Shown piece by piece: positions 1-64,000 of a stretch of 64,000 bases of DNA. Position numbers and translations under genes: made by a program. Position 1 is the stretch's first letter. Each line of letters opens with the position of its first letter. Source of the DNA: Moritella sp. (lineage in GTDB: Bacteria > Pseudomonadota > Gammaproteobacteria > Enterobacterales > Moritellaceae); assembly GCF_013215705.1 (NCBI RefSeq), contig NZ_JABSQR010000009.1, positions 1-64,000 on the forward strand, given 5' to 3'. The notes under the pieces are model-generated. The model ran no database searches, was not told the DNA's origin, and saw only the letters and a list, made by a program, of their open reading frames with translations.

Positions 1-74
<74 letters not shown>

Positions 75-77
75 TTT

Positions 78-153
78 GCCCGAATAGCTCAGTCGGTAGA
101 GCAGAGGATTGAAAATCCTCGTGTCCCTGGTTCAATTCCGGGTTCGGGCACCA
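78..153 (+). tRNA. tRNA-Phe (GAA)
   Basis: 76 nt with acceptor stem GCCCGAA/TTCGGGC, anticodon stem GAGGA/TCCTC around loop TTGAAAA (anticodon GAA) and encoded CCA. It lies 3 nt after the Thr gene, so the two are almost certainly co-transcribed. Confidence 0.98.
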
Positions 154-210
154 TATTTAAAAGGTAAAGATATTCCATTAATAGGTATCTTTATTTAAAA
201 CGCATTTAGT

Positions 211-286
<76 letters not shown>

Positions 287-289
287 TTT

Positions 290-365
290 GCCCGAATAGC
301 TCAGTCGGTAGAGCAGAGGATTGAAAATCCTCGTGTCCCTGGTTCAATTCCGGGTTCGGGCACCA
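290..365 (+). tRNA. tRNA-Phe (GAA), second copy
   Basis: Identical to the gene at 78-153, with the same 3-nt TTT spacer after the Thr gene, showing that the Thr-Phe pair was duplicated as a unit. Confidence 0.98.
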
Positions 366-371
366 AATAAT

Positions 372-447
372 TCCCCTTTAGTTCAGTTGGTAGAACGGTG
401 GACTGTTAATCCATATGTCGCTAGTTCAAGTCTAGCAAGGGGAGCCA
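372..447 (+). tRNA. tRNA-Asn (GTT)
   Basis: 76 nt, acceptor TCCCCTT/AAGGGGA, anticodon loop CTGTTAA (GTT), encoded CCA. Last gene of the tRNA cluster; a terminator follows immediately. Confidence 0.98.
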
Positions 448-450
448 ATT

Positions 451-488
451 AAAAAGACCCAGTTATTTATATAACTGGGTCTTTTTTT
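451..488 (+). terminator. Rho-independent terminator of tRNA cluster
   Basis: Stem AAAAAGACCCAGTTAT / ATAACTGGGTCTTTTT with a 4-nt loop, followed by a T run, 3 nt after tRNA-Asn. Confidence 0.93.
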
Positions 489-580
489 ATCCAAAATTTA
501 GTCCTACCTCGTATTTTAATTTAATAATCCTATATATGAATACGATTCCTGCATTAGCTGAGCACTTAATCTATCAATAC

Positions 581-608
581 AAAAAAACCGAACACTTGGT
601 TCGGCTTA
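581..608 (-). terminator. Terminator of the OmpA-type lipoprotein gene
   Basis: Read on the minus strand: CCGAAC, a short loop, GTTCGG and seven T. It lies 63 nt after the stop of the lipoprotein gene. Confidence 0.8.
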
Positions 609-670
609 TGATACAACCAACAACAATTAATATGACGTCAGCTGGTAACTCCTGTATGTTTTGAAACTAA

Positions 671-1315
671 TTAATTAGCAGTAATAGTAATTTCGACACG
701 ACGGTTAGCAGCACGACCATCTTTTGTTATATTTGACGCAATAGGACGACGTTCACCATAACCACGCGTAGATAAACGACCCGATTTAATACCACGTTTA
801 TTCAAGTATGCACTCACGGATTCAGCACGTTCTTCAGACAATGTTAAATTCGATTCTGCACTACCGACGCTATCCGTATGACCAACAATACGCAATGATG
901 ACTTAGGGTATTCATTAAGAATTTTAGCCACGCTGTTTAAGCTTGAGTAAATATTACCACTTAAGTTATAACCTGCAGTTTGGAAACCAATCCCCTTCGC
1001 CATAACCAACTGTAGCTCGTTTTCACCAACACGCTTAACTTGCACACCAGAACCCGTCAACTCTTGGCGTAATGCTTCTTCTTGGCGATCAAAATAGTGA
1101 CCAATACCACCACCAATCGCCGCGCCCCCTAAAGCTCCAAACAAAATACCGTTCTTCTTACCTGTAGAAGCACCGATCAATGCACCTGCAATCGCACCAC
1201 CAATGGCAGACTTGGTGGCTGTATTCGTTTCATCTTCACCTGTTGTCGCATTTTGACGAGCACAGCCAGAAAGAGCAGCAACAATCATTACTGCAGTTAT
1301 TGTTTTTTTCATCAT
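671..1315 (-). CDS. OmpA-family outer-membrane lipoprotein, YiaD-like
   Basis: 214 residues. A lipoprotein signal peptide ends in the lipobox LSGC (Cys about 18), so the mature protein should be lipid-anchored. Residues about 36-75 form a glycine-zipper segment (GGAIAGALIGAS, GALGGAAIGGGIG). Residues about 100-212 are an OmpA C-terminal peptidoglycan-binding domain, with the motifs IVGHTDSVGS, LSEERAESV and NRRVEI. This is the layout of E. coli YiaD, whose exact role is uncertain; likely a link between outer membrane and peptidoglycan. Either of the two adjacent ATG codons could be the start; AAGG lies 8 nt upstream. Single gene with its own terminator. Confidence 0.88.
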   Translation of the reverse strand: MMKKTITAVMIVAALSGCARQNATTGEDETNTATKSAIGGAIAGALIGASTGKKNGILFGALGGAAIGGGIGHYFDRQEEALRQELTGSGVQVKRVGENELQLVMAKGIGFQTAGYNLSGNIYSSLNSVAKILNEYPKSSLRIVGHTDSVGSAESNLTLSEERAESVSAYLNKRGIKSGRLSTRGYGERRPIASNITKDGRAANRRVEITITAN

Positions 1316-1581
1316 TGGATAAGCCTTAATTATAGAAACGATATTGGGTATGAGTGTTCGCGAACACTGTAACTTAAATAAAATACAAGCGCACCGTCAT
1401 ATTTACTAGTTAATAAACGGATTCCACGTGAATAAGTGATATCACTCTCACTATTCGCCAAGCTTCGTCGCTTCTTACACAGCTTTACACTGCCTCATCT
1501 TGAATTGTGACAGTGCGCACTCATCTATTACTAAGTATCAGCATACAATGATGCAAATGCGTTTTCTTAAAAAGGATACCT

Positions 1582-2373
1582 ATGTATAGCTTTCTCAGAA
1601 CATCATTAATTTTAGTACTAATGCTAGCCGGTAAAGCGCCGCTCGAAGCCGCTACCATGCTTAGCCTTAGTCAAGCTTCTAATAACGGCAGTCCCACTAA
1701 CCGAGTACGCTCACAAATAAGCAAAGACTTAGCCGGCCTTTATCAACTGTCTGATATGAGCAACACTAATATCATGCAACCTTATAACGATTTTGATGCG
1801 CTTTATTCATTAGCTGAATTAGCACAAGATGAGTTAGCAACCCTCACTCAACAAATCGCATTAATGTCACAGACAAGTGCTGTTATTCCTGCAATCAAAA
1901 GCATTGAAAGAGCACAAGCTAAGATTGCCAACAAACATGATGGCGCAGTAGAGAAAATTACCGATTTAGCCCGTAGCTCGCTTGTAGCCAAAAACAGCCA
2001 TGAATTACTCAGTGCTTATGAGTTACTTGAACAAGAAACCGATATCATCCAAGTGAAAAATCGTTTTAACAGTCCAAAACAAAATGGTTACCGTGATATA
2101 AATTTATTAGTTCGATTACCAAAAACACAAATGATAGTTGAAGTGCAGTTGCATGTAGATCTTATTGAAGCAATTAAGAATGGTCCTGAACATGACAATT
2201 ACGCCGAGATCCAAAAAATCAACCATAATGCCAAACAGCAACAACGTGAAATATCTGAAATTGAATTGTTTAAAGTGGCGCAGTTAAAAGAAGAATCAAC
2301 CAATTTATATCAAGTGGCTTGGCAACAACAATTAATGGTTGAACTAAAAACCAGTTTTAAACAGATGGCATAA
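1582..2373 (+). CDS. Exported protein with RelA/SpoT-like nucleotidyltransferase-fold domain
   Basis: 263 residues with an N-terminal signal peptide (hydrophobic 6-17, likely cleavage after LEA, about 23). Residues about 105-215 carry features of the RelA/SpoT synthetase fold: a KIxDLAR segment, then VKNRFNSPKQNGYRDINLLV and VEVQLHV. These correspond to the family pattern of a basic strand, NPK-x-GYR and E-[IV]-Q-[IL]. The Glu of VEVQ, at the family's catalytic position, is kept. A NGPEHDNY segment follows, as in other secreted members I recall. No hydrolase domain or TGS domain is present. The cytosolic synthetases make (p)ppGpp; a secreted version cannot be assumed to do so. RBS AAAAAGGA precedes the ATG by 6 nt. 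Confident of the export signal, moderately confident of the fold. Confidence 0.65.
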   Translation: MYSFLRTSLILVLMLAGKAPLEAATMLSLSQASNNGSPTNRVRSQISKDLAGLYQLSDMSNTNIMQPYNDFDALYSLAELAQDELATLTQQIALMSQTSAVIPAIKSIERAQAKIANKHDGAVEKITDLARSSLVAKNSHELLSAYELLEQETDIIQVKNRFNSPKQNGYRDINLLVRLPKTQMIVEVQLHVDLIEAIKNGPEHDNYAEIQKINHNAKQQQREISEIELFKVAQLKEESTNLYQVAWQQQLMVELKTSFKQMA

Positions 2374-2434
2374 TTGCTTATTTCGCCTATCTGAGTTAAC
2401 ACATAACTTAGTAACAAATAGTGTAGCGACGAAA

Positions 2435-2465
2435 AGGCCCGGTCATGACTCTCATGATCGGGCCT
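2435..2465. terminator. Hairpin between convergent genes
   Basis: 14-bp stem (one G-T pair) AGGCCCGGTCATGA / TCATGATCGGGCCT with loop CTC. Only weak T-rich sequence follows on either strand. Probably terminates the gene ending at 2373. Confidence 0.6.
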
Positions 2466-2520
2466 ATTATCTTTTAAACCTAAATACGTCTAAACCATAG
2501 CCTAATCGTAACGCGAAGGT

Positions 2521-2859
2521 TTAAGCATAACCCCACTTCCAATTGAATCGAATTTGCTCTTGCAACCCAAAGCGCGCCATCAACCAAGGTACCATAGGCA
2601 TTACTTTATAATGCGCTGTTTTCTTTAGTACACTTTTACCGGTGCGGAAGAAGGTAACGTCTTCACCGCTCTTTAAGAGTCGTACCACAATCCTTTTTTG
2701 CTTACCCTCTTCAGGTATTACCACTTGTGCCAGACTATATTCATGTGTCATCCCAGACCCATTATAAATCAAAATAATCTGATCCTCAGTTAACTTATTA
2801 CGTTCTAAGTAACTTTTAAGCGCACTGCCCTGAAAGCCAAATAAGGGATCTCTATTCAT
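2521..2859 (-). CDS. Small hypothetical protein
   Basis: 112 residues starting MNRDPLFGFQ. I chose this ATG because GGAAAG lies 4 nt upstream of it; an in-frame ATG four codons earlier has no ribosome binding site. No signal peptide or membrane segment. The middle (IILIYNGSGMTHEYSL, KRIVVRLLKSGEDVTFFRTG) suggests a small beta-rich fold, and the C-terminus is aromatic and basic (RFNWKWGYA). I do not recognise the family. It sits just downstream of rpoH on the same strand, but the rpoH terminator separates them. Confidence 0.7.
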   Translation of the reverse strand: MNRDPLFGFQGSALKSYLERNKLTEDQIILIYNGSGMTHEYSLAQVVIPEEGKQKRIVVRLLKSGEDVTFFRTGKSVLKKTAHYKVMPMVPWLMARFGLQEQIRFNWKWGYA

Positions 2860-2910
2860 GTTTCTTTCCATCTATCATTAAATACCATTAAACGTTTATT
2901 TATTTTCTTG

Positions 2911-2949
2911 CAAAAAAAAATGAGGCCTCCATTGGAGACCTCATTTTTA
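2911..2949 (-). terminator. Terminator of rpoH
   Basis: Stem TGAGGCCTCC / GGAGACCTCA (one mismatch) flanked by an A run on one side and T run on the other, so it can act in both directions. Lies 17 nt after the rpoH stop. Confidence 0.88.
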
Positions 2950-2966
2950 ACAATTCTGTGTGGTTA

Positions 2967-3830
2967 TTATTCGCTAATAAACTCACGGAGTTTTTTCATG
3001 GCATTTTTTTCTAACTGACGAACACGTTCAGCAGAAACACCATAACGATCGGCTAAGTATTGCAGTGTGGCTTTGTCTTCCGCTAACCAACGAGATTTAA
3101 CGATATCTTGGCTACGTTCATCTAATTCAGAAATTGCGTTAGTTAAACGTAGAGATGCGCTTTTATCCCAGTTTTCACGTTCTACTTGTAGCGCGACATC
3201 CGAAGCGTTGTCTTCCAAATACTGAGCTGGCGAAAAACTCGTTGAACCAGAGTCTTTATCGCTATCATCATCTGCATATAAATCAAATGCTTGATCTGAG
3301 TAAGACATTCTTGATTCCATTTCCACTACATCTTTAGTAGAAACGCCAAGGGTCTCAGCAACAGTTTTCACTTCAGCATTGGTAAACCAGCCTAAGCGTT
3401 TTTTTGATTTACGTAAATTAAAGAATAGTTTACGTTGCGCTTTAGTCGTCGCAACTTTTACTACCCGCCAATTACGCAGTACAAATTCATGGATCTCTGC
3501 TTTAACCCAATGCACGGCAAAAGACACCAGTCTTACACCTACCTCGGGATTAAATCGTTTCACCGCTTTCATTAAGCCGATGTTGCCTTCTTGGATCAAG
3601 TCAGCTTGAGCAAGTCCATAACCTGCGTAACCACGAGCAACGTGAACAACAAAGCGTAGATGTGACATGATCAACTGACGTGCAGCATCAACATCACCTT
3701 CATTCTGCAAGCGTTCGCCTAGTTCCTTTTCTTGTTCAGCAGTCAACATTGGAATGTTATTCACGCCTTGGATATAGGCTTCAATGCTACCCTGAGGAAC
3801 TAATGCCATACTTTGCATATCTTTGCTCAT
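2967..3830 (-). CDS. rpoH: RNA polymerase heat-shock sigma factor (sigma-32)
   Basis: 287 residues, near the usual length. Sigma region 2 ([19 protein letters not shown]) is followed by the RpoH box [10 protein letters not shown], which separates RpoH from RpoD and RpoS. Region 4 with its helix-turn-helix is [24 protein letters not shown]. It directs transcription of chaperone and protease genes. The start was set at MSKDMQ because GGGAG lies 9 nt upstream and E. coli RpoH starts equivalently; the reading frame stays open five codons further. Single gene with its own terminator. Confidence 0.97.
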
Positions 3831-4218
3831 CAACAATTCTCCCATTATTACACAATAATCTTCGCAATCTTATCACGACTGATGCTTATCGACAAATTCG
3901 ACCATCAGCGTGACCGCACAAATAAACTATATTTTCTTAAATATTAAAAATAGTTGTATTAAGTATTTGAAATAGATAATTCAGCTTGTTGATAAACAGA
4001 TAAAAATCACCATATCTAACGACAGCTGTACTATTTAAATACAATCTAGTTTAACCCTAGATTGTCAAAGCTCTAGTTTACTTACAGATAATTACATTAA
4101 CATGACAATTGAAAATGAATCAATCGGCTAATGCTAATCCTTTAGTATGACTTTAACTTATCGATAAGATTCAATACTTCGCTAAATCTCTCTAAATTAG
4201 TATTATCTTACAAATAAC
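3831..4218. other. Non-coding region upstream of rpoH
   Basis: About 390 bp of AT-rich sequence without a convincing gene. It must hold the rpoH promoters (leftward), but I could not assign a -35/-10 pair with confidence. Confidence 0.5.
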
Positions 4219-4243
4219 AAAGGGCAGCAAGCGCTGCCCTTAT
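4219..4243 (-). terminator. Terminator of the nitrate reductase operon
   Basis: Perfect stem GGGCAGC / GCTGCCC with loop AAGC. On the minus strand it is followed by TTTGTTATTTG. Lies 63 nt beyond the stop of the anchor-subunit gene. Confidence 0.72.
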
Positions 4244-4305
4244 CACACCTTTCCTACGATTTATCGTCAGTCAGATACCATTTACGATAAACCAGATACA
4301 CCCAA

Positions 4306-6207
4306 CTAATGCAAGTCAGGTATCACCCCCACTTGTGGCATATCTGCTAGACCAACATCACGCGCATGCTGTTCAAAGCCTTTATTTTTCCAAAAGAATG
4401 CACCTGGCATAGTAGTCGGAATAACCAGTACATAAAACAGCGCACGACTTACCGTTGACACTAATGCAATCGATATAATTGGCAATAACCATAACAGGCT
4501 TAACAAGCCAGATGGCGCTAATACAGCCAGTAAGGTTACCGCAAGAATATTAATGGCCACAGTAAGATTACGTAACTTATACGTTTTACCAAATGTTGTG
4601 CATTGTACGTAATGCGAAGCCGCACCTTCACCCTGCTCTACATTGAGGTGTTTAGCATGTGAATAGAGACCAAACGCTTCAATCACTAAACCGGTGATGG
4701 TAACAGGCGCTAACTCGGTAAGTAATGGATAAAGCTCAACGCCACCCATCACCGCGACCAAAGCCGTTAATAGCGACCCAAGTGCGATTGCAGAACCAAC
4801 AAACGAACAAGCCGTTTGCCAATGATCCCAGAACGGACGAGCTTTAATACGATAACTGCGGTACATATAAAATATACCACCAGCACTACCGATTAAGGCC
4901 AGCACACCAAAGGCATTCGCCACATAACTAAAGATGTTAACGTCAAAGTACCAGGCAAGCCCTTGGAAGAACATAAATGCGCCCATGAAACCAAAGAATA
5001 ACGCCACACCTAAGCCCTCTCGACTGACAGGAGAATGTGCTAGATTGTTAAAACCACGATAGAAACGCTTAGGTTTACCAAGATGCAGTGTCGACATTAA
5101 TAAACCAATCGCTTGCATCGCCATTAATATAACCAGCAATGATAAACCCGCGCCAGAGCCTGCAAAGCCAGTTAAGCTTTCAATGCCCAGTAATGGACCA
5201 AGGAAGATAAGGGCAAATGCACCCATCGCCGCTTGTGAAAACAACGTGAATATCACCAGCGGATTTTCACGTGAACTCAAACGACCCAAGTTCCACGATT
5301 GTTCTTTACCATCTTTCTCATCCACAACCGAGCGGAACGAGCCATCATCTTGTTTATGGTATTTAAGCGGCATGTTATCAGTACGCGTCATTTCACGCTG
5401 GGTACTGGTGGTTTGCTGGAAACGGATATTCGGTTTGGTGATGCTAGGATCAGGAAAGCCTGGCATCGATGTTTTCGCCTGAATACGGTTCTCAGGCGTA
5501 TTTTCCACCACCCCAAAATTAAGTGCATTACCCAGACATGCAGCGACACACGCTGGTTTTAGGCCGACTTCTAAACGGTCTACACACATATTACATTTGG
5601 TTACCTGACCTTTAATTGGATCAAGTTGTGGCGCATTGTATGGGCAAACCCAAGTACAATAACCACAACCAAAACAGGTATCCGGATCTTGCAATACCGC
5701 ACCGTATTCAACATGTTTGGTATAAGCTTTGGTTGGACAACCTTTTAGACAAACCGGATCATCACAATGATTACACGCCATGGAAATATTGATACGTTTA
5801 TAATCAGGGTAACTACCACTCTCGACATAACCCACACTGCGGAAGGCAATATGCGCAGGGTTGTCATTCTTTTCACTACACGCAGCTTCACACGCGTGAC
5901 AACCTATACAGTTATCAGCGGTAAAGTGGAAGGCATGCTGTTTATTTCGGTTAGGGTTATCACCTACCGCTTTATTTTCATTAATATTCATTGAACGACC
6001 AACCGGCAGTTTCCCCTCGGTACGTTCGATTAAATCAATTTTATTGCCGTAGGTATTAACATCAAATATTTCTACATCTGCTAATTTGGCGTAATTTTGC
6101 TCACCAACACGGTGCTCAAAGATCGGCGTACCATCTTTAACCACCGGTTTTTCTGCCGCGCCGATTTGATCAAGGCGGTCTCTAAACTGTTCTAATTTGT
6201 CTAACAT
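4306..6207 (-). CDS. Fused Fe-S electron-transfer and DmsC-type membrane-anchor subunit
   Basis: 633 residues. Residues about 95-230 carry four ferredoxin-type cysteine clusters (CIGCHACEAAC, CNHCDDPVCLKGC, CFGCGYCTWVC, CNMC with CVAAC), as in DmsB/FdhB subunits holding four [4Fe-4S] clusters. Residues about 315-615 have about eight hydrophobic segments resembling DmsC/YnfH anchors. In dimethylsulfoxide reductases these are separate proteins; here they form one chain. Lying 48 nt downstream of the nitrate reductase gene, it probably passes electrons from membrane quinol to that enzyme, replacing a NAD(P)H or ferredoxin donor. The chain has no export signal, which fits a cytoplasmic reductase. 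Electron donor and partner are inferred. Confidence 0.85.
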   Translation of the reverse strand: MLDKLEQFRDRLDQIGAAEKPVVKDGTPIFEHRVGEQNYAKLADVEIFDVNTYGNKIDLIERTEGKLPVGRSMNINENKAVGDNPNRNKQHAFHFTADNCIGCHACEAACSEKNDNPAHIAFRSVGYVESGSYPDYKRINISMACNHCDDPVCLKGCPTKAYTKHVEYGAVLQDPDTCFGCGYCTWVCPYNAPQLDPIKGQVTKCNMCVDRLEVGLKPACVAACLGNALNFGVVENTPENRIQAKTSMPGFPDPSITKPNIRFQQTTSTQREMTRTDNMPLKYHKQDDGSFRSVVDEKDGKEQSWNLGRLSSRENPLVIFTLFSQAAMGAFALIFLGPLLGIESLTGFAGSGAGLSLLVILMAMQAIGLLMSTLHLGKPKRFYRGFNNLAHSPVSREGLGVALFFGFMGAFMFFQGLAWYFDVNIFSYVANAFGVLALIGSAGGIFYMYRSYRIKARPFWDHWQTACSFVGSAIALGSLLTALVAVMGGVELYPLLTELAPVTITGLVIEAFGLYSHAKHLNVEQGEGAASHYVQCTTFGKTYKLRNLTVAINILAVTLLAVLAPSGLLSLLWLLPIISIALVSTVSRALFYVLVIPTTMPGAFFWKNKGFEQHARDVGLADMPQVGVIPDLH

Positions 6208-6255
6208 AATTTATCCCTGTTATGTTCTCGCGCTAGTCGCTATTACTAAACGTAA

Positions 6256-8445
6256 CTAGTAGGTACGTCTTTCGCGATTCATTTTCGCCGCCAGTTTTTG
6301 ATCGACATGCTCAATACGTAGCGAGCTCTGCTTGAATGCAGGTTGACGAGAATGCGGATCAAGCAGACCAAGGCACAAACGATTGACACAATCATGGAAA
6401 TGGAATGGAATAAACACGGAGTTTGGCGCGACGCGCTGAGTTAATTGCACCATAACCACCGCATCGCCACGACGAGAAGCTATACGCACATAACTTTGAT
6501 GTTTAATGCCCAATTTGGCTGCAGCATCTGGGTTCATTTCCATATACGGAGTGGGACTATATTTGTTTAAATTACCCATTTTACCGGTTCGGGTACGGGT
6601 ATGAAAATGCTCAACGACACGGCCAGTATTGAGCCAGAATGGGTATTCTTCACAAGGGTGTTCGTTATTATCAACCCAAGGTAATGGGATCAAATTAGCT
6701 TTACCTGTTGGCGTGGCAAACTTGCCATCGGTATACAAGCGCGCACCTTCGTCGTTATCCGTTGCGCCTTCACGGTATGGCCACTGCAGACCACGGGCTT
6801 GTTCAATTTTTTCGTAAGTCATGCCTGAAATATCAAGGTTACGGTCAGCGCCTTTTGACAGCGCTTTCATTTCTTCAAATGCTTCTTCAGTCGTCACCGG
6901 GAAAGTGATTTTTTGACCATTTTCAAAACGTTTCGATAATTCAGAGAAGATCCAGAAGTCCGACTTAGAGTTACCTTTTGGCGGCTGTACATTAGTCACG
7001 CGGTTAACCCGGCGCTCGGTATTGGTGAAAACCCCTTCTTTCTCGGCCCATACCGCAGCAGGTAAAAACATGTGCGCATATTGGGTGGTTTCTACGTCTT
7101 GATAAGCATCTTGTACCACGAGAAAATCTAACTTCTCTAATGTTTTACGAATACGCGAAGTATTCGGCATCGATGTCATTGGGTTGGTCGCCACCAGCCA
7201 TAGCCCTTTAATTTGACCAGTTTCTATCGCGGGGAAAATATCGGTTTGTGCTAACCCGCGTTTTTTAGGGAAGAATTCTGGGTCGATGCCCCAAAATTCA
7301 GCAATATCGTTACGATCCTTTTCTTTCTCTAATGTGCGATAACCCGGTAAGCCAGAACAAGAAGACCACTCACGTGTGCCCATCGCATTACATTGACCAG
7401 TAATAGATAAGCTCGTGCCACCCGGAACACCAATATTACCCGTGATCAGCGATAATGAATTACAACCGGTGATTGCGTCACTGCCATGGGTACTTTGATT
7501 CAGGCCCATGGTCCAGATACTCATCGCACGACCTGCTTTAGCAAATAAACGGGCCACATGACGGATGGTATCTTCATCTATACCGCAGATCTTAGCGGCT
7601 GATGTTGGGTCAAAATCGGCGACACACGCTCTTAACTCTTCAATGCCATTAGTGTATTTTTCAATATAGTCTTTATCTTCGAGACCTTCTTTTAAGATCA
7701 CATGCATTAATGCATTTTGTAAGACGATATCGGTACCAGGACTAATTGGTAAGTGAATATCCGCAAACTGGGCAAGCATAGTGACACGTGGGTCGACCAC
7801 AATAAGCGGGAAATTACGCTTCTCTTTGGCTTCTTTCAAGCGCCAGTAAATAACCGGATGTTGCTCTGGCAGGTTAGACCCCCAGGCAATCAGGCAATCG
7901 GTGTGCGAAAAATCATCGTAACAGCCAGGAGGGCCATCCGAACCAAATGAGCGTTTATAACCCGATACGGCAGAGGCCATACATAAGGTGGTATTACCAT
8001 CGTAATTATTGGTACCAATACAACCACGCGTTAACTTACCTAAGGTATAAAACTCTTCCGTTAGTAACTGACCTGTAGAGACAATGGCAAATACATCTTT
8101 ACCATATTGGTCTTGAATCGCTTTAATTTTTTCGCCCATGGTATCGAGCGCTACATCCCAACTGATTTCTTTATACTGCTCATGAATTTGATCGCGCACC
8201 AGTGGATTGTTACCACGTCCTGCCGCGTCAAATAACTCATGCTCAAAGATACCTTTAATGCACAACTTACCTCTGTTTACATCCGCGTCAGCAACGCCTC
8301 GACTCGCAACTGCATTCCCTTGCTCATTCATACCGATCTCGATAGAACAACCTGTAGAACAATATCCACACGTTGTATATTTCCATTCTTTAACCTGTTT
8401 ATCCGCAATGCGAATAGGCTTTTGATCCTTGCGTCCGAAAATCAT
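6256..8445 (-). CDS. nasA: Molybdopterin assimilatory nitrate reductase, catalytic subunit
   Basis: 729 residues. An N-terminal [4Fe-4S] motif is formed by Cys26, Cys29, Cys33 and Cys62 (CGYCSTGC, KLCIKG). TTLCMASAVSGYKRSFG places a cysteine at about 155, the Mo ligand position of NapA/NasA-type nitrate reductases; formate dehydrogenases have a different motif there. The C-terminal molydopterin-dinucleotide domain runs from about 590. No Tat signal, so cytoplasmic. Likely reduces nitrate to nitrite for NirBD, whose genes are divergently transcribed next door. Start ATG has GGAG 8 nt upstream. The promoter is the leftward sigma-54 site at 8522-8539. A formate dehydrogenase is the alternative, but context and the Cys motif argue for nitrate. 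Confidence 0.85.
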   Translation of the reverse strand: MIFGRKDQKPIRIADKQVKEWKYTTCGYCSTGCSIEIGMNEQGNAVASRGVADADVNRGKLCIKGIFEHELFDAAGRGNNPLVRDQIHEQYKEISWDVALDTMGEKIKAIQDQYGKDVFAIVSTGQLLTEEFYTLGKLTRGCIGTNNYDGNTTLCMASAVSGYKRSFGSDGPPGCYDDFSHTDCLIAWGSNLPEQHPVIYWRLKEAKEKRNFPLIVVDPRVTMLAQFADIHLPISPGTDIVLQNALMHVILKEGLEDKDYIEKYTNGIEELRACVADFDPTSAAKICGIDEDTIRHVARLFAKAGRAMSIWTMGLNQSTHGSDAITGCNSLSLITGNIGVPGGTSLSITGQCNAMGTREWSSCSGLPGYRTLEKEKDRNDIAEFWGIDPEFFPKKRGLAQTDIFPAIETGQIKGLWLVATNPMTSMPNTSRIRKTLEKLDFLVVQDAYQDVETTQYAHMFLPAAVWAEKEGVFTNTERRVNRVTNVQPPKGNSKSDFWIFSELSKRFENGQKITFPVTTEEAFEEMKALSKGADRNLDISGMTYEKIEQARGLQWPYREGATDNDEGARLYTDGKFATPTGKANLIPLPWVDNNEHPCEEYPFWLNTGRVVEHFHTRTRTGKMGNLNKYSPTPYMEMNPDAAAKLGIKHQSYVRIASRRGDAVVMVQLTQRVAPNSVFIPFHFHDCVNRLCLGLLDPHSRQPAFKQSSLRIEHVDQKLAAKMNRERRTY

Positions 8446-8521
8446 AAGACGTCTCCATTGAATTGCTCAGCACATTGTTTATTGTTTTATTTTTATAAAT
8501 ACATTATCTATAAAGACAAGT

Positions 8522-8539
8522 GAGCAATAACCAAGCCAG
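8522..8539 (-). promoter_or_regulatory. Sigma-54 promoter for nasA
   Basis: Minus strand reads TGGCTTGGTTATTGCT: GG at -24 and GC at -12 with exactly 10 nt between. The transcription start would be about 8512, giving a leader of about 65 nt before nasA. Confidence 0.72.
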
Positions 8540-8666
8540 CTTACTTTAAACACCTATAAAAAGGATGATGTTCTTCTTAACCTGCATAAACACAGAGATC
8601 TTCCTGTCTATTGCCCACACGCCCCCTCATTTTAACGACATCTATTCTCAACCACTCAGCCTTAGC

Positions 8667-8703
8667 TGCACCATGGCTGTGCGAGAATGAAAAAACTGGT
8701 GCA
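8667..8703. promoter_or_regulatory. NtrC-like enhancer between divergent nas operons
   Basis: TGCACCATGGCTGTGCG (8667-8683) matches the NtrC pattern TGCAC-N7-GTGCA in 9 of 10 defined bases. A second, half-conserved site ends in GGTGCA at 8703, with centres 20 bp apart (two helical turns). It lies 120-145 bp upstream of both sigma-54 promoters, a typical enhancer distance. Confidence 0.7.
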
Positions 8704-8728
8704 ACATCACACTACTTAATCATCTCAA

Positions 8729-8751
8729 AAACCTTATACAAAATAAGGTTT
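8729..8751. promoter_or_regulatory. Perfect dyad, possible operator
   Basis: AAACCTTAT, 5-nt spacer ACAAA, ATAAGGTTT: a 9-bp inverted repeat between the enhancer and the rightward sigma-54 promoter. It could bind a second regulator; no family is assigned. An IHF-like TATCAACAACTAA (one mismatch to consensus) lies at 8769-8781. Confidence 0.4.
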
Positions 8752-8797
8752 AGAAATAAATACTTAAATATCAACAACTAACGCTTTAATTACAGAG

Positions 8798-8814
8798 TTG
8801 GCATTGTCTTTGCG
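8798..8814 (+). promoter_or_regulatory. Sigma-54 promoter for cobA-nirB-nirD operon
   Basis: TTGGCATTGTCTTTGCG: GG (8800-8801), 10 nt, GC (8812-8813). It lies about 40 bp upstream of the cobA ATG and matches the sigma-54 pattern TGGCA-N6-TTGC closely. Confidence 0.78.
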
Positions 8815-8851
8815 TTAGTGAGTACAGAGCAGTACTACAGGGATGTGAGTC

Positions 8852-9670
8852 ATGACAGTTGAATTAATTACCAAAGCGCAATCAAAAAATAACAGCACGC
8901 TAGGTCAAGTCGCATTAGTAGGAGCAGGTCCGGGGGATCCAGAGTTACTCACACTAAAAGCATTAAAGGCGATTGAGAGTGCCGATCTGATCTTGTTTGA
9001 TAACTTGGTTAGCCACGACATTAGAGCGTTGTTTCCACCCCATACCAAAGCGATCTATGTCGGTAAGAAAAAAGCAGACCATTGTATTCCACAAGACCAA
9101 TTGAATTTATTCATGGTCGATAAAGCCAAACAAGGTCTGAATATTTGTCGTCTCAAAGGCGGTGACCCATTTGTATTTGGTCGCGGTAGTGAAGAACAAC
9201 TGGTGCTCCATGCCCACGATATCAAAACAATCGTCGTGCCTGGCATCACCGCAGCATCGGGCTGTACCGCCTACGCAGGGATCCCGTTAACCCACAGAGG
9301 TCTGTCAACGGGCTGTACTTTTATTACTGGGCACCTAAAAAATGGCCAATTAGACCTGAATTGGTCGCAACTAGCGCACCTAGAACATACCTTAGTGTTC
9401 TACATGGGACTGGGTAAATTAGCGGAAATTTCAGCGCAACTGATCAGTCATGGTTTAGCCAGTGATACACCTGCTGCCTTGATAGAAAACGGCTCGACAC
9501 CACAACAAAGAGAATTCGTTGGCACTGTAGCTACCTTGCCAACACTCGCGATTGAACACCAATTACAAAGCCCTAGCCTGATTGTGGTCGGCAAAGTTGT
9601 CTCTCTTGCAGAACAACTTAGCTGGCGAGATCTAGAGCAAGCGGCAAAAAATCAAGAATTAAGCGCATAA
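8852..9670 (+). CDS. cobA: Uroporphyrinogen-III C-methyltransferase (SUMT)
   Basis: 272 residues. SAM-dependent methylation of uroporphyrinogen III to precorrin-2, the first step to sirohaem, the cofactor of NirB. Motifs are VGAGPGDPELLTLKA near residue 25, RLKGGDPFVFGRG near 105, and the PGITAASG segment near 130. No CysG-type dehydrogenase/ferrochelatase domain, so those steps must be encoded elsewhere. First gene of the rightward nitrite reductase operon, 11 nt before nirB. GGGATG lies 6-11 nt upstream of the ATG. Confidence 0.94.
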   Translation: MTVELITKAQSKNNSTLGQVALVGAGPGDPELLTLKALKAIESADLILFDNLVSHDIRALFPPHTKAIYVGKKKADHCIPQDQLNLFMVDKAKQGLNICRLKGGDPFVFGRGSEEQLVLHAHDIKTIVVPGITAASGCTAYAGIPLTHRGLSTGCTFITGHLKNGQLDLNWSQLAHLEHTLVFYMGLGKLAEISAQLISHGLASDTPAALIENGSTPQQREFVGTVATLPTLAIEHQLQSPSLIVVGKVVSLAEQLSWRDLEQAAKNQELSA

Positions 9671-9681
9671 CGGAGCATGTC

Positions 9682-12216
9682 ATGAAAAGAATTATAGTTG
9701 TCGGTAACGGCATGGTAGGTCACCATTTTATTGACCAATTTATTCAGCAAGACAAAATGGCTGAAGTACAAATCACCACATTCAGTGAAGAATCACGTCT
9801 CGCTTATGATCGTGTGCAGTTAAGTGCTTATTTCAGTGGTAAAACAGCTGATGACTTAATGATGACATCGCCAGAATACTATGATGACAACGGCGTGCAG
9901 TACTTTGTTAACGATAAAGTTATTAGCATCGATAAAGCCGCTAAAACCGTCACCACAGCACAAGGTCGTGTCGAAAGTTACGACAAATTGGTACTGGCGA
10001 CAGGCTCATATCCGTTCGTGCCGCCAATTCCAGGCAAAGACCAAGACCATTGTTTAGTTTACCGTACTATTAACGATTTAGAAGACATCACCGCATCAGC
10101 CAAAGAAAGTAAAGTCGGTGTGGTCGTCGGTGGTGGTCTACTGGGTCTTGAAGCCGCCAATGCAATTAAACAGTTAGGGCTAGAAACCCACGTGGTGGAA
10201 TTCGCTCCGCGCCTCATGGCGGTGCAAGTTGACGACGGCGGTGGTAAGATCCTGCGCGACAAAATTGCAGCGCTAGGCGTGAATATTCACACCGAAAAAA
10301 ATACTAAAGAAATTGTGAAAGGTGAAACTTGCCGTTACCGCATGAACTTTGCTGACGGTTCTCACGTTGAAACCGATATGATCATCTTCTCTGCCGGTAT
10401 TCGTCCGCAAGATGAATTAGCCCGTTCTTTTGACCTAGCATTAGGCGAACGTGGTGGTATCCAAATTAATGATCAATGTTTAACCTCTGACGAAAATATT
10501 TTCGCGATTGGCGAGTGCGCGTTATGGCAAGGCCGTATCTTCGGTCTCGTTGCACCGGGTTATCAAATGGCGAAAGTGGCTGTAGACCAAATTGTTGGTG
10601 CAGGTAACTTAGCGTTCACAGGTGCTGACATGAGTACCAAGCTGAAATTGCTTGGTGTTGACGTAGCCAGTATCGGTGATGCACACGGTAATGCAGAAGG
10701 CGCGCAAAATTATGTGTTCACTAACGAAGCTGACCAAGTTTACAAAAAACTGGTGATCAGCGCATGTGGTAAGAAATTACTGGGCGCGGTCATGGTGGGT
10801 GAAGCGGAAGATTATGGTACTTGGTTACAAATTTATTTAAACGATATGGATATTCCCGGTGCGCCAGAGAATATGTTGGTACCACCCGCAGAAGGTGGTT
10901 CGGTCACCATGGGGGTTGATGCGCTGCCTGATTCAGCGGTTCTTTGTTCATGCCTTGATGTCACAAAAGGTCAAATCTGTGCCGCGGTACAAGATGGTGC
11001 AACCAGCATTGGTGACATTAAATCAATCACCAAAGCTGGTACTGGTTGTGGTGGCTGTAGCGCACTGGTAACGCAAGTACTAAATGCCGAACTTGCAAGC
11101 ATGGGTGTTGAAGTGAACACCGATCTGTGTGAGCACTTCGCTTACTCACGTGCAGAACTGGCTGACATAATCCGTGTTAAACGTATTAAAACATTCGAAG
11201 CATTAATCACCGAGTTTGGCGCTGGTCATGGTTGTGAAATTTGTCGTCCGACAGTAGCCAACATTCTGGCGTCATTCTGGAATGACTACATCCTCGAAGA
11301 TGATCATCTTGGTCTGCAAGACGTCAATGACGTTTATTTAGGCAACATGCAAAAAGACGGTACCTACTCTGTTGTACCACGGATCCCAGCGGGTGAGATC
11401 ACCCCAGAAAAATTAATTGTACTCGGTGAAGTGGCGAAAAAGTATGGCTTATATACCAAGATAACCGGTGGACTACGTATCGATTTATTTGGTGCGCAAT
11501 TACATCAACTACCCGACATATGGGCATGGCTGATCAAAGAAGGCTTCGAAACAGGTCACGCTTACGGTAAATCACTGCGTACCGTAAAATCGTGTGTGGG
11601 TAGTACCTGGTGTCGTTATGGTGTGCAAGACAGCATGTCACTGGCCATTGATCTTGAGAACCGCTACAAAGGTTTACGCTCGCCACATAAAATTAAGTTT
11701 GGCGTGTCTGGTTGTACTCGAGAATGTGCTGAAGCTCAGGGCAAAGACATCGGTATTATTGCGACAGAAGGTGGCTGGAGTCTCTATGTCTGTGGTAACG
11801 GTGGTATGCGCCCTCGTCATGCCGATTTATTCGCGACCGACCTAGATACTGACACGCTATACAAATATATTGATCGTGTATTGATGTTCTATATCCGTAC
11901 CGCAGACCGCCTACAACGTACATCGGTTTGGTTAGAAAATATGGAAGGTGGCTTAGATTACCTTAAAGACGTGGTTATTAACGACAAACTGGCGCTTACC
12001 GCAGAGCTTGAATCTGAAATGGCCGCAAACATTGCTAACTACCAGTGTGAGTGGAAAACAACCCTTGAAAGCCCTGAAAAACTACTGCGCTTTAAACACT
12101 TTATTAACTCTGAAGAAAAAGACAGTGCGGTTCAGTTTGTTGAAGTCCGTGACCAAATTCGCCCTGCGACACCCGCAGAACGCGCTGGTCAAATCCCTGT
12201 GCTCGAAGTGAACTAA
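9682..12216 (+). CDS. nirB: Nitrite reductase (NADH), large subunit
   Basis: 844 residues, normal length. An N-terminal FAD/NAD(P) reductase domain (VVGNGMVGHHF, VVVGGGLLGLEAAN) covers about 1-390. A BFD-like [2Fe-2S] domain with CSCLDVTKGQIC and GTGCGGC lies at about 417-465. A second Cys pair CEICRP follows near 515. The sirohaem/[4Fe-4S] domain has SCVGSTWCRYG and VSGCTRECAEA at about 638-685. It reduces nitrite to ammonium in the cytoplasm with six electrons from NADH, together with NirD. RBS GGAGCATGTC precedes the ATG. Confidence 0.97.
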   Translation: MKRIIVVGNGMVGHHFIDQFIQQDKMAEVQITTFSEESRLAYDRVQLSAYFSGKTADDLMMTSPEYYDDNGVQYFVNDKVISIDKAAKTVTTAQGRVESYDKLVLATGSYPFVPPIPGKDQDHCLVYRTINDLEDITASAKESKVGVVVGGGLLGLEAANAIKQLGLETHVVEFAPRLMAVQVDDGGGKILRDKIAALGVNIHTEKNTKEIVKGETCRYRMNFADGSHVETDMIIFSAGIRPQDELARSFDLALGERGGIQINDQCLTSDENIFAIGECALWQGRIFGLVAPGYQMAKVAVDQIVGAGNLAFTGADMSTKLKLLGVDVASIGDAHGNAEGAQNYVFTNEADQVYKKLVISACGKKLLGAVMVGEAEDYGTWLQIYLNDMDIPGAPENMLVPPAEGGSVTMGVDALPDSAVLCSCLDVTKGQICAAVQDGATSIGDIKSITKAGTGCGGCSALVTQVLNAELASMGVEVNTDLCEHFAYSRAELADIIRVKRIKTFEALITEFGAGHGCEICRPTVANILASFWNDYILEDDHLGLQDVNDVYLGNMQKDGTYSVVPRIPAGEITPEKLIVLGEVAKKYGLYTKITGGLRIDLFGAQLHQLPDIWAWLIKEGFETGHAYGKSLRTVKSCVGSTWCRYGVQDSMSLAIDLENRYKGLRSPHKIKFGVSGCTRECAEAQGKDIGIIATEGGWSLYVCGNGGMRPRHADLFATDLDTDTLYKYIDRVLMFYIRTADRLQRTSVWLENMEGGLDYLKDVVINDKLALTAELESEMAANIANYQCEWKTTLESPEKLLRFKHFINSEEKDSAVQFVEVRDQIRPATPAERAGQIPVLEVN

Positions 12217-12297
12217 CAGGTTAAACCACCACGTTCAACCTAACAGCAATCGATGACAGTAATTGATCACAGTTATCGATGACAACTATCTATAACA

Positions 12298-12329
12298 GCT
12301 GTTAGCGGGTGCGTTCACCCGCTAACAGC
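12298..12329 (+). other. Strong hairpin between nirB and nirD
   Basis: 14-bp perfect stem GCTGTTAGCGGGTG / CACCCGCTAACAGC with loop CGTT, lying in a 130-nt gap. No T run follows, so it is unlikely to be a simple terminator; it may stabilise the nirB end of the transcript or set the ratio of nirB to nirD. Confidence 0.7.
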
Positions 12330-12346
12330 AGATTTAAGGATTTATT

Positions 12347-12673
12347 ATGACGACTTGGACTCCAATTATTGAAAAAGATAAACTCACCCCAGATACCGGT
12401 GTATGTGCGTTAGTGAACGGTAAGCAGGTTGCGATCTTCTTTGATCGTAAAACTGACCAACTGTTTGCTATTGATAACTACTGTCCAGCCAGTAAAGCTA
12501 ACGTATTATCACGCGGATTAATATCTTCAGTTAAAGATGTATTAACCGTTTCATCACCACTTTATAAAGAGCATTTCAGTCTGACCACAGGTGAATGCCT
12601 TGAAAATGATACTTTATCAGTGCCTGTATATGCAGTACGTGTTACTGATGGTATGGTGGAAGTCAGCGTATAA
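12347..12673 (+). CDS. nirD: Nitrite reductase (NADH), small subunit
   Basis: 108 residues with the Rieske-type beta fold typical of NirD but without the cluster-binding Cys/His pairs, as normal for this subunit. Recognisable pieces are VCALVNGKQVAIFF, FAIDNYCPASKANVLSRG and SPLYKEHFSLTTGECL. It partners NirB. RBS AAGGA lies 7 nt before the ATG. It is followed after 44 nt by the phosphatase-kinase gene. Confidence 0.93.
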   Translation: MTTWTPIIEKDKLTPDTGVCALVNGKQVAIFFDRKTDQLFAIDNYCPASKANVLSRGLISSVKDVLTVSSPLYKEHFSLTTGECLENDTLSVPVYAVRVTDGMVEVSV

Positions 12674-12717
12674 GGATATCGTGGCGCGATTATTTAGCGC
12701 CATAACAGGGAGTTAGT

Positions 12718-14457
12718 ATGTCACCACGGCACTTACAAGGCGGCGCGACCTTTACCATAGGTCAGCGCTCAGTTGCAGGGATAAAAGCCCATAATGAAGA
12801 TGCCATTGGTATTCGTATCCCGGATGATTTACTGCTGACCACTAAAGGTGCGGTCGCGATTATCGCCGATGGGGTCAGCGCGGCAGAAGCCGGTAAAGAA
12901 GCCAGCGAAACCTGCGTACATAACTTCTTATCCGATTATTATTCGACCCCAGAAACCTGGTCGGTTGGCAAATCAACAGGTCAGGTATTAACCGCACTGA
13001 ATCGCTGGTTATATAGTCAGGGCCGACAGTTTGCCGATGCCCAAAAAGGCTACCTCACTACCTTAAGTGCCATTGTATTTAAATCCCATGCAGCGCATTT
13101 ACTGCACGTCGGTGATTCGCGAATATACCGTTTACGTAACAACACCCTTGAGCAATTAACCCGAGACCACACCACGGTCGTCAATAGTAACCAATCTTAC
13201 CTCGCCCGCGCGATGGGCTTGGATACTACCCTCGATGTGGATTATAAAGAAGTCGAGTTACAAGTCGGTGATGTGTTTTTATTATCAACCGACGGCTTAC
13301 ATGATTTTGTTAGCGATAAACTATTACGAGAAATGGTGCAACAGACGCATCAATCTGCAGAAGGTGATTTTGAAGCATGTTGCGAACAGCTTATTCAGCA
13401 TGCATTGGCCAGTAACAGTAATGATAATATCAGCTGCCAATTGTTGCGGGTCGACAGTTTACCTAAGCTCAGTGCCGAAGATGTGCATGTCCATCTTGCC
13501 TCCATGCCTTTCCCGCCCGCATTACGCACTGGATTATCCATTGATGGCCTAAAAGTGATTAAAGAGTTACATGCCAGTAGCAGTAGCCATTTATATTTAG
13601 TCGAAGACAAAGACAGCAAACAGCAATACTGCATGAAAGCACCCTCGGTCAACTATATCGATGATCCTGCTTATATCGAGCGTTTTACCATGGAGACCTG
13701 GATTGGCTCGCGATTACATAACCCGCATATTTTAAAAATTGTCGAAACCAACAGGAAAAAAAGCCATCTCTATTATTTAATGGAAGTGATTGAAGGTATC
13801 ACCCTAGAACAGTGGATAAATCAACATCCGAATCCGCCGATCCAAGAAGTACTTAATATTGTTGAGCAGGTGATTAAAGGCTTACGTGCTTTTCACCGTA
13901 AAGAAACCCTACATCAAGATTTAAAGCCGGGCAATATCATGATCGATAATAATGGCCAAGTTAAGATCATTGATTTTGGTTCTTGTTTCGTCAAAGGCAT
14001 CGCTGAAATAGCCACCCCATTGCAACGCGATAAGATCCTCGGCACTGCCGCCTATTCCGCCCCTGAAACCGTGATCAATGGTGACAGTACTGCGCAATCC
14101 GATATCTTCGCCGTTGCTGTGATTACTTTTGAAATGCTCACGGGTAAGCTGCCTTTTAATGGCAAACTCGAAACCTGTCGTACCCAGAAGGCATATCTCA
14201 ATACCAAGTATGTTCCCGCTTATGAATACAATCCATTAGTGCCATTTTGGTTAGACGGCACCATCAAAAAAGGCCTACGCTTCGACCCTAACAAGCGTCA
14301 CGCAGATGTATCCGAACTCTTGCATGAGTTACAGCACCCTAACCCTAAATATAAAAATAATCGCAAACAAACCTTAATTGAAAAAAATCCAGAACGCTTC
14401 TGGCAAGTGATCTCGTTATTATTACTATTTGCGCTTTGTATTTCACTATTTAGTTAG
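12718..14457 (+). CDS. Fused PP2C phosphatase and Ser/Thr protein kinase, membrane-tethered
   Basis: 579 residues. Residues about 1-245 are a PP2C-type phosphatase (HNEDAIG, IIADGVSAAEAG, HVGDSRIYRL, LLSTDGLHDF, NDNISC), with the metal-binding aspartates present. Residues about 275-535 are a Hanks-type kinase: Lys about 306 in CMKAP, HQDLKPGN near 399 (HQD in place of HRD), DFGS near 418, and SAPE. The last 18 residues are hydrophobic (VISLLLLFALCISLF), a C-terminal membrane anchor with both enzymes in the cytoplasm. It follows nirD by 44 nt in the same direction, suggesting reversible phosphorylation acting on nitrogen assimilation, perhaps on transport; that role and the substrate are inference. 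No nitrate transporter gene is in the window. Confidence 0.88.
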   Translation: MSPRHLQGGATFTIGQRSVAGIKAHNEDAIGIRIPDDLLLTTKGAVAIIADGVSAAEAGKEASETCVHNFLSDYYSTPETWSVGKSTGQVLTALNRWLYSQGRQFADAQKGYLTTLSAIVFKSHAAHLLHVGDSRIYRLRNNTLEQLTRDHTTVVNSNQSYLARAMGLDTTLDVDYKEVELQVGDVFLLSTDGLHDFVSDKLLREMVQQTHQSAEGDFEACCEQLIQHALASNSNDNISCQLLRVDSLPKLSAEDVHVHLASMPFPPALRTGLSIDGLKVIKELHASSSSHLYLVEDKDSKQQYCMKAPSVNYIDDPAYIERFTMETWIGSRLHNPHILKIVETNRKKSHLYYLMEVIEGITLEQWINQHPNPPIQEVLNIVEQVIKGLRAFHRKETLHQDLKPGNIMIDNNGQVKIIDFGSCFVKGIAEIATPLQRDKILGTAAYSAPETVINGDSTAQSDIFAVAVITFEMLTGKLPFNGKLETCRTQKAYLNTKYVPAYEYNPLVPFWLDGTIKKGLRFDPNKRHADVSELLHELQHPNPKYKNNRKQTLIEKNPERFWQVISLLLLFALCISLFS

Positions 14458-14460
14458 GCA

Positions 14461-14491
14461 CAAAAAAGCCCTATACCATGTGATATAGGGC
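14461..14491 (-). terminator. Terminator of the trpS end of the dam operon
   Basis: Stem GCCCTATA / TATAGGGC (14468-14475 and 14484-14491). On the minus strand it runs into TTTTTT. It also lies just after the kinase stop and may block convergent transcription. Confidence 0.82.
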
Positions 14492-14554
14492 GTTAACTAT
14501 TCGGTTATTCAATAATACTATGATTGGTCAATAGCCTATCACCTAAATAACGGT

Positions 14555-15556
14555 CTAGTTATTAGCAATAAAACCCACGGCTTCGTAGGCTTTCGCTAAT
14601 GTTGGTGCAGCGCGCTCAGAGGCTTTGTCAGCACCGATACGCATAATTCGCTGTAATTCAGTCTCATCTGCACGTAACTCGTAGTAACGCGCTTGAATCG
14701 GCTCAATCATAGCGACAACCGCGTCAGCGGTATCTTTCTTCAAGTGACCATACATTTTATCTTCGTATTCAGGCACAAGATCAGCAACTGGACGTTTAGT
14801 CGCCACAGAAAGTAATGTCAGTAAGTTAGATACACCCGGTTTTTCTTTATTATCAAAGTAAATACGCGCTTGTTCATCACTGTCTGTTACTGCACTTTTC
14901 AATTTTTTAGCAATCTGTTTCGGTTCATCTAATAACTTGATGAAAGCTTTTGGATTGTCATCTGACTTAGACATTTTCTTCAGCGGATCTTGCAGGCTCA
15001 TAATACGAGCGCCCAACGTTGGGATCATCGGTTCTGGCACTTTAAATACGTCACCGTAGATATTATTAAAACGAGTCGCGATAGTACGCGCTAATTCTAA
15101 GTGCTGCTTTTGATCATCGCCTACAGGTACTGCATCTGCTTGATAAAGCAAAATGTCTGCAGCCATTAGCACAGGGTAAGTATATAAACCTGAATTACTG
15201 CTGCTAGAGTTATTAGATTTATCTTTAAACTGCGTCATACGGTTTAATTCACCCATTTGGGTATAGCAGTTTAATAACCAACTCAATTGTGCATGTTCTG
15301 GTACTTGAGATTGTAAGAAGATAGTCGACTTTTCAGGGTCTAAACCACATGCAACATACATTGCTAGGCCTTCAAGCACCTGTGATTTAAACTCTTTCGG
15401 GTCTTGACGTACCGTGATGGTATGTAAGTCCGCAAGCATGAAATGACAGTCGCTGTGTTCCTGCATGTCCAGCCATTGATTGATTGCACCAATATAGTTA
15501 CCAATCGTCATACTGCCTGAAGGCTGAATACCACTTAATACCACAGGTTTTGTCAT
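14555..15556 (-). CDS. trpS: Tryptophanyl-tRNA synthetase
   Basis: 333 residues, standard length. Class I signatures are [13 protein letters not shown] (HIGH equivalent) near residue 10 and KMSKS near 195. It charges tRNA-Trp in the cytoplasm. The start is the ATG of MTKPVVLSG, with GGGAA 9 nt upstream, as in E. coli; the frame is open five codons further to a TTG that lies within the ribosome binding site. Last gene of the damX-dam-rpe-gph-trpS series and followed by a terminator. Confidence 0.97.
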
Positions 15557-15641
15557 ATATATATTTCCCAATCTCTTAATTCATTCAATTGTGGGCAAGT
15601 ACATAGACTTACCCAATCATGTTTATGTTAACTTTACTGTG

Positions 15642-16313
15642 CTACTTCAATTTCACTGCAGATAATAGCTCACTGATATCATCAGCAACGAAGTCAGGGT
15701 TACTATCGCTAATTGGAATACCGTAGTTGTAACCATAGGTTAAACCAAAACTGGTAAAGTTTGCCGCTTGTGCTGCAATGATATCGTTTTTAGAATCACC
15801 CACCATCAAGGCATCTTCAGCCTTAAGTTGGTAATGATCTAAGCAATGCAATAGCGGTAATGGATTGGGTTTTTTCTCAGCTAGAGAATCACCACCCAGT
15901 ACCACTTCAAAAAACTCACTAATACCGGCTAATTCAAGTACTGGCGTGGTTTGCACCATAGGTTTATTGGTCACAATTGCCAACTTAAACCCGGCATCAC
16001 GCAGTGCGGTTAGCGTTTCTTTTACATTTGGGTATAACACGCTGTGTGTATATACATTGGCAGAATAGTGCTTTAAGAATGACGCCAGTGCATCATTAAA
16101 TAATGCCGAGTCAATATCATCAACAATGTTAACACTGCCGGATAACGCGCGTTGTACTAGTACTTGCGCACCATTACCAACCCAACCGCGGACTTCATCT
16201 TCCGAGAAATGGGCACGATCAAAATCACTCAGCATGCAATTAACGGCAGCGGCTAGGTCAGGTACACTATCAACAAGGGTACCGTCTAAATCAAAACAAA
16301 TAAGTTTAAACAT
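15642..16313 (-). CDS. gph: Phosphoglycolate phosphatase (HAD family)
   Basis: 223 residues. HAD motif I is [10 protein letters not shown] at the N-terminus, motif II VTNKP near 117, motif [14 protein letters not shown] and VGDSKND near 150-175. It dephosphorylates 2-phosphoglycolate, for example from DNA end repair. Its ATG overlaps the rpe stop by 8 bp, so translation is probably coupled. Position between rpe and trpS is the conserved gammaproteobacterial order. Confidence 0.94.
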
Positions 16314-16980
16314 GGGCTTTTTCTAACTCCGAACGCATTTCATCAATGACTTTTTTATAATCTTCTTGGCCGTAAATCGCAGAGCCAGCAACAAACATAT
16401 CGGCGCCCGCTTCTGCAATCTCGCGGATGTTATCTACTTTAACGCCACCATCAATCTCGAGGATAATATCGCGACCACTGGCATCAATTAATTCTCGAAC
16501 ATCGCGTAATTTTTGTAATGTTGAAGGGATAAAACTTTGACCACCAAAGCCAGGGTTTACTGACATTAATAAGATCATATCTAACTTATCCATCACATAA
16601 TCTAAATGATGTAACGGCGTTGCTGGGTTAAATACTAACCCCGCTTTTAAACCGTGTTCCTTGATAAGTTGCAGAGAGCGGTCAACATGATCAGATGCTT
16701 CGGCATGAAAAGTGATCATAGACGCACCGGCTTTAGCAAACTCATTAATCATGTGATCAACCGGTCGCACCATTAAATGCACGTCAATGGGTGCCGTGAC
16801 ACCGTGATCACGTAATGCTTTACAGATCATTGGCCCAATCGTTAGGTTCGGCACATAATGGTTATCCATTACGTCAAAATGAATGACATCCGCACCTGCG
16901 GCCAGTACAGCATCGACTTCTTGGCCTAAGCTAGCAAAGTTAGCCGAAAGAATTGAAGGGGCAATCAGAAAGTTTTTCAT
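16306..16980 (-). CDS. rpe: Ribulose-phosphate 3-epimerase
   Basis: 224 residues, a TIM barrel interconverting ribulose-5-phosphate and xylulose-5-phosphate in the pentose phosphate pathway. Signatures are [11 protein letters not shown] at the start, [14 protein letters not shown] near 36 with the metal-binding His/Asp, VNPGFGGQ near 142 and EIDGGV near 175. Normally it follows dam directly; here the C-terminal piece of the broken dam lies 149 nt upstream and the 5.2-kb element beyond that, so its usual operon promoter is distant. Confidence 0.96.
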
Positions 16981-17129
16981 TGGGCATGCTCTCAGTTGTT
17001 GTTATTCCATTACGCTGTGCAAATCTTACCCTAAGTTAGCCCCTAGGGTAAAATAATAAAACCAGAATAATACTGACAACGGAGATTTAACCGAGGAATG
17101 TAAGACTATTCACGCTGATCGGCGCGAGT

Positions 17130-17447
17130 TTAACTATATAGCGCGAGTAACTCGTCTACTTTATTACGTTTACCGGCATTCCGGCTGATGGTACGTTTAA
17201 CCTGAACAACCTCAAATATAGAGCCATGATAAAGTTCACGCATTAACGGAATGTCATGATTCGAAATCAATATAGGGATCTGTCGCTCTTGGGCGGTTTC
17301 ACGAGAAACTTTAGCCAGCAGCGCCTGATCATCTAGACTAAAGCCATTCGTCGCATACGAGGTAAAACTTGCCGTGCTACTTAATGGCGCATACGGCGGA
17401 TCACAATATTGTACCGGAAATAGTAATTGTAAAGCTTTCCCTTTCAT
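17130..17447 (-). pseudogene. dam: C-terminal part of host Dam, separated by element insertion
   Basis: Host sequence is 17130-17408 and encodes CDPPYAPLSSTASF, LISNHD and the VDELLALYS end of the DNA adenine methyltransferase. It is the last third of the gene, including the catalytic DPPY motif. The first 13 codons (MKGKALQLLFPVQ, 17409-17447) come from the element, which supplies an ATG with GGGAGGAG 6 nt upstream, in frame with the host part. So a 105-residue protein could be made, but it lacks the AdoMet-binding motif I and the target-recognition region. Not expected to be active alone. Confidence 0.92.
17405..17422 (+). repeat. Left end: core AATA plus inner TTGTACCGGAAATA
   Basis: AATA (17405-17408) is the last stretch shared with intact dam. 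The inner sequence is a partial inverted match to the right end and is probably a recombinase binding arm. A GATC (17399-17402) lies 2 bp outside the core. Confidence 0.75.
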
Positions 17448-17567
17448 AAAGCTCCTCCCATCCTTCTAATTACACTATACAATATAGATTTAAATACAAA
17501 AAATCATAACAATTTAAAAAGTGATACTACAATTATAAATTATCGCTATACAACAGCATATTTTGTA

Positions 17568-18818
17568 ATGAACTATCATGTTAAAGAGTACATAAATTTT
17601 GATAACGAACTGTGTTGCGATTTAATTGACATGGGCTGCGATCTGCCGAGATGTTTTTGGCTGTCAGCGCATTTACGTGATTTCAGAATATTCAGAACTG
17701 CACTAGCCTACGCCTATCAAGCGAAATTTTATTTTGAATATTTCGATGCCAGAGGAATTGATATTGTTGAGCGAGTCGAATCAGGTTCTTTTTTCACTAA
17801 AATAGAGATTCAGAGGTACATAACTCACAGCCTCTATAGGCTGGAATATTCACCTACCACTGACGGTAATATTACCAAATTTACAGCCAAGAATCTGGAT
17901 AATCTAATTCATACAACCCGATTTACTCAAGGTCGTGTTGCGAATAGCACGACAAAGCTTCGAATCAATAGTTTCATTGCCTTTGTCGAATTTTTGTATG
18001 ACCATATTCACGCAGGTAATAATGTGCCGAGCGATGTTTTACTCCGCTACAACGACGCCAAGGGGAGAATGTCACGCTACATTAAAAAGCTCAAGTCTGG
18101 AAATGCAGTGGTTAAAGATCAGTTTGAGCAAGCTATACCGACAGATGTTTATTTCCGACTTATTGAAATTACAAAACCGCACAACTCTGATAACCCATGG
18201 TCAAAACTATCTCGATTTAGAAATCATTTAATTGTACAGCTGTTTAACGAAACTGGTATTCGTATCGGGGCGCTCTGCAAGCTAAAAATCAGTGATCTCG
18301 TAACGGATAAACCGACCAGAATTCGAATAACTCGCATTCCACATGATCCAAGCGATCCTCGACCTCGACCCGCCGCCCAAAAAACGAGAGCACATGTCTC
18401 AGCCATCAGTCCAGAGCTTATGAAAAAGCTATTATTATATATTGATACTGACCGTGGGAAATACAAGAATTCGGTTAGTCACGATTTTATTTTTGTCGCT
18501 GAAAAAGGCAAAACAGCTGGGCATCCGCTTTCCATTCAAAGTGTAGAGTACCTGTTTGAGCGGATATCAAAATCGCTTAATTTTAAAGTTTATCCGCACC
18601 TGATGAGACACAAATTTCAAGAGCTGTTTGAGGATGCAGCTCTGGCGCGTGGTCTATCACCTGAACGCATTAATGATTTGCGAAAATTTGCCTCTGGATG
18701 GTCAGAAAATTCGAACATGGATGAAGTGTATAACGAATATAAGATTGCGATAGCCGCCAGTGAAGTCTCTAAAGAAATGCAGCAATCATTACTGTCTAAC
18801 TTAAAAGGATTAAACTGA
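17568..18818 (+). CDS. Tyrosine recombinase A of the dam-integrated element
   Basis: 416 residues. The C-terminal half has the catalytic set: Arg232 in TGIRIGALCKLK, His344 and Arg347 in HLMRHKF, Trp near 380 in ASGWSE, and Tyr388 in MDEVYNEY. Residues about 110-205 look like a SAM-like core-binding domain. It cuts and rejoins the att sites through a covalent phosphotyrosine link. No clear ribosome binding site precedes the ATG at 17568. The next recombinase starts 1 nt after its stop, so the two are co-translated and probably act together. It begins 160 bp inside the left tip and points inward. Confidence 0.9.
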   Translation: MNYHVKEYINFDNELCCDLIDMGCDLPRCFWLSAHLRDFRIFRTALAYAYQAKFYFEYFDARGIDIVERVESGSFFTKIEIQRYITHSLYRLEYSPTTDGNITKFTAKNLDNLIHTTRFTQGRVANSTTKLRINSFIAFVEFLYDHIHAGNNVPSDVLLRYNDAKGRMSRYIKKLKSGNAVVKDQFEQAIPTDVYFRLIEITKPHNSDNPWSKLSRFRNHLIVQLFNETGIRIGALCKLKISDLVTDKPTRIRITRIPHDPSDPRPRPAAQKTRAHVSAISPELMKKLLLYIDTDRGKYKNSVSHDFIFVAEKGKTAGHPLSIQSVEYLFERISKSLNFKVYPHLMRHKFQELFEDAALARGLSPERINDLRKFASGWSENSNMDEVYNEYKIAIAASEVSKEMQQSLLSNLKGLN

Positions 18819-18819
18819 T

Positions 18820-20424
18820 ATGCAAAACAATTATCTGGATCTGGACGAACCGGAACTCAACAAACTGTCGATTGCACAATTACCTGATTATTTCGAAAGG
18901 CACGGCTTGCAAAGGTTATACACTGCTAACAACGCAGCTTGGACGTTTGATATCCTAAGCGACAGATGGCAGGTAAGTACCAAAGGGACTGTTAATCTCG
19001 AATTTATGAACGAGTTCGATATACCAATGCAAACGTGGCTGTCATTAAGAATTCTCATTGCCGACAAAGCAGAAAGTTATAAGAAAAGCACCGTAGGCAC
19101 TGTGGCAAGCGCTATAAAAAGCATAGGTAATGGCTGGCAGGACTGTCTACATTTTCAGGCTGCATTTAATGTGTTGAAAGACGGTTACAAACGGCGTTTA
19201 ATCAGTTCTTTCAGGGAACTTGAAAAAAATCCCCTTTCTGAGTTTCTTGCCATAAAGACGCATTTTAACCCGTTTATCCGTTTTCTGCAAAAACAAGATT
19301 TTCCTAATCCAAAGAGATTAAAAGGTGTTTTTGATCCAGTTCACGGTGTCTACACCGACGAAGAGATGCAAGAGATACAGGACAAAATAAGACTGACAGT
19401 TAGCGAGTTATTGACTCAACTAGAAAAGAATGTTGTGCCGTCCTTGGCTTTATTTTTGAGGTTCACTGGCATCATCCGCGTGTTACTATTAATCAGTATT
19501 TATCGACGTCCTGCGCAACTAGAGATGATGAAATGGTCAGACGTATTGCCCATAGGCGTTAGCTTTAAAGACCATCGATATGCAGCTCATTCACCAGCAC
19601 CCGAAGAGGAAACGGGGTTTTCCGACGTTGATCAAGTACATTTGCGGACCTTCAAGGCCAAGAATGGTTATGGGTTTCGTGGGTATGCTGAGCGCCGTTC
19701 ACATCGCATGGAGCCTGAATTCAGCAAACTAATTGGTATTTATCGTTATTTTTACCAGTTGCTACTGATGGACAGACTCACAAAACAAGGTATTCAGCTA
19801 AGTGAAGAAGAATGGGAGGACTTACTCTGTCGTTGTCCATTCCTTCCGGGTGCTAAGCTGTTTACCACGCAATATAACACAAAACGCAGGCTATTTGCGT
19901 CAGTAGGACATCAGTCCGATGCAATGCACAGCGGTTCGAGTATAGCTTCAATAAAAAGAACATCTAGGCGTTTGGGGCTATCCAGCACCCGTATTGCCCA
20001 TTTTGACATATCAAACAATCGTTCACGTCATACAGTTATTACAAACGCTCTCGAGCGCGGTCTGAGCGTAATACAGTCCGCCGCTATAACTGGCGTAACT
20101 CCGTCGGTGGTAAAAAATTATGCACACTTAGACATAAAAGGTCGGGTCGCTATCAACAAGTCAATGGCTGGTCATCGGGTGTTGAATCAGTTTGTCCGTA
20201 TTAGCCTTCATGAGCTAAAAAATATGGATGGCGTTATCGTTATAAATGAGTTTGACGAAGTACAAGGAACATTGAAAAATAACACATCGTGTCATACCTG
20301 CAAGGCTCGTATCTGCAAGCCAATGGGCTGCTACGGATGCGATAATTTCACACCTTTTTGGGATGCTGATCATGAGTCTAACTTAGCCATAATTGAGCAA
20401 AAGATTAGCTTTACTCCAATCTAA
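18820..20424 (+). CDS. Tyrosine recombinase B with C-terminal Cys cluster
   Basis: 534 residues. The catalytic region shows Arg230 (RRPAQLEMMKW), SRHTVITNALERG with the second Arg, and Tyr434 (VVKNYAHLD). The usual His before the second Arg reads Asn (NNRSRH), as in divergent recombinases. The extra C-terminus (about 485-510) has CHTCKARICKPMGCYGC: a C-x2-C-x4-C-x4-C-x2-C cluster probably binding zinc. Large second recombinases with such tails occur in Tn554-like systems. AAAAGGA precedes the ATG by 10 nt. Its last 14 codons overlap the opposite-strand remnant at 20383-20643. Confidence 0.87.
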   Translation: MQNNYLDLDEPELNKLSIAQLPDYFERHGLQRLYTANNAAWTFDILSDRWQVSTKGTVNLEFMNEFDIPMQTWLSLRILIADKAESYKKSTVGTVASAIKSIGNGWQDCLHFQAAFNVLKDGYKRRLISSFRELEKNPLSEFLAIKTHFNPFIRFLQKQDFPNPKRLKGVFDPVHGVYTDEEMQEIQDKIRLTVSELLTQLEKNVVPSLALFLRFTGIIRVLLLISIYRRPAQLEMMKWSDVLPIGVSFKDHRYAAHSPAPEEETGFSDVDQVHLRTFKAKNGYGFRGYAERRSHRMEPEFSKLIGIYRYFYQLLLMDRLTKQGIQLSEEEWEDLLCRCPFLPGAKLFTTQYNTKRRLFASVGHQSDAMHSGSSIASIKRTSRRLGLSSTRIAHFDISNNRSRHTVITNALERGLSVIQSAAITGVTPSVVKNYAHLDIKGRVAINKSMAGHRVLNQFVRISLHELKNMDGVIVINEFDEVQGTLKNNTSCHTCKARICKPMGCYGCDNFTPFWDADHESNLAIIEQKISFTPI

Positions 20425-20643
20425 AATTGCTCCGCATGACTGAAATAACTGGTAAAGATATATTTCCCAAAAGCTAGAATTGAAAGTAGTTTGGAATTCA
20501 TCAACTAACTTGTTATCACGATCAGGAAATCCATGACTCCAACGACAAAGTTCGTCTCTATCTTTTGCTTGCGTATGCCTAAGAACTTGTAAATAATTTT
20601 TATGTAATTTGTCTTCTGAAAACTTGGTGTTAAATAGATTCAC
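20383..20643 (-). pseudogene. Truncated gene of unknown function, N-terminal part only
   Basis: 86 residues. The segment RWSHGFPDRDNKLVDEFQTTF followed by NSSFWEIYLYQLF and GAILDWSKAN looks like the start of a larger conserved protein, which then breaks off into LLLNYG and a stop inside the 3' end of recombinase B. In proteins I recall with this type of start, the next residues would be PDF, possibly of a PD-(D/E)xK nuclease-like fold; this is weak inference. The break at about 20400 suggests that recombination joined the recombinase module to older cargo. Confidence 0.5.
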
Positions 20644-20987
20644 TTTGGATACCTGATAGAGCTAACATCTTAGTATGCGGAATTCCGTCTAAGGTGAACT
20701 CCATTTTAATTAAGCTAATCAGCATGAGTAATATCAAATTTATCATTAAGTCGTAGAATTTATCTATAACAAAACATATGTAAATTGATCTGAGTATATG
20801 AGGAATGAGCAGTTACTTTAAACAACATTGAAGCTGAAACGGATTAGAACTTATGTTTTAAGGCATATTTTTCGCGTTACAGAAAGAATGCGAATTTGAA
20901 ACTACTTATTGTGTGAAATGGCGACTTTGCTATCGATAAACTGAAAAACGCAAGTGATCGCCGTTAATTCACATGTTAATTAAAGTA
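20644..20987. other. Non-coding stretch in the element
   Basis: About 340 bp of AT-rich sequence with no gene, hairpin or repeat that I can support. It probably contains the promoter of the truncated leftward gene. Confidence 0.45.
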
Positions 20988-21167
20988 TCAAGTGCATTTT
21001 TTTTCACCCGTACCACAATGCTTTGAGCGACAATTTCTACAATATGATTGAGCAATTGTCTTACCTCCTTGCATATTGCGTAAACCAAATACTTTCTCAA
21101 TTTCTTTCAAATCACCGCTAGCTTGTTTATTGCAGCAAGGGCAAGTTGCGCTTAGAGTTGATGGCAT
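20988..21167 (-). CDS. Small Cys-rich, probable zinc-ribbon protein
   Basis: 59 residues beginning MPSTLSATCPCCNKQ, with a second Cys/His cluster YCRNCRSKHCGTGEKKC at the end. Seven or eight Cys in two knuckles (CPCC and C-x2-C-x4-C) imply one or two bound zinc ions. The ATG is preceded by AGGAG 6 nt upstream, a strong translation signal, which supports a real gene despite its size. No signal peptide. Function unknown; it could bind nucleic acid. It lies alone in the element's cargo, with no gene within 340 bp on either side. Confidence 0.72.
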   Translation of the reverse strand: MPSTLSATCPCCNKQASGDLKEIEKVFGLRNMQGGKTIAQSYCRNCRSKHCGTGEKKCT

Positions 21168-21529
21168 AATTATCTCCTATTGTTAAATGCATCATTATAA
21201 ACATGGAGATAAATATATTACTTTCAAGGTAGTTGTGTTTTTAAAACTGAAATAATAAGTAAATATATTGGGCTATTTTTAGAAGTGTTAAGAGAATTGA
21301 AGCCAATAGCTAGTTTCACCTCATTTAAGGAGTGGAAATAAGGTGATATGTCATTAACGATGGTTTAACGCCAATATAGTCTGGACTGTTATTTCAGAGA
21401 GATTCGAAGGCCATGGTCAAAATTAATTGACAACTTCAATATCAATCTATGGAATTATAATTGGCTTTGTTAGCTAGGAAATTGGCGGAAATACATTTAT
21501 TTCAAATTCCATAGAGTGATTAATATTAT
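21168..21529. other. Non-coding stretch downstream of the element dam
   Basis: No gene seen. It contains an 11-bp inverted repeat TCTATGGAATT / AATTCCATAGA (21446-21456 and 21505-21515) 15 nt beyond the element dam stop, possibly part of its transcript end. The loop is 48 nt, so a simple terminator is not convincing. Confidence 0.4.
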
Positions 21530-22369
21530 TCACTTTTCATAAAGTACCATCAATTCAAAAACTTTAACTCGGCCATGTCCTTTACTGCTAATGGAACGAT
21601 GCACTTTTAATTTTGACAGTGTTTTTGCACCACTATAAATTTCACGAGTAAATTCAGTGTCATGATTAGATATTAAAGTTGGTATATTTTTATTTTTAGC
21701 TGCTTCTGCACATTTCACTAATCGTATTTGGTCATCATCATCAAATGTATTACCTGCATACGAAGTAAAATTAGAGGTTCTATTTATTGGCGAGTATGGT
21801 GGATCGCAATATATGGCATCCCCTGATTTAGCTAGATTAAAAGCAACATCAAAGTCCCCCTGTATAAACAGAGCACGTTGAGATTTTTTAGCAAAAAATT
21901 CTAGTTCCATTTTTGGAAAGTATGGCTTTTTGTATCGGCCAAAAGGAACATTGTATCCACCGGATTTATTATAGCGGCATAAACCATTGTAGCCATGGCG
22001 ATTCATATAGAGAAATATTAATGAGCGAAAAAAGGGATCATTCGATTTATTAAACTTTGCTCTAAGTTCGTAATATTGCTCTGCAGTGTTGTACTCACTT
22101 TGAAAGTAATGCTCAGCTTCAGTAATAAAATTAAAAGAATCGCTTTTCAGGATGTTAAATAAATTAATTAAATCCTTGTTCATATCCAAGAGTAAGTATT
22201 CATCAAAATCTGAGTTTAGAAACACAGATCCACCACCGACAAAGGGCTCTATAAGTCTTCCTTTACCTTTTGATGGAAGGAGCTGTTTTATATTATCCGC
22301 CAGTTTTTTCTTTCCACCAGCCCACTTTAGAGGTGAACGCATTGAACTGAGATTATTACAATCAGGCAT
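21530..22369 (-). CDS. dam: Complete DNA adenine methyltransferase carried by the element
   Basis: 279 residues, full length for Dam. Motifs in order: LKWAGGK near 15, EPFVGGGSVF (AdoMet motif I) near 40, FLYMNRHGYNGLCRYN and VPFGRYKKPYFP (target-recognition region) near 120-150, YCDPPYSP (catalytic motif IV) near 188, LISNHD and RSISS near the end. It should methylate adenine in GATC. It aligns with the broken host Dam along its whole length but is clearly a different lineage. Its ATG overlaps the stop of the interrupted host frame (ATGCCTGA), with AAGGG 6 nt upstream, so it is probably translated by coupling from the host dam transcript and replaces the lost enzyme. Confidence 0.93.
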   Translation of the reverse strand: MPDCNNLSSMRSPLKWAGGKKKLADNIKQLLPSKGKGRLIEPFVGGGSVFLNSDFDEYLLLDMNKDLINLFNILKSDSFNFITEAEHYFQSEYNTAEQYYELRAKFNKSNDPFFRSLIFLYMNRHGYNGLCRYNKSGGYNVPFGRYKKPYFPKMELEFFAKKSQRALFIQGDFDVAFNLAKSGDAIYCDPPYSPINRTSNFTSYAGNTFDDDDQIRLVKCAEAAKNKNIPTLISNHDTEFTREIYSGAKTLSKLKVHRSISSKGHGRVKVFELMVLYEK

Positions 22370-23126
22370 GCTGATCCCTTACTACTGTAGTCGAAGCTAA
22401 AAACTGTAAAGAATAAATAGCTTTTTTTATTGAAAATAAATCATATGCCTGCTCTTTCGCACTTCCATTACAAATACAGTCTAAAATGTAAATCATAATA
22501 CGTGTAAATAATGCATCAATAATAAATAAAGTCAAACCCTTACACTTACTCATCCACTCAGTGAAAACAAGATATATTCGGTATAAGAAATAAACCACAT
22601 CATCACTGCGTAAACGTTTATAAACTTCAGAATAAGATTCACAAATAAACGTGGCTTTTTTGGATTTCTCAGCAAAAAAACGTAATTCTTTTAACGGGAA
22701 GTACGGTTTCTTATAAGAACCAAATGGCACATTAAAACCACCTGATTTGTTATAACGGCATAAACCATTAAAACCATGACGATTCATGTAAAGAAACATT
22801 AACGAGCGCTGATAAGGGTCACGAGTTTTGTTAAACTTTTCACGTATTTTGTAATAACGCTCTTTATCATTAAATTCAGGCGTAAAGAAACGCTGGGCAT
22901 CGGCAATAAATTGTTCTGGTTTGTTTTGTAGGATCTTATACATATTAATCAAATCAGGATTAATATCATTCAACAGGTATTCGTCATAATCAGTATTTAA
23001 AAATACTGAACAAGCGCCAACAAACGGTTCAACTAAACGCTTACCAGCCGGTAGTTTTTCACGTAGACGATCAACCAGAGAATACTTACCTCCGGCCCAT
23101 TTTAAGAAGGCTCGCGTTTTCTGCAT
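22362..23126 (-). pseudogene. dam: N-terminal part of host Dam with an element-encoded tail
   Basis: The first 178 codons (23126-22593) are host Dam: FLKWAGGKYSL, EPFVGACSVF, FLYMNRHGFNGLCRYN, VPFGSYKKPYFP, ending DDVV. The frame then enters the element and runs for another 76 codons (FLYRIYLVFTEW onward) to a stop at 22362. The catalytic DPPY motif is missing, so this 254-residue product should be inactive, though it may still bind AdoMet or DNA. Intact dam normally follows damX as here. The last 8 nt overlap the start of the element dam. Confidence 0.92.
22575..22592 (-). repeat. Right end: core AATA plus inner TTATACCGAATATA
   Basis: AATA at 22589-22592 repeats the left core. Reading inward on the minus strand, TTATACCGAATATA matches the left arm TTGTACCGGAAATA at 11 of 14 positions, lying 2 nt further from the core. 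Confidence 0.7.
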
Positions 23127-23196
23127 TTTGTGACTTATACCGCTAAATAAAAGGGGGCCGATTGTACATCCATTACAGCTAAATTGCGCTGTTTAT

Positions 23197-24636
23197 TTAT
23201 AAATCTCTTTGGATTTGAATGAATCGTTTCAACCAAGGTTTATCTTTTTGTACCCTTGCTGGTAATTTTTGTTTCGCGGCGTTCGCTTGCTGAACACTGC
23301 TAAAACTACCATAAAGAACGACATACCAAGGTTTGTTGTTACGCTGAGTCTGATATGTCCAGATATTTTCAGGTAATTCATTCTCGCTTAAATACTGTTT
23401 TAGCTGTATTTCACGGCTTAAACCGGCAATTTGAAACGTATAATTTTTCGCCGGTTGCGCCATTACCCAAGCTTTGCCCGTGACGGTGTTAGACGTGTTT
23501 TCAACAACTTGCAAGTCCGTTTTACTATCAATCACCGGGCTTGCATCTGCTGAACTTTGCTTGGCAAGCATTTTGTTGACCGCATCATCATCAATCACGA
23601 CACGCTGCTTCTGCGTCTGTAAACCAGATTCAGCCAAAATAGGCGCTGTCAGGGTAATAGTTTGACCTATTTCAGTAGGTAATTCTTCATCCCAATCACT
23701 GGCTAACATTTGCGTGGAGCTGACATCTGACCCAGTATCCGAAGACACAGTATCGCCATGCATCATCTCTGAAGGATGTTGTAATGATTCTGCCACTATG
23801 ATATCAGTCGCTTGTGGTTGCTCAGTTTGATAAGCATCATATAAAAATGACCCCGCACTACCGAGCAATAATAGCCCTGCAATAATGCCGGCTAAGTAGA
23901 ATGACTTATTCTTCGTCGATTGAGTTGCCGTATTAGTTATTGCTGATTCAGGCTTATATACCTGCCCTAGCATAATCGCTTGCGCACATTTTGCTAACTC
24001 GGCGGGATTGCCTTTACAGGCTTCAATTTGACGATTAATGGCGTCCTGATTAACAAATGTAGGCTTATAATCAGCTTGATTAAACTGTTGTTCTACGAAC
24101 TGCACAGCGGCTTGTGGATCGAGTGCTGTCATTTCCAACTCCAATACATTGGTTGCTGATTTTGCAAATTCCAGCATGGTTAAATCTACCCACTGACTTT
24201 CTGCAAATAAAATAATATTTATTTTTATACTAATTCTATTATTAAGACAGAGTTCGACCAATTGCGCAAATTCAGTAATGCTTGCTGCAGACAATGCCAT
24301 GGCATTATCAATACAGATCGTCAGTTCATGCTCGAGCTGCTGAGCAAACAGCGGTAAGCTATCAATCAGTGATGCATGTGCATTAAAACGGCCATCATAA
24401 CTGATCTGTTGTAATAATAGTGTTCTCAGTGCGACATCATCATGACACTGCAGTGCATCAATTGTAATTGTTTTCTGATTAAAATCCGATTCTACATAAT
24501 TGCGTAATACCGTTGATTTACCTGAACCTGATTCACCGCTTACGAGTAACAAATGTGAAGAGAATTGAGTGAGATGACGCAGCCGTTCACACAGCTGCAT
24601 TTGAGAATAAATTTCAGTTTGAACTGAATAGTGCAC
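23197..24636 (-). CDS. damX: DamX, SPOR-domain cell-division protein
   Basis: About 479 residues. An N-terminal AAA-like domain has Walker [10 protein letters not shown] near 40. A single membrane segment ([20 protein letters not shown]) lies near 255-275, followed by a low-complexity periplasmic linker. The C-terminal SPOR domain ([29 protein letters not shown]) binds denuded peptidoglycan at the division septum. I set the start at a GTG ([10 protein letters not shown]) overlapping the aroB end by 23 bp, with AGGCGGA upstream; the frame stays open 12 codons further and the start is not certain. Conserved order aroB-damX-dam. Confidence 0.9.
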
Positions 24637-25723
24637 TAGGATCCGCCTGATTATGGAAGTTAACCACATCACGTAATGTGTTTTCAGTTACTGTCGATAA
24701 CAATTCAGCACTACCAATCGAAGTTGGCAGAATGAAACGAAGTTGACCATTAAGTACTTTTTTATCACGCTTCATGTGTCGCATAAATGCATCAAAGCCC
24801 ATCTCTGCAGGCGCCATTAATGGCAATTCTGCCGCTTTAATTAACGTGGCGATACGGGTGACTTGCGCTGCCGTTAATAAGCCCATGGCAGCCGATGTCT
24901 GTGCAGCCATGATCATACCTGCAGCAACCGCCTCACCATGTAGCCAAACGCCATAACCCATTTCAGCTTCAATGGCATGGCCATAGGTATGACCAAGATT
25001 CAGCAGTGCCCGTAAGCCTTGCTCTTTTTCATCGATAGCCACAATTTCAGCTTTAATTTCACAACAGCGATAAATTGCATATTCTAATGCCGCAGTATCA
25101 AGCGCCATCAGTGCTGTTATGTTGTCTTCTAGCCAAGTAAAGAAGCTAGCATCATAAATGATACCGTACTTAATCACTTCAGCCATACCAGCCGCCAGTT
25201 CGCGTCGAGGTAAGGTAGCTAAACAAACCGTATCGATAAAAACAGCATTGGGCTGATAAAAAGCGCCAATCATATTTTTGCCTAATGGATGGTTAACTGC
25301 CGTTTTACCGCCAACCGAGGAATCAACTTGACTCAACACAGTCGTCGGAATTTGGATAAAGGGGATACCGCGTTGGTAACAGGCAGCCGCGAAGCCAACC
25401 ATGTCACCAATAACACCACCACCAAGAGCTATCAACGTAGTATCACGTCCACAATTCTCACGCAGTAGCGCGGTAAATATTTCATTTAAAGTATCTAAGG
25501 TTTTAAATTGCTCACCATCAGAAAGAATAATACTGTCAAATTCATAGTCTTGTAACAATGCTTTAACGCGTTGTAAATACAAGGGTGCAACCGTATCGTT
25601 TGATATCACGACGACTTTATTGGTTGTTATTGCAGACTTAAATTGCTCTACTTGCGTTAATACGCCTTCACCAATATAAATAGGGTAGCTCCGCTCACCT
25701 AGCTCAACAGTTAACCTTTCCAT
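24614..25723 (-). CDS. aroB: 3-dehydroquinate synthase
   Basis: 369 residues. Second step of the shikimate pathway, converting DAHP to 3-dehydroquinate with NAD and a divalent metal. Seen: [10 protein letters not shown] near 70, [13 protein letters not shown] (NAD binding) near 105, [16 protein letters not shown] near 135, [12 protein letters not shown] (metal His) near 245 and [10 protein letters not shown] near 265. It lies 10 nt after aroK, and damX overlaps its 3' end, so the three are one operon. Confidence 0.97.
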
Positions 25724-25733
25724 GTGACCTCAA

Positions 25734-26249
25734 TTAAAAATCTAATAACTTTATAATTTGATTCGCAACAATTTTAGCGCTTTGTTCATCTGTTTTAACT
25801 GTAAAGTCAGCAATCTCTTCGTATAAAGGATTACGTGCATCAGCTAATGTTTCCAGAACATCACGAGGTTCTTCAGTTTGCAGTAAAGGACGACGCTTAT
25901 CGCGTGACGTTCTTACTAACTGCTTATCAATAGTTGTTTCTAAATAAACAACTACACCACGAGCAGAAAGATAGTTACGACTTTCTTTACTTAAAATTGA
26001 GCCACCGCCCGTTGCTAACACAATACCTTGCTCTTGTGTTAGATCGTCAATTACTTCCGCCTCACGAACTCTAAAACCAGCTTCACCTTCAACATCGAAT
26101 ACCCATGAAATGTCAGCACCAGTGCGGCGTTCAATTTCATGATCCGAATCGATAAAGTCTAAATGCAACTGGCTAGCTAGTTGACGACCAATTGTACTTT
26201 TACCTGCGCCCATTGGGCCTATTAGGAATATATTACGTTTTTCAGCCAT
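25734..26249 (-). CDS. aroK: Shikimate kinase I
   Basis: 171 residues. Walker [12 protein letters not shown] near residue 11; shikimate-binding [11 protein letters not shown] near 34 and GGGS near 80; lid with [10 protein letters not shown] near 115. It phosphorylates shikimate at O3. In many gammaproteobacteria pilQ and aroK are adjacent, as here, but a 213-nt gap with a terminator-like hairpin separates them. Confidence 0.96.
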
Positions 26250-26413
26250 TTTAACTCTTCAATAAATCTAAAGTAATAACACCCTTTTTCTTAGGGGCAC
26301 CAGACCTACCTATAAAATGTCCTCTTGATTACAATAACCAGTGATGAGACATTTTGGCAACAGCCAAAATCAGCAACACCCGGTAAAAAACCAGGTGATG
26401 ACATTTCAGGCAG

Positions 26414-26450
26414 AAAAAGACCGCTATTTATATAGTTTTTACGGCCTTTT
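26414..26450 (-). terminator. Probable terminator after pilQ
   Basis: Minus strand: AAAAGGCCG, 18-nt loop, CGGTCTTTTT. 9-bp stem with one mismatch followed by T residues, 13 nt after the pilQ stop. Confidence 0.55.
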
Positions 26451-26462
26451 GTCAAAGGTAGG

Positions 26463-28739
26463 TTACATCGTATCCACTACCACCTTTGGAGTAACGAAGA
26501 TTAGTAGCTCTCGTTTCTGACTGATATTCTTGGTACTACGGAACAATACACCTAACCAAGGGATATCACCGAGAATCGGAACTTTCGTTACTATTTTCTT
26601 AATTTCATGCTTAAATATACCACCTAATACGATAGTTTCGCCATTTTCAACCAATACTTGGGTGCTAATAACTTGGGTATCGATGGAAACAGCCTCACCA
26701 CCCACTGTTTTCACATCCTCACCTCGGGTATCTTGATTTATTTTCAAATCTAAGATTATTTTATTATCTGGAGTAATGTGTGGCGTCACCCATAAACCCA
26801 ATACCGCTTTTTTAAAGGCGATAGTGGTAGCACCACTCGAACTTGATTCAACATACGGGATTTCCGTACCTTGTTCAATGTACGCTGACTTTTTGTCGGT
26901 AGTGGTAATTCTTGGACTTGCGATCACTTCTGCTTTTTGTTCTGCTTCTAACGCAGAGAGTTCTAAATCAAGTATTTGACCATTGGCTAACTCTGCAATC
27001 TGAAACGCAATAGAACCCGCAGGCGATGCGACAGGTAGATTGACATTAAGTCGATCTCCAATAGCAGGGACACTGCCTCCAGCCAAAGAGTCATTACCTT
27101 CAATAGAGCCCGATGATAAGCCAAAACCGCTACCAATGTCAGTACTACCGCTTAAACCCCAACGGATCCCCAGTTCATCCGAAATATTATCCACGACAGA
27201 AACCATTCTCGCTTCAATAATAACCTGACGTACTGGTACATCAAGCACCTCAATAATACGTTTTACACTGGCAATTACAGTTGCAGTATCTTTAATTAAT
27301 AGCGTGTTAGTACGTTCATCAAAACTCACCGTACCGCGTGATGATAACAGACTGGAATCTTTTTGTGACAAAAGCTTTGTTATATCACCCGCTTTAGCAA
27401 AGCTAATCGGAATGAACTCCGAATGTAATTCCGCTAAATCTTCCACTTCTTTCTTACTGACAAGATCACGACGCTCTAATGCGGCGAGTTCATCAGCAGG
27501 CGCAACCATCAGCACATTACCCTCGAGTTGCTTACTCAGACCTTTCACTTTCATTACAATATCAAGTGCTTGTTCCCATGGTACACTATCTAAACGCAGG
27601 GTGATATTACCATTCACGGAATCGGTAGTAACTAAGTTAAATTCATTAAAATCAGCAATTAACTGCAGTACAGTACGCACTGGAATATCTTGGAAGTTGA
27701 GTGAAATTACTTGTCCTTGATATTTACTGGTTTTTTCATCCGGATCTTTTTTGGTAATTTCAATAACAAAGATATTATCCGCTTGATCGTAACGATAATT
27801 AAAGTCATCACTGATGTCTAGTTCAAATGCAGTTACCCCTTCATCATGGAAAGTTTCAATTGTGGTTACCGGAGTACCAAAATCAGCTACATCTAAAATA
27901 TAGAGCAATTTTTTCAAAATAGCCGTACTATGAAATTCGGCGATTAACTTGTTACCTTTACGCTGAATATCAACGGCCATCGAACTGTTTTTCATGGTTA
28001 AAATTAATTTACCACTGCCGTCATTACCAGTTCGAAAATCAATGCCACGCACTTGGTTTACAAAACCACTAAAATCTTCATCCCCATCGTCCTCAATCGG
28101 TACGATATCTTCAATTTTAGGTGACTGCACTGTCACTTGACGGCCATCTTTGGTGGCCAGTAATGATGCGCTAACAGTGGCAGCAGGCACTCCGAAGTTA
28201 TCAATATTACGATCAATAACAGACGCGACTGGCAACACTGAACTATTCCCCGCGGTTGCCAAAGTAGGTTCAACGGCAAGCACCAATGTATCGTTATTCG
28301 TGGTACTGCCCGCAACTTCGGGCACAATAACATCACTGCTTAACACCCCAAAAGTGGCAATTAAACTGTTGTTATTTTGCACAATTTGATATGGCACTAG
28401 CTCATCTAAAGCGATAGTAATTTTAAGGCCTAAATCGACACGTTCTGCCGCTACATTTAACACGTTACCTTGTTCGATAACGACAGGGTTGAGCAGCAAG
28501 GTCGAACTAGCATCTGGTACTAAGATGACGAGTTGATGCGGCGAATATTGGAGTTTATCTGCATATTCAACCACATTTTCACTGAATTCTAACTCCAGCT
28601 CTAACTGCCCTTCGGCTAACGAGTTTAAGTGAATTTGTTTTAATTGTGGCTCAGAAAAACTGAACCCAGAGCATAAAAGTGTGGTACATAAAACCAATAC
28701 TTTCACGATATTGATACATCTTACATATGATTTAGTCAT
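26463..28739 (-). CDS. pilQ: Type IV pilus secretin PilQ
   Basis: 758 residues with a signal peptide (cleavage near 29, FSFS). Residues about 35-130 and 225-320 resemble AMIN domains that bind peptidoglycan. A secretin N-domain (VISLNFQDIPVRTVLQLIADF) lies near 345 and another near 440. The C-terminal secretin domain (RQVIIEARMVSV near 505, VPILGDIPWLGVLFRS near 720) forms the outer-membrane pore through which the pilus exits. Last gene of pilMNOPQ. Confidence 0.96.
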   Translation of the reverse strand: MTKSYVRCINIVKVLVLCTTLLCSGFSFSEPQLKQIHLNSLAEGQLELELEFSENVVEYADKLQYSPHQLVILVPDASSTLLLNPVVIEQGNVLNVAAERVDLGLKITIALDELVPYQIVQNNNSLIATFGVLSSDVIVPEVAGSTTNNDTLVLAVEPTLATAGNSSVLPVASVIDRNIDNFGVPAATVSASLLATKDGRQVTVQSPKIEDIVPIEDDGDEDFSGFVNQVRGIDFRTGNDGSGKLILTMKNSSMAVDIQRKGNKLIAEFHSTAILKKLLYILDVADFGTPVTTIETFHDEGVTAFELDISDDFNYRYDQADNIFVIEITKKDPDEKTSKYQGQVISLNFQDIPVRTVLQLIADFNEFNLVTTDSVNGNITLRLDSVPWEQALDIVMKVKGLSKQLEGNVLMVAPADELAALERRDLVSKKEVEDLAELHSEFIPISFAKAGDITKLLSQKDSSLLSSRGTVSFDERTNTLLIKDTATVIASVKRIIEVLDVPVRQVIIEARMVSVVDNISDELGIRWGLSGSTDIGSGFGLSSGSIEGNDSLAGGSVPAIGDRLNVNLPVASPAGSIAFQIAELANGQILDLELSALEAEQKAEVIASPRITTTDKKSAYIEQGTEIPYVESSSSGATTIAFKKAVLGLWVTPHITPDNKIILDLKINQDTRGEDVKTVGGEAVSIDTQVISTQVLVENGETIVLGGIFKHEIKKIVTKVPILGDIPWLGVLFRSTKNISQKRELLIFVTPKVVVDTM

Positions 28740-28781
28740 TTCATCATCCCTGAAAATGGCTTAACTGTGGTCTTGGTGCTA

Positions 28782-29309
28782 TTAACTATTACCTTGACTG
28801 CTAAGAGGAATTTGAGTTGTGCGAACTTGCCAACATCCTTTACCCGTTAATATCAACTCCGACAGTTCGATATAATTCTTGGTTATGTCGAGTATCTCAC
28901 CGTGATTAAGTCCAATATAATCACCCGGTGAAACTCGAAATATTTCTCCCGTACTTGCTCTTATTAACCCCCAAAGGTGCTTTTCACTGCCGAGGGTGCC
29001 ATGCATATTTAAATTATCTAACGAATAGGTTTCTAACGGCCCTTTAATCCGGGCAAAATTGGGCTGCGGACAATTTTGTGGGAACGGAGTTTCTGCTTTT
29101 ACCGATTCAGGACGAGGATTAGAAAATGGGTTACGCGCCCCCGTTTCCGAATAATACAATGCCACAAAACTTTCCATATCCGGCACACTTTCAACGAGGG
29201 CTGTTTTACGCCCTTTAACGTCATTAATGTAATCCACCAGATCCTGATTATCCGCAGTACAACCGGTTATCGTCAGCGTTAGAAAAACTAGGCTAATTAT
29301 GCGCTTCAT
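28782..29309 (-). CDS. pilP: Type IV pilus assembly lipoprotein PilP
   Basis: 175 residues. Lipobox ITGC places the lipidated Cys near 17. The C-terminal beta domain (LWGLIRASTGEIFRVSPGDYIG, GCWQVRTTQIPL) is typical of PilP, which links the inner-membrane PilMNO complex to the secretin. Its ATG overlaps the pilO stop by 4 bp. Confidence 0.94.
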   Translation of the reverse strand: MKRIISLVFLTLTITGCTADNQDLVDYINDVKGRKTALVESVPDMESFVALYYSETGARNPFSNPRPESVKAETPFPQNCPQPNFARIKGPLETYSLDNLNMHGTLGSEKHLWGLIRASTGEIFRVSPGDYIGLNHGEILDITKNYIELSELILTGKGCWQVRTTQIPLSSQGNS

Positions 29310-29884
29310 TTATCCCCCTTATAACGATAAGTACGGGCAATCATATTTACTTTCAGTAATTCCCCTTGCAGTTTGGTAATAGTGAAATCTTCTAACGTTA
29401 CAATCCTTGGTAACGCAGCAATATCACTGGTAAACTGACCAAGTTGATGAAAGGTACCAATTACCTCTAAGTTGACCGGTACTTCATAAGAGAAGTCCCG
29501 TTTGACTTCTTTTAACCATTTAAATCGACGCAACTGCAAGCCGTTATGCTGACCAATATAACTCAAGTCATCGAGTAATCCTGCGGTCTCACTTTTTGAT
29601 GGTAACTGCTTAAGCATGTGGTTAAATAAATTTTCCATCTCGGACATTTGCTCAGTATATAAGCCTAAATTCCCTGCAAGTCTGGCTTTTGCTTCAAACT
29701 GTAATTTTAAACTTGCTTCTTTCTTTTCAATATTTTCCAGTGCTTGTAACGACGACGCGATAAACATCCAATAAAATAACGCCGCAATTAATATTGAACA
29801 AATAATATTAATGGCAATTTTGGCTGGTTTCGGCCAATTTCCCAGGTCTTCGAGATCAAGTTCGTTGAGTTCTTGTAGATTCAT
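29306..29884 (-). CDS. pilO: Type IV pilus assembly protein PilO
   Basis: 192 residues: short cytoplasmic N-terminus (NLQELNELDLEDLGNWP), a membrane segment near 25-45 (IICSILIAALFYWMFIAS), a coiled-coil stretch near 50-90 and a ferredoxin-like periplasmic domain. Forms a heterodimer with PilN in the alignment subcomplex. Separated from pilN by 1 nt. Confidence 0.93.
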   Translation of the reverse strand: MNLQELNELDLEDLGNWPKPAKIAINIICSILIAALFYWMFIASSLQALENIEKKEASLKLQFEAKARLAGNLGLYTEQMSEMENLFNHMLKQLPSKSETAGLLDDLSYIGQHNGLQLRRFKWLKEVKRDFSYEVPVNLEVIGTFHQLGQFTSDIAALPRIVTLEDFTITKLQGELLKVNMIARTYRYKGDK

Positions 29885-29885
29885 C

Positions 29886-30440
29886 TTAGTTGCCCTCGTC
29901 CGTCGCCATAGGTGTTACCGAGAACCGCATTTCAAAACGATTACCCTCTGCTGCCGATAAGGCAATAATAGAGTCTAAGTTACCATCTCTAAGCCAAGTT
30001 GATTCCTCAATGTTGCGCAGTAATACCGCCAGGCGGGTATTCGAATCACTGGTGCCATTAATCTTAATAATGTCATTTTTAAAGGTTAATTTTGCCAGGT
30101 TTACACCCGCTGGTACCAATTGGGGCAGGGTATTCATTAACTGTGTGGGGGTATTGCGACTACGCTGTAAACTTTGAATTAAATCAATTCGCTCTTGCAA
30201 CTTATCTTTACGCCCACGTAACTCTTTGATTTTACCTAATTTAACATCGATTACTTGCATTTCTCGCATTAACAAGGCATTGCGTTGTTTTTGATTATCG
30301 ATAAAACCGCCAATCACCATATTCAGCATGATCATGACTAACAAGGTCGCACCAATACTAATCCCACTTAACGTGAAAAAGCGTTGCTGTCGGTATTTTT
30401 TATCCGCGTCGCGCCACGGTAAAAGATTAATATTTGACAT
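29886..30440 (-). CDS. pilN: Type IV pilus assembly protein PilN
   Basis: 184 residues. The N-terminal INLLPWRDADKKYRQQRF motif binds the cytoplasmic protein PilM. A membrane segment follows near 25-45 (GISIGATLLVMIMLNMVIGG), then a coiled coil and periplasmic domain. It overlaps pilM by 1 nt. Confidence 0.95.
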   Translation of the reverse strand: MSNINLLPWRDADKKYRQQRFFTLSGISIGATLLVMIMLNMVIGGFIDNQKQRNALLMREMQVIDVKLGKIKELRGRKDKLQERIDLIQSLQRSRNTPTQLMNTLPQLVPAGVNLAKLTFKNDIIKINGTSDSNTRLAVLLRNIEESTWLRDGNLDSIIALSAAEGNRFEMRFSVTPMATDEGN

Positions 30441-31507
30441 TAAAACGCCCTCATAGCTAAACCAAGCGCGACCATATAACGGGGTCCGTTAGCGATTAAA
30501 CGTTCTTTATCTTCGACCTCTTCCGCATAGCCAAACTGAGCAAAAGGATTGGCAACACGGGTGGTGATGCCCAGCTCGCTTTCCACTTCCTGTGCCAGCT
30601 CCATGATTAATGCAGAACCACCACTCAATGTGATCATATCTATTTTCTGCAATGTGCCAGAGTTAGTAAACAGCTGCACATTACGACGGATCTGCTGTAT
30701 GCATGCGGTGATATAAGGCGCCAATACATCAATATCGTAATCCAGTGGCAACTGTTGAGCGAGTTTCATTTTTTCAGCTTCATCACGTTGCAAGGTATAA
30801 TGCTCGCTAATGATGCGCGTATAGTTTTCGCCACCAAAGTTTTGCACCCGAGAATAAATAGATTCGCCCTTATGCAACATTGAAAAAATGGTCATGTTGG
30901 TACCAATATCAATCGCGGCCACCACTTTGCTATCATCTTGCAGATCAGCCAAGCGTAAATACAAATCGTGAGATCGCGCTAATGCATGCGCAGCCACATC
31001 CACAATTTGGGGGATAAAGTCATTCTCTTCGAGACAGCCAGCTAGCGAGGTGACACTTTCCGTGCGCGTCGCACTTAATAACACATTGTGCTTACCTGGG
31101 TTATTGTCATTGATACCTAATATTTCAAAATCGAGACTAATTTCATCAAGCGGGAAAGGAATTAAACTTTCCGCTTCCAACTCGATGTGCATTTCCAACT
31201 CAGGGCCGGAAAGATCAGTATCAACATAAATAATTTTCGTAATAACATTGGTGCCAGATACGGCTGTAGCAGCTTGTTTATAACGGAAAGGAAAATCTTG
31301 ACGCACCTGTTGCAACACATTCGTTAATGCTTCTATATCTTGCAATTGGTGATCAACGACACATCCTTTTGGCGTTGCAACCTCTGATACCATATCTACC
31401 ACATAATGTTCCGATCGCTTAGACAGCGCTAGGGCTTTTACGGAAGATGATCCAAAATCAACTCCGATCATTGCCACTGTCTGATTCCTTTTAAACAGCT
31501 TTAGCAT
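30440..31507 (-). CDS. pilM: Type IV pilus assembly protein PilM, actin-like
   Basis: 355 residues with the actin/FtsA fold: phosphate-1 motif IGVDFGSSSVKALAL near 15, AAIDIGTNMTIF near 210, and LSGGSAL near 295. It sits at the cytoplasmic face and binds PilN. I used the ATG of MLKLFKRNQT; the frame extends four codons to a TTG without a binding site. First gene of the pil operon, divergent from mrcA across a 166-nt promoter region. Confidence 0.95.
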   Translation of the reverse strand: MLKLFKRNQTVAMIGVDFGSSSVKALALSKRSEHYVVDMVSEVATPKGCVVDHQLQDIEALTNVLQQVRQDFPFRYKQAATAVSGTNVITKIIYVDTDLSGPELEMHIELEAESLIPFPLDEISLDFEILGINDNNPGKHNVLLSATRTESVTSLAGCLEENDFIPQIVDVAAHALARSHDLYLRLADLQDDSKVVAAIDIGTNMTIFSMLHKGESIYSRVQNFGGENYTRIISEHYTLQRDEAEKMKLAQQLPLDYDIDVLAPYITACIQQIRRNVQLFTNSGTLQKIDMITLSGGSALIMELAQEVESELGITTRVANPFAQFGYAEEVEDKERLIANGPRYMVALGLAMRAF

Positions 31508-31673
31508 AATGATCTTCAACTCTATGTAATAACAATGATTGTGTTTTGTTAATTTTTTGTTACCAGCAAAGCATACAGACTTAAATCTCTGAGGTCTATC
31601 ATAAAGAACTCGTACTATTTCACAAAACAGAGATATAATGATCGATTATTAAGAAATTATTGTGGGCACTATT

Positions 31674-34262
<2,589 letters not shown>

Positions 34263-34288
34263 GCTTTGGTATTAACATAACGTCAATG

Positions 34289-34328
34289 AAAAATGGCGCT
34301 GCTTTATGTTAAAAGTAGCGCCATTTTT
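34289..34328. terminator. Bidirectional terminator between mrcA and oxyR
   Basis: AAATGGCGCT-GCTTT, short loop, AAAGT-AGCGCCATTTTT. T runs on both strands; serves the two convergent genes. Confidence 0.88.
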
Positions 34329-34369
34329 ATATCTACAACTGTGCTAGGCTATTTATTTCAATAGTTTAG

Positions 34370-35266
34370 CTAAACTATCGTTGCAGTAACTTGTTTGCTG
34401 ATCACTTCTGCGATGTCGTTAAAACACGGACGTCTTACTGAACCTTTACGATACAATAAAACAATTTTACGGGTCGGTTCTGGCTCAACAAATTTAATAT
34501 ATTCAACACCTTCCGTGAACCGACTACGCGGGATAGCCAGATGTGGTAATAACGTTATCCCCGCTTCTGCTGCAATCATATGACGTAGTGTTTCTAAGCT
34601 CGTCGCTTTAAAGCTTTGATCTTCTTCAGCACCCGCGGTAAAACAGTAATCCATCGCTTGATCACGTAGACAATGGCCATCTTCTAACATCAATACCTTC
34701 TCGCCACGTAACTCCGATAAATCAACCCGATCTCGGCCTTTAAAACGGTGTGAGCTAGGAATAATCAGTTCTAATGGTTCTTTATATAACTCAATATTAC
34801 CGTATTTTTCCATACCTGGTAAATACGCTAATAACAGACAATCCAACTCACCTTCGTCCAACTGCTTTAATAGTTCATGGGTTTGGTTTTCATGTAAGAA
34901 CATATCTAAATCAGGAAACTGTTTCTTCATCGATGGTACAATCAGTGGCAGTAGATACGGCGCAACGGTTGGGATCAGACCAATATGAATTGCCCCTGCC
35001 GTCGGGCTTGCATAACTCTTAGCGATCTCTTTAATCGCTTTCGACTCTAATAATACGGTACGCGCTTGATCAGCAATTTGGTCGCCGGCAGGGGTGAACA
35101 ATACTTTTCTTGAGGTACGTTCAATCAAGATAACATCCAGTTCATCTTCTAATTTACGGATCTGACCACTGAGTGTCGGTTGACTAACAAAGCATTTTTC
35201 CGCTGCTTTTCTGAAATGTTTCAATTCTTGTAACGCGACTAAATATTCTAAATCTCTTAAGTTCAT
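34370..35266 (-). CDS. oxyR: Hydrogen-peroxide sensing LysR-type regulator OxyR
   Basis: 298 residues. N-terminal winged helix-turn-helix (FRKAAEKCFVSQPTLSGQIRKLE). The redox cysteines fall exactly at 199 and 208 (GHCLRDQAMDYC), as in E. coli OxyR. Peroxide forms a disulfide between them and activates catalase and peroxidase genes. Single gene; its usual RNA partner oxyS was not seen. Confidence 0.97.
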   Translation of the reverse strand: MNLRDLEYLVALQELKHFRKAAEKCFVSQPTLSGQIRKLEDELDVILIERTSRKVLFTPAGDQIADQARTVLLESKAIKEIAKSYASPTAGAIHIGLIPTVAPYLLPLIVPSMKKQFPDLDMFLHENQTHELLKQLDEGELDCLLLAYLPGMEKYGNIELYKEPLELIIPSSHRFKGRDRVDLSELRGEKVLMLEDGHCLRDQAMDYCFTAGAEEDQSFKATSLETLRHMIAAEAGITLLPHLAIPRSRFTEGVEYIKFVEPEPTRKIVLLYRKGSVRRPCFNDIAEVISKQVTATIV

Positions 35267-35569
35267 ATCGACCCAACTAAAACGGTAAAAGCAATTAAAT
35301 ACTCATTATTGATTCGTGTATTCTATCAATAAACCAACAATAACCACACTGTTAATAATGAAAAATCATGATTAATTACCCATAAATACAATAATTCTAA
35401 TCATTTATGACAATTTGTACTTCTCAGTCGTTTAAATTATAGGTACTATCGTGACACAGGCTTTAAATTAACATATTGATAACAATGTCTGTCGATATGT
35501 TTTTTATCCAACAATAAAGCACAATTATTCAGTAACGGATTACTGTTGTAGCAATAATAAGGATTTTGT
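35267..35569. other. Divergent promoter region of oxyR and a lipoprotein gene
   Basis: 303 bp, very AT-rich, no gene seen. Holds promoters for both directions; no operator could be assigned by eye. Confidence 0.45.
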
Positions 35570-37060
35570 ATGCACTTAAAAAAGTTAAGTTTCTTAGCTA
35601 TTTTACTGCTGTCTCTCGGTTTAACGGGCTGCGGTAGTGATAACTTAGACACGGTAAGTAGTGATAATAGTGATAGCACAGGGGATACTTCCGATAATAC
35701 TAGTGATAGTTCTGGTGATAACTCCGATGATAGTTCAGGTGATAGTTCAGGTGATACCACTTACACTGCATCAGGTGACTTCACACCAAAAATTATTCAA
35801 CGCGGTCAGACATTCACTTTTAATTATTACTTAGATAAAACAGCTGATGCTGACGTTATCTACGATATTGACATTGTCGGCACTGCCACAAGCGAAGACT
35901 ACACCATCAGCAATGCATCAACGTTAACGTTTGCTAAAGGTTCAACCACTACTAGCCTCACTATCACCACCTATCAAAAAGATGATGTATATGATGCGCG
36001 AACGCTGTCATTAACGTTTACCGGTAATACCGGTGAACCAGCAACAATTAATCTGCTCATCTCAGGCAATGTTTATCTCAATGACACTGGCATTACAAAT
36101 TACTCTGACGGCAGCTCTTTCGATATACAGACTCAAACGAATGATCAATACAAGCAACAAGATGCAGCTTATGGTCTTGATATCATCATCAATTCTGCAG
36201 CAACAGAGCCGGATACTGGCGATAGTAAAGATGATACAAAACAACTTTATAAAAACGCATTTGACGTAAATCCAAGTGATTCAGAATATAAAGGCAAAGC
36301 AGGCTTCCGCTTTGTAAAAATGCACGATAATGGTATGGCATTATCGGCAAGTAGCACAAATCATTCATGCGTTAAAGACGAGGTTACTGGCTTAACCTGG
36401 CAAGTTAAATCGACTTATAATACGCTGACTAATGTCGAATCTGATCCAACTCTTCCAGCTAATTATCAAATGGCTGATGCTCGTCGTTATCAAGCTTCCA
36501 ATTTTTCCTATCCTTGGAAAGCTTCAGCCTTGTCTGGGGTAGGGCCTGGTTGGCAAAATGGTATAGTGAATAATGGTGCTTTTATACCCGAAGATAACCT
36601 CCTCGCAAACCGCAATTGTGGTTACAATAGCGGCTTTACTGGCAGAGATTTTGATCTATATTGTTCCTCTGGCAGCTATGCCAATGAAACAAATTTCTTA
36701 AAAATTTGCGGCCAAAGCAACTGGGTTGTACCTACCGTTGAGCAGTTAAGAAGTATCATTAATTATGAAAAAGTGACTGATTATGCTGATCTGGTAGCGA
36801 ATAAACACGGCCTTGATGAAACCTTTTTTGACTGCCCCGCAGGTGACTGTGTTATTGCAAATAACAGCCTACAGGATCCGCTCTACTGGACCAGTTCATC
36901 GGTAAAAGGCGCCGAAGGACTGGCCTGGTGTATCAACCTGGAAAATGGCGCAGTCCAAACCTGCAATAAAAGAGAACACCACAAAGTTTTAGTGGTCAGC
37001 AGTAATGTTCCCGCTGAATTTTTTAATCCAAATTCTGATAACTCAACCGTAACAGATTAG
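35570..37060 (+). CDS. DUF1566-type surface lipoprotein with Ser/Asp-rich linker
   Basis: 496 residues. Lipobox LTGC (Cys about 21) predicts lipidation. Residues about 24-63 are a low-complexity Ser/Asp/Gly/Thr linker. Residues about 68-170 look like a Calx-beta-type beta sandwich (GTATSEDYTISNASTLTFAKGSTT, then TYQKDDVYDARTLSLTF). The C-terminal part is DUF1566-like, with TGLTWQVKST, a QSNWVVPTVEQLRSII segment and LYWTSSSVKGAEGLAWCINLENGAVQT. Such proteins are surface-exposed or secreted and have no established function. The next gene, 17 nt downstream, encodes a second protein of the same C-terminal type. Confidence 0.8.
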   Translation: MHLKKLSFLAILLLSLGLTGCGSDNLDTVSSDNSDSTGDTSDNTSDSSGDNSDDSSGDSSGDTTYTASGDFTPKIIQRGQTFTFNYYLDKTADADVIYDIDIVGTATSEDYTISNASTLTFAKGSTTTSLTITTYQKDDVYDARTLSLTFTGNTGEPATINLLISGNVYLNDTGITNYSDGSSFDIQTQTNDQYKQQDAAYGLDIIINSAATEPDTGDSKDDTKQLYKNAFDVNPSDSEYKGKAGFRFVKMHDNGMALSASSTNHSCVKDEVTGLTWQVKSTYNTLTNVESDPTLPANYQMADARRYQASNFSYPWKASALSGVGPGWQNGIVNNGAFIPEDNLLANRNCGYNSGFTGRDFDLYCSSGSYANETNFLKICGQSNWVVPTVEQLRSIINYEKVTDYADLVANKHGLDETFFDCPAGDCVIANNSLQDPLYWTSSSVKGAEGLAWCINLENGAVQTCNKREHHKVLVVSSNVPAEFFNPNSDNSTVTD

Positions 37061-37077
37061 CAGGAGTAGCAATCAAG

Positions 37078-37653
37078 ATGCAAAAATCAATACTATTACT
37101 TATTAGTTCAACGCTGCTTTCTACAAATGTTTTTGCAGCATCTGATCCCGTTAACTTGAACTGTGACCCTCTATTAGACCCAGAGTATTCAACATTCGAA
37201 TTTATTGATAATCTCAATGGCACAGTAACCGATTTACGAACCAGTCTGATTTGGGCTAAATGTACCCTTGGCCAAACGTATATTTCAGGTACGAATTCTT
37301 GTTCGAGTTCTGGTGCTGAAAATTATCTCGACTGGGGAGATGCGCTATCCGCAGCGGCATCTTATGAGGTGAATAATATTTCAGGCTGGCGACTACCCAA
37401 TATTAAAGAGTTAGGTTCTTTGGTTGATCGAAGTTGCGCTGCACCAACAATTAACTTAACGCTGTTCCCGAATACTGTATCAAGTATTTATTACTCAAGT
37501 ACACCATTCAAAGGCAGCAGTATTAATGCAAACTATGACCACCTCGTATCACGTGTCATTAATTTTTCTGATGGTACAGAGCTGCCGTTAACAACCCCAG
37601 AAAGTTCGAACACCAGCTACGTAATACGCGCAGTAAAAGGTGGCTATCGCTAG
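37078..37653 (+). CDS. Secreted DUF1566-domain protein
   Basis: 191 residues with a cleavable signal peptide (LLLISSTLLSTNVFA). The remainder is a short DUF1566 domain: GTVTDLRTSLIWAKC, LDWGDALSAAASYEV, SGWRLPNIKELGSLVD and YYSSTPFKG. Six cysteines in the mature part (for example CSSSG, RSCA) could form disulfides. It is co-transcribed with the lipoprotein gene upstream. Function unknown; the pair may be displayed together. Confidence 0.82.
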   Translation: MQKSILLLISSTLLSTNVFAASDPVNLNCDPLLDPEYSTFEFIDNLNGTVTDLRTSLIWAKCTLGQTYISGTNSCSSSGAENYLDWGDALSAAASYEVNNISGWRLPNIKELGSLVDRSCAAPTINLTLFPNTVSSIYYSSTPFKGSSINANYDHLVSRVINFSDGTELPLTTPESSNTSYVIRAVKGGYR

Positions 37654-37680
37654 TCGATATGTTTATCGGTTAAGATCAAC

Positions 37681-37707
37681 AACGGCGAGCTAAGCTCGCC
37701 GTTTTCA
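37681..37707 (+). terminator. Terminator after the DUF1566 pair
   Basis: 10-bp perfect stem AACGGCGAGC / GCTCGCCGTT with loop TAA, followed by TTCATTA. Confidence 0.82.
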
Positions 37708-37735
37708 TTACTTCTAAAATCTTACATCATCAAGC

Positions 37736-38653
37736 TTAAATCAACTCTAATTCAACCATAGCAGCACGAATGGCGTCTTTGGTACCTTGGGTCAGTTCAA
37801 TAACAGGTAAACGGCACTCAGGTTCACACAAGCCTAACAACGACACAGCGTACTTCACACCTGCTGGGCTAGTTTCTTTAAACATTAAGTTATGCAGCGT
37901 GATCAAGCGATCTTGTAATTCTCTCGCTTCATTATATTTACCCGCAAACGTTAATTCCTGCACTTGTGCATACAGTTTTGGCGCTACGTTTGCAGACACT
38001 GAAATCAAACCGTTACCACCAGATACATTATAAGCAACGGTGGTGCAATCATCTCCGGAAAGGAAAGAGAAATCACCTTTAATTAATTGACGCTCTAACC
38101 AAGGACGCGACAGATCACCTGTTGCATCTTTAATACCGACCACATTTTTCAATTCCGCCATACGCGCTAACGTTTCAGGCTGGATATCGACAATCGCACG
38201 ACCAGGGATATTGTAAACTATGATAGGCAGGTCGTTATTATCGTTAATCGCTTTAAAATGTTGGAATAAACCTTCCTGACAAGGACGGTTGTAATAACCA
38301 GCCACATGTAACGTCGCGATAGCACCGGCAGCTTGTGCATGATTAGATAACATGATCGCGTCGGTTGGATTATTTGAACCCGCGCCTGCAATAACCGGCA
38401 AACGGCCTGCAGCTTGGCTAACAACGATATCAAGAATTTGGCAATGCTCTTCTAATGATAGTGTTGGACATTCACCAGTGGTACCCACAGCAACAATACC
38501 ATGCGTACCCTGTTCTACATGCCAGTCAACGAGATTACGTAATGCTGGTTCATCAATTTTATTATTTTTAAACGGGGTAACCAAAGCAACAATTGAGCCT
38601 TTAAGTAATGCTTTCATTGCTGCTTTATCGGTGACCGGTGAGTTAACACTCAT
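37736..38653 (-). CDS. dapA: 4-hydroxy-tetrahydrodipicolinate synthase
   Basis: 305 residues. It condenses pyruvate and aspartate semialdehyde at the branch to lysine and meso-diaminopimelate. Motifs: GSIVALVTPF near 18, GTTGECPTLS near 55, YNIPGRAIVD near 145 and the Schiff-base lysine in VGIKDATGDLSR near 175. The N-terminus is about 12 residues longer than in E. coli. I chose the ATG of MSVNSPV because GGAG lies 6 nt upstream; the frame is open 13 codons more. A hairpin with a T run lies 26 nt upstream of this ATG. E. coli has bamC downstream; here it is absent. Confidence 0.95.
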   Translation of the reverse strand: MSVNSPVTDKAAMKALLKGSIVALVTPFKNNKIDEPALRNLVDWHVEQGTHGIVAVGTTGECPTLSLEEHCQILDIVVSQAAGRLPVIAGAGSNNPTDAIMLSNHAQAAGAIATLHVAGYYNRPCQEGLFQHFKAINDNNDLPIIVYNIPGRAIVDIQPETLARMAELKNVVGIKDATGDLSRPWLERQLIKGDFSFLSGDDCTTVAYNVSGGNGLISVSANVAPKLYAQVQELTFAGKYNEARELQDRLITLHNLMFKETSPAGVKYAVSLLGLCEPECRLPVIELTQGTKDAIRAAMVELELI

Positions 38654-38671
38654 AGAAACTCCATTTCGATT

Positions 38672-38709
38672 ATAAAAAAACCTCGAATACATAAATTGCG
38701 GTCGAGGTT
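38672..38709 (-). terminator. Terminator in the dapA leader (possible attenuator)
   Basis: Minus strand: AACCTCGA, 15-nt loop, TCGAGGTT followed by TTTTT. It stands between any upstream start and dapA, so it would end leader transcripts unless relieved. An earlier TCGAG at 38730-38734 could pair with the CTCGA arm instead. Confidence 0.6.
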
Positions 38710-38742
38710 TCTATAGGGATTTATTTGTTCTCGAATCACATG

Positions 38743-38796
38743 CTACGCTGGCTTTAATTTGCCTTGTTTATCTTGTTTTCGTTTTAAAGTAAGCAT
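38743..38796 (-). CDS. Putative lysine-rich leader peptide of dapA
   Basis: 17 codons: MLTLKRKQDKQGKLKPA, with five lysines and one arginine, ending 34 nt before the terminator hairpin. Start-codon sequence TCACATGCT (38791-38799) is a perfect inverted match to AGCATGTGA just after the stop (38736-38744). Only a weak GAG lies upstream as a binding site. The arrangement resembles amino-acid leader attenuation; chance in AT-rich DNA is the alternative. Confidence 0.35.
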   Translation of the reverse strand: MLTLKRKQDKQGKLKPA

Positions 38797-39049
38797 GTGA
38801 CGTTCTCATTTAGATGAAAAAACATTTAAGCGTTTATTATTTATCGTTTAATAATTCTCCATTCACCACAAAATGTCAAGCGAGATCATGTATAAGCAAC
38901 ATCAAACCGCCAATCCCACGAGGCAAAGCCATAGCCAAACGTCTGATAGAATGTGCAATTTACAAACCGAAAGGGGAAGATATTGAAGTAGTTTGGGTAT
39001 ATACTCTCCGACCAAATCTTCGACCAAATTAAGTAAAGAGCCCAGCCCC
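38797..39049. other. Region between the dapA leader and rsmC
   Basis: About 250 bp holding promoters for dapA (leftward) and rsmC (rightward). A 72-codon frame at 38814-39032 (+) has no binding site and no recognisable motif, and I do not call it. Confidence 0.4.
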
Positions 39050-40084
39050 ATGATCAGCAATAGTTATACCCTAGCCAGTCAATTACTCGAACGTAATACT
39101 GCATATTTTGAAGATAAAGACCTGTTGATTGCGGGTTACATCGAAGATACATACCCGACAGAATTAGCTAAAGTAGCAAAAAAAGTGACGTTATTCAGCT
39201 ACGATTATTCCGCTAAACTACATTATGATAACGTCAGCAATATTGATAACCATTGTTCGACTGAATATAAAGCCGTTAAGAAACACCAGGTTGCGTTGAT
39301 TTACATGTCGAAATCAAAAGCAGAAGTAACATATCTATTAGCCAACATCACCGAACATCTTGAAGATGGCGCGATGATCTTCATGGTCGGTGAAAACAAT
39401 GCCGGTATTCGCAGTGCCAATAAATTCTTTGCCCCGTATGGCGATATTTGTAACAAACTAGATGCAGCACGTCGCAGCTCGCTGTTTGTAACGGAACTAA
39501 ATAAGCCAGTGGCTAAATTTGTTCAAGATGATTGGGTTACAACATTCCCTATCACAGTGAATAGCATTGAGTTAACAGTATGTACATTACCGGGCGTATT
39601 TAGCCATGGTAAGCTGGATACGGGCAGTAAAATTCTACTTAATAACTTACACAAGAAACCATCCGGTCGTGTGCTTGATCTGGGTTGTGGTGCCGGTATT
39701 ATCGGTAGTTATATCGCTAAGCGTTTCCCTACAAGTAAAGTTGAAATGACAGATGTGAGCGCGCTTGCGGTTAAATCGAGTCAATTAACCTTAGCGGCGA
39801 ATGAATTAGCCGGTCAAGCTTACCTTTCTGATGTATTTTCTGATGTTAGTGGCACGTTTGATTATATAATTTCAAACCCACCGTTCCACGCTGGCTTGAA
39901 AACTCACTACGCAAGCACTGAAACATTCTTAAAAGAAGCCAATGGTTACATCAACCCACGCGGCCATTTAGTGTTAGTCGCAAATAGCTTCCTTAAATAC
40001 CCAGAAATTATCGAAGCAAGTTTTGGGCATTGTTTATTACAAATAAAATCATCTAAGTTCGCTGTTTACTACGCAAATAAATAA
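39050..40084 (+). CDS. rsmC: 16S rRNA m2G1207 methyltransferase RsmC
   Basis: 344 residues, the E. coli length. Two tandem methyltransferase-like domains: the N-terminal one is degenerate, the C-terminal one has VLDLGCGAGIIGSYIA (AdoMet binding, near 205) and NPPFHAGLK (catalytic, near 272). It methylates N2 of guanine 1207 in 30S subunits. The start MISNSYTLASQ was chosen from family length; AAAGAG lies 10 nt upstream. Confidence 0.95.
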   Translation: MISNSYTLASQLLERNTAYFEDKDLLIAGYIEDTYPTELAKVAKKVTLFSYDYSAKLHYDNVSNIDNHCSTEYKAVKKHQVALIYMSKSKAEVTYLLANITEHLEDGAMIFMVGENNAGIRSANKFFAPYGDICNKLDAARRSSLFVTELNKPVAKFVQDDWVTTFPITVNSIELTVCTLPGVFSHGKLDTGSKILLNNLHKKPSGRVLDLGCGAGIIGSYIAKRFPTSKVEMTDVSALAVKSSQLTLAANELAGQAYLSDVFSDVSGTFDYIISNPPFHAGLKTHYASTETFLKEANGYINPRGHLVLVANSFLKYPEIIEASFGHCLLQIKSSKFAVYYANK

Positions 40085-40123
40085 GTCGCCAATAAATAGT
40101 TACGATAATAAATAGCATAAATA

Positions 40124-40160
40124 AAAACGCCCATCACAATGCAATTGTGATGGGCGTTTT
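40124..40160. terminator. Bidirectional terminator between rsmC and plsC
   Basis: Perfect 17-bp stem AAAACGCCCATCACAAT / ATTGTGATGGGCGTTTT; the T run is part of the stem on each strand. Confidence 0.92.
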
Positions 40161-40227
40161 ACTATTAATCAAAAATTATTTACCTTAAATTCAGCTAGGT
40201 ATTATTAAGGTTAATAATTACATTTAA

Positions 40228-40947
40228 TTAAGCGTCTCTTGCTTCGACAGATAGTTCGTCAATACGTTTTTTCATGATCGCATGTACGTCTGTTGATAAC
40301 TTTCTTACCGAACTACGTTCTAATCCCACCGTTGGAATCGGTGCCATGATCTCAATAATTACTTCGCCATTATCCCAGCGGTTTAATTTAATCTTGTTAT
40401 GGGTATTCGAACAACACACTGGCACAATCGGTACTTCCGCTTGAATTGCAGTGTGGAATGCGCCGGTTTTAAACGGTAATAAACCACGGCCACGACTACG
40501 CGTACCTTCGGCAAACATCCAAATGCTCAAGTGACCTTTACGAATACGATCCGCGACAGCAGAAATAGTACCGACCGCTTTGCTTTTATTATTACGGTCG
40601 ATCAGGATATTACCTGACAGCCAATAAACAAAACCAAAGATAGGTACCCAAACTAAACTTTTTTTGCCGACTGATACAGTACCTGGTTGTACTGCTGCCG
40701 TCATGGTGATCAAATCAAAATTGTTTTGATGATTACCAACAAATACATACGGGCCACCATCATTTAAATCGGCAGGTTTGCGGACGATTAGTTTAACGCC
40801 CATAAGTCGAGCCAAACGAGAGAAGTTTCGCGCCACACACGCCACGTGTTTTGGATGACGAGGCTGTAAACTAAAGCGTAATATACTCATGATCAGTAAA
40901 TAGATCATGAATAGTAAGACCAAGATTAAACGACTAATTAATAACAT
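40228..40947 (-). CDS. plsC: 1-acyl-sn-glycerol-3-phosphate acyltransferase
   Basis: 239 residues. An N-terminal hydrophobic anchor (LILVLLFMIYLLIM) is followed by the acyltransferase motifs NHQNNFD (H-x4-D, near 72) and EGTRSRG (near 145). It makes phosphatidic acid from lysophosphatidic acid at the inner membrane. GAGGG lies 7 nt before the ATG. In many relatives it adjoins parC, as here. Confidence 0.94.
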   Translation of the reverse strand: MLLISRLILVLLFMIYLLIMSILRFSLQPRHPKHVACVARNFSRLARLMGVKLIVRKPADLNDGGPYVFVGNHQNNFDLITMTAAVQPGTVSVGKKSLVWVPIFGFVYWLSGNILIDRNNKSKAVGTISAVADRIRKGHLSIWMFAEGTRSRGRGLLPFKTGAFHTAIQAEVPIVPVCCSNTHNKIKLNRWDNGEVIIEIMAPIPTVGLERSSVRKLSTDVHAIMKKRIDELSVEARDA

Positions 40948-41014
40948 TTGTAACCCTCTTTTAACATGGCAGCAGTATACCTAGCCGATACTCAGTGTAC
41001 AAGCGTTAGCTGAA

Positions 41015-43270
41015 TTATTCATCCACGACTTCTAACGTATCAACACGCTGTAATCCGCGTGGTAATTTGAAGCCACGACGTCCACGTTCACCTTTGTAAT
41101 GTTCTAAATCAGCCGGTTTTAATGTTAATTTACGTTTACCCGCATAAAGTGTCACCGACTGTCCTTCCGGCACAATTGTCAGCATTTGCACAAATTCTTC
41201 ACGGCTTTTAACCCGTGCGGATGGGATATTCATTAATTTATTACCTTTACCTTTTGATAATAATGGTAATGACGATAGCGGGAATATCAACATCCTGCCT
41301 TCGTTAGAGATAATTAAACAATGGTCTGTGGCTATATCTGTCACGGCTTGTGGCTCAATCACTAAACCACCCGCAGGTAAGGTTAATAATGCTTTACCAT
41401 TTTTATTACGACTGATCATGTCACTGAACTTGCCAATGAAACCATAACCCGCATCAGAACTGAGTAAGTATTGCTGACTATCATCCGCCATCAGCGCATG
41501 AACAAAGGTTTGCCCAGCCGCTAAAGTAAATCGGGTCGTTAATGGCTCACCCTGACTACGTGCAGAAGGCAATGTGTGTGCATCAAGTGCAAACGAACGA
41601 CCACTCGAATCAATAAATACCGCAGGACAATTACTGCGTCCTTCTGCGGCATCTTTATAACCATCGCTGGCTTTATAACTGAGTCCTTTGGCATCAACAT
41701 CATGGCCTTTAGCACAACGTGCCCAGCCTTGTTGCGATAACACCACGGTCACGGCTTCATTTGGCATTAATTCTTTTTCGGTTAAGGCTTTCGCTTCTTT
41801 ACGCTCGATGATCGGTGAACGACGTTCATCACCAAATTTCTCGGCATCCGCAATTAATTCTTTTTTAACCAAGGTTGCTAGTCGGCGATCTGAACTTAAC
41901 AGTTGCTCAAGTTTGTGACGCTCGGTATTTAACTCACCTTGCTCGCCACGAATACGCATTTCTTCTAGTTTCGCTAAATGACGTAATTTTAGTTCTAATA
42001 CTGCTTCAGCTTGTTTAACCGACAAATCAAAGCGACTTATTAATTCCGCTTTTGGATCATCATAATTACGAATAATATCAATCACTTCATCAATATTTAA
42101 GAATGCAATCAATAAACCATCAAGCATATGCAAACGTGACAGTACTTTATCCAAGCGGAATTGCAGACGGCGACGCACCGTGCTGTGGCGGAATACCAAC
42201 CATTCAGATAATATTTTCTTTAAACCTTTAACTTGTGGTTTCTCATTCAAACCGATCATATTCAAGTTAACGCGGAAGTTTTTCTCAAGATCAGTACTGG
42301 CAAATAAATGCGCCATTAACTGCTCGATATCAATACGGTTAGAACGAGGAATAATGACGAGCCTGGTTGGATTTTCGTGATCCGACTCATCCCGTAAGTC
42401 TACCACCATCGGCAACTTCTTGGCCTGCATTTGCGCCGCAATTTGCTCTAAAATCTTACCACCAGAAACCTGATGTGGCAGCGCGCTGATCACAATATCA
42501 CCATTTTCAATGGTGAATACCGCGCGCATTTTAATGCTGCCTTTACCGGTTTCGTAGATCTTGGCGATGTCTTTTTCTGGGGTGATAATTTCCGCTTCAG
42601 TCGGGTAATCAGGACCTTTCACATAAGCCATCAATTCTGACAATTCTGCTTTCGGATTATCAATCAGATGTAAGCACGCATTCGTCACTTCGCGTACATT
42701 ATGCGGTGGAATATCCGTCGCCATACCAACCGCAATACCAGTCACACCATTTAACAGGATGTGTGGTAACCGTGCAGGTAATAATTGTGGCTCCTTCATG
42801 GTGCCATCGAAGTTAGGTGACCAGTCAACCGTACCCAAACCAACTTCACCTAATAATACTTCTGCAAACTTGGATAATTTAGCTTCGGTATAACGCATTG
42901 CCGCAAATGATTTCGGATCATCCGGCGCACCCCAGTTACCCTGACCGTCGACTAATGGATAACGATAAGAGAAAGGTTGTGCCATTAGCACCATAGCTTC
43001 ATAACAAGCACTATCACCATGGGGATGGTATTTACCTAATACGTCACCAACAGTACGCGCTGACTTCTTATATTTAGCCCCCGCATGCAAGCCAAGCTCA
43101 GACATAGCATAGGTAATACGCCGTTGAACTGGCTTTAATCCGTCACCAATATGAGGCAAGGCACGATCCATGATCACATACATGGAATAATTCAAATATG
43201 CTTGCTCGGTAAATTCCCTCAGCGGTTGTTCTTCGACACCTTCTAAGCTCATATCAATAACGTCAGTCAT
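41015..43270 (-). CDS. parC: DNA topoisomerase IV subunit A
   Basis: 751 residues. The DNA-cleavage tyrosine is in MRYTEAKLS (Tyr127). The quinolone-resistance region [13 protein letters not shown] has the sensitive-type Ser87 and Glu91. The C-terminal beta-pinwheel begins near 495. With ParE it decatenates daughter chromosomes. Start ATG ([10 protein letters not shown]) follows AGGAATCTTG. parE is not adjacent; the next gene upstream is on the other strand. Confidence 0.97.
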
Positions 43271-43518
43271 CAAGATTCCTGTTATTTAAAATAAATAAAA
43301 ATTTCACAATCAAAAGCGAAACAACATATGCTATTTTTCAGCATTTATATTATGATAAAACGCGCAATAAAATTATCTTAGATAATAACAACAAATTGTG
43401 TTACTTAAGTGAGTTATAGATAGTTATTTCAACTATAACCCGCCAATATTGTGATTATCTAAGGCGACTTTAGTTAGCTCTAAATCCGATTAAAAACACA
43501 AATGACAGGAGATTAATC

Positions 43519-44112
43519 ATGGGGAGCCGTTCATTATATTCTCTTATCGAAAAAACTAAATTATTATTTCCATCATTAACAATACGCGTCAAGCTGTTAC
43601 GTAACGCGTATGCATCACTACCAAGTATTCACCGTAAATTACTGCCACCGTTATTACTGACTGTCGTGGTATTACTTATGCTGCCAGCAACAAATGATAC
43701 AGCCAACAGCCAAGCCGGAACCAGCGCACGAAAATCAATTACGCTGACGGTCGAACCGACGCAAAATGTAGCAAATAAAGCCGGCCTAGGACAGAATCAA
43801 ACCAACAATACCCCGCGGTCAGTTAAAATTAAACTACTCGACCCTGAAGATATCGACGGAGAATGGCGTGCCCATGTGATCCGCAAGGGCGATTCTGTTT
43901 ATCGTATTTTCCGTCAATACGATATTCCTTCTGCAACACTGCATGATTTAATTGCATTACGGCCACAATATATTACCCGGGTCAGACCTGGACAAATCAT
44001 GTCATTTTATATTGCGACAACAGGTGAGTTAATCCAACTTAGAATTACGGATGCAGATAATGAACCTGTGCTATTTTCGTTACGTGAAGATGGCAGTTAC
44101 ATTTATAACTAA
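43519..44112 (+). CDS. LysM-like (OapA/YtfB-type) cell-envelope protein
   Basis: 197 residues. A basic cytoplasmic stretch precedes one membrane segment near 41-58 (LLPPLLLTVVVLLMLP), then a linker. The C-terminal LysM-like OapA domain reads HVIRKGDSVYRIFRQYDI, LIALRPQYITRVRPGQIMSF and LREDGSYIY. E. coli YtfB, which binds peptidoglycan and affects division, has this layout. GACAGGAG precedes the ATG by 7-8 nt. Single gene. Confidence 0.82.
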   Translation: MGSRSLYSLIEKTKLLFPSLTIRVKLLRNAYASLPSIHRKLLPPLLLTVVVLLMLPATNDTANSQAGTSARKSITLTVEPTQNVANKAGLGQNQTNNTPRSVKIKLLDPEDIDGEWRAHVIRKGDSVYRIFRQYDIPSATLHDLIALRPQYITRVRPGQIMSFYIATTGELIQLRITDADNEPVLFSLREDGSYIYN

Positions 44113-44145
44113 CATAGCTCTCAATTAACCTAATAGGGGGAGAAG

Positions 44146-45384
44146 TTAAGCGCACACTTGATTTCGCCCTGATTCTTTGGCTTTATACAGTAGTTTGTCT
44201 GCCGCTATAATCACTTCGTCAGGATTTGTTGTTGAACTTCGCCCCTGGGCAACACCGATACTGATTGTGACCTTAACGGTTTTTTCAATAAACTTCTCTC
44301 GACAACGGTCCGTCTTGTTAGCGCCTTTTTTCTGTGGTTCTCTACGCTCGACTGGTTGGCGAATTTGAAAAGGATAATCAGCAATTAATTCTCTTATTTC
44401 GTTTAAGTGACCGACACAATCGAGTGCCAATTTACCTTTAAACAAGATGGTAAACTCTTCTCCACCATAGCGAAATACTTTACCTTTTCCTTTCACTGTC
44501 GCCATTTGCGACGCTACCATTTTTAATACCGAATCACCAATATCATGGCCATAGGTATCATTGAATTTTTTAAAACGATCAATATCCAACATCGCAATAC
44601 AGTACTTGCCACTCAACTGAGTCAGTTCAATATTTAACGCACGACGTCCCGGGATACGGGTAAGCTCATCGATAAAAGCTTGTTCATGGCTGCGTTGCAA
44701 TATACTTAGCAGCAGCGCAATCGCACTGATGGTAAACATGCTGACCGATATCCACTGCTGCTCAAACTCAACTACCGTCAATGTACACGCCAGTAGCGCA
44801 CTCAGGTATGCTTGATCGGAAGACACCTCTCTAAACAGCATTAATATCGCAGCAGTCAGCACCGCACAGATTAATAAACCCAGTAATATGTTGGGTAATA
44901 CCGACACATCACCGAATACAAAGATCCAAGGTTCTATTACAGCCAATAAGTTGATCACCAAAGGTAATTGTTCGGGCTGAATAAACCAATAAAAAGCGGC
45001 ACCTTGAAAGATAAAGATAACGTGATATGAAAGTGCTTTAAAGGAAAACAGTGAGCGTTCAGGTAAGAATAATAACAACACTAGATTAGCCGGCAATAAT
45101 AACACCAGAAAATAATATTCAAATAACGTACTGCCAACCGCCAGCGGAATTTGTAAACGTTGCTGGATAACGTTGTAAGCCACCAGCATCAGCAACGCAG
45201 CAAAACCACTCCGACCTTGCTTAAAGAAGTGACTCAGTATGATCACCAGCATAAATAATATATTCGGTAATACAACCAACATGTCTTGCTGCGCGGTTGA
45301 AAGCACAGCAAAAAACGGCGGGAGGAAAAGTCCTGCAAACATAATTACAAATGTAAATAATAACCTTAAATACATCGACGTCAC
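44146..45384 (-). CDS. Membrane diguanylate cyclase (GGDEF)
   Basis: 412 residues. The N-terminal 235 residues have about seven or eight hydrophobic segments and no recognised sensory domain. The C-terminal GGDEF domain has IDELTRIPGRRALN and the active-site motif RYGGEEFTILF. It makes cyclic di-GMP from GTP. The position five residues before GGEEF reads GKGKV rather than RxxD, so product inhibition through the usual I-site is absent. A basic insertion (PVERREPQKKGANK) sits before the last beta strand. Confidence 0.88.
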   Translation of the reverse strand: MTSMYLRLLFTFVIMFAGLFLPPFFAVLSTAQQDMLVVLPNILFMLVIILSHFFKQGRSGFAALLMLVAYNVIQQRLQIPLAVGSTLFEYYFLVLLLPANLVLLLFLPERSLFSFKALSYHVIFIFQGAAFYWFIQPEQLPLVINLLAVIEPWIFVFGDVSVLPNILLGLLICAVLTAAILMLFREVSSDQAYLSALLACTLTVVEFEQQWISVSMFTISAIALLLSILQRSHEQAFIDELTRIPGRRALNIELTQLSGKYCIAMLDIDRFKKFNDTYGHDIGDSVLKMVASQMATVKGKGKVFRYGGEEFTILFKGKLALDCVGHLNEIRELIADYPFQIRQPVERREPQKKGANKTDRCREKFIEKTVKVTISIGVAQGRSSTTNPDEVIIAADKLLYKAKESGRNQVCA

Positions 45385-45460
45385 TTACTGCAATAGCGCA
45401 AAATTAGCGCTGTAATTTATATTAACCCGATCCAGTGTTCTCTGTAACCAGTACAATTCT

Positions 45461-45494
45461 CTATTCACTCTATTCACTCTATTCACTCTATTCA
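45461..45494 (+). repeat. 9-bp tandem repeat, CTATTCACT
   Basis: 3.8 copies of CTATTCACT in the gap between the diguanylate cyclase and ftsX genes. Abuts the 27-bp repeats that follow. Confidence 0.95.
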
Positions 45495-45571
45495 ATTTTA
45501 GTGATCTACTAACTTGCTTCAAGTTTAGCGATCTATTAGCTCGGTTCAATTTTAGCAATATAATAATTAAC
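45491..45571 (-). repeat. Three 27-bp tandem units at the ftsX 3' end
   Basis: Units at 45491-45517, 45518-45544 and 45545-45571, each starting TTCAA(T/G)TTTAG. The last lies in ftsX and encodes IAKIE; the others read IAKLEAS-stop and ITKIE-stop in the same frame. The 3' end of ftsX was duplicated downstream of its stop. Confidence 0.85.
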
Positions 45572-46495
45572 AGAAATAGCGGCTGAGCTCAATCCCATAC
45601 CAATCGCGGTAATAAACAACAACATGATCTCGTTAAATACTAACCCCTCAATACTAAACTCGGTATTATATAATTGAGCAAGGTTGAGCACGGTATCTTC
45701 CATCCAATACACCATAAATATAGTCACTAACCAAGCTAAAAAACCACCGATAGCACCATACCAAAAACCGGTATATAAAAATGGTCGTTGCACAAATGCA
45801 TTGGTCGCGCCTATTAATTTTAATACTTCAATTTCAGCACGGTTAGATAAAATATTTAAGCGGATGGTATTGCCCGTAATTAATAATACTGAACTTAATA
45901 ATAGAACTGAAACAACTAACACGGCATCACTAAAAATAGAAATAATCCCTTCTAAACGTGCTAACCACATAATATCCAGCTTACCTTGCTGCACCTCAGG
46001 CTCACGCTCTAGCTTAGCCAGTAACTCTTGTGCGGCAATGGAACTGCGATAATAAGGCTTAGGAGTGACCACGACGACTGCTGGTAATGGGTTATGATCT
46101 AACAGGGTTAATGCCGATACGAACCCAGAAGTACGCTTAAATTCTTTCATGCCCTGTTCTTTGGAAATGTACTCAAAGCTATCAACCTCTTTGTAGGTCT
46201 TTAAGCGATGCAGTAAATTTTTATAACGCGATTCCGGTAAATCTTTTTTTAAGAATAAGTTAATGTCCGTCGGACTACTCCATTCTTGGCTTATTGCTTG
46301 GCTATTTTTTAATACCACGTACAAGGTGCTTGGTAAGGCTAAACTAACCCCAAGTACCAACATAGTCATCAATGATGCAATCGGCGTACGCCACACATCT
46401 GCTAAACTCGATATGGCTTGATGGATATGCTGCTGGCAACGAATTTGAATACGTTTAATAAAGGTAGCATCAGGTTTGTTGGGTTGCTTGTTCAT
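45536..46495 (-). CDS. ftsX: Cell-division protein FtsX
   Basis: 319 residues, four membrane segments (about 45-65, 190-210, 235-260, 290-310) with a periplasmic domain (about 70-185) that activates murein hydrolases through EnvC-like partners. Start ATG (MNKQPNKPDA) lies 1 nt after the ftsE stop with AAGGG 7 nt upstream; the frame is open 25 codons further, inside ftsE. Conserved order ftsY-ftsE-ftsX. Confidence 0.95.
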   Translation of the reverse strand: MNKQPNKPDATFIKRIQIRCQQHIHQAISSLADVWRTPIASLMTMLVLGVSLALPSTLYVVLKNSQAISQEWSSPTDINLFLKKDLPESRYKNLLHRLKTYKEVDSFEYISKEQGMKEFKRTSGFVSALTLLDHNPLPAVVVVTPKPYYRSSIAAQELLAKLEREPEVQQGKLDIMWLARLEGIISIFSDAVLVVSVLLLSSVLLITGNTIRLNILSNRAEIEVLKLIGATNAFVQRPFLYTGFWYGAIGGFLAWLVTIFMVYWMEDTVLNLAQLYNTEFSIEGLVFNEIMLLFITAIGMGLSSAAISVNYYIAKIEPS

Positions 46496-46496
46496 A

Positions 46497-47168
46497 TTAA
46501 ATCCCTTGTAACTCGTCATTACACATCTCACCAGCCTTAATACGTAAGGTGCGATAACGCATTTTTGCAATCAAGCCCAAATCATGAGTAGCAATCAATA
46601 CTGAGGTACCAGTGCGATTGAACTCCTCAAATAACTTGATGATTTCCATTGATAACTGCGGGTCTAAATTACCGGTGGGTTCATCCGCAAGCAACAATTT
46701 GGGACGAGAAATAATCGCCCGAGCAATACCTACCCGTTGTTGCTCACCACCAGAAAGCATCGGTGGATAGCATTTGGCTTTATTGTATAAACCCACTTTA
46801 TCTAATGCCGCTAGCACCCTATTTTTAACTTGTTTCGCGGTATAACCCTTAATAATTAAAGGCAATGCCACATTATCAAAAATGGTACGGTCGACTAATA
46901 AACGGTGATCTTGAAAAACGATACCAATGTCACGACGTAAAAAGGGAATCTCAGCTTTATTGATCTTACTGACATTGCGACCATTAAGGATAACATCGCC
47001 TGCGCTTGGTCGTTCTAACATACTAATTAGTTTTAATAAGGTACTTTTACCGGCGCCAGAGGGTCCCGTTAAAAAAGCCATTTCGCCTTTCTCAAGATGA
47101 AAATTAACTTTCTGTAATGCGCAGAGGCTGCCAGGGTAAACTTTAGATACATTATCAAACCGAATCAT
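46497..47168 (-). CDS. ftsE: Cell-division ATP-binding protein FtsE
   Basis: 223 residues, an ABC ATPase: Walker [11 protein letters not shown]-loop VFQDHRLL, signature LSGGEQQR, Walker [13 protein letters not shown], switch ATHD. Pairs with FtsX at the septum to control peptidoglycan splitting. Confidence 0.97.
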
Positions 47169-47270
47169 GATGACCGCGTCCTTGGTGTGTGCTCGTATAA
47201 AAATCTAGCATAGTGAAATACAAAACTCACCGAATTAACGATGAGTATGTTGGTAACTAGACGGCTCGGA

Positions 47271-48626
47271 TTATTTTTTATCTTCGCTACTAAACAGCGC
47301 TTCAATAAACTCTTCCGAGTTGAAGGTACGTAAATCATCAATACCTTCACCAATGCCAATAAAACGGATTGGGATCTCAAATTTATCTGCCACGGCAAAG
47401 ATAACGCCACCTTTGGCTGTACCATCTAACTTGGTGATGGTAATACCAGTAAGACCAATCGCATCCTTAAATAGTTCCGCTTGGCTTAATGCATTTTGAC
47501 CGGTACCCGCATCAATCGTTAACATGATCTCATGCGGTGCTGTTGCATCGTGTTTACGCATGACGCGGACCACTTTCTTCAGTTCATCCATCAAGTGCGC
47601 TTTGTTTTGTAAGCGACCCGCAGTATCGGCGATCAACACGTCAACATTTTTTGCAGTTGCCGACTGCATCGCATCAAATAACACCGAGGCACTATCTGCA
47701 CCTGTGTGTTGGGCTACCACAGGGATACCGTTACGATCACCCCATACTTGTAACTGCTCAACAGCAGCAGCACGGAATGTATCTCCCGCCGCTAGCATTA
47801 CTGATTTACCTTCTGCTTGGAATTTCTTCGCCATCTTACCGATAGTCGTGGTTTTACCAACGCCGTTCACACCAACCATTAAGATTACATGTGGTTTGTT
47901 GTTACTGTCTATTTCTAACGGTTGCTCAACTTTATGCAGCATATCCGCCATGTCTTTTTTCAAGATATCGTACAGCGCTTCAGCATTTTTTAATTGTTTA
48001 CGTGATGCTTGTTGCGTTAGATTATCAATAATACGTGTGGTTGTTGCGACACCCAGATCGGCAATTAATAACTGCTCTTCAAGTTCTTCAAATAAGTCAT
48101 CATCGATATGCTTGCCACGGAAAAAGTTTTTAAAGCCACTACCGATATTACCCTTGGTACGTGATAAACCACGCTTTAAACGGGTAAAGAATTTGTCTTT
48201 ATTAACAGGTTCATCTACTTCAGATCCCACAGTCTGAATATCCGCAGGAGCATCTTTAATCACTTCAGCTTGCGTAGCAGGGGTTTGCTCTGTTGTCGCG
48301 AGTTCAGCGTTCTCAGACTCGACGGTTTCAGGCTCAACTGCAGCTACTTCAGGTTCCGCAACAATTATGTTAGTTTCAGTCGCAACGACATTAGCATCAG
48401 TCACTACTACATTTGCTTCAGTAACAGTATGGTCATCAGCCGTTGTTGCACTACTTTTTTCGAAGTCAGCGATAAGTTGTAAGTCAGCCGCTCTACGACG
48501 CGCTTTTTCTTCGCCACTCTCGTCATCACTAGCAATCAGTACTTCAGTGTTAACTTTGTCTTCATTCGTGTTGTTTGCTTCTTTTTTACCGAAACCAAAC
48601 CAATTCTTTATGCTTTTTTTTGCCAT
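47271..48626 (-). CDS. ftsY: Signal recognition particle receptor FtsY
   Basis: 451 residues. The first 140 residues are acidic with Val/Glu/Thr-rich imperfect repeats (TEANVVVTDANVVATETN), a variable region that helps membrane contact. The NG domain follows: GVNGVGKTTTIGK (G1), DTAGR (G3), TKLDGTAKGG (G4) and FIGIGEGIDDLR. It docks SRP-ribosome complexes at the membrane. It lies 102 nt upstream of ftsE. Confidence 0.97.
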   Translation of the reverse strand: MAKKSIKNWFGFGKKEANNTNEDKVNTEVLIASDDESGEEKARRRAADLQLIADFEKSSATTADDHTVTEANVVVTDANVVATETNIIVAEPEVAAVEPETVESENAELATTEQTPATQAEVIKDAPADIQTVGSEVDEPVNKDKFFTRLKRGLSRTKGNIGSGFKNFFRGKHIDDDLFEELEEQLLIADLGVATTTRIIDNLTQQASRKQLKNAEALYDILKKDMADMLHKVEQPLEIDSNNKPHVILMVGVNGVGKTTTIGKMAKKFQAEGKSVMLAAGDTFRAAAVEQLQVWGDRNGIPVVAQHTGADSASVLFDAMQSATAKNVDVLIADTAGRLQNKAHLMDELKKVVRVMRKHDATAPHEIMLTIDAGTGQNALSQAELFKDAIGLTGITITKLDGTAKGGVIFAVADKFEIPIRFIGIGEGIDDLRTFNSEEFIEALFSSEDKK

Positions 48627-48727
48627 TTTTAGAAAACCTTACTTTCGCCAGTCTTGAACTGCTACAATGACTCAATATCAATATGATGACATATATTATC
48701 ATCTTTCTGTCCAGACAAAGAATTACT

Positions 48728-49345
48728 ATGGCAAAATCTAGCACAAAACAACAAAATCAACGTCCTTCTGGACACATTCGGATCATCAGTGGTCAATGGC
48801 GCGGTCGAAAACTGCCCGTAAAAGATGTGATTGGTCTACGCCCGACCACCGACCGGATAAAAGAAACCGTATTTAACTGGTTATCCCCCTATGTCCGTGA
48901 CAGTCATTGTTTAGATCTGTTTGCTGGTAGTGGCGGGCTAATCTTTGAAGCCTTATCCCGCTATGCCGAAACTGGCCTACTGTTTGAAAAAGACGCCGGC
49001 GCAGCGACGCAGCTTCAACAAAATATTAATTTGTTAAAAGCCGATAATGCCCAGTTAGTACGTGGCGATACGCTGCAATTATTAACCAAAACACCCACAC
49101 AAGTATCAACCCAAGCCCCAGCACAAGGTTATGACTTAATATTTATCGATCCACCTTTTCGCCAAGACTTACTAGAAGACTGCTGCGCCAAGCTGGAAGC
49201 AAACAATTGGTTAAGTGCGGACGCAGTCATTTATATCGAGCGCGAGAAAGAACTTAATCAAGTTAAATTACCGGCTAACTGGACTATCTTAAAAGAAAAG
49301 CAAGCAGGACAGGTTTGTTTTGAATTGTATCAACGTCAGCAATAA
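48728..49345 (+). CDS. rsmD: 16S rRNA m2G966 methyltransferase RsmD
   Basis: 205 residues. AdoMet-binding DLFAGSGGLIFEALSR near 60 and catalytic IFIDPPF near 140; start region HIRIISGQWRGRKLPV. The ATG of MAKSSTKQQ fits the family; the frame extends 15 codons upstream without a binding site. Divergent from ftsY as in E. coli. Confidence 0.95.
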   Translation: MAKSSTKQQNQRPSGHIRIISGQWRGRKLPVKDVIGLRPTTDRIKETVFNWLSPYVRDSHCLDLFAGSGGLIFEALSRYAETGLLFEKDAGAATQLQQNINLLKADNAQLVRGDTLQLLTKTPTQVSTQAPAQGYDLIFIDPPFRQDLLEDCCAKLEANNWLSADAVIYIEREKELNQVKLPANWTILKEKQAGQVCFELYQRQQ

Positions 49346-49380
49346 CGTGACTCAAAAAATAAAAGTCGATTAACTCGCGG

Positions 49381-50298
49381 TTAACCTACCGTTAGCAGTC
49401 GATACTGGCGTGGTGATATACCCACCAGCTTTTTAAAGTAGCGCCCCATGTGGCTTTGGTTAGCAAAGCCACACTGCAACGCTATATCAGCCATACTGAC
49501 CTGCCCATTGCATACACGTAACTTCACTTGCTCTATGCGAACAGCCAACAAATACGCTTGTGGTGTTTGTGCCATGCTTTGTTTAAACATCCGGCAAAAA
49601 TGATATTCACTCAGTTGCGCTAAGTCAGCCAGTTCGGCAAGATAAACCTGACGCTGGAAGTTAGCCTGCATGTAATCACACACTAACGCTGCAACCTTTG
49701 GTGATAAGCCACCTTTCACCGCGGCGGTTAATTTAGTGATGCCCATATTCTGCAACATCGACACTAAGATAGTATTGGTCACTTGCTCCATGGCGAGATG
49801 ATCATTTCCGCTCTGCCAATCACTGGTCGCCATACAATGACGAAACAAGGCTTCGGTAGCAGCATCATTGGTAAAGGTTAATTCCGGCAGCTGTAACATC
49901 CGTGGATCAATATCAAATACTTTCAGCGCCAGCTGTTTGAGGTAATCATCACTAAAATATAAGTGCATGAATTGCTGTGTTTGCCCCAGTTGCCAATGAC
50001 TTTCAGAATCTTTTGGCATCAGGCAAAATTTACCTGGCGCGCCAAATCCAGAATTCACATCAGTACGGTGGGTTTCATAACCGCCAGACATGTACAAACT
50101 CAACGTGTGCTGCTTATTATTCACATAATATAAACGATCATGTTCATTTTGATAATGCGCCCACGACAGTGCATCCGTTAATGACGTTTGTCGTAAACAG
50201 ATCTTACTGGTCGATTGTTCGAAGCTAGTTGCACTGGGCTCAAGTTGAGATAAGGCAATATCCAGCTGTTGGTCCATTACTGGTTTTATTAACGGCAT
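49381..50298 (-). CDS. AraC-family transcriptional regulator
   Basis: 305 residues. The N-terminal part (about 20-180) is a cupin-like sensing region without a clear ligand motif. The C-terminal 100 residues form the two AraC helix-turn-helix units (LAELADLAQLSEYHFCRMFK and ADIALQCGFANQSHMGRYFK, ending GISPRQYR). It is divergent from the transporter gene at 50466 across 167 bp, which suggests it controls that exporter. Confidence 0.9.
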   Translation of the reverse strand: MPLIKPVMDQQLDIALSQLEPSATSFEQSTSKICLRQTSLTDALSWAHYQNEHDRLYYVNNKQHTLSLYMSGGYETHRTDVNSGFGAPGKFCLMPKDSESHWQLGQTQQFMHLYFSDDYLKQLALKVFDIDPRMLQLPELTFTNDAATEALFRHCMATSDWQSGNDHLAMEQVTNTILVSMLQNMGITKLTAAVKGGLSPKVAALVCDYMQANFQRQVYLAELADLAQLSEYHFCRMFKQSMAQTPQAYLLAVRIEQVKLRVCNGQVSMADIALQCGFANQSHMGRYFKKLVGISPRQYRLLTVG

Positions 50299-50465
50299 AA
50301 CAAAATATTACCATTAATGGCAGATTGCTCAACTGATACCGTGATCAGACTAATCATTAAACCGCAATATTGTGTTAGTTTTACCGACATCGTGATATTT
50401 CCGACATCAGAATACCTGCATAATGCAGACTAATTAATTGTGGTCGTAATAAAGAAGGAACCGCT

Positions 50466-51374
50466 ATGTCAGCATTACTCTATGTTTCAATGATATTTAT
50501 TTGGGGTTTTTCGTGGATATCAATCAAGTGGCAACACGGTGATGTGCCAATGGAAGTCTCAATCTTTTACCGCTTTGCAATTGCGGCAGCGGTCATGTTT
50601 GTGGTCGGTAAATTATGCGGTAAACTGCAACCCGTAAAACGTAAAGACCATGCTTTTTTAGCCCTGCAAGGCGTATGTTTATTCTGTTGTAATTTCCTCG
50701 CCTTTTACAGTGCAACTTTGTATATACCCAGTGGTTTAGTGGCGGTGTTTATGGCAAGCGCACCGGTATTCAACGCTTTTCACAGTAAGCTGTTTTACAA
50801 AACCCAAACCAATGCTAATTTCTGGTTCGGTGCCATACTTGGGCTTGCTGGTATTAGCTTGTTATTTGCAGGTGATTTACTGCAAACAGATTGGTCACAA
50901 GATACTTTGTACGGTCTGTTATTTGCCCTACTTGGCACTTGGTGTTTCTCGATTGGCAATATGCTGAGTATACGTAATACCAAGAATAATGTGCAGCCCT
51001 TCACTGCCACCAGCTATGCCATGGTGTATGGTTGTTTCGCGCTGTTAATGATTATATTAGTCCGTGGCATCTCGTTTGAGTTTACGATGACAACGCAATA
51101 CATCGGCAGTTTATTGTATCTCGCCATTCCGGCATCGGTACTTGGCTTTACCTTTTATCTTATTTTGGTAGATCGTTTAGGTGCCAGTAACGCCGCGTAT
51201 ATTTTAGTCATCACCCCGGTTGTCGCCTTAAGTGTTTCTGCGGTATTTGAAGATTATCATTGGACGCTATATTCAACGCTGGGACTGGTATTAGTGATAT
51301 TAGGCAATGTATTAACCCAACGTAAGAAACCCTTGCTTGTACGTACTAAAGTGCAGTCATTACCGGCAAGTTAA
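50466..51374 (+). CDS. DMT-superfamily (EamA) transporter
   Basis: 302 residues, about ten membrane segments in two EamA repeats (about 5-130 and 155-290). Signatures include IFIWGFSWISIKW near the start, SGLVAVFMASAPVFNAF near 90 and VITPVVALSVSAVFEDYHW near 250. Probably exports a small metabolite; the substrate cannot be read from sequence. AAGGA lies 7-8 nt before the ATG. Followed by a strong terminator. Confidence 0.9.
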   Translation: MSALLYVSMIFIWGFSWISIKWQHGDVPMEVSIFYRFAIAAAVMFVVGKLCGKLQPVKRKDHAFLALQGVCLFCCNFLAFYSATLYIPSGLVAVFMASAPVFNAFHSKLFYKTQTNANFWFGAILGLAGISLLFAGDLLQTDWSQDTLYGLLFALLGTWCFSIGNMLSIRNTKNNVQPFTATSYAMVYGCFALLMIILVRGISFEFTMTTQYIGSLLYLAIPASVLGFTFYLILVDRLGASNAAYILVITPVVALSVSAVFEDYHWTLYSTLGLVLVILGNVLTQRKKPLLVRTKVQSLPAS

Positions 51375-51392
51375 TCATTGATAGTGGGATAT

Positions 51393-51430
51393 AAAAATGC
51401 CCGTATAATTAATTCCTATACGGGCATTTT
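51393..51430. terminator. Bidirectional terminator between the transporter and chemoreceptor genes
   Basis: AAAATGCCCGTATA, loop ATTAATTCC, TATACGGGCATTTT. Perfect 14-bp stem with A and T tracts on either side. Confidence 0.92.
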
Positions 51431-51468
51431 ATTTTTAAAATTGAATTTACTAACTTAAATCCAGCCGT

Positions 51469-53370
51469 CTAAATTTTGAATTTACCTACAATAGCTTCAA
51501 GCTGAGCGTTGGTGTCGGCAAGAGCCTTACAGTGCCCGAGTTCCTTATCACCATTTTCGGTGAGTATTTCAGCCATGTTAGAAATAGAAGTCATGTTCTT
51601 ACTGATATCTTCAGAAACGGCGCTTTGCTCCTCAGCTGCAGTAGCAATCTCTATAGTAATGTCATTAATGTATGCGACTGATTTAGCCATGCTGTCAAGA
51701 TCCAAATTCACTTGTTCAGTGCTTTCGGCAGTATGACTACAACTCACCTTGATCGCATCCATATTGGTAACTAATAGATTCGCTCCTGAAGTCAAAATTG
51801 TAAGCATGTTTGCAATTTCAGAGGTACTTTCCTGAGTTCGAGCGGCTAGCGCACGGACTTCATCGGCAACGACAGCAAATCCTCTGCCTTGATCGCCAGC
51901 TCGGGCAGCTTCAATCGCAGCATTTAAGGCAAGCAAATTAGTCTGATCGGCTATATCTCCAATTACTTTTAGTAACTTGGCAATATTATTAATATTACCA
52001 TTCATATTAACGATATCACTGGACATAGACTCTACTTCACTCACCAATGAAGACACTGTTTGCACCGCTTTAGAAACGACATCCTTAGAGACTTCAGCTT
52101 GTTCTTTTGCATTTTGCGTATGAGTCAAGGCCTGAGAGGCATGACGAGCTACGGTCTCTGCCGTCACACTCATTTCGTGAATAGCCGTAACAACTTGGTT
52201 GGCTTCGTCAAAGTGCGATTGTAACACTTCACTATTTTGCTCAGACTGAGTAGAGAGTTCACTCACTCGGGCTGAAGTATCCAGAGTGGTTTGCGCAACC
52301 TCATGCATCATACTCTGCAGGTTGCCAATAAACGTATTGATGCCCGATGATATTTGTCCCAGATCATCTTTACTTTTGATGTCAAGGCGACGAGTAAGAT
52401 CACCAGTTCCCATCGATAGATCGAGAACCGTATTTTTAAGAGCAAGGATAGGTTTGTAAAGTCTATTCAGTACCATAAGTATGATGGCTACGGCGATCAA
52501 TATTACAATCATGGACGTCATTGTAGTCTGAACTAACTCAGCGTTTAAGTCGGAGTACATCACCGAGTCTTCAATACCAACATAGATAAACCACCGCCTA
52601 TCATCCGGTAATTTCACATCGGAGAAATAGGCATGTTTTTTTACTCCAGTCCATTCGTAATCCGCAGAGCCATCACCTTGTTCGGTCATCTTTTTTTCAA
52701 GGTCAGGTAGATTAAAATAAACACCCATTTCATCGCTCGGGTCAGTAGAAGCAAGTTGCGTAAATTCATCATCGAGGACAAGTAATACAGCACCAGGAAA
52801 ATCGACTTGCGAGATAATATCGTTAAGAATATCGAGTGAGATATCGCCTGCCACTACGCCTTGATTTCCGATCGGGCTTGCTAAACTTACCATCAACCCG
52901 CCAGTCGTATCATCCGTATAAATATCCGTCAGAATGGTAGATTGTTTAGCCATCGCATCCTTATACCAATCTCGGGTTCTTGGATCATAATCACTCACGT
53001 CAAATACGCCGTTATCGCCACCGGAATCACCAAAGGCACGTCCATCGCGATAGCCCACAGTAAAACTGGCATATCTAGCTGATTTGGTAACCATTTTAGC
53101 CACTGTCACGTAATCGACATCGGTATGCTCATCTTCAAAGTAAATACGGCTGGACTCCAATGCATCAACCCAAGCATCCATCTTTAGTGCTACTTCATTT
53201 GAGGCATTTTCTACGATGATCTGTGACATGCTTTCAATAGCAGCCATTTTTTGTGTTTTAAATTTATTATAAGACAACCAGTTAAATACTAATAATGCAA
53301 CTGATACTAGAATAGTGATAGTTAACACAAGCCGCTGTTTGAAACCAAGACTTTGTAGTGATAAAGGCAT
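51469..53370 (-). CDS. Methyl-accepting chemotaxis protein with dCache sensor
   Basis: 633 residues. Membrane segment 1 near 12-33, periplasmic double-Cache domain (about 40-275, with [26 protein letters not shown] and [20 protein letters not shown]), membrane segment 2 near 280-302, HAMP domain to about 355, and a cytoplasmic signalling domain with the hairpin tip [23 protein letters not shown]. The DxR-like and WYKDA features are typical of dCache_1 sensors of amino acids or organic acids, but the ligand is unknown. It controls CheA and swimming direction. Confidence 0.93.
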
Positions 53371-53538
53371 TCGTTGACCCCCTCGTTATAGCTACTAGAA
53401 TTACTGACAGTGAGGCTGTTTTTTCATTTAATACTAAACAACCAAGTAAATTACAAATAGCATATTAATGGTGAATCAACTCCCCGTTTGCGACTTTAAC
53501 TATGTTTTTAACTATATTTTAAAATATATTCACTTTAA

Positions 53539-53566
53539 AATAGCCACAAACTAGTTTATGGCTATT
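53539..53566 (-). terminator. Probable terminator of metH
   Basis: AATAGCCACAAAC / GTTTATGGCTATT: 13-bp stem with one mismatch and a tight loop. Minus strand continues TTTTAAAG. Lies 14 nt after the metH stop. Confidence 0.65.
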
Positions 53567-53579
53567 ACAAGGTGAAAAC

Positions 53580-56500
53580 TTAATCCGGCGCATAGCCTAA
53601 GTTAGGCCCTAACCAACGTTCGGCTTCTTCAAGCGTCATATTTTTACGCTCGGCATAATCTTTCACTTGGTCTTCTTGAATAGAGGCCACCGCAAAATAA
53701 CGTGATTCCGGATGGGAAAATATCAACCCAGATACCGCCGCACCCGGCCACATCGCATAAGAAGAGGTTAGCTTCATACCAATGCTGTCGGGATCTAGCA
53801 ACTCCCAGATCGTACCCTTTTCAGTGTGTTCAGGACAGGCCGCATAACCCGGCGCCGGACGAATTCCTTGGTACTTCTCACGGATCAGATCATCGTTGTT
53901 CCACTCTTCGGTCGGCGTGAAGCCCCACTCTTGTTTACGCACTAATTCATGTAAACGCTCGGCCATGGCTTCCGCTAAACGGTCACACACAGACTGGATA
54001 AGAATCGCGTTGTAATCATCTTCAATACCTTTGAAGTAATTCGCTACGTCATCTTCACCGATTCCACCAGTAACAGCGAATGCACCGATATAATCAAATT
54101 TACCAGACTCTTTCGGCGCCACAAAATCAGCAAGGCTATTATTGTACTGCCCTGGTTTTTTCTTGGTTTGCTGACGTAAGTGCTCAAGTCGGGTTAATAC
54201 CTGTGACCGCGTTTCATCGGTATACACTTCGATAGTGTCGTCGTTCACGGTATTGGCAGGGAATAAACCAATCACACCATTTACAGATATTTTATAATCG
54301 TCAGGCACGCCTTCAAGCCCAGCACCACCTTCTTCTAAACGGTCCAGCATGTCGTTTGCGTCATTAAATAAACTGGTCGCTTCGACACCAACCACGTCAT
54401 CGGTGAGGATACGGGGGTATTTACCCGCCAAAGTCCAGGTCATGAAAAACGGGGTCCAATCGATGTATTTACGCAGTTCCGCTATCGAGTAGCTAATGAA
54501 CTTCTGCACACCCAATGTTTTCGGGACTGGCGGCGTATAGTTAACCCAATCAATTGGCGCTTTATTGGCACGTGCGACGTCAAGTGTGACCGGCGCGCTG
54601 CGTGGTCGTTTACGGGCATGTTGCTCACGCGCCACCTCGTATTCTTTGGCCATTCTCGCGACCAGTACCGGTTTCTTGGTTTCTGACAATAATGCCGCTA
54701 CCACCCCGACTGCACGTGATGCGTTGGAAACATAGATAACCGGTTCGTCATAGTTTTGCTCAATCTTCACCGCGGTATGCGCTTTGGATGTGGTCGCACC
54801 ACCAATCAGGATCGGCAGTTTAAAGCCTTTACGCTGACATTCTTTCGCCACATGCACCATTTCATCGAGTGACGGGGTGATCAAACCGGATAGACCGATA
54901 ATGTCGCAGTTTTCTTCCACTGCTTTTTTCAGAATATCATCACACGAGACCATCACGCCCATATCAACGATCTCATAGTTATTACACTGCAACACTACAC
55001 CGACAATATTTTTGCCGATATCGTGGACATCGCCTTTTACCGTGGCTAATAATATTCTACCGTTTGACGAGCTTTTTTGTTTTGATGCTTCAATGTAAGG
55101 ATTTAAGTAAGATACCGCGCGTTTCATTACCCGCGCAGATTTAACCACCTGGGGTAAGAACATTTTACCGGCACCAAATAAATCACCAACCGCATTCATG
55201 CCGTCCATCAATGGACCTTCGATCACTTCTAATGGCAGAGTTGCTTGTTGGCGTGCTTCTTCGGTATCTTCTTCGATAAATTCAGTAATACCTTTAATTA
55301 AGGCGTACTCTAGACGTTTATTCACCTCAAAGCTGCGCCATTCCTGGGTTTCAGCTTCGACTTCAACACCTGAATCGCGGTACTTCTCGGCAAGAGCGAG
55401 CAGCGCTTCCGTGGCATTATCATTGCGATTAAGGATCACATCTTCCACACCATCGAGCAGATCTTTCGGCAGATCGTCATAGATCGCCAACTGCCCCGCA
55501 TTCACAATACCCATATCCATGCCTTCACGGATACAGTAGTACAAGAACACGGCATGGATCGCTTCACGCAACGGGTTATTACCACGGAACGAGAAGGATA
55601 CGTTAGAGACACCGCCCGAGATCATGGCATGCGGTAATTCACGTTTAATGTCTTTCACTGCTTCAATGAAATCAACCGCATAGTTATTATGCTCATCAAT
55701 ACCGGTAGCAACGGCAAAGATATTGGGATCGAAAATAATATCTTCCGGCGGGAAATTAACTTCATTCACCAGGATGTCGTAAGAACGCTTACAAATTTGA
55801 AACTTACGTTCTTGGGTATCCGCTTGGCCATCTTCATCAAAGGCCATCACAATCATAGCAGCGCCGTAACGACGGATTAATTTAGCTTGATGGCGGAAGT
55901 TATCTTCACCCTCTTTCAGCGAGATTGAGTTAACAATCGCTTTGCCCTGTACGCATTTCAAGCCCGCTTCAATAATTTCCCATTTCGACGAATCGATCAT
56001 GATTGGCACTTTCGAAATGTCGGGTTCTGACGCCACCAGATTTAAAAATCGCTCCATACAATGCAACGAATCCAACATGCCTTCATCCATATTGATATCG
56101 ATGATCTGCGCACCAGATTCAACTTGCTGCAGGGCAACATGCAGGGCTTCGTCGTAGTTTTCTTCTTTAATCAGACGTTTGAAACGTGCCGAGCCGGTAA
56201 CGTTGGTACGTTCACCGACGTTAACAAATAGGCTGTCTTTCTTTATCGTTAATGGCTCAAGTCCACTTAAACGACAGGCGATTTCGATTTCAGGTAATTG
56301 ACGCGGCTTAACACCTTCAACCGCATCAGCCATCGCCTTAATATGTTCTGGCGTGGTACCACAACAACCACCAACCATATTTAAGAAACCGGCTTCAGCC
56401 CATTCCTTAATATGCACTGCCATGTCTTCCGGGCTTAAATCATATTCACCAAACGCATTTGGTAAACCAGCATTAGGATGCGCGGTGACATAACTTTCTG

Positions 56501-57299
56501 AGATACGTGATAGTTCATCAACATATTGACGTAATTCATCCGGGCCTAATGCACAGTTAAGACCAAAAGTGATCGGTTCGGCATGACGTAATGAATTATA
56601 AAATGCTTCTGTGGTTTGACCCGTCAGTGTACGACCCGAGGCATCGGTAATGGTACCCGAGATCATAATCGGTAATTCAAAGCCGAGTTCTTCAAATACA
56701 GTTTTAACCGCAAAGACCGCTGCTTTAGCATTCAAGGTATCAAAGATCGTTTCGATGAGAATAATATCGGCACCGCCTTCGATTAACGCTTTGGTTGATT
56801 CGATATAGGCTTCAACCATCAGATCAAAAGAGGTATTACGGAAAGCGGGATCATTTACATCGGGAGAAATAGAACAAGTACGATTCGTTGGACCCAGAAC
56901 ACCGGCCACAAAACGGGGACGGTCCGGGTTTTCTGCGGTTTTTTCATCGGCAACTTGACGGGCGATACGCGCAGCTTCGCGGTTAATCTCTGCCGATAAT
57001 GATGCCATATCATAATCAGCCATCGCGATAGTCGTGGCATTGAAGGTATTGGTTTCAAGAATATCGGCGCCCGCGTCGAGATACTCTTTATGAATGTCAG
57101 CAATGAGCTGTGGCTTACTTAATACCAATAAATCATTATTACCTTTGACGTCGCAATGCCAGTTAGCAAAACGTTCACCACGGTAATCGGCTTCTTCTAA
57201 TTTATAGTCTTGGATCATCGTACCCATGCCGCCATCGATAAGCATGATACGTTTTTTTAATTGCTGTTCCAGCTGTTGTTTGTTTTTTATAGTAGCCAC
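53580..57299 (-). CDS. metH: Cobalamin-dependent methionine synthase
   Basis: 1239 residues with all four modules: homocysteine domain (Cys in NCALGP near 248 and GGCCGTT near 313 bind zinc), pterin-binding domain (about 355-620), cobalamin domain with [12 protein letters not shown] near 760, and AdoMet reactivation domain (from about 900; [12 protein letters not shown]). It transfers methyl from methyltetrahydrofolate to homocysteine through B12. The start is GTG with GAGGG 6 nt upstream. No B12 or SAM riboswitch was seen upstream. It follows metA by about 100 nt in the same direction. Confidence 0.97.
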
Positions 57300-57400
57300 A
57301 AGATCCCTCGTTAATGTACTGCAGACCCAATCCTGAGTCTTATTATTTGATACTAATCTATTTGCTCGACTATCTATTCGAATAGCTGCACTCGTAACAG

Positions 57401-58312
57401 TTATAGATCGTTTAAGTCATATGGCGTTTGTTGATAAACATAATAGTTTAACCAGTTGCTATAGAGCAGATTACCATGACTACGCCAAGTAACAAGAGGG
57501 TCATTTTCAGCATTATCGTCTTTATAATAATTAGTCGGTACTTCGGCTTCAACACCATCGACAACATCACGCATGTATTCTTGGTGTAAGGTGTCTGCAC
57601 TGTATTCAGGGTGGCCAGTAACAAATACCTGACGGCAGTCTTTTGATGCCGCTAAATACACCCCGGTCTCATCATTCGCAGCTAAGATATTGAGGTCTGT
57701 ACCTGCAAACATCTCGGCAGAGAAATCGGCATAGCGCGACATAGGCACGGGAAATTCATCATCAAAACCACGTACTAATGGATTATGGCGATGGAATGTT
57801 TGCTGTGGATAAACCCCAGATAATTTCTTATCGTGAACTTTTTTATCAATGCCATATAGTACTTTCAATGCTGCTTGTGCTGCCCAGCATAAGAATAAAG
57901 TAGATACCACGTGGGTTTTCGACCAGTTAATGATCTCTTCTATTTGTGGCCAATACACCACTTCATCATGGCCGACCAGACCTAATGGCGCACCAGTGAT
58001 AATCAAACCATCGTAATTATTATGACGAATACGCTCAAAGTCATGATAAAACTCATCAATATGTTCTTGGGGAGTATTTTTAGAGGCGCGATAGTCAATG
58101 CGTAATAGCTCTACATTTACTTGCAGTGGCGTATTCGATAATAACCGCAATATTTGGTTTTCAGTCTCAATTTTTTTCGGCATAAGGTTAAGAACAACAA
58201 CCTGCAGCGGTCTGATCTCTTGCTTGGTTGCGCGTGACTCGAGCATCACAAAAATATTTTCATTACCTAATATTTCAGCAGCCGGTAGCCCGTCTTTAAT
58301 TCTAATCGGCAT
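57401..58312 (-). CDS. metA: Homoserine O-acyltransferase (MetA/MetAS type)
   Basis: 303 residues. First committed step of methionine synthesis, activating homoserine with an acyl group from CoA. The catalytic Cys is in [11 protein letters not shown] near 142; the His/Glu pair is in FVTGHPEYS near 235. Succinyl or acetyl preference depends on the residue at about 111 and cannot be settled by eye. Start [12 protein letters not shown] matches E. coli MPIRVPDEL; AAGG lies 9 nt upstream. Confidence 0.95.
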
Positions 58313-58454
58313 TATTCCCATCCTTAAGTAATAAATTAGCCATCCAGAAGTCTACCCTATTTATACAAGCGTTGTAAATGTTGTGATGGATTTAAATCGG
58401 ACATATCGATGATTTCCCCCTGCGTTGCAATAAAACCCTGACCTCTCATTCAGT

Positions 58455-58491
58455 TTCAGTTGACCATAGCTTCCGACTTCAGTTGACCATA
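58455..58491 (+). repeat. 14-bp direct repeat TTCAGTTGACCATA
   Basis: Exact copies at 58455-58468 and 58478-58491, 23 bp apart, in the metA/TRIC intergenic region. Spacing near two helical turns would suit a regulator; a relic of a mobile-element end is the alternative. Confidence 0.75.
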
Positions 58492-58588
58492 AAAGTGTTT
58501 ATGTATAGGATCGCCTGCTTGCAAGGAGCTAGGCATATTTTAAATGGATACATCCCCCCAATTTCGTTAATTTAAAGGGTTCGCAATA

Positions 58589-59206
58589 ATGCTCACTTAC
58601 ATCTATTTAATTGCCATCACTGCCGAAGCTATGTCGGGTGCATTAATGGCGGGTCGCCGTAATATGGACATTTTCGGCGTAGCGGTTATCGCCTTTGTGA
58701 CCGCGCTTGGTGGCGGTACAGTACGCGATCTATTATTGGGTAATTTCCCAATTGCTTGGACTCAGCATCCCCACTACGTCTACATCACCATATGTGCAGG
58801 TTTGTTTACGATCCTGATTGCCAAACACATGGATCATTTGCGTCGTTTATTCTTAGTACTTGATGCGGTTGGCTTGATAGCATTTACCATTATTGGTTGT
58901 AATGTAGCGATGCAACTCGGTTACCACCCAACGGTGATTATTATGGCGGGGATGATAACGGGTATTTGTGGCGGGGTGATACGCGATCTACTCTGTAATC
59001 GCACTCCGGTCGTATTCTGTAAAGAGATCTACGCGGGTATCTCATTATTAGTCGCGGTACTTTATCTGGGCTTGGAAACGCTGGGTATTGACCACAATAT
59101 CAATCTTATTGTGGCCTTCTGTGTCGGTGTGTCACTACGCCTGTGTGCTATTTATTGGAAATGGTCATTACCAACATTTAACTACACCTCGGAAGAATGG
59201 GACTAA
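58589..59206 (+). CDS. TRIC-type (UPF0126, YicG-like) membrane protein
   Basis: 205 residues, seven membrane segments in two repeats of the UPF0126 unit. Each repeat has the glycine-rich motif: GGGTVRDLLLG near 40 and CGGVIRDLLCN near 130. Bacterial members are trimeric cation (K+) channels; the physiological role here is unknown. AAAGGG lies 9-10 nt before the ATG. Single gene. Confidence 0.88.
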   Translation: MLTYIYLIAITAEAMSGALMAGRRNMDIFGVAVIAFVTALGGGTVRDLLLGNFPIAWTQHPHYVYITICAGLFTILIAKHMDHLRRLFLVLDAVGLIAFTIIGCNVAMQLGYHPTVIIMAGMITGICGGVIRDLLCNRTPVVFCKEIYAGISLLVAVLYLGLETLGIDHNINLIVAFCVGVSLRLCAIYWKWSLPTFNYTSEEWD

Positions 59207-59231
59207 ATAGCTCTTAATTGTACTAAATGTA

Positions 59232-59603
59232 CTAGCGCTGACTAAAAAATCCTAACCAGGCTTGGAGTATGATCTCAAAATCCTCCAGGCCACACACTGC
59301 CATCGTTTCCGCATCATAAAAATTCATGTCGTCTTCGAGCACTTCACCAAAATCCATTAACTCCGAATTAGTACACGCACACGCATCTTCTTGGGTCAGG
59401 GTTAATGTCATCTCATCACCAACTAAACGATACTCTTGTTTTTTACGGGCTTTTAATAAATCAATTTCAGCTTGAATCAACGCAATAGTGGCTTTATCCG
59501 TGCCTAACGTGCCTTGGATCCAACTACCGAGTGCCGTCTGTTCCATTGATATGATGACGCGGTAAGTATCTGTTAGGGTATCTTTTCGAAATTCAAAATC
59601 CAC
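59232..59603 (-). CDS. yacL: YacL/UPF0231 family protein
   Basis: 123 residues, matching YacL from start (MDFEFRKD against MDYEFLRD) to end, including DDMNFYDAETMAVCGLEDFE. Acidic and probably cytoplasmic; function unknown. In E. coli it follows acnB directly. Here the phosphatase gene lies between them. Confidence 0.88.
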   Translation of the reverse strand: MDFEFRKDTLTDTYRVIISMEQTALGSWIQGTLGTDKATIALIQAEIDLLKARKKQEYRLVGDEMTLTLTQEDACACTNSELMDFGEVLEDDMNFYDAETMAVCGLEDFEIILQAWLGFFSQR

Positions 59604-59730
59604 GGTTATGCCTGCTTATAGATAATAGTTTAATAAGGTGTTAGAGGAGAGGATTGTAGCAAAACAACAGCAGAAACAGCAATAGCCCGTGATGAGAGAA
59701 GATAGTAAGAAGTATCAAATAAGTTATTAA

Positions 59731-60405
59731 TCAAATAACCGAAAATATTTGTTTGCTAGACAACACAGTTAAACGTTTGGTTTTACTTAACGTATCAATC
59801 CACAGCTGGTTCTGATTCGTCACTACCTGGCTACAATTAACATGGCCATGAATGGTGACATCAACATTAGCAATCCGGCTAAATTCGCCTTTTTTAACCG
59901 CTACATACGAGGCAGTAGACCAAACTAAATCATCCAGTAAACTTGATTTTATACCGCTCTCATCCAAAAACACATGCCAATCAGCGGGCGCATACGCATG
60001 ACTAATGCCGACAGAACCCTGCGCCGTTTTAACGGTCAGTGCATAACTGCAATGTTGTTTAATTAATAACTTACAAGCAGTTTGCTGTTCTGGAGCAAGC
60101 GCATAAAACCATTCTCCCCCGGCGTTTTTATGTAGACGAGTCAACTTATGCTCATCTTCAGCAAGCAACATCTCTTCATGGTTACCAAGGACGGCAAAAA
60201 ACCACGATTCATTGAGCAAGTTTAATGTATGCAATGATTGCGGTCCGCGATCAATCATATCACCGACTGAAAATAACCGGTCTTTATCAAAATCAAAACG
60301 GCAGCGTGTCAAGGCTCGCATTAATAGCGGTAGCTCGCCGTGGATATCACCGACAAAATAATCTCTACCGACCAGATTTTCAGCAATGAATTTATGTGTG
60401 GTCAC
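59731..60405 (-). CDS. PrpA/PphA-like metallophosphatase
   Basis: 224 residues. Calcineurin-type motifs: GDIHGE near 19, GDMIDRGPQS near 47, GNHEEML near 75, and ISHAYAP and IHGHVN for the remaining metal ligands. E. coli PrpA and PrpB are protein Ser/Thr phosphatases of this type; dinucleoside polyphosphate hydrolysis is another possibility. It lies between yacL and acnB on the same strand, with a terminator separating it from acnB. Confidence 0.87.
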   Translation of the reverse strand: MTTHKFIAENLVGRDYFVGDIHGELPLLMRALTRCRFDFDKDRLFSVGDMIDRGPQSLHTLNLLNESWFFAVLGNHEEMLLAEDEHKLTRLHKNAGGEWFYALAPEQQTACKLLIKQHCSYALTVKTAQGSVGISHAYAPADWHVFLDESGIKSSLLDDLVWSTASYVAVKKGEFSRIANVDVTIHGHVNCSQVVTNQNQLWIDTLSKTKRLTVLSSKQIFSVI

Positions 60406-60461
60406 TCTGCATGTTCCTATTAGGATAGCTTACGATACTATTTTATATTAATACACAATTC

Positions 60462-60504
60462 AAAAAAACGGCGACCCATGTAAACCATAGATCGCCGTTT
60501 ATTT
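60462..60504 (-). terminator. Terminator of acnB
   Basis: Minus strand: AAACGGCGA, 17-nt loop, TCGCCGTTTTTTT. 9-bp perfect stem, 57 nt after the acnB stop. Confidence 0.85.
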
Positions 60505-60560
60505 TAGCAAATTCGCCGCTTATACTAAAGCAACGAGCGTTTAAGTTAGCCGAATACTAA

Positions 60561-63140
60561 TTAAACTGCTTCTTGAACGATCACTTCGTTCGCTTTTTCA
60601 ATATAAGACGAGATTTTATCGAAGTTTAAGTAACGGTAGGTATCCGCCGCTGTTGCATCAATCTCAGACGCCAGTTCCATGTACTCTGCAACTGTTGGGA
60701 TCTTACCTTTAATCGCCGCGACTGCAGCAACTTCAGCAGAACTGAGGTAAACGTTAGCACCATTACCTAAACGGTTCGGGAAGTTACGCGTTGACGTAGA
60801 AACAACCGTGGTATTATCACCCACACGTGCTTGGTTACCCATGCACAGTGAGCAACCTGGCATTTCGGTACGAGCGCCCGCTTTACCGAAGATTGAGTAG
60901 TAACCTTCATCACTTAATTGTGCGGCATCCATACGCGTTGGTGGAACAACCCACATACGTGTTGGCAGTGTACCGTTGAATTTCTCCAGTAGTTTACCCG
61001 CTGCACGGAAATGACCGATATTAGTCATACATGAACCAACGAATACTTCGTCAATTTTAACCCCTGCAACAACAGATAATAGTTTCACATCATCTGGGTC
61101 ATTTGGACAAGCTAGGATAGGCTCTTTCACATCTGCGAGATCGATTTCGATGATCTCAGCGTATTCTGCATCCGCGTCAGCTTCAAGCAATTGTGGATCG
61201 GCGATCCAGGCTTTCATTTCAGCTACACGACGAGCAATCGTCTTCGCATCGCCATAACCTTCAGCAATCATCCAGTTTAACATCACGATGTTAGACTCGA
61301 GATATTCAATGATTGGCGCTTCGTTAAGCTTGATAGAACAACCTGCCGCAGAACGTTCCGCTGATGAATCCGATAATTCGAATGCTTGCTCAACTTTCAG
61401 ATCTGGTAGACCTTCAATTTCCAGTACACGACCAGAGAATGCATTAATTTTACCTGCTTTCTCAACAGTCAGTAGACCTTGTTTAATCGCATAATAAGGG
61501 ATTGCGTTGACGAGATCACGTAGTGTGATACCCGGTTGTAGTTCACCTTTAAAGCGTACCAAAATTGATTCAGGCATATCCAGTGGCATAACACCCGTTG
61601 CTGCCGCGAATGCAACCAGACCAGAACCCGCAGGGAAAGAAATACCTAATGGGAAACGGGTATGTGAATCACCACCAGTACCCACTGTATCTGGTAATAA
61701 CATACGGTTTAACCAAGAATGAATTACACCATCACCTGGACGTAACGAAACGCCCGCACGGTTACGGATAAAGTCAGGCAGTGTATGGTGAGTTTCAACA
61801 TCCACTGGTTTTGGATAAGCCGCCGTATGACAGAAAGACTGCATCACTAAGTCAGCAGAGAAACCCAGACAAGCTAAATCTTTTAGCTCATCACGCGTCA
61901 TTGGACCCGTGGTATCTTGAGAACCAACCGTTGTCATTTTTGGTTCGCAATATTGGTTAGGGCGTACGCCTGCAACACCACATGCTTTACCAACCATCTT
62001 CTGCGCTAAGGTATAACCTTTGCTTGAAGCTGCGACGTCTGCAGGTAAACGGAATACCGTTGAATCATCTAGACCTAGTGCTGTACGCGCACGCGTCGTT
62101 AAACCACGACCGATAATCAGTGGGATACGACCACCAGCACGCACTTCATCAAGAATCACATCAGTTTTGATCTTGAACTCAGTGATAACTGCGCCAGTTT
62201 CGTGAGTTTTAACAACACCTTCATATGGGAATATATCGATAACGTCGCCCGTATTTAAGCTAGTTACATCAAATTCGAGTGGTAGTGCACCTGAATCTTC
62301 CATGGTATTGAAGAAAATTGGCGCGATTTTAGAACCAATACAAATACCACCACCACGTTTGTTCGGTACGAATGGGATATCATCACCCATGCACCATAAC
62401 ACCGAGTTAGTTGCTGATTTACGCGAAGAACCCGTACCAACAACATCACCAACGTAAGCAACTTGATGACCTTTTTCTTTTAGTTTTTCAATTTCTTGCA
62501 ATGGATTTGCAGAAACACCTTCACGCTCATTTTTAAGCATTGCCAGTGCATGCAGTGGAATATCAGGACGAGACCATGCATCGGGTGCAGGTGATAAGTC
62601 ATCAGTATTGGTTTCGCCAGGTACTTTAAATACGGTCACCGTCAGTTTTTTCGCCACTTCAGGTTTACTTAAGAACCATTCTGCATCAGCCCAAGATTGC
62701 ATCACTTGCTGTGCGAATTTATTACCTGCTTTGGCTTTTTCTTCAACCGTATAGAAAGCATCGAACATTAATAGTGTGTGTGACAAACCTTTTGCAGCAA
62801 TCGGAGCCAGCGCATCAACATCCAGTAATTCAACTAATGTTTCGATGTTGTAACCACCTTGCATCGTGCCAAGTAGTTCAGTCGCACGTTCTGCAGATAA
62901 GATCGGCGATGTCGTCTCACCTTTAACGATCGCAGTTAAAAAGCCCGCTTTGACATAAGCGGCTTCATCCACACCTGGTGGTACGCGATTGGTTAAAAGA
63001 TCTAACATAAATTCTTCTTCGCCAGCGATTGGTGCTTTCAGCAATTCAACTAGACCAGCAACTTGTTCAGCATCAAGAGGTTTAGGCACAACCCCATCAG
63101 CGGCACGTTCTTCGACATGTTTACGATAAGCTTCTAACAC
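60561..63140 (-). CDS. acnB: Aconitate hydratase B
   Basis: 859 residues. Interconverts citrate and isocitrate in the TCA cycle with a [4Fe-4S] cluster held by cysteines in CMTNIGH and CSLCMGNQ (near 710-775). The HEAT-like N-terminal domain starts [15 protein letters not shown], as in E. coli; [16 protein letters not shown] and [13 protein letters not shown] mark the swivel domain. The start is GTG with GAGGA 7 nt upstream. Confidence 0.98.
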
Positions 63141-63193
63141 GACTCATTCCTCTTAGTTTATGCCACTCATGGTGGACATCCTTGTTATATATA

Positions 63194-63244
63194 TACCCAA
63201 GTTACTTCAGGATGCACAATCAGTATCTTGAAGTAACTTGGGTA
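63194..63244. repeat. Palindromic intergenic repeat upstream of acnB
   Basis: 16-bp perfect arms TACCCAAGTTACTTCA / TGAAGTAACTTGGGTA, extended to about 22 bp with two mismatches, loop ACAATCA. The AAGTTACTTCA-GATGC core resembles dispersed repeats I recall from Vibrio relatives. It may act as a transcript structure or a MITE-like remnant. The rest of 63141-63510 shows no gene. Confidence 0.8.
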
Positions 63245-63510
63245 TTACCCTAACTTACCAATTTTATTAGTGAATCCAACGGTTATTAATGTGAATCCAA
63301 CAATAATAAAGTTAAAGCCTCTTGCAGAGTGTTCACAAATATAACATTTTTAACCTAAAATTAAAATTAAAGCAGCATGTGCAGAAGGCTTTTTACATAA
63401 ATACTCAACATTCATCAAACTTATGGGGACAAAAACATAACTAATTTATATGAATAGTTATAACTCGTATTTAGCAATTAGGAGTAATGAAGAGGAAGAT
63501 AAATAAAAGC

Positions 63511-64000
63511 TTATTTACAGTATCGAGTATAAGCTGAAGTGGATTTTACCGCGCGGTATGCTGGGTTGAACTTCAATTGCACACACAACAACTTTTGTTT
63601 ATCAATCGAGGTCGCGTAAGTTAAAATATCGATTAGCAACGCCTGCTGCTTTACCGACTTACCAAATTGATCAAACACTAGCTGTTTATCTTGGCCCGTT
63701 AACTCAGACCAATTTGATAATAATATGCGCACCGAACCAGCAATAACCGCGTTGATATAAGGGCCAGTTGCCATCGCCTTTGCAAGGTATTGCTGGGTAT
63801 CCGCATTGTAACCATTAAGATAATTATTGATGGTGGCGAGATCAAGCCATACATCAGGCCACATTGGTCGGCGTGCCACCGCAGCTAAATAGAGAGATCT
63901 TACCGTCGTGTATTTAGCCTCGCCTTCAAAACCACTGATAATACCCCAATGCAGGATACGGCCATTAATATGAGCATAATGCGGATAACTCGGATCAAGC
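63511..64000 (-). CDS. VpsP-like polysaccharide-locus protein, 5' part outside window
   Basis: At least 163 codons; the frame stays open to the right edge (LDPSYPHYAHINGRILHWG upstream), so the GTG at 63879 is not the start. TPR-like repeats such as SLYLAAVARRPMWPDVWLDLA and YLAKAMATGPYINAVIAGS suggest a VpsP-type protein, a family found in exopolysaccharide clusters. The C-terminus has two cysteines, one near the end (YTRYC). Neighbouring exopolysaccharide genes would lie outside the window. Confidence 0.62.
   Translation of the reverse strand, partial: LDPSYPHYAHINGRILHWGIISGFEGEAKYTTVRSLYLAAVARRPMWPDVWLDLATINNYLNGYNADTQQYLAKAMATGPYINAVIAGSVRILLSNWSELTGQDKQLVFDQFGKSVKQQALLIDILTYATSIDKQKLLCVQLKFNPAYRAVKSTSAYTRYCK

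Follow-up and report, generated by a model that had tools for sequence, protein, structure and literature searches.

Breakage of a gene by a mobile element that at the same time supplies a divergent copy of it is known from a small number of systems. It has been described for RME in recA (PMC4405046) and for SE-6283 in bcp, where growth data in E. coli have also been obtained (PMC5991714, PMC9345347), and for Tn552-II a breakage of the target together with a supplied copy has been proposed (PMC12486829). A first reading of the locus described here, made from the sequence only, knew of elements that rebuild the end of their target gene (for example prfC or icd) but of none that replaces dam with a full copy; the general strategy is established by RME and SE-6283. 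For the related GInts all four gin genes are required for movement, transcription is driven outward from the ginA end and ssb is a documented target (PMC5385486). In SE and Tn554-type insertions the spacer of attB is kept at attL whereas the spacer of the previous site is found at attR (PMC10214605). No report on the breakage and replacement of dam was found in the open-licence papers that we searched.

Here we describe such an arrangement in dam of a Moritella sp., located in a stretch of 64,000 nucleotides (contig NZ_JABSQR010000009.1, positions 1–64,000, in the following called the window). Dam marks the GATC sites on which mismatch repair, the timing of replication and gene regulation draw. 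Any element that disrupts dam must supply a replacement at the right dose and at once.

Results

On the minus strand the window shows the gene order aroK-aroB-damX-dam-rpe-gph-trpS with an interrupted dam. Using the Dam of a congener as query we obtained an alignment in two parts, with residues 1–179 at 23126–22590 and residues 177–270 at 17414–17133. The N-terminal fragment of the host dam (22593–23126, minus strand) comprises 178 codons up to VVY; its protein is 100% identical to residues 1–178 of the Dam of the congener G006 and matches positions 1–181 of the MethyltransfD12 profile. The C-terminal fragment (17130–17402, minus strand) starts with the DPPY codons, is 97.9% identical to residues 177–270 of the congener Dam and matches NF008152 over 177–269. 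The break at the DPPY codons that had been proposed from the sequence is thus confirmed, the insert lying immediately before DPPY, and the suggested search for strains with an intact dam lacking the element was successful in every case, as all congeners in the database (10/10) show a 270-aa Dam and an uninterrupted site. The empty site can therefore be defined to the base and reads GGATC[ACAATA]AACCACATC, with one or two substitutions in few genomes, and excising 17409–22592 gives back the uninterrupted dam exactly. Both halves of the host dam still look constrained (dN/dS 0–0.12) and have not yet decayed, so that the insertion is probably recent.

From the comparison of the junctions with the empty site the insert comprises 17409–22586 (5,178 bp) plus a 6-bp footprint. 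The left junction reads GGATC[ACAATA]TTGTACCG and the right junction CGGTATAA[GAAATA]AACCACATC. At attL the spacer ACAATA (17403–17408, plus strand) is the target's own, and almost every congener has the same six bases in its empty site. The element starts with the left terminal motif C, TTGTACCG (17409–17416, plus strand), and ends with the right terminal motif C′, TTATACCG if read inward (22579–22586, minus strand), as identified by junction comparison; the two motifs form an imperfect inverted repeat. The spacer GAAATA at attR (22587–22592, plus strand) differs from the ACAATA of the target, and by the rule established for SE and Tn554-type insertions (PMC10214605) this foreign spacer would be the fingerprint of the previous site. 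When joined, the ends read CGGTATAA[GAAATA]TTGTACCG with imperfect inverted repeats around the 6-bp spacer, and they look like the product of a GInt/SE/Tn554-type integration. GInts have imperfect direct repeats of 10–17 nt at their ends; in the window element attL and attR have in common only AATA (4 bp) plus scattered matches. A plain alignment of the terminal inverted repeats did not exceed shuffles, and our reading of the att sites is based on the spacer logic together with the comparison with the genome G066 described below.

The element carries a complete Dam of 279 aa (dam2; 21530–22369, minus strand) that is recognised by TIGR00571 (1.3e-87, 293.9 bits vs a cut-off of 114.85) and matches E. 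coli Dam in the PDB (7.7e-89). It conserves DPPY and the positions aligned to K9, N120, R124, P134 and Y138 of E. coli Dam, and the earlier claim of a complete and divergent Dam with all motifs is correct. dam2 is 53–56% identical to E. coli Dam (56%) and the host Dam, with 54–56% identity across the Dams of the genus, and it is the only complete Dam match in the window genome at E≤1e-30. A maximum-likelihood tree places it in a separate clade, called clade II (support 100/98; 14 members sampled), apart from the Dams of the host and its congeners, in agreement with a foreign and not host-derived replacement. A Photobacterium plasmid Dam located near a GInt-like operon was considered as a relative of dam2 and turned out to be unrelated (31%).

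Except for an inverted copy in G837, the other clade-II members examined occupy the native damX-dam locus, each being the sole Dam match of its genome, as in G025, G083, G292 and further genomes of family f6. Clade-II Dams are scattered over three other families, in which several genera retain the usual Dam in other members: the members of the family of G025 that have a Dam match otherwise carry the usual Dam, and so do three congeners of G083. A clade-II dam appears to have replaced the native dam more than once. Because it is the only dam match at the native locus elsewhere, a clade-II Dam can serve as sole Dam, and the cell described here probably depends on the copy of the element. Within clade II purifying constraint was observed, with pN of about 0.21–0.25 and saturated pS.

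At the other end of the element a ginA-like tyrosine recombinase of 416 aa (17568–18818, plus strand; Pfam PF00589, Phage_integrase, 6.9e-11) shows the R-HxxR-Y residues in the alignment. It is followed by a ginB-like second recombinase of 534 aa (18820–20424, plus strand) with 34% identity to the second genes of the relatives L018 and L019, the alignment showing that about 37–45 C-terminal residues present in all relatives are missing. The operon of the relatives consists of four genes in the same order (~440, 550, 780 and 145 aa), located for example at the nth 3′ end in L018 and L019. Its third and fourth genes are absent from the window element, and a search of seven genomes gave no GinC-like match in the window genome. 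From the two tyrosine recombinases of the sequence-only reading the first one stands, while the second is recombinase-like but truncated at its C-terminus and has lost its partners ginC and ginD. Right at the truncation point of ginB a PD-T7-5 anti-phage gene begins in antisense (20383–20643, minus strand; PADLOC PDLC04110, 1.8e-32), of which just the first 79 residues are left (profile positions 1–79 of 346). In the simplest reading a single deletion would have joined ginB to this cargo gene and removed ginC and ginD. A Cys-rich small protein of 59 aa (20988–21167, minus strand; phrog_19700, 3.2e-21) is also part of the cargo, and dam2 and the element proteins are single-copy in the genome. 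Since ginC and ginD are gone, ginB is truncated and all four genes are needed, the window copy is probably immobile and not excisable. The idea that loss of the element is penalised upon imperfect excision is therefore inapplicable to the present copy.

When profiles were made from the four proteins, they picked up complete four-gene operons that follow ssb in three genomes (L058, L060, L061) and gave no significant match to the SE-Pda04Ya311 core proteins of pAQU1 in hmmsearch and hhalign. For this reason a filing as SE (IntA-Tfp-IntB-Srap) was dropped and the element is treated as derived from a GInt-type element, a link that is supported indirectly by the ssb-located operons. As only ginA and a truncated ginB remain from the four-gene ginABCD operon that defines a GInt, we call it a GInt-derived relic and not a GInt. 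The 6-bp spacers and the identical target base fit the site-specific integration with 6-nt staggered exchange of GInts, and the inverted repeats around a 6-bp spacer, with the attB spacer at attL and another one at attR, are also those of SE. Neither ginB nor a two-sequence alignment of the ginA N-terminus found relatives in genome-contig and viral-contig scans, a class-wide genome search gave no further genome with a ginA relative at E≤1e-40, and the right-end and tail sequences had no relatives above chance in the fetched loci, Pfam and PHROGs.

A second insertion into dam was identified in G066, which belongs to another family. Here a 273-bp dam 3′ fragment, identical to the genome's own dam, continues as GGATC[ACAGTA]TTAGAACGG, and beyond TTAGAACGG lies a relic of the ginA N-terminus with 66–68% identity to the window ginA. 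The left ends of both elements agree in 23 of 32 bases by visual count, and 6-bp spacers and a base-identical target are found in G000 and G066. The relic has no dam2; a full dam is found at a distance of 9 kb, in the native gene neighbourhood that G023 also shows, and in G066 the gene was preserved by a second host dam copy and not by cargo. Because the relic lies at the identical base, dam is a recurrent target of this integrase lineage and was not hit by chance. An examination of the genes flanking recombinase relatives, as had been suggested from the sequence, thus finds the closest integrase relative at dam as well, and more distant ones at nth, ssb and an MFS gene. For the elements at these other sites, no dam homologue was detected in the regions fetched. 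That every internally inserting relative carries a copy of its target was considered and rejected, since no second copy is seen for L054, an element that lies within an MFS gene of G152.

Both ends of the element fit the reading frame of dam. At the right end the frame of the N-terminal fragment continues for ~75 codons into the element (22362–22592, minus strand). It is the only open frame of six, and under a dinucleotide model it stays open in 0.2% of the trials (P about 0.002; one element). The TGA of this tail overlaps the ATG of dam2 by 8 nt (ATGCCTGA), from which we infer that translation of dam2 may be coupled to the native dam transcript. At the left end an outward reading region (17409–17460, minus strand) offers a GGAGG ribosome site and an ATG at 17447 within the element, and according to the translation the frame passes through ~12 element codons and continues in phase into the C-terminal fragment of dam with its CDPPY (ORF 17130–17447). 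Scans for consensus promoters and terminators gave results at shuffle level only. By analogy to the outward transcription from the ginA end of GInts (PMC5385486), the left end is probably transcribed outward in the direction of rpe-gph-trpS and may help to keep these genes transcribed.

This strain did not gain the element by integration. A homologous-recombination tract (17181–23140) carries an interrupted dam allele of the G006/G009 type in a background of the G003/G005 type: 63 of the 67 informative sites between 23054 and 17187 are of the donor type, and the switch is complete by 23140 and 17181. The flanking damX and rpe-gph are mostly 91–100% like those of G003 and G005, and the tract is confined to dam. 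As dam is of the G006/G009 type on both sides of the element, the whole interrupted allele was brought in as one block by homologous recombination, its source being a different lineage within the genus.

Discussion

We regard it as likely that the locus is a GInt-type relic from a dam-targeting integrase lineage that split dam, supplied a clade-II Dam, suffered a deletion later and was then imported. The attB of the lineage would be the codons just before DPPY, and upon integration into dam the divergent clade-II Dam of the element would stand in for the broken gene. The host dam operon would read through the N-terminal half of dam into the open frame of the right end (~75 codons), whose stop overlaps the dam2 start, so that coupled translation of dam2 on the native transcript could follow, giving one Dam dose. 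The left end would provide the displaced 3′ half with a ribosome site and a start and read outward to rpe-gph-trpS. Loss of ginC, ginD and part of ginB would have fixed the element in place, before the dam::element allele entered the genome by homologous recombination across dam. The split dam, the exact ends, the clade of dam2, the deletion, the recombination tract and the open frame can be read from the sequence; an active dam2, its coupled translation, outward transcription, an effect of the arrangement on fitness and a deletion that preceded the import are what we infer, and the complete break-plus-replacement arrangement is known from one genome. The in-frame ends suggest a concrete route by which a replacement could be supplied, namely the host's own dam transcript and ribosomes.

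Other explanations have to be weighed against this model. It could be that nothing adaptive is left: the element would be a dead remnant, dam2 would be silent and the strain would cope without Dam. Dam is dispensable in some Enterobacteria and the recombination genes have been lost, but dam2 is intact with all motifs, the right-end frame is still open and the undecayed host halves point to a recent insertion, so that we consider this improbable. Slightly less probable still is a landing in dam by coincidence, with dam2 as plain cargo in the form of an orphan methylase that serves phage defence or anti-restriction. In the tree dam2 clusters with Dams that are the sole chromosomal copy and occupy the dam locus, and not with the viral Dams sampled; its identity to copies from phages or plasmids does not exceed 54%, its ATG is overlapped by the stop of the host dam frame, the integrase lineage targets dam in G066 too and no dam was detected in the fetched regions of relatives at other sites. 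All this speaks against cargo, even if a PD-T7-5 defence gene was also on board and phages and plasmids commonly carry members of the Dam family.

An assembly error at 17408 or 22589, which the sequence-only reading had named as a possible refutation, is very unlikely. The genome is a draft of 58 contigs, but the junctions share just 4 bp, the element genes are single-copy, the terminal motifs are accompanied by a base-exact independent insertion with a homologous end in G066, and both dam flanks have one recombinant ancestry.

Going beyond this locus, our model of a split dam with a clade-II Dam as replacement leads to a more tentative idea, which we think has somewhat less than an even chance of being correct. 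GInt-type elements targeting dam might repeatedly displace the chromosomal dam in marine Gammaproteobacteria by break-and-rescue: they would split the gene at DPPY, take over transcript and frame via their in-frame ends and leave a clade-II dam behind, and the interrupted allele would also spread by homologous recombination after loss of the mobility genes. If true, this would account for the scattered occurrence, in at least three other families, of clade-II dams that occupy the native locus. Dam-site elements would then represent a mechanism for the in-place swap of a conserved housekeeping gene, and also for a one-way dependence on a mobile element that is unable to leave.

Comparison with known systems

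New here are dam as target, a GInt-type element that uses it, the frame-matched ends, the spread by homologous recombination, the loss of the mobility genes and a possible link to a recurrent replacement of chromosomal dam. With GInts of the Tn6571 type (ginABCD; PMC5385486) the element shares the 6-nt staggered exchange and, through its relatives, homologous four-gene operons, some of them at the ssb 3′ end, and outward transcription from the ginA end is reported for GInts. The window copy differs in that it has no ginC and ginD, a truncated ginB and a size of 5.2 kb, and that it breaks its target internally whereas GInts sit at the gene end. SE-6283/Tn6283, a strand-biased circularizing integrative element in bcp (PMC5991714, PMC9345347), likewise breaks a housekeeping gene internally, carries a divergent homologue of its target (54.8% protein identity in SE-6283) and has a 6-bp spacer footprint with inverted-repeat ends, but the window recombinases are without sequence similarity to the SE of pAQU1 and the target is dam. 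In Vibrio cholerae the recA mobile element, RME (PMC4405046), breaks recA and brings along a divergent copy of it; element and target are different, and active excision with restoration of recA has been shown for RME. Tn552-II with its target-gene-like tgl (PMC12486829) also carries a homologue of its target gene and brings an att at the right end, but is a staphylococcal element with Tn554-like behaviour, tnpABC and a YolD-like target.

Cargo and neighbouring genes

Within the element a truncated PD-T7-5 anti-phage gene is found (window 20383-20643), of which 79 of 346 residues are left, and the remnant can be read as a sign of defence cargo once carried. Beside dam2, the complete clade-II Dam gene of the element, a Cys-rich protein of 59 aa is encoded (window 20988-21167) that shows a strong PHROG match to phrog_19700. 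Outside the element, an ORF of 579 aa (window 12718-14457) adjoins trpS and by eye looks like a fusion of a PP2C phosphatase and a Ser/Thr protein kinase with a C-terminal membrane segment.

Related loci in other genomes

In a genome of another family (G066; L062, 1-11100) a ginA relic and a dam 3' fragment, adjoined by RHS-like genes, lie 9 kb away from an intact dam. As a 334-bp repeat (99%) flanks both copies, the sequence suggests a duplication event that rescued dam. In G837 (L152, 8176-9042) rpe and damX enclose a clade-II dam in inverted orientation, which two chemoreceptor genes adjoin, and native dam is absent from its place there. On the Photobacterium toruni plasmid NZ_CP101696 (L156, 4201-6353) a divergent Dam-family gene is directly followed by a site-specific integrase, with a complete GInt-like operon 13 kb away; this gene is unrelated to dam2.

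Seven genomes from several families (L018, L019, L046, L047, L048, L050 and L051) share one insertion site for complete four-gene GInt-like elements, located at the 3' end of nth (rnfABCDGE-nth). A related element interrupts the gene of an MFS transporter in two congeneric genomes (L054, 1654-17121, and L053 from G081). No second copy of the split gene was found in the stretch searched, making this element a useful control for a break without replacement.
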